The position numbers and the translations under genes were made by a program. Below the pieces are notes generated by a model. It was given only the letters and a program-made list of their open reading frames with translations, made no database searches and had not been told where the DNA came from. A DNA stretch of 21,243 nucleotides from Baffinella frigidus. Taxonomy: Eukaryota > Cryptophyceae > Cryptomonadales > Baffinellaceae. The stretch's first letter is position 1. The number at the start of each line of letters is the position of its first letter. Shown here piece by piece: positions 1 to 21,243 of this stretch. The stretch is from the NCBI GenBank assembly GCA_026770585.1, contig MU646315.1, positions 582,239 to 603,481 of the forward strand, written 5' to 3'.

Positions 1-128
1 AACCCGAAACCCGAAACCCGAAACCCGAAACCCGAAACCCGAAACCCAAAACCCGAAACCCGAAACCCGAAACCCGAAACCCGAAACCTGGAACCCGAAA
101 CCCGAAACCCGAAACCCTAAATCCGGAT
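1..128. repeat. CCCGAAA heptamer array
   Basis: About 16 tandem CCCGAAA units with occasional CCCAAAA, CCTGGAA and CCCTAAA variants; a telomere-like but G-substituted repeat at the window edge, in the intron before exon 1. Confidence 0.9.
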
Positions 129-154
129 CCCTAAATCCTCCCAGCTCCGGTCCG

Positions 155-237
155 TTTTTCTTTCTCTCCCTTCCTCTCTCTCTCTCTCTCTTTCTCCCTC
201 TCTTCCTCTCTCTCTCTCCCCCTTTTTTCGCTCTCTC

Positions 238-271
<34 letters not shown>

Positions 272-303
272 CCTCTTTCTCTCTCTCTCGCACTCTGTCC
301 ATT
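155..303. repeat. CT-rich microsatellite
   Basis: Polypyrimidine TCTCTTTC repeats with no convincing coding content; minus-strand frames here are charged low-complexity artefacts. Confidence 0.9.
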
Positions 304-353
304 CACACTCTGTCCATGTCCCTCAAACCCCAAACCCCAAACCCCAACCGCAG

Positions 354-423
354 GGTGGTGGTGATGGTGCATCCGCACATGAACGTCCTGGCGCGAGTCA
401 TGCTTGCGGCATCAGGCTTCACG
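354..423 (+). CDS. Dynein exon 1 (AAA1, late)
   Basis: Acceptor CAG at 351-353, donor GT at 424, ends in phase 0. Encodes [23 protein letters not shown], shown here as VVVMVHPHM then [14 protein letters not shown], matching the family's 'AMMVPDYELIAEI.LYS.GF' stretch after the AAA1 sensor region. The exon tail is copied at 526-560. Confidence 0.82.
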
Positions 424-1792
424 GTCTTACCCCTACACCCGACACCCTCTTAATCCTTCCTACACTCTCCTCCTAAACTCTCCCAAACCCCAAACCCCAA
501 ACTTCAAACCCCAAACCCCAAAACCGAGAGTCATGCTTGCGGCGTCTGGCTTCACAGTCCAACCCCTACACCCGAATCCCGGAATCCTGCCCCGCCCCTT
601 GTCCGCAGTGTTTCAAATGTGATGAAGTACTGTCATGGCTGCCTTGTTCGCAGAACGCCTTGTTTTGGTGTGTAGATGGGGTGAATAGCGCAGCGCCTGC
701 ACACGTATCAAGTCGCGAAACCACGATCGACGTTTCCGCAGAAGCACGGGCTGATCGCGACCCGGCTGCGAAACCCGAAACTCCATCCTATATCCAAACC
801 CCATCCTATATCCAAAGCCCTCACCTCATCCTAAACCCAGAACCCTACACACCAACAACAGGAGCACGGGCCGATTGCGACGCGGCTGGAGAAGTTCTAC
901 GCATACGCGAAAGACACGCTCTCGGCACAGGCGCACTACGACTTCGGCCTCCGCTCGCTTGTCTTGGTCCTGCGGCGGGCTGCCGCGGTGCGATACACCC
1001 TACCCCCTCCGAATGAACGCGTTTCAGTGTAGATCAATGCCACACGGCGGATTTCGAAGGGATTTTGAATAACTCCTAAACGACAAGACATTGGACCCTA
1101 CGGTAGGAAATCCATAGGGACATAGGTTCCTACGGGTAAGGTAACTTCCTACGGATTAGGTAGTTCCACAAGTACGCGAAAGACACTCTCTCGGCGCAAG
1201 CGCACTACGACTTTGACCTGCGATCGCTTGTTCTGGTCCTGCGGCGGGCTACCGCGATGAGATACCCCGTACCCACTCCAAATGAACGAGTTTCGATGTG
1301 AATCAATGCCACACAGCGGACTTTGAAGGGATTAGTAATGGTCCTGCGGCGGGCTGCCGCAGTGAGATACACCCTCATCCGTAAACCCTCCGAATATCTT
1401 TCATTTTGAAGACGGTGTCGTTCATTTTGCAACTGTGTAAATCAGTATGCGACCAACGTGTGAATCAATGTGTAAATTTTGCATTTGTGAATGTAGAGCC
1501 ATTCCGGTAGGACTTGTCGCGTTTTCGACTTCGAGATTTCAAGATTTCAGACTTCAAAAAGGTTTAAAAGGGCGTAAAACGTTTTAAAACACACCGTTTC
1601 AAATCTCATGGTACAAATGAAGTCTCGAAGTCTCGAAGTCTCGAAATCGGAAACGCGACAAGTCCTACCGGAATAGCTCTAACTCAATATTTTGAACCTT
1701 ACACCCTAAACCCTAAACCCTGAACACAGGGGCGATTCGCGGAGCCGAAAGAAGCTGAGCAGACCATCGTCGTTCGCGCACTCCGAGAGGTC

Positions 1793-1827
<35 letters not shown>

Positions 1828-1847
1828 TTTCTCTCTCTCTCTATATA

Positions 1848-1892
<45 letters not shown>

Positions 1893-4800
1893 CTTTCTCT
1901 CTTTCTCTCTCGCTCTCTTTCTCTCTCGCTCTCTTTTTCTCTCTCTCTCTCTCGCTTTCTCTCTCTCTCTCTCTCTGTCTTTGGCTGGCTAGCTGGCTGG
2001 CTGGCTGGCGTTCTCTCCTTCTCTCTATCTCTCTCTCTCTCCCTACACCCCCTCAACCCTAAACCCCCCAAACCGCATCCTCAGGTGAACATCGGGATGC
2101 TGACCATCGACGATCACCCGGTACTTCCCCAACCCCGAAACCCTCAACCCCAAACCCCAAACCCTAAACTCCAATCCCTAATCCCTAAACCCCAAACACC
2201 AAACCCCAAACCCTAAACCCTAAAGCCTAAACCCTCAACCCTCAACCCCACACCCTCAACCCTGAACCCTCAACCCTCAACCCTCAACCCTCAACCCCTG
2301 AACCCCAAAACCTGAACCCTAAACCCTAAACCCTAAACTCCAAAGCCTAAACCCTAAACCCTCAACCCCAAACCCTAAACCCTGAACCCTGAAACCTGAA
2401 CCCTGAACCCTGAACCCTGAACCCTGAACCCTACACTCTACACCCTACACCTTAAACCCTAAACCCCAAACCTCAAACCTCAAACTCTAACCCCTCAACC
2501 ACAAACTCTGAACCCAGTTGTTCGTGGGGCTTATGCACGACTTCTTCCCCGGTGGGCCCAACGTGGACAAGGTTGGAACCCCAACCCCAAACCCTGAATC
2601 CTAAACCCTAAACCCTAAACCCTAAACCCTAAACCCTAATCCTTAAACCCTAAACCCTAAACCCTAAACCCTACACCCTAATCCTTAAACCCCAAACGCC
2701 TAGCCTTAAACCCTTTACTCTTTACCCTTAACCCTAAACCCCAAGCCCTGAACACCAAACCCGAAACCCGAAACCCGAAACCCTAACCCCCAAACCCTAA
2801 CCCCCAAACCCAACATAAGGTGGAGCAGCCTGCGCGGGTGGAGGCCCTCCGCGAAGCGACGGAGTTCTTCAAGCTCGACGGGGAATCGATCATGGCAGTG
2901 CGCTGGGCCGAGAAGCTCAAAATGCTTGTCACCACTCTCGAGCACCGCCAGTGCATCGCCCTCGTCGGCCCCACCCTCTCAGGTACGCTCTCAGGACACT
3001 CTCAGGTCCTGAACCCTGAACCCTGAAGCCGAAAATGCTGGTTAGCATTCTCGAGCACCGCCAGTGCATTGCTCGTGTCGGCCCGACGCTCTCGGGTCGT
3101 TAATCCTACACCCTGAACCCATGAACCCCTGAACCCCTCCACCCCAACCCCGGAGCTTCCATCTCGTTGTGGAAGGCCTAACCCCTACTGCCCCCCGTGG
3201 TGCTGACAGCAAGGGGGTCGCGTGCTGACAACACGGAGGTTGCGGGGCATGACACGACCCTGAACTCGCGGCGTTTCGCAGAGGAGTCGAAGATACTGGA
3301 GTGTGCGATCCGGACACGCGTGTCCGAAACCCCTGAACCCCTGAACCACTGCACTCCTGAACACTTGAACCCCGAACCTCTTCAACCTCTGAATCCCTGA
3401 ATCCCTGCACCCAACCCCCTAATCATGCACCTGAAGGCTCTGAACCCGTGGCGTTTCGCAGGCAAGTCGACGATGCTCGAGTGTGCGATGCGGACGCGCG
3501 TGACCCTGGGAGGCAACAAGAAGGTGCCCATAAAGCCTAAACCATAAAACCATAAAGCCTCAACCATAAAACACCATAACGCCTAAACCATAAAACATAA
3601 ACCCTAAACCCTAATTGCTCACCCCTTACTCCCAATCCCCAAACCCTCCACCCTAAACCCCAAACTCCCAACCCTAAACACTACAACCTACCCACGAAAC
3701 ACTGAACACTGAACCCTCAACCCTTACGCAGGTGGTGTACAGGATGAACCCGAAGGCACTCTCACCGGAGCAGCTCTTCGGGATGCTCGACCCGGCTACC
3801 TCCGACTGGGTGCGACCCCTACTCCTCTTTTGATGAGCTGTTTGGACGGCATTGGCGTGGTCTGCCCCCCCCAACTTGGTCTGCTGATTTATCAACTGGC
3901 CAATCAGCTACTCTCTTTGCAGTTTCTCTGACCCCTGCATCTCTTGAGCAGAGGGGCTTCACCCAGAAATCCTGCCTCAACATCCGGCTGGGTCTAGCCC
4001 ATCAACCCTAGTCCCTCAGCCCTAGTCCGTCCGCCCTAGTCACACTCCTACAGCCCATGCGAAAGAAGGACACGGGTTACCTGACAACCCTGCTACTTTC
4101 GTATCTGACGAATCCACAATTTTATTCTCTGACAAATCTGCTGCTTTCGTATCTGACGAATGTGGTGTAACGTTGGAGCAGGTGGAGGGGGGCTTCTCAG
4201 CAACGTGGCGCAAGGCCTGCCGCCTCGCTCTCTACCAGGTACTCCGCCTCCACCGAAACCGATTGTCAATTCTAGAACCGGAGTGCCATGTGGAAGACTC
4301 CGCCCATGCTGTTGTCCTTGCCAACCTCCAAACCCTAACCCCAACCCCCCCCCCAACCCAAATCGCAGGACTCGTGGCTGGTGCTGGACGGGCCTGTGGA
4401 GCCGGAGTGGATCGAGACGCTCAACACCGCCCTCGACGACAACAAAGTCCGAAACCCGAACCCGAAACCCGAAACCCGAAACCCAAAACCCTAAAGCCTC
4501 TACCAAAGCCTCAACCAAAGCATATACCCTGAACCCTAAAGCATAAAGCATAAACCCTGAAAAGTAAATCTTAAACACCAAACACTAAAACCTGAACCCT
4601 CAACCCTCAACCTTGAAACTGAAACCCGAAGCCAACACCGCACTCGACGACAACAAAGTCTGAAACCCTCTCTCAACCCTGAACCCCATAACTACCCTAG
4701 ACCCTAAACCCTAAACCCTCAACCCTCAACTCTAAACCTTGTCCCCCAAACTCTTCCCCCTAAAACCCCAAACCTCACACCCTCTTCCCTAAACCTCAAA

Positions 4801-6300
4801 CCCAACCCCGAACCCTGACGCAGGTGCTGACCCTCCCGAACGGGGACCTCCTCCGGCTCCGGCCGTCGACGCGCCTCGTCCTCGAAACCGACAGGTTATT
4901 TGCCCCCCCCTCCCCTTACTCGGGATTCTCTCAGGTTACGAGCCCCGCGACTCCTACCTCTGCCTCACTCGGGTCGACTGTCAGACTATTCTCAAGTTGA
5001 CATGCTGGGATGAATAGAGTTGCTGGTTTTGGACAAGGCCTAAACCCTAAACCCTCAACCTCGTCACAGCCTCGCCGCAGCCTCCTCCGCATCTATCGGC
5101 CGCCTGGGTGTGATATCAGATGGCATATTGGACCGTACCGCATATTGAAGATGCGTGAATCGGCTGTACAGTTTTGACATGGCCTAAACCCTAAACCCTA
5201 AACCCTAAACCCTAAACCCTAAACCCCAAACCCTCCCCACAGCCTCGCGGCCGCCTCCCCCGCGTCAGTCGGACGCCTGGGGGTCATCTACGCGGCTCCC
5301 GGGACTATCGGATGGGAGCTTCTGCTTGCTTCGTGGCTGCAGACGCTCAACGAGGTTCCAGCTCCGCCTCATTTGCTCTGTGCTCCGCATTACGTACGGT
5401 TAGACGTTCTTTCTTCTTCTTCTTCTTCATCTTCTTTGTCTTCTTCTTTCTGTTCTGGTTCCTCTATGTCGCTCTCGAAACAGGTCATAGATAGGCCTGA
5501 TGTTCTTTGAACTGGCACCATCGGATGGGAGCATCTCCTCGCGTCGTGGCTCCACACTCTCAACAAGGTCCGGCCCAGCCCTGCCTTTGCCGAAAGTTGA
5601 CGTCGCTGGTGCTAAACTGTCAACTTTCCCCCAAACTGTCAACTTTCCCCCTGTCGACTTTGGGCAGATGCCCGCTCTGACGCCCCCCCCCCCCCAATGA
5701 GGTCCGTCCTGAAAACCAGCTCAACTGTCAACAACTTTCAGCTAAACTGTCAACTTTGGGCAGGTCGACCAAGAGTTTATGACGGTGTTGCTGGAGCCAA
5801 ACCTCGCCCAAAGTTTACGGGATTTACTCCAAAAATGAACGAGATTTACGCCGAAAGTTGACGACGCTGGGGCTGAACTGTCAACTTCCCCCTGTCAACT
5901 TTGCAGGTCGACCAGGAGTTTATGAAGATGTTGCTGGAGCCGAACCTCGAGTCGATCATTGACGTCGCCACCAAGCAATGCCGCCAGGTCTGGTTTTGGG
6001 GCTGGGATTAAGTGTTTAAGTTTCTGGGTTTGCTCCGCCATGACACTCTCCCCAACCGAGCTCCGCCATGAAACTCACCCCCATAAACCCTAACCCCTGG
6101 AAGCTAAACACTAAACCCTGGAACCTCGAGTCAATCATTGACGTCGCCACCAAGCAAAGCCGCCAGGTCTGTTTCTAGCCCCTCAACCCTCAACCCTAAA
6201 CCCTCAACCCTAAAACCTAAACCCTAAACCCTAGCCCCTCAACCCTACAACCTAAACCCTAGCCCCTCAACCCCAAACCCTAGCCCCTAAATCCTAGCCC

Positions 6301-6332
<32 letters not shown>

Positions 6333-8556
6333 ACCCTAAACCCTAAACCCTAAACCCTAAACCCTAAACCCTAAACCCTAGCCCCTCAACCCTAACCCCT
6401 AGCCCCTAAACCCTAGCCCCTCAACCCTCAACCCTAAACCCTAAACCCTAAACCCTAAACTCCAAACCCTAAACCCTAAACCGTCGCCACCAGCTCCGCC
6501 AGGTTTCTCCCCCCTAAGCCCTAACCTCTAAACCCTGCACCATGACCCCTACAGACTCTCTTAATCTCTCTTCATCACGCGTCATCAGGGGGGGGGGGGG
6601 TACACACAATAACGCGTACCCCCCCGGACGCGGCAGGTGATATGCCAGGAAACTCTCCCTAACTAAGTGTCCCCTAATCCCTAAACCATGTTCTAAACCC
6701 TGACCCCTAAACCCTAAACCCCTAAACCCTAAACCCTGAACCCTAAACCCTAACCTAAACCCTAATCCCCGGAATGCGACAGGTGATCACGGTGGACACG
6801 AACGCGCTGGTCATCTCCTGCTTCCGCTTTCTCGAGGCAAACCCTCAACCAACCCTAACCCCTAAACTCAGAACCCTACACCCTACACCCATCACCCTAA
6901 ACCCTGAACCCTACACCCATCACCCTAAACCCTACACCATGCACCCCACATCCTACACCCTAAACCCTACACCCTACACCCTACACTCTACACCCTACAC
7001 CCTACACCCTACATCCTACACCATACCCCTTAACCCTACACCCCACACCCTACACCCTAAACCCTAAACCCCAGACCCTAAACCCAACACCCCACACCCC
7101 ACACCCCACACCCCACGCCCCACACCCCACACCCCACACCCCACACCCCACACCCCACACCCCACACCCCTCACCCCCCACCCCTCACCCCCCACCCCTC
7201 ACCCAAACCCCAAACCCCAAACCCCACACCCCAAAGCAGGCGTTGCTGCACCCAGTGGACAGGAACCTGCGGGCGAACGAGCGTGCGCTGCAGACAGAGC
7301 TGCTGCAGACTGCCGAAGGAAAACTTACCGTCGAGGTCTCCACCCTTATAAACCCTTATAAACCCTTATAAACCCTTATAAACACGACACTTGACGCCCG
7401 ACGGCCCCTGCAAGCGGAAACACTCAACGTTCAATACTGAAGGGGGAGCTGCTGCAGACTGTTGATTGAAGATTGACTTTCGAGGTCGGACACTCTGCCC
7501 CAAACCCTAAACCTCGTGTAGAATTGCTAGACCCTAGACCCTCAACCCTAAACCCCACACCGTGAACCCTGTAAACAACCGTATAACCGTACTGTAAGCA
7601 ATATAATAAACAATCAACCATATACCATAAAGAATGAACAATAAACAAGAAATGATAAACAATACACAATACACACTCTTCAAAAAACAATAAAAAATAA
7701 AAATAAATAATAAGCAACACACACTAAACCCTAAACCCTACACCAGCTAAGGATGAAGCGGGTGGTGATATTCGCGCTGGTCTGGACATTCGGCGCGGCC
7801 GTCGAATCCGAGTCGCGCTTAAGGTTGTCTACCTTTTTCTCGCAGTCTGTTCGTGCTGGCCCATTCGGTGCGCCCGGGCCTTTTTTTGCTCCAAAGTTGA
7901 CGGATTTGTACCGCGAGTTCTGCTTTTCAACTTAAGGATAGTCGGGCAACACGAGACAGTTAAGGATGAAGCGGGTGGTGATATTCACGCTGGTCTGGAC
8001 CTTCGGCGCGGCCGTCGAATCCGAGTCGCGCTTAAGGTTCTCCTCCAACCCCTAGTTCTGCCTGAGTCTATTCGGGCCCACCCCCAGCTCCGCCTGAGTC
8101 TATTCAGGCTGACCCATTCGGTGCGCCCGGGCTCCTTTTCGCTCCAAAGTTGACGGATTTGTACCGCGAATTTAGCGTGTCAACTTAAGGATAGTCCGTG
8201 AACTCGAGTGAGGCTGAAGCGGGTGGTGATATTCGCGCGGCCGTCGAGTCCGAGTTGCACGCCAGGCTCCTCCCCCACTCCTTTCTTGGCTCTTCACATT
8301 TTCCAGCTCTGTCTCCGTCGACTAACCCCCAACCCCACACCCCTTACCCCTCACTCCCAACCCCTCAACCCAAAGCCCGAACCTCTAACCCGCTGGCAGG
8401 CTCGACACGGAGCTGCGGCGTATCTGGCCAGATGCAATGCCGGAGGCCCCCCCGGTTCCGACCACGGCCAAGGAGAGCAAGGCGATGGTGGGGCAAGTGG
8501 TCGACTACTCGTCCAAGATGGAGGACAACATGCTCAGCGTCGACCGCACCTGGTAC

Positions 8557-8588
<32 letters not shown>

Positions 8589-11500
8589 CAAACCCTAAAC
8601 TCCAAACCCTGAACCCCAAACCCCAAAACCCAAACACTACCCCAGGGTACCGTGGTCACGGATGGTGGAGGCGTTCAAGATGCCGGAGTCGTTCAGGAGG
8701 ATCGAGGAGCTGTACGTGCCGACGCCACACTCCGTCAAATACGGCTGGATCGTGCAGGTCGCTGCCCCGTCCCACACAGCGGGCTTCGAAGGGTTTTTGA
8801 ATAACCCATAAGCGATACGACATACGTCCCTATGGTAGGCAATAGCGTAGGGACATGGGGGGTTCCTATGGATAAGGTTACGGAAAGTGGGGGGAGCTGT
8901 ACGTGCCGACGGCACGATCCGGCAAGTACGGCTGGATCGTGCAGGTCGCTGCCCCGTCTTGGTCCAACGGGACTGATAAACAACGACTTTGACAAATCAT
9001 GTATCATTCCCGGCCAACTTCTCTGCACACCACTAAGAAACGTGCACCACTAAACCCTAGACCATATTCACTAAACCCTGTTCCCAAAACCCTATTGCGT
9101 AGGCGATGGTGTCCGGCTCACACGCGCGCGGCTGAGTCCTGCACAGTTTCCACCCCTGAGCTGACGGGCCTGAAGACCTGACACCCGTCACCCTGAACTC
9201 TGATCTCCGAGAGGTGATGGTGCCCGGTTCACACGCGCGCGGCGGCATGCGTGGCGCGGGGGGCGTCATCTTCTTCGGAAACCCCTCGAGACTCACCGTG
9301 ACCTTCCTATAAAAACATATAAAATCTACACGTGGCTGTGTACAACCTCTTTTACAAGAGGTTGTGTACCCAATAGTTGGCGGCAACGTGCCTGATCCCC
9401 GTACTTACCTGGACACGAGTGCCAAAGTGACATTTAACGTGTGGGGTGGAGGCGATGGTGCCCGGTTCACACGCGCGCGCGGGACGTGCGGCGCTGGGGG
9501 CGTGATCCTCTTCGGGAACCCCTCGAGCCTCACTGTGACCTTGATATATAATCTACTAGTGACGTGTAAAACGTCTTTTATAATTTGTGTTCTGACCTGG
9601 AGACGAGTGCCACACTGACATTTAACGTGGTGCAGGCGATGGTGCCCGGTTCACACGCGCGTGGGGGAATGCGTGGCGCGGGGGGGGTCATCCTATTCGG
9701 GAACCCCTCGAGTGGGAAGGGGGGCATTGCTCACGGCTTTCTTCGGAGCGCGAACCCGCAGGTACGTGTCGGGTATAGGGTTCTCGCCGACCCGCAGGCG
9801 AGTTCAGGGTATAGGGTATATGGTATATGGTATATAGTTCAGTATATAGCGTAAATGGGATAGGGGATAGGGGATAGGGGATAGGGGGTAGGGGATAGGG
9901 GTAGGGAGATTCTCTTCGGGAACCCCTCGAGTGGCAAGGCGGGCATTGCGCATGGCTTTATGCGGAGCGCCAACCCGCAGACGAGTTCTGGGTATAGCGT
10001 ATGGGGTATAGGGTACAGTGTAAAGCATAAATGGGATATGGGGATATGGGATAGGGGATAGGGGACAGGGGATAGGGGAGAGGGGATGGGGNNNNNNNNN
10101 NNNNNNNNNNNNNNNNNNNNNNNNNNNNNNNNNNNNNNNNNNNNNNNNNGAGGGGAGAGGGGAGAGGGGAAAGGGGAGAGGGGATAGGGGAGAGAGGAGA
10201 GGGGATAGGGGTTGGAACATCCTCTTCGGGAATCCTTCGAGCGGGAAGGTGGTAATTGTTTCTGGGTATTTGCGGAGCGCGAATCCGCTGGTGGGTCTGG
10301 TGTATAGCTTATAGTGTAGAGCGTATTGCGTATATCGTATAGGGGATAGGGGATAGGGGATAGGGGATAGGGGATAGGGGATAGGGGATAGGGGATAGGG
10401 GATAGGGAATATGGGACAAAAGGTCATAGGGTGGTTCTATTCAGACACCCAGAAGGTGGGAAGGGGAGCATTGCTGCTGGCTTTTTGTGCAACGCGAATC
10501 CGCAGGTGCGTTCGGGGTTCAGGGCAAGCGCCGACTGGAAGGCGAGTTCAGGTTTTAGGGTGTAGGGTATGGGGTATAGGGTATAGGGTATAGGGTATAG
10601 GATATAGGGTATAGGGTATAGGATATAGGGTAAAGGGTAAAGGGTATAGGGTATAGGATATAGGGTATAGGATATAGGGTAAAGGGTACAGGGTAGAGGG
10701 TAGAGGGCATATATAGGGTGATTCTCTTCGGACACCCCGAGGGTGGGAAGGAGAGCAGTGCTTCTGGCTATTTGTGGAGCGCGAATCCGCAGGCGAGTTT
10801 GGGGTGTAGGGTACAGGGTATATGGTATGGGATATAGGGTATAGGGTATGGGGTTCAGGGTATAGGGTGTAGGGTGTAGGGTGTAGGGTGTAGGGTGTAG
10901 GTTACCAAGTTACAAGGTTTGCGGTTAAGGTGCGTGTCTGGCTCGTTGGTGTTGACGAGTCAGACCTTTTCCTGGTACTGACCTCAGTAGCGTGGTGTAG
11001 GGGTGAGGTTCAGGGTTTAGCCGATGACGAGGGTTTAGTCATCGGCTAAGGCATTATCGCAGGACAAACAGTCCGCAGATCCGTGCACCCCGAACACATC
11101 CGAGATAATCCGTCTCCTTGCCCGAGGCGGGCCCTTCCTAGGACACCACCCTCGCACGGAGTGTCCGCAGGCACGCGTGCCCCAGCCCCAATCCAAACCG
11201 TAGATCCTAGACCCGACACCCGAAACCTAAAACCCGAAACCCGAAACCCGAAACCCGAAACCTAAAATCCGCAGGAACGAACGGGCAAGGAGGTGGCGCG
11301 CTCGCACCAAACCCTTAACATCCTTCCACGACTCTCCACAACCCCTGAAACCCCTCCACAACCCCTGACGCCTTGCACACACCCTGGAACCCTCCGTAGC
11401 CCCTGCAAATCGTAAAGCCCAACCCCCAAAGCAGGAACGGATGGGCAAAGAGGTGGTGCTCTCGCACCACTCCTCCTAAAGTTGATTCTGGAATGTGTAC

Positions 11501-13581
11501 CAGACACACGCCAAAAGTCAACAGCCCGCCACCGCAGCAATGTGGAATGTGTACCACGAAACAATTTGAGAGCGACACGTTGCGCTGTGAAAACCCTCGA
11601 TAACCCCTGAAAATCATCCACAGGAACGGATGGGCAAGGAGGTCGCGCTCTCGCACCACTCATCGGCAGGGCACCTCCAAGGCTGCATCGAATCCATCCT
11701 CGAGCGAAGACAGGTACGGGTGGACCCAATTCCGGCGTTAACCTAATTCCGCATCACCCCACCGTGTTGCATGCCGTAGCACCCTACGGAATGCCGGAAT
11801 TAGGTTAACCCTGGAATTAGGTGTGTCGAGTCTGTCCTCGAGCGAAGACTGGTCTAGCTCGGTCCCAGTCTATTTGGTCTCACCAATTTGGTGCGTCTGG
11901 GCGCTTTGGAGCGGAAAAGTCGACGGATTTGTACCGTGGACTGAGCATGCCAACTTGAGAATTGTCGGTCAACTCGAGAGATCACGACCAAGGGTTGACT
12001 CAACAGGGTGGCGGTGGGGTGGACCCTAAACACGAAACGGTACAAATCGGGCTGTTGTGACTTGGCTCGGCTGGAGCAGGGGCGCACGTACGGACCGGCG
12101 GGCGGGCGCGCGTGCTCCGTGCTCATCACAGACGTGTCGATGCCGCACGTCAACCGCCACGGCCACCAGGTTTGTCCATCACCCGACCCTACATCCGAAA
12201 CCCGAAACCCGGAACCCGGAACCCGAAACCCGAAACCCGAAACCCAGGGTTTTCATAAGCTGTTTAAAATCTGTTGGAAGGTATCCCTCCCATAACCTGT
12301 GTCATGAAGCGTGCTGGACACACTCCGGTCCTGGTCGAGAGAGCGGGACACACTGATCAGGGTCGGACACATTGTGCCGGATGCGGCGAAGGGTGTTGGA
12401 CACACATGTCCCGGTGTCAGACACACTGCTGACGCGTGTTGTACACACTGAATACGGTGTTGGGCACACCTATCCCGGTGTCGGAAACACCGATGACGGT
12501 GGTGTACACACCCCGAGGGTGTTGGACACTCTGCTGACGCGTGGCGAACACTGGCAGGCAACCGCGGAGATGCTGCGGGAGCTGGTGGAGGACAGGGTCC
12601 TCGCTAACTTCCAGAAGCCCGGCGAGTGGAAGTGCGCGCCCGAACCCAAAACCCGAAACCCGGAACCCGAAACCCGGAACCCGAAACACGGAACCCGGAA
12701 CCCGAAACAACAACCCACAGACCAGGACTCACAATCCGCACACCAAAAAACCTCAAAACTTAACCCCAACCCCCGAACCCCCGAACCCCTTACACCCCAA
12801 ACCCCAAACTCCAAATCTCCAAACCCTAACTCCAACTCCAACACCCTAAACCCTAAACCCTAAACCATGAACCATGAACCATGGACCATAAATCACAACA
12901 TCATAAACCATCAACAATAAACGACAAACCATAAACCATAAACCAAACCCCATAAACCCAAACCCTAAACCCGCGTAAACCATCTAGGTTCGTGCGCGGC
13001 CTGGACTACCTAGCGACAATGGCAACCCCGGGTGGGGGGCGCCCCGACCTGCCTCCACGCCTCAAGCCTCAACCCTGACGCCTGCACCCTGAACCCTTAC
13101 CACCGAACCCCAACCGCAATCCATACACTACGAACCACAAACCGCAAAACGTGAACCCCCACACCCTCAACCCAACCCCCACCCCCCCAAAACCCCACCC
13201 CTTCCGTCAGGTTCGTACGCGGCTTGGACTACCTAGCGACAATGGCCACTCCGGGCGGGGGGCGCCCTGACCTGCCTCCGAGGTTGAAGCGGCACTTCAC
13301 GCTCGTGTATGTGCCGAGAGTGGTGCGCGTGGATCTGGAGAGCATCTTCGGGTACACCCCACGCCATGAATCATCCATCATGAATCATGAATCATGAACT
13401 CTGGGGCCTGAAACCTGAATTGTAAAGCCTATACCTTAGCTCCCATCCAACCCCTCGATCCGATCACGAAATACGAAACCCGAAACCCCAAAACCCGGTG
13501 CCCTAACTTAGCTCCTATTTAACCCCTAGACATGAAACCAGCAACCCAAACCCCTAAACCCTAAACCATCAACCCTCAAAC

Positions 13582-13626
<45 letters not shown>

Positions 13627-13638
13627 TACCCTAAACCA

Positions 13639-13669
<31 letters not shown>

Positions 13670-16600
13670 ACCATCAAGCCTGAAGCGTGAAGCATCTCAT
13701 ATTTAAACCCTAGACCTAAAATCCTAGAACTGAAAACCTCAACCCCAAACTCGGCACCAGATCGATCATGCGGCAGTACGCGGCGCAGGAGAAGGCCACG
13801 CCTGAGGTTCCTGAGCCCTAAACCCTAAACCCTAAACCCCAATTCCTAAACCCCAAACCCTAAACCCTAAACCCTAAACCCCAAACCCTAAACCGAAACC
13901 CCTGGCCCCGTCGACTTTGAGAGCATCTTCGGGTAGACCCTGGACCCTAAACCCTAACTCTTCAACTTAAACCCTAAACCCTCACCTATCAACCCTAAAC
14001 CCTAAACCCTAAACTATCAACCCTAAACCCCAAACCCCAAACCACAAACCACAAACCCCGAACCACAAACCCCAAACCCCAAACCCCGATCAACAAATCC
14101 CTAAATCCAGGTGACGAAAGTGGCGAACGCGTCGGTGTCAGTGACGATGAAGATCTTCGAGCAGCTGATGCACATCATCCAGCCGACCTCCGTCAAGTTC
14201 CATCACACGGTACCCGCACCACACAGCGAACTACAAAGAGATTTCGTGAATAACACATAAGTGGGTAATCCACAGACCCCATTGTAGGCAATAATGTAGG
14301 GGTATGTGGGGGGTTCCTACGAGTAAGGTAACAGAAAGGTAGCGAACGCGTCGGTGTCAGTGACGATGAAGATCTTCGAGCGGCGGATGCACATCATCCA
14401 GCCGACCTCCGTCAAGTTCCACCACACGGTATCATACTATTTTTTTTTAGGTCAGCAAACCCCTAATCTCTGTCAGCAAACCCCTCGATGACCCTAACTG
14501 CCGCAGTTGTCACTCATGTGCTGACCCGAAGCATCTCGGTTTTAATGCTGAGCTAACCCGCAGCGTCGATATTCCAGGTGCTGACGCGAACCGTTGTGTT
14601 TACAGGTGTCCGTGCGTGACATCTCGCGGCTGTACGCGGGCGTGATCCGGCTGCACTGGGACGAAATCACGACAAGGGAGTCGTTTGTCCGGCTGTGGAA
14701 ACACGAAGCCGAGCGCGCGTTCACGGATAAGCTTGTGGAGGCCACCGACGCACAGGTCCACCAGTCGTGTCCAGTTTTGTACGGACCCGTCCGAGTCCAT
14801 GTCCGCCCGATCAACACAGATCAAGTCTTCTTCTTTCTTCTTTATGGTCCTCAGAGCCTTTAAGCTGGTCGAGGCCACCGACGCGCAGGCCAGAGTCCCC
14901 ACACGTCGGGATACGAAAGGATTTCGTGAATAACCCATAAAGACTAAGCCTTAGAACCTACGGTAGGTAATGCCGTAGGGGCATATGGGGGTTCCTACGG
15001 ACACGCTTGTGAAGGCCACCGACGCCTTCGGGCCAGCGTCCCGAAGAAAGCGTGGTGGCCACGTTTTTTTCGTATCCAGGGATAAGCTTGTGGAGGCTAC
15101 AGGTCCGCCGGTCGTGTCCAGTTTTGTACGGACTCGTCCTAGTCCATGTCGGCCCAATCAACCCAGAGTCCCCCTTACCCCTAAACACCTATTCCCTGAA
15201 CCCTGTTAACGCCGTGAAGCCAGAACCGTGGACGCGATGGGTGTGCCCCGTCAGCGTTGCAGATCATAAACCTCAACGTTTTGGAGTGCGTCCGTACAAA
15301 ACTGGACACGACTACGCACGTGTCTGCCTTGTTGCTGACTTTGCTGACTAAATTTGCTGACTCAATCTGGACACGATGGTGTGCGCAGGCAGCGTTGCAG
15401 ATCATAAACCTCAACGTCTCGGAGTGGTGCGGCGCCAAGATCGCGCGCGAAGTGTCGAAGCCGACCTACTTCTGCTGCCGCGCTGGCAGGTCCGCCCCGC
15501 CTCCCGTGTAAACCGAGCCGCCTCCCGCATGTCCTCCGGGGATTTCCGGGTTCGTCCAAGCCTTCCCCGTGTTAGTTAGCTTGTCCTACTGGACGAGACA
15601 CTAGTTCCCATATCTACCCTTCGGGGTGGTAGCTGTTTGAGCCCTCTGGTCTCGACGCATCTCTCCCCCTAGCGTGAAGCGGTCGTGTTTGTCAACTTAT
15701 CAAACATCGCTTTTCCCCTGTAGGGTCCGCCTCCCGTACTCCCTTCTTTTTCTTTTCTACCTGCCACCTTGTCCGAATGGGGCATGACAACTGTGTTAGC
15801 AGTGAACGGTGCCCTGCCCCCGCCCACTCTCTGAAAAGAGGCGACCGGTAACGCTCGCCCCTCGCGATGGCAAAATCTTTGGCGAAATTGAACTTTGGCC
15901 GAAGACGAGCCTAAGCACTCAGCCCGCTCCCAAAATCCAAACCCGAAACCCTGCTGTGACGAGGACGTCGCGTTCCAGCAGGCAAGAACAGATGCGGACG
16001 CTATCCATTTTGACCGAAAAGGGCATCGAACCCCTCGAAGAGAGTTAACCCTGAAAGTGAACCCATCCCCTCACGATGGCAGCGACGAGGATATAGCGTT
16101 CGCGTTGTGGGTCTAGGTTTGAGATAGCAGCATCTGGGGTGTAGGGTGTAGGGTTTAGAGTCCGCGTCCGTCCAACGGACGCTGACTCCCCCCCTTCTTC
16201 CATCTCTGACAGCGAAGCCTGTTAACGCTCGCACCTAAACCCTGAACCCTAAACCCCAAACCCTAAACCCTCACCCCCTAACCCCACAGCGACGAGGACA
16301 TATCGTTCGAGCAGGAAACCGGGGATGCGGATGCGCCCACGCGCATCTACGAGCACTGTCCTGGCCTCGACGCCGCCCACGAGGTCCGTCTTCTCCGTTT
16401 CTTCAACTTCATTGGATACACCTGCCTAGCCTCAACGGGGGGGGTACCTACAAGAGCAATGCCTGGATGATACACCTCCGTACGTAGTCAGTATAGAGTA
16501 GCGGATGCGCCCACGTGCATCTACGAGCACTGTCTTGGCCTCGAGGCCGCCAACGAGGTACACCATCGATACACCCTGGACCCTGGACCCTGAACCCTGA

Positions 16601-19074
16601 ACCCTGAACCCTGAACCCTGAACCCTGAACCCTGAATGAACCCTGAACCCTGGACCCTGAACCCTGGACCCTGAACCCTGAAGTCTGAACCCTGAATGAA
16701 TCGTGAACCCTCAACCCTGAACCCTGAACCCTGAACCCTGAACTCTGAACCCTGAACCCTGAATGAATCGTGAACCCTCAACCCTGAACCCTAAACCCTA
16801 AACCCTAAACCCTAAACCTTAGTCCTCAACCCTAATCGACGGTCCCTGAACCCTAATCCACGGCGCATTGTTTAATGGTGGATGGTTGTGGGCTAAACCC
16901 CTTAACCATACAACAGGTAGTGGGCCGGTACATGCAGAGACACAACAACGATCCGGCCACCTCCTTGAGAACCCTACACCGCAAAAAATAACCAATAAAC
17001 CACACACAATCAATAATCAATAATAAATAATAAATAATAAATAATAAATGAATAATAATAGATAATAAATGATACATAATAACCCCTAAACCCTAAACCC
17101 ACACGCAGGTAGTGGACCGGTACCTGCAGAGGCACAACGACGATCCGGCCACCTCCGACAGGCTCCGTCTTGCGCTGTTCGAATACGCTGGTTCGCTTCT
17201 CCCACCCGTGAGTGGCTTCTTCATTGGCATCGGTTAACCAATTTCAAATTTTGACAATTCTGGTACCACCTCGTGGCTTTGTGGAGAAAACCTAATTATT
17301 TGGTGGCCCTCAGATCTGATGGCCCAACCCCCGCCCCCCACACCCACACACACCGCCCCCCCCTACACACAAAGGGTCTAAACATTTGGGCGGTGTGTTG
17401 GGCAGTGGCGCACGTGCTGAAGATCCTGCACGTGATCACCCTCGCCCGCGGTCACGCTCTCCTTCTCGGCGCCAGGTCCCAACCATCAGCGCCCGAGTTC
17501 TATCTCTCCAGGATTGCTCTTTTGCTCGGCGCCAGGTATCTGCCCTTCCAGAGTCAATCCCTCCAAAACAGAGGTTCCCTTTTGTTTTGAGACGTGCCAC
17601 TACCGACTTTTGTATCAGCCGCTCCGGAGTCCCCCATGTGAACCGTGCCCCCACTCCCTTTTGAAACCGTGCTCTTGTGAACTGTGCCCCCGCTCTCGTG
17701 TGAACCGTGCCCCAACCCCCGGGTCTCCACCGTTACTCCTAGTAACGGAGGTTCTCTTTTGCTTTGAGACGTCCCACTCTCGACGTTTGTGTCAGTTAGT
17801 ACCAGGGAAACCTCTGGTCAGCCACGTGGTGTGGGTCCCCCATAGCTCTACACTCGCCGAGCTCGGTTGAGCCCGGTTCAGCCATTTGATGCTTCCAGAA
17901 ATCCAGACCTCGTATTTTTTCACATTCTTCTGTGAAAAACAGTACCAGGATCGGGGTGAGTAAAAGCTTTCTGTTTTCGACCTGTGTTTGGTCCAAAAAC
18001 TGTGAGAAAGCAAATTTTGGGAAGCATGCAGTGCCGCGGTACAACCCCAGGTTGCGCTTCCCTCAAACTTTCGTATTGGGAACTCCGGTTCCCTGAAACC
18101 TGAATCCTGCACTCTAAACGAAGCACCCTAAATCCTAACCCCAAAACCCAAAACCCAAAACCCAAAACCCAAAACCCAAAACCCAAACCCCTCAACCCGT
18201 ACTCCCCCCACCCACCAGCTCAACGGGCAAGTCATCACTCACGAGGCTCGCAACCTACATGGCGGGGCATTTCTTCATCCAGCTATCCCCGGGCCTCCTC
18301 CCCGGACGGCCCGCGTTCGTGGAATTGCTCAAGAGTACCGTCCGCGACGCGGCTGCGGTCAGTCCTTTTTCCGTCCTAAGTTGACGGATTGGCAATATTC
18401 ACACCCTCGGCCCATCCCGCCGCGGCCCTAAACCCCAAACCCCAAACCCCAAACCCCAAACCCCAAACCCCAAACCCTAAACCCCAACCTCTAATCCCCA
18501 AACCTTAAACCCCAAACCCTAAACCCTCAACCCCAAACCTTGAACCCTACACGCTACACCCTAAACCCTAAACCCCAAACCCTAAACCCCAAACTCTAAA
18601 CCTCAAACCCTAAACCCCAAACCCTGAACAGATCGGGGCGCAAGCGACGATTCTAGTGACCGGGAAGCAAGCATCGGAAGCGGTGGTGTTGGACGTGATC
18701 AATGAGATCGTCCACACGGGCGAGTGTCTTGGCATGTTCTCGTCCGAGGAGCAGGTCCGTGCCCACTTGTCACGGCACCTATTAGGTTATATGTCGCAAA
18801 GCGTCTCTTTATAGGATCTCCGGTACACTTCCTTGCATTTTAAACCCTAAAAGTACGAAATGGCGCCAACGCCAAGCCAAAATTTGAGACGCACTTGCGA
18901 CTGATGGCATGTCCAATCCTGTCATCGTCGACACACTAGCTGCTGACATGGACGCACTCGACATTGTCGTCGACGCACTGGCTACCAATGGCACGTCCAG
19001 CCCTGCTGTCATCGACACACTCGCTACTTCCGGACACCTAATGCTTGAATCACGTGTACACTAAACCCTGAACC

Positions 19075-19137
<63 letters not shown>

Positions 19138-20084
19138 GGAGAGGGGGGGGCACACTTGTGAGTCTGCATCGCCGCTCGCAGGTTGTGTGTGTAGTTCTTT
19201 GAGTGAGAGTGTTCCCCGCATGCGCAAGCTCTCGCCGCGTGCAGGCTATGTGCGTAGATCTCTTTGTCGAGTCCCTATCCGCAGTTGGTAAGCAGTTGGA
19301 TGTCAGCAAAGGAGATTCCCTCTCTCCGAAGCAAGCTCGCGGCTCACACCTCAAACCCTGAACCCCAGACCCTGAAACGCAAATCCTGAACCCTGAACTC
19401 CAAACCCTGAACCCTAAACTTTAAAACTCGAAACCTGAACTGTAATCCCTGAACCCTAAACACAGGCGATGCTGGTGTCTGAAGCCCTGGAGGATTCAGC
19501 GAAGAAGCGCGGCTACCCCCTCACCTTGGAAGGCAAACAGGTATCCACCTTATTTTTTGATGGTGTGCCACCTCATGCTATCGGCCAACCGCGCCGCGCC
19601 CCATGTGGTGCATGTATATCCTATCTCTGTTTCAATCTATTTGGTCGCTCCAATTTGGTGAGACTGGGCTCTTTTCCGCTCCAAAGTTGACGAATGTGTA
19701 CCCAACCCCAGCCTTTCAACTCAAGAATAGTCATCCAACCCGACCGAAGCAGAGCTGGATATCGAGTGTCGCGCGCACGGTACTCACGTGGCACGTCTCC
19801 TGTGCAGAAATACCTGTGTGACCGGGTCAAGGACGCGCTGCATTTCGTGCTCTGCTTCCCCCTTCAGGGCGTGCTGCCGATCGTCGCCAGACGGTTCGAA
19901 CCCTGAACCCTAGACCCTGAACACTGAACACTGAACCATGAGCCATGAACCATGAACCCTGAACCATGAACCCTGAACCCTGAACCATGAACCCTGAACC
20001 CTGAACCCTGAACCCTAAACCCTGAACCCTGAACCCTAGACCCTGAACCCTAAACCCTGAACCCTAAACCCTCAACCCTAAACC

Positions 20085-20130
<46 letters not shown>

Positions 20131-21112: not shown

Positions 21113-21174
21113 AAACCCCAACCCCCAACCCCGAACCCCTAAAATCTAAAATCTAAAACCTAAAACCTAAAATC

Positions 21175-21243
<69 letters not shown>
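21113..21243. repeat. Degenerate heptamers and a long TA tract at the window end
   Basis: CCCCAAA, then AAAATCT/AAAACCT units, then about 32 TA dinucleotides (21176-21240). No coding content. Confidence 0.9.

Follow-up and report, generated by a model that had tools for sequence, protein, structure and literature searches.

Tandem duplications made by the repair of staggered breaks are said to have been described in plants by Vaughn and Bennetzen and by Schiml and colleagues, reportedly with filler sequence between the copies. In mouse cells, Pol alpha-primase guided by CST (the telomere-end fill-in complex) gives rise to small tandem duplications at breaks with 3' overhangs (PMC8355091). Fork stalling, with the involvement of template switching, has been described for interstitial telomeric tracts, and an 800-bp telomeric tract that was put into an intron rearranged the gene in which it had been placed (PMC6410037). 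The gain of introns through break repair or tandem duplication is also known (PMC3443670).

The genome of the cryptophyte Baffinella frigidus carries local duplications that can be set beside each of these systems. We refer to direct copies of the head or tail of an exon that lie in its surroundings as "ghosts". They resemble the duplications from staggered-break repair (PMC8355091) in being direct, local, tens of bases long and suggestive of overhang fill-in, but they belong to a class that makes up about a quarter of the unmasked DNA in the loci read, have long filler that is rich in telomere-like arrays and pieces of MITEs, and form ladders at exon edges. Direct repeats attributed to staggered-break repair or to the duplication of exon sequence have been described at introns, whereas the repeats here are tens of bases long and decorate introns that are already present. 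The telomere-like arrays within chromosomes recall interstitial telomeric sequences (PMC6410037), with the difference that here they are degenerate, constitute a large part of ordinary introns and keep one orientation with respect to transcription in five genes. The introns gained in the chlorarachniophyte Amorphochlora likewise bear simple repeats and lie at AG|GN sites, but these repeats are [AT]n rather than telomere-like heptamers, and the parts of that report available to us make no mention of exon ghosts (PMC12730881). Introners also place mobile sequence within introns; the introns are newly created by them and the target duplications are only a few bases long, in contrast to the tens of bases that repeat exon edges here (PMC9860276). 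Short tandem duplication by staggered-break repair is a known process, of which the present case would be an extreme form, and the portions of the open-licence PubMed Central literature that we consulted hold no account of introns that grow through ladders of copied exon edges separated by telomere-like filler.

The window, by which we mean the whole stretch of 21,243 nucleotides that was analysed (C13:582239-603481), comes from an assembly of 382 Mb in 1364 contigs. Exon calls place in it, on the forward strand at 352-21103, part of a dynein heavy chain gene (the AAA1-AAA4 region) in 36 exons; of the 35 introns between them 34 are of the GT-AG type, and intron 14 (6837-7239) is the sole GC-AG example. 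The joined protein covers AAA1 to AAA4 of outer-arm dynein heavy chains, with matches to the Pfam families AAA_6, AAA_7 and AAA_8 above their cut-offs, and DNAH5 was its top match in a search of solved structures (E 1.9e-139). The AAA3 P-loop (window 9636-9761) reads GNPSSGKGG and is without the S or T that normally follows GK. The gene seems to continue downstream of the window. Among the window's neighbours (L004-L006), L004 contains a dynein match of 23 residues (E 2.5e-4) and L005 contains dynein pieces, with matches to AAA_9, D6 and AAA_lid_11 that all lie under the Pfam cut-offs. The introns of the window amount to 17.4 kb, of which 41% is array-like, 6% is assigned to A, B or MITE elements (described below) and 18% consists of unmasked local duplicates, those with a partner that overlaps an exon accounting for 13%; arrays, A/B/MITE elements or local duplicates together occupy 63% of these bases.

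The exons were aligned one by one to the sequence within 1.3 kb of them, with a Smith-Waterman score of at least 34 as the strict threshold. A direct head or tail copy within 1.3 kb was found for 18 of the 36 exons at this threshold (17/36 at a score of 42 and 13/36 at 60), as against 0/36 in the reverse-complement control of the same exons and 0/802 when exons were compared with foreign neighbourhoods more than 4.5 kb away. The ghosts to which an earlier note on this DNA had drawn attention are therefore real. That note's count of at least 22 of the 36 exons is larger than the strict count, and it is approached when weaker copies are admitted at exon 15 (E 0.009 in the self-comparison) and at exons 14 and 30 (seen by eye); its statement that nearly every exon is affected goes too far for what is half of them at the strict threshold. 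Self-comparison of the window, with arrays masked and the copies within one family counted pairwise, gave 48 direct as opposed to 4 inverted matches less than 1.5 kb apart, in agreement with the claim of a common orientation. The collection of ghosts comprises 33 copies, which measure 22-95 bp and have identities of 75-100% to their exons. Of the 15 head copies extending to the edge of the exon, 14 are directly preceded by AG, and of the 17 tail copies 15 are directly followed by GT or GC, so that the ghosts do carry the splice site, as had been noticed. Their confinement to the adjoining intron has a possible exception in a weak copy of the exon 23 tail (about 13912-13935, by eye and under the threshold), which lies past exon 24.

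All of the collected copies are on the forward strand. From the 5' end they comprise ghosts of the tail of exon 1 (525-551), the head (743-768) and tail of exon 2 (1162-1256, with a B element as filler, and a second at 1339-1360), the tail of exon 6 (3025-3093), the head of exon 7 (3285-3325) and the tail of exon 10 (4633-4657), the last two with array-like filler, and the heads and tails of exon 12 (5069-5114 and 5514-5567) and exon 13 (5764-5806 and 6121-6166). Exon 16 is represented by a whole-exon ghost (7963-8037) and a second ghost (8211-8238), each with an A element as filler, and exon 18 by a tail ghost whose filler is a truncated B (8893-8944). Exon 19 is flanked by head ghosts at 9103-9131, 9216-9290 and 9452-9527 and by tail ghosts at 9909-9980, 10218-10288, 10456-10505 and 10716-10792, with a 58-base assembly gap (10092-10149) between two of them. 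These are followed by head ghosts of exon 20 (11275-11309 and 11435-11475) and exon 23 (12989-13056), and by a ghost of nearly the whole of exon 25 (14334-14428) that has a truncated B as filler. At exon 26 there are a tail ghost (14861-14888), a ghost that ends 4 bases before the exon end and has a truncated B as filler (14997-15025), and an internal ghost (15077-15100); the remainder are copies of the heads of exons 27 (15252-15288) and 29 (16917-16964), the tail of exon 28 (16501-16557) and both the head (20201-20259) and tail (20745-20783) of exon 35.

We consider it rather likely that these ghosts are the scars of a genome-wide mutation process that leaves units of copy, filler and copy, in which break repair or template switching makes the duplications and selection acts on the outcome. 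The filler in such a unit is a telomere-like array, an A or B element, a hairpin or other sequence. Families A and B look like MITEs with terminal inverted repeats and sit within introns. The A element is about 150 bp long with ends CTAGCTCTGYCTCAGTC and occurs on the forward strand at 7844-7955, 8080-8210, 11856-11978 and 19650-19732; a further A element at about 20665-20745 was recognised by eye only. The B element is about 165 bp long with ends CCCACACAGCGG, and its forward-strand copies in the window (1040-1145, 8772-8888, 14219-14338 and 14899-15001) are all without the 3' end, which is present in 5 of 8 copies elsewhere.

Arrays and A/B elements do lie between exon and ghost, as the earlier note had it, but the fold-back sequence that it placed there as well (1494-1682) is a separate MITE without flanking ghosts. 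It has terminal inverted repeats and TA at both ends, as seen in 18 copies read, and we take it to be Tc1/mariner-like. Of 353 candidates genome-wide 40 were scored, and these are, besides itself, 97-99% identical, on which account the family is apparently young; one copy is nested within a B element and another within an A element (L037, L029). As a cause of the ghosts it was rejected, being a TA-ended MITE that is not found between the copies.

The presence of dispersed A or B elements between the copies of several pairs, together with the great abundance of B (1463 first-look candidates in the genome, 40 of them scored), would suit an explanation in which A, B, the array-like sequences and others are mobile and make target-site duplications tens of bases long. 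That all four B copies in the window are without their 3' end speaks against this, as does the finding that most B copies elsewhere, outside genes, are without a flanking duplication; moreover, copy lengths vary widely, and arrays or unassigned sequence make up many of the fillers. We regard mobility of this kind as a rather improbable source of the ghosts.

The structure of the units bears on whether they could instead be plain tandem duplications, by slippage or unequal exchange, that have diverged since. In 38 copy pairs, chosen by hand from the masked self-comparison and by eye, the filler measures 27-241 bp and falls between 63 and 189 bp in 34, and in most of these pairs the sequence after the second copy differs from the filler. 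Copy and filler have been duplicated as one at 7750-8238 and 9211-9712, which fits the slippage that the earlier note named as an alternative, and parts of the filler are also repeated in the HSP70 ladder described below. Set against these cases are the non-filler sequence that follows the second copy in most pairs and the dispersed elements that lie between copies, so that tandem duplication accounts for a minority of cases and is improbable as the general explanation. At the joints between an element and a second copy, inspected by eye and without a control for chance, at least 3 bases are shared in 4 of 7 cases, the longest identity being ACGGATAAG, between B and exon 26.

Several exons have more than one ghost on the same side. 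An HSP70 gene on another contig (C226, L049) has six copies upstream of the head region of exon 3, all in one intron, with scores of 34.5-114 compared with 21.5 in the reverse-complement control. Moving off the exon, their identities are 97, 92, 90, 90, 79 and 89%, an order that is broken by the farthest copy. The tail copies of exon 19 in the dynein gene likewise drop from 86-88% to 73-76% identity with distance, while its head copies (89-90%) exhibit no such trend. The simplest reading of these ladders is that events were repeated at a live exon edge and that older ghosts were pushed outward.

The earlier note had proposed comparison with other genes of the genome, and of five genes examined three have exon ghosts: this dynein, a second dynein (C23) and the HSP70 of C226, where they occur at one of the three exons found. 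No exon ghosts were detected in a third dynein (C65), nor at the five exons found for the HSP70 of C62. In the C65 dynein, 5 of 6 intron stretches are almost pure telomere-like array, lying between AG|GT- or AG|GC-type sites (L038, L039, L041), and some of its introns have 3-4 junction bases repeated at both ends (six introns, by eye); it is possible that these introns were born from arrays. Two HSP70 genes in opposite orientations at C709:130108-134621 have uninterrupted frames, unlike those of C226 and C62, which are interrupted. Among the best 120 matches listed for an uninterrupted HSP70 frame (608 residues), one JGI protein matches at 100%, Guillardia theta at 90%, Hanusia, Proteomonas and Hemiselmis at 88-89% and a Baffinella protein at 82%, which points to a cryptophyte as the probable host. 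Pfam scans for further genes found none in L007, L024 and L026, one match under the cut-off in L037 and one DcpS exon in L008.

Local duplications also occur in loci unrelated to the dynein gene. A further 26 sequences, with 88 kb unmasked, gave 220 direct as against 66 inverted matches at distances of up to 600 bp, the latter number being inflated by the MITE's own arms. Of these sequences 19 were selected for carrying the MITE and three adjoin the window; the 20 MITE loci, 19 of them outside the window, are thus not a random sample. In six other loci of 10 kb each, picked by coordinate (two adjoin the window), 23.2% of the unmasked sequence (39.4 kb) belongs to local direct duplications, compared with 24.4% in the window; the share is 5.8% for inverted duplications, 1.6% for direct pairs separated by more than 3 kb and 0 in order-1 shuffles. 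Of 15 regions sampled at one stage, 8 consisted of N throughout. Within the window, local duplications take in 35% of the exon bases (1138 of 3283) and 31% of the intron bases outside arrays (3162 of 10255). The duplication process is mostly not specific to exons, affecting exons and introns about equally, and the idea that it is tied to exon edges can be given up.

What does distinguish exons is the placement of the copies that reach them. Only 2 of 33 ghosts are internal to an exon, both at exon 26, as compared with 39% expected, among those that overlap an exon by at least 20 bp, for randomly placed duplications with the lengths found in other loci. The shortage has P 2e-5 on the assumption that copies are independent, which they are not, and P 0.002 when counted per exon (1/18). 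We infer that it reflects selection: where the splice site lies within the copy, one complete exon with its junction remains, whereas a copy without a splice site breaks the frame.

Insertions that seek out splice junctions or AG|GT sites, as introners do, would also explain the shortage, and the AG or GT/GC carried by the ghosts would suit it. Thirteen of 32 intron-side ghost edges lie within 8 bp of a splice site (8.3 expected, P 0.03) and 8 within 4 bp (4.6 expected, P 0.06). A first count of 19/32 within 8 bp had suggested that edges stop exactly at splice sites, but the number shrank to the present one when gaps and array similarity were allowed for. The slight excess that is left hints at targeting and is not well explained by us. 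Against targeting as the general cause stand the same duplications in other loci, where no motif was found at copy edges, and the coverage of intron as much as exon. In addition, a comparison of the 35 intron ends with shuffled pairs revealed nothing beyond the splice consensus that would indicate target duplication (p = 0.25), and we judge targeting to be very unlikely. The latter result also divides an earlier claim that introns grow or arose in this way, in that growth is seen and an origin, with its target-duplication signature, is not.

The copies have diverged in a manner that bears on what they are. The 190 differences between exons and ghosts are distributed over the three codon positions as 37, 38 and 115, and 112 (59%) are synonymous and 78 nonsynonymous; a few ghosts, that of exon 23 (6/6) and one copy of exon 19 (7/7), have only synonymous differences. 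By our estimate about half of the differences between a live exon and a neutral copy should be synonymous, while few nonsynonymous ones would be expected between two working alleles. The codon pattern fits a live exon beside a decaying copy better than two functional haplotypes. It speaks accordingly against the suggestion, also made in the earlier note, that two haplotypes have been stitched together in the assembly. Gaps are present, one of them within the exon 19 ladder, and array-rich introns are hard to assemble, as one would want for an artefact in which haplotypes or mis-joined repeats are placed in series; but the divergence of the copies ranges from 0 to 25% inside a single gene, the synonymous share is not the strong bias of two functional alleles and the pattern recurs in many loci, so that an artefact is extremely unlikely. 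That the ghosts are functional, for instance as regulatory or alternative exons, is scarcely credible despite their retained splice dinucleotides and the few all-synonymous cases, given that 78 of 190 differences are nonsynonymous, which is not the pattern of two functional copies, and that copy ends ignore the codons and domains of the protein.

The earlier note's suggestion of insertion or of break repair, accompanied by local duplication, remains the best fit to copies that are direct and local, to filler that is mostly not repeated after the second copy and to the codon pattern, although its restriction to exons does not hold. The process that we envisage would begin with a staggered break or the stalling of a fork, the repair of which would double about 20-110 bp of local sequence and separate the copies by filler, mostly of 60-190 bp. 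Exon and intron sequence would be affected alike, but events that overlap an exon would persist mainly if the duplicated stretch holds the splice site; one complete exon with a working junction would then be kept, and the spare copy would be left in the intron to decay. Repetition at one live exon edge would produce ladders, and introns would grow by accretion. The enzymology might be a fill-in of the CST-Pol alpha type or template switching guided by microhomology.

The trigger might be breakage or fork stalling at the telomere-like arrays of introns, which would be likely candidates because fork stalling and template switching are known at interstitial telomeric tracts. The arrays in the window consist of CCCTAAA and its variants (for example the period-7 array at 2134-2811, forward strand). 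In five genes the C-rich strand is the sense strand, with CCCTAAA:TTTAGGG ratios of 123:1 (window), 110:3, 54:1, 21:0 and 51:0, and in most of the loci L004-L008, L013, L017 and L019-L037 the orientation is constant over several kb, as if it were set by the direction of the gene or of replication. G-rich arrays of the opposite orientation (GGGATAG, GGGTATA) surround the tail ghosts of exon 19 (window 9806-10901), the region that includes the assembly gap. In other loci an array edge lies within 15 bp of a copy in 17-25% of flanks, compared with 6.5% at random. This enrichment is found on all four copy flanks, inner and outer alike, and arrays are for that reason not marked out as the trigger; the absence of bias to one flank side and the array-intron gene on C65, which is without ghosts, count against that role. 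It is doubtful, though conceivable, that these elements form a self-feeding engine of intron growth, in which interstitial telomeric arrays would break or stall forks, telomerase would supply array filler and CST-Pol alpha the second copy, and introns would grow outward from live edges in ladders that can be dated. Such an engine, if real, would be distinct from both introners and slippage.

The growth of introns is usually credited to transposons, whereas much of it has here left legible traces of local re-copying. A ghost, being a spare copy, can be dated against its live exon, and the ladders provide a relative order of events. The tolerance of insertions that reach into exons has a simple reason in this setting, namely that the duplication leaves one exon intact. 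Were the link to the arrays true, interstitial telomeric DNA and telomere-type repair would be tied to the size of introns.
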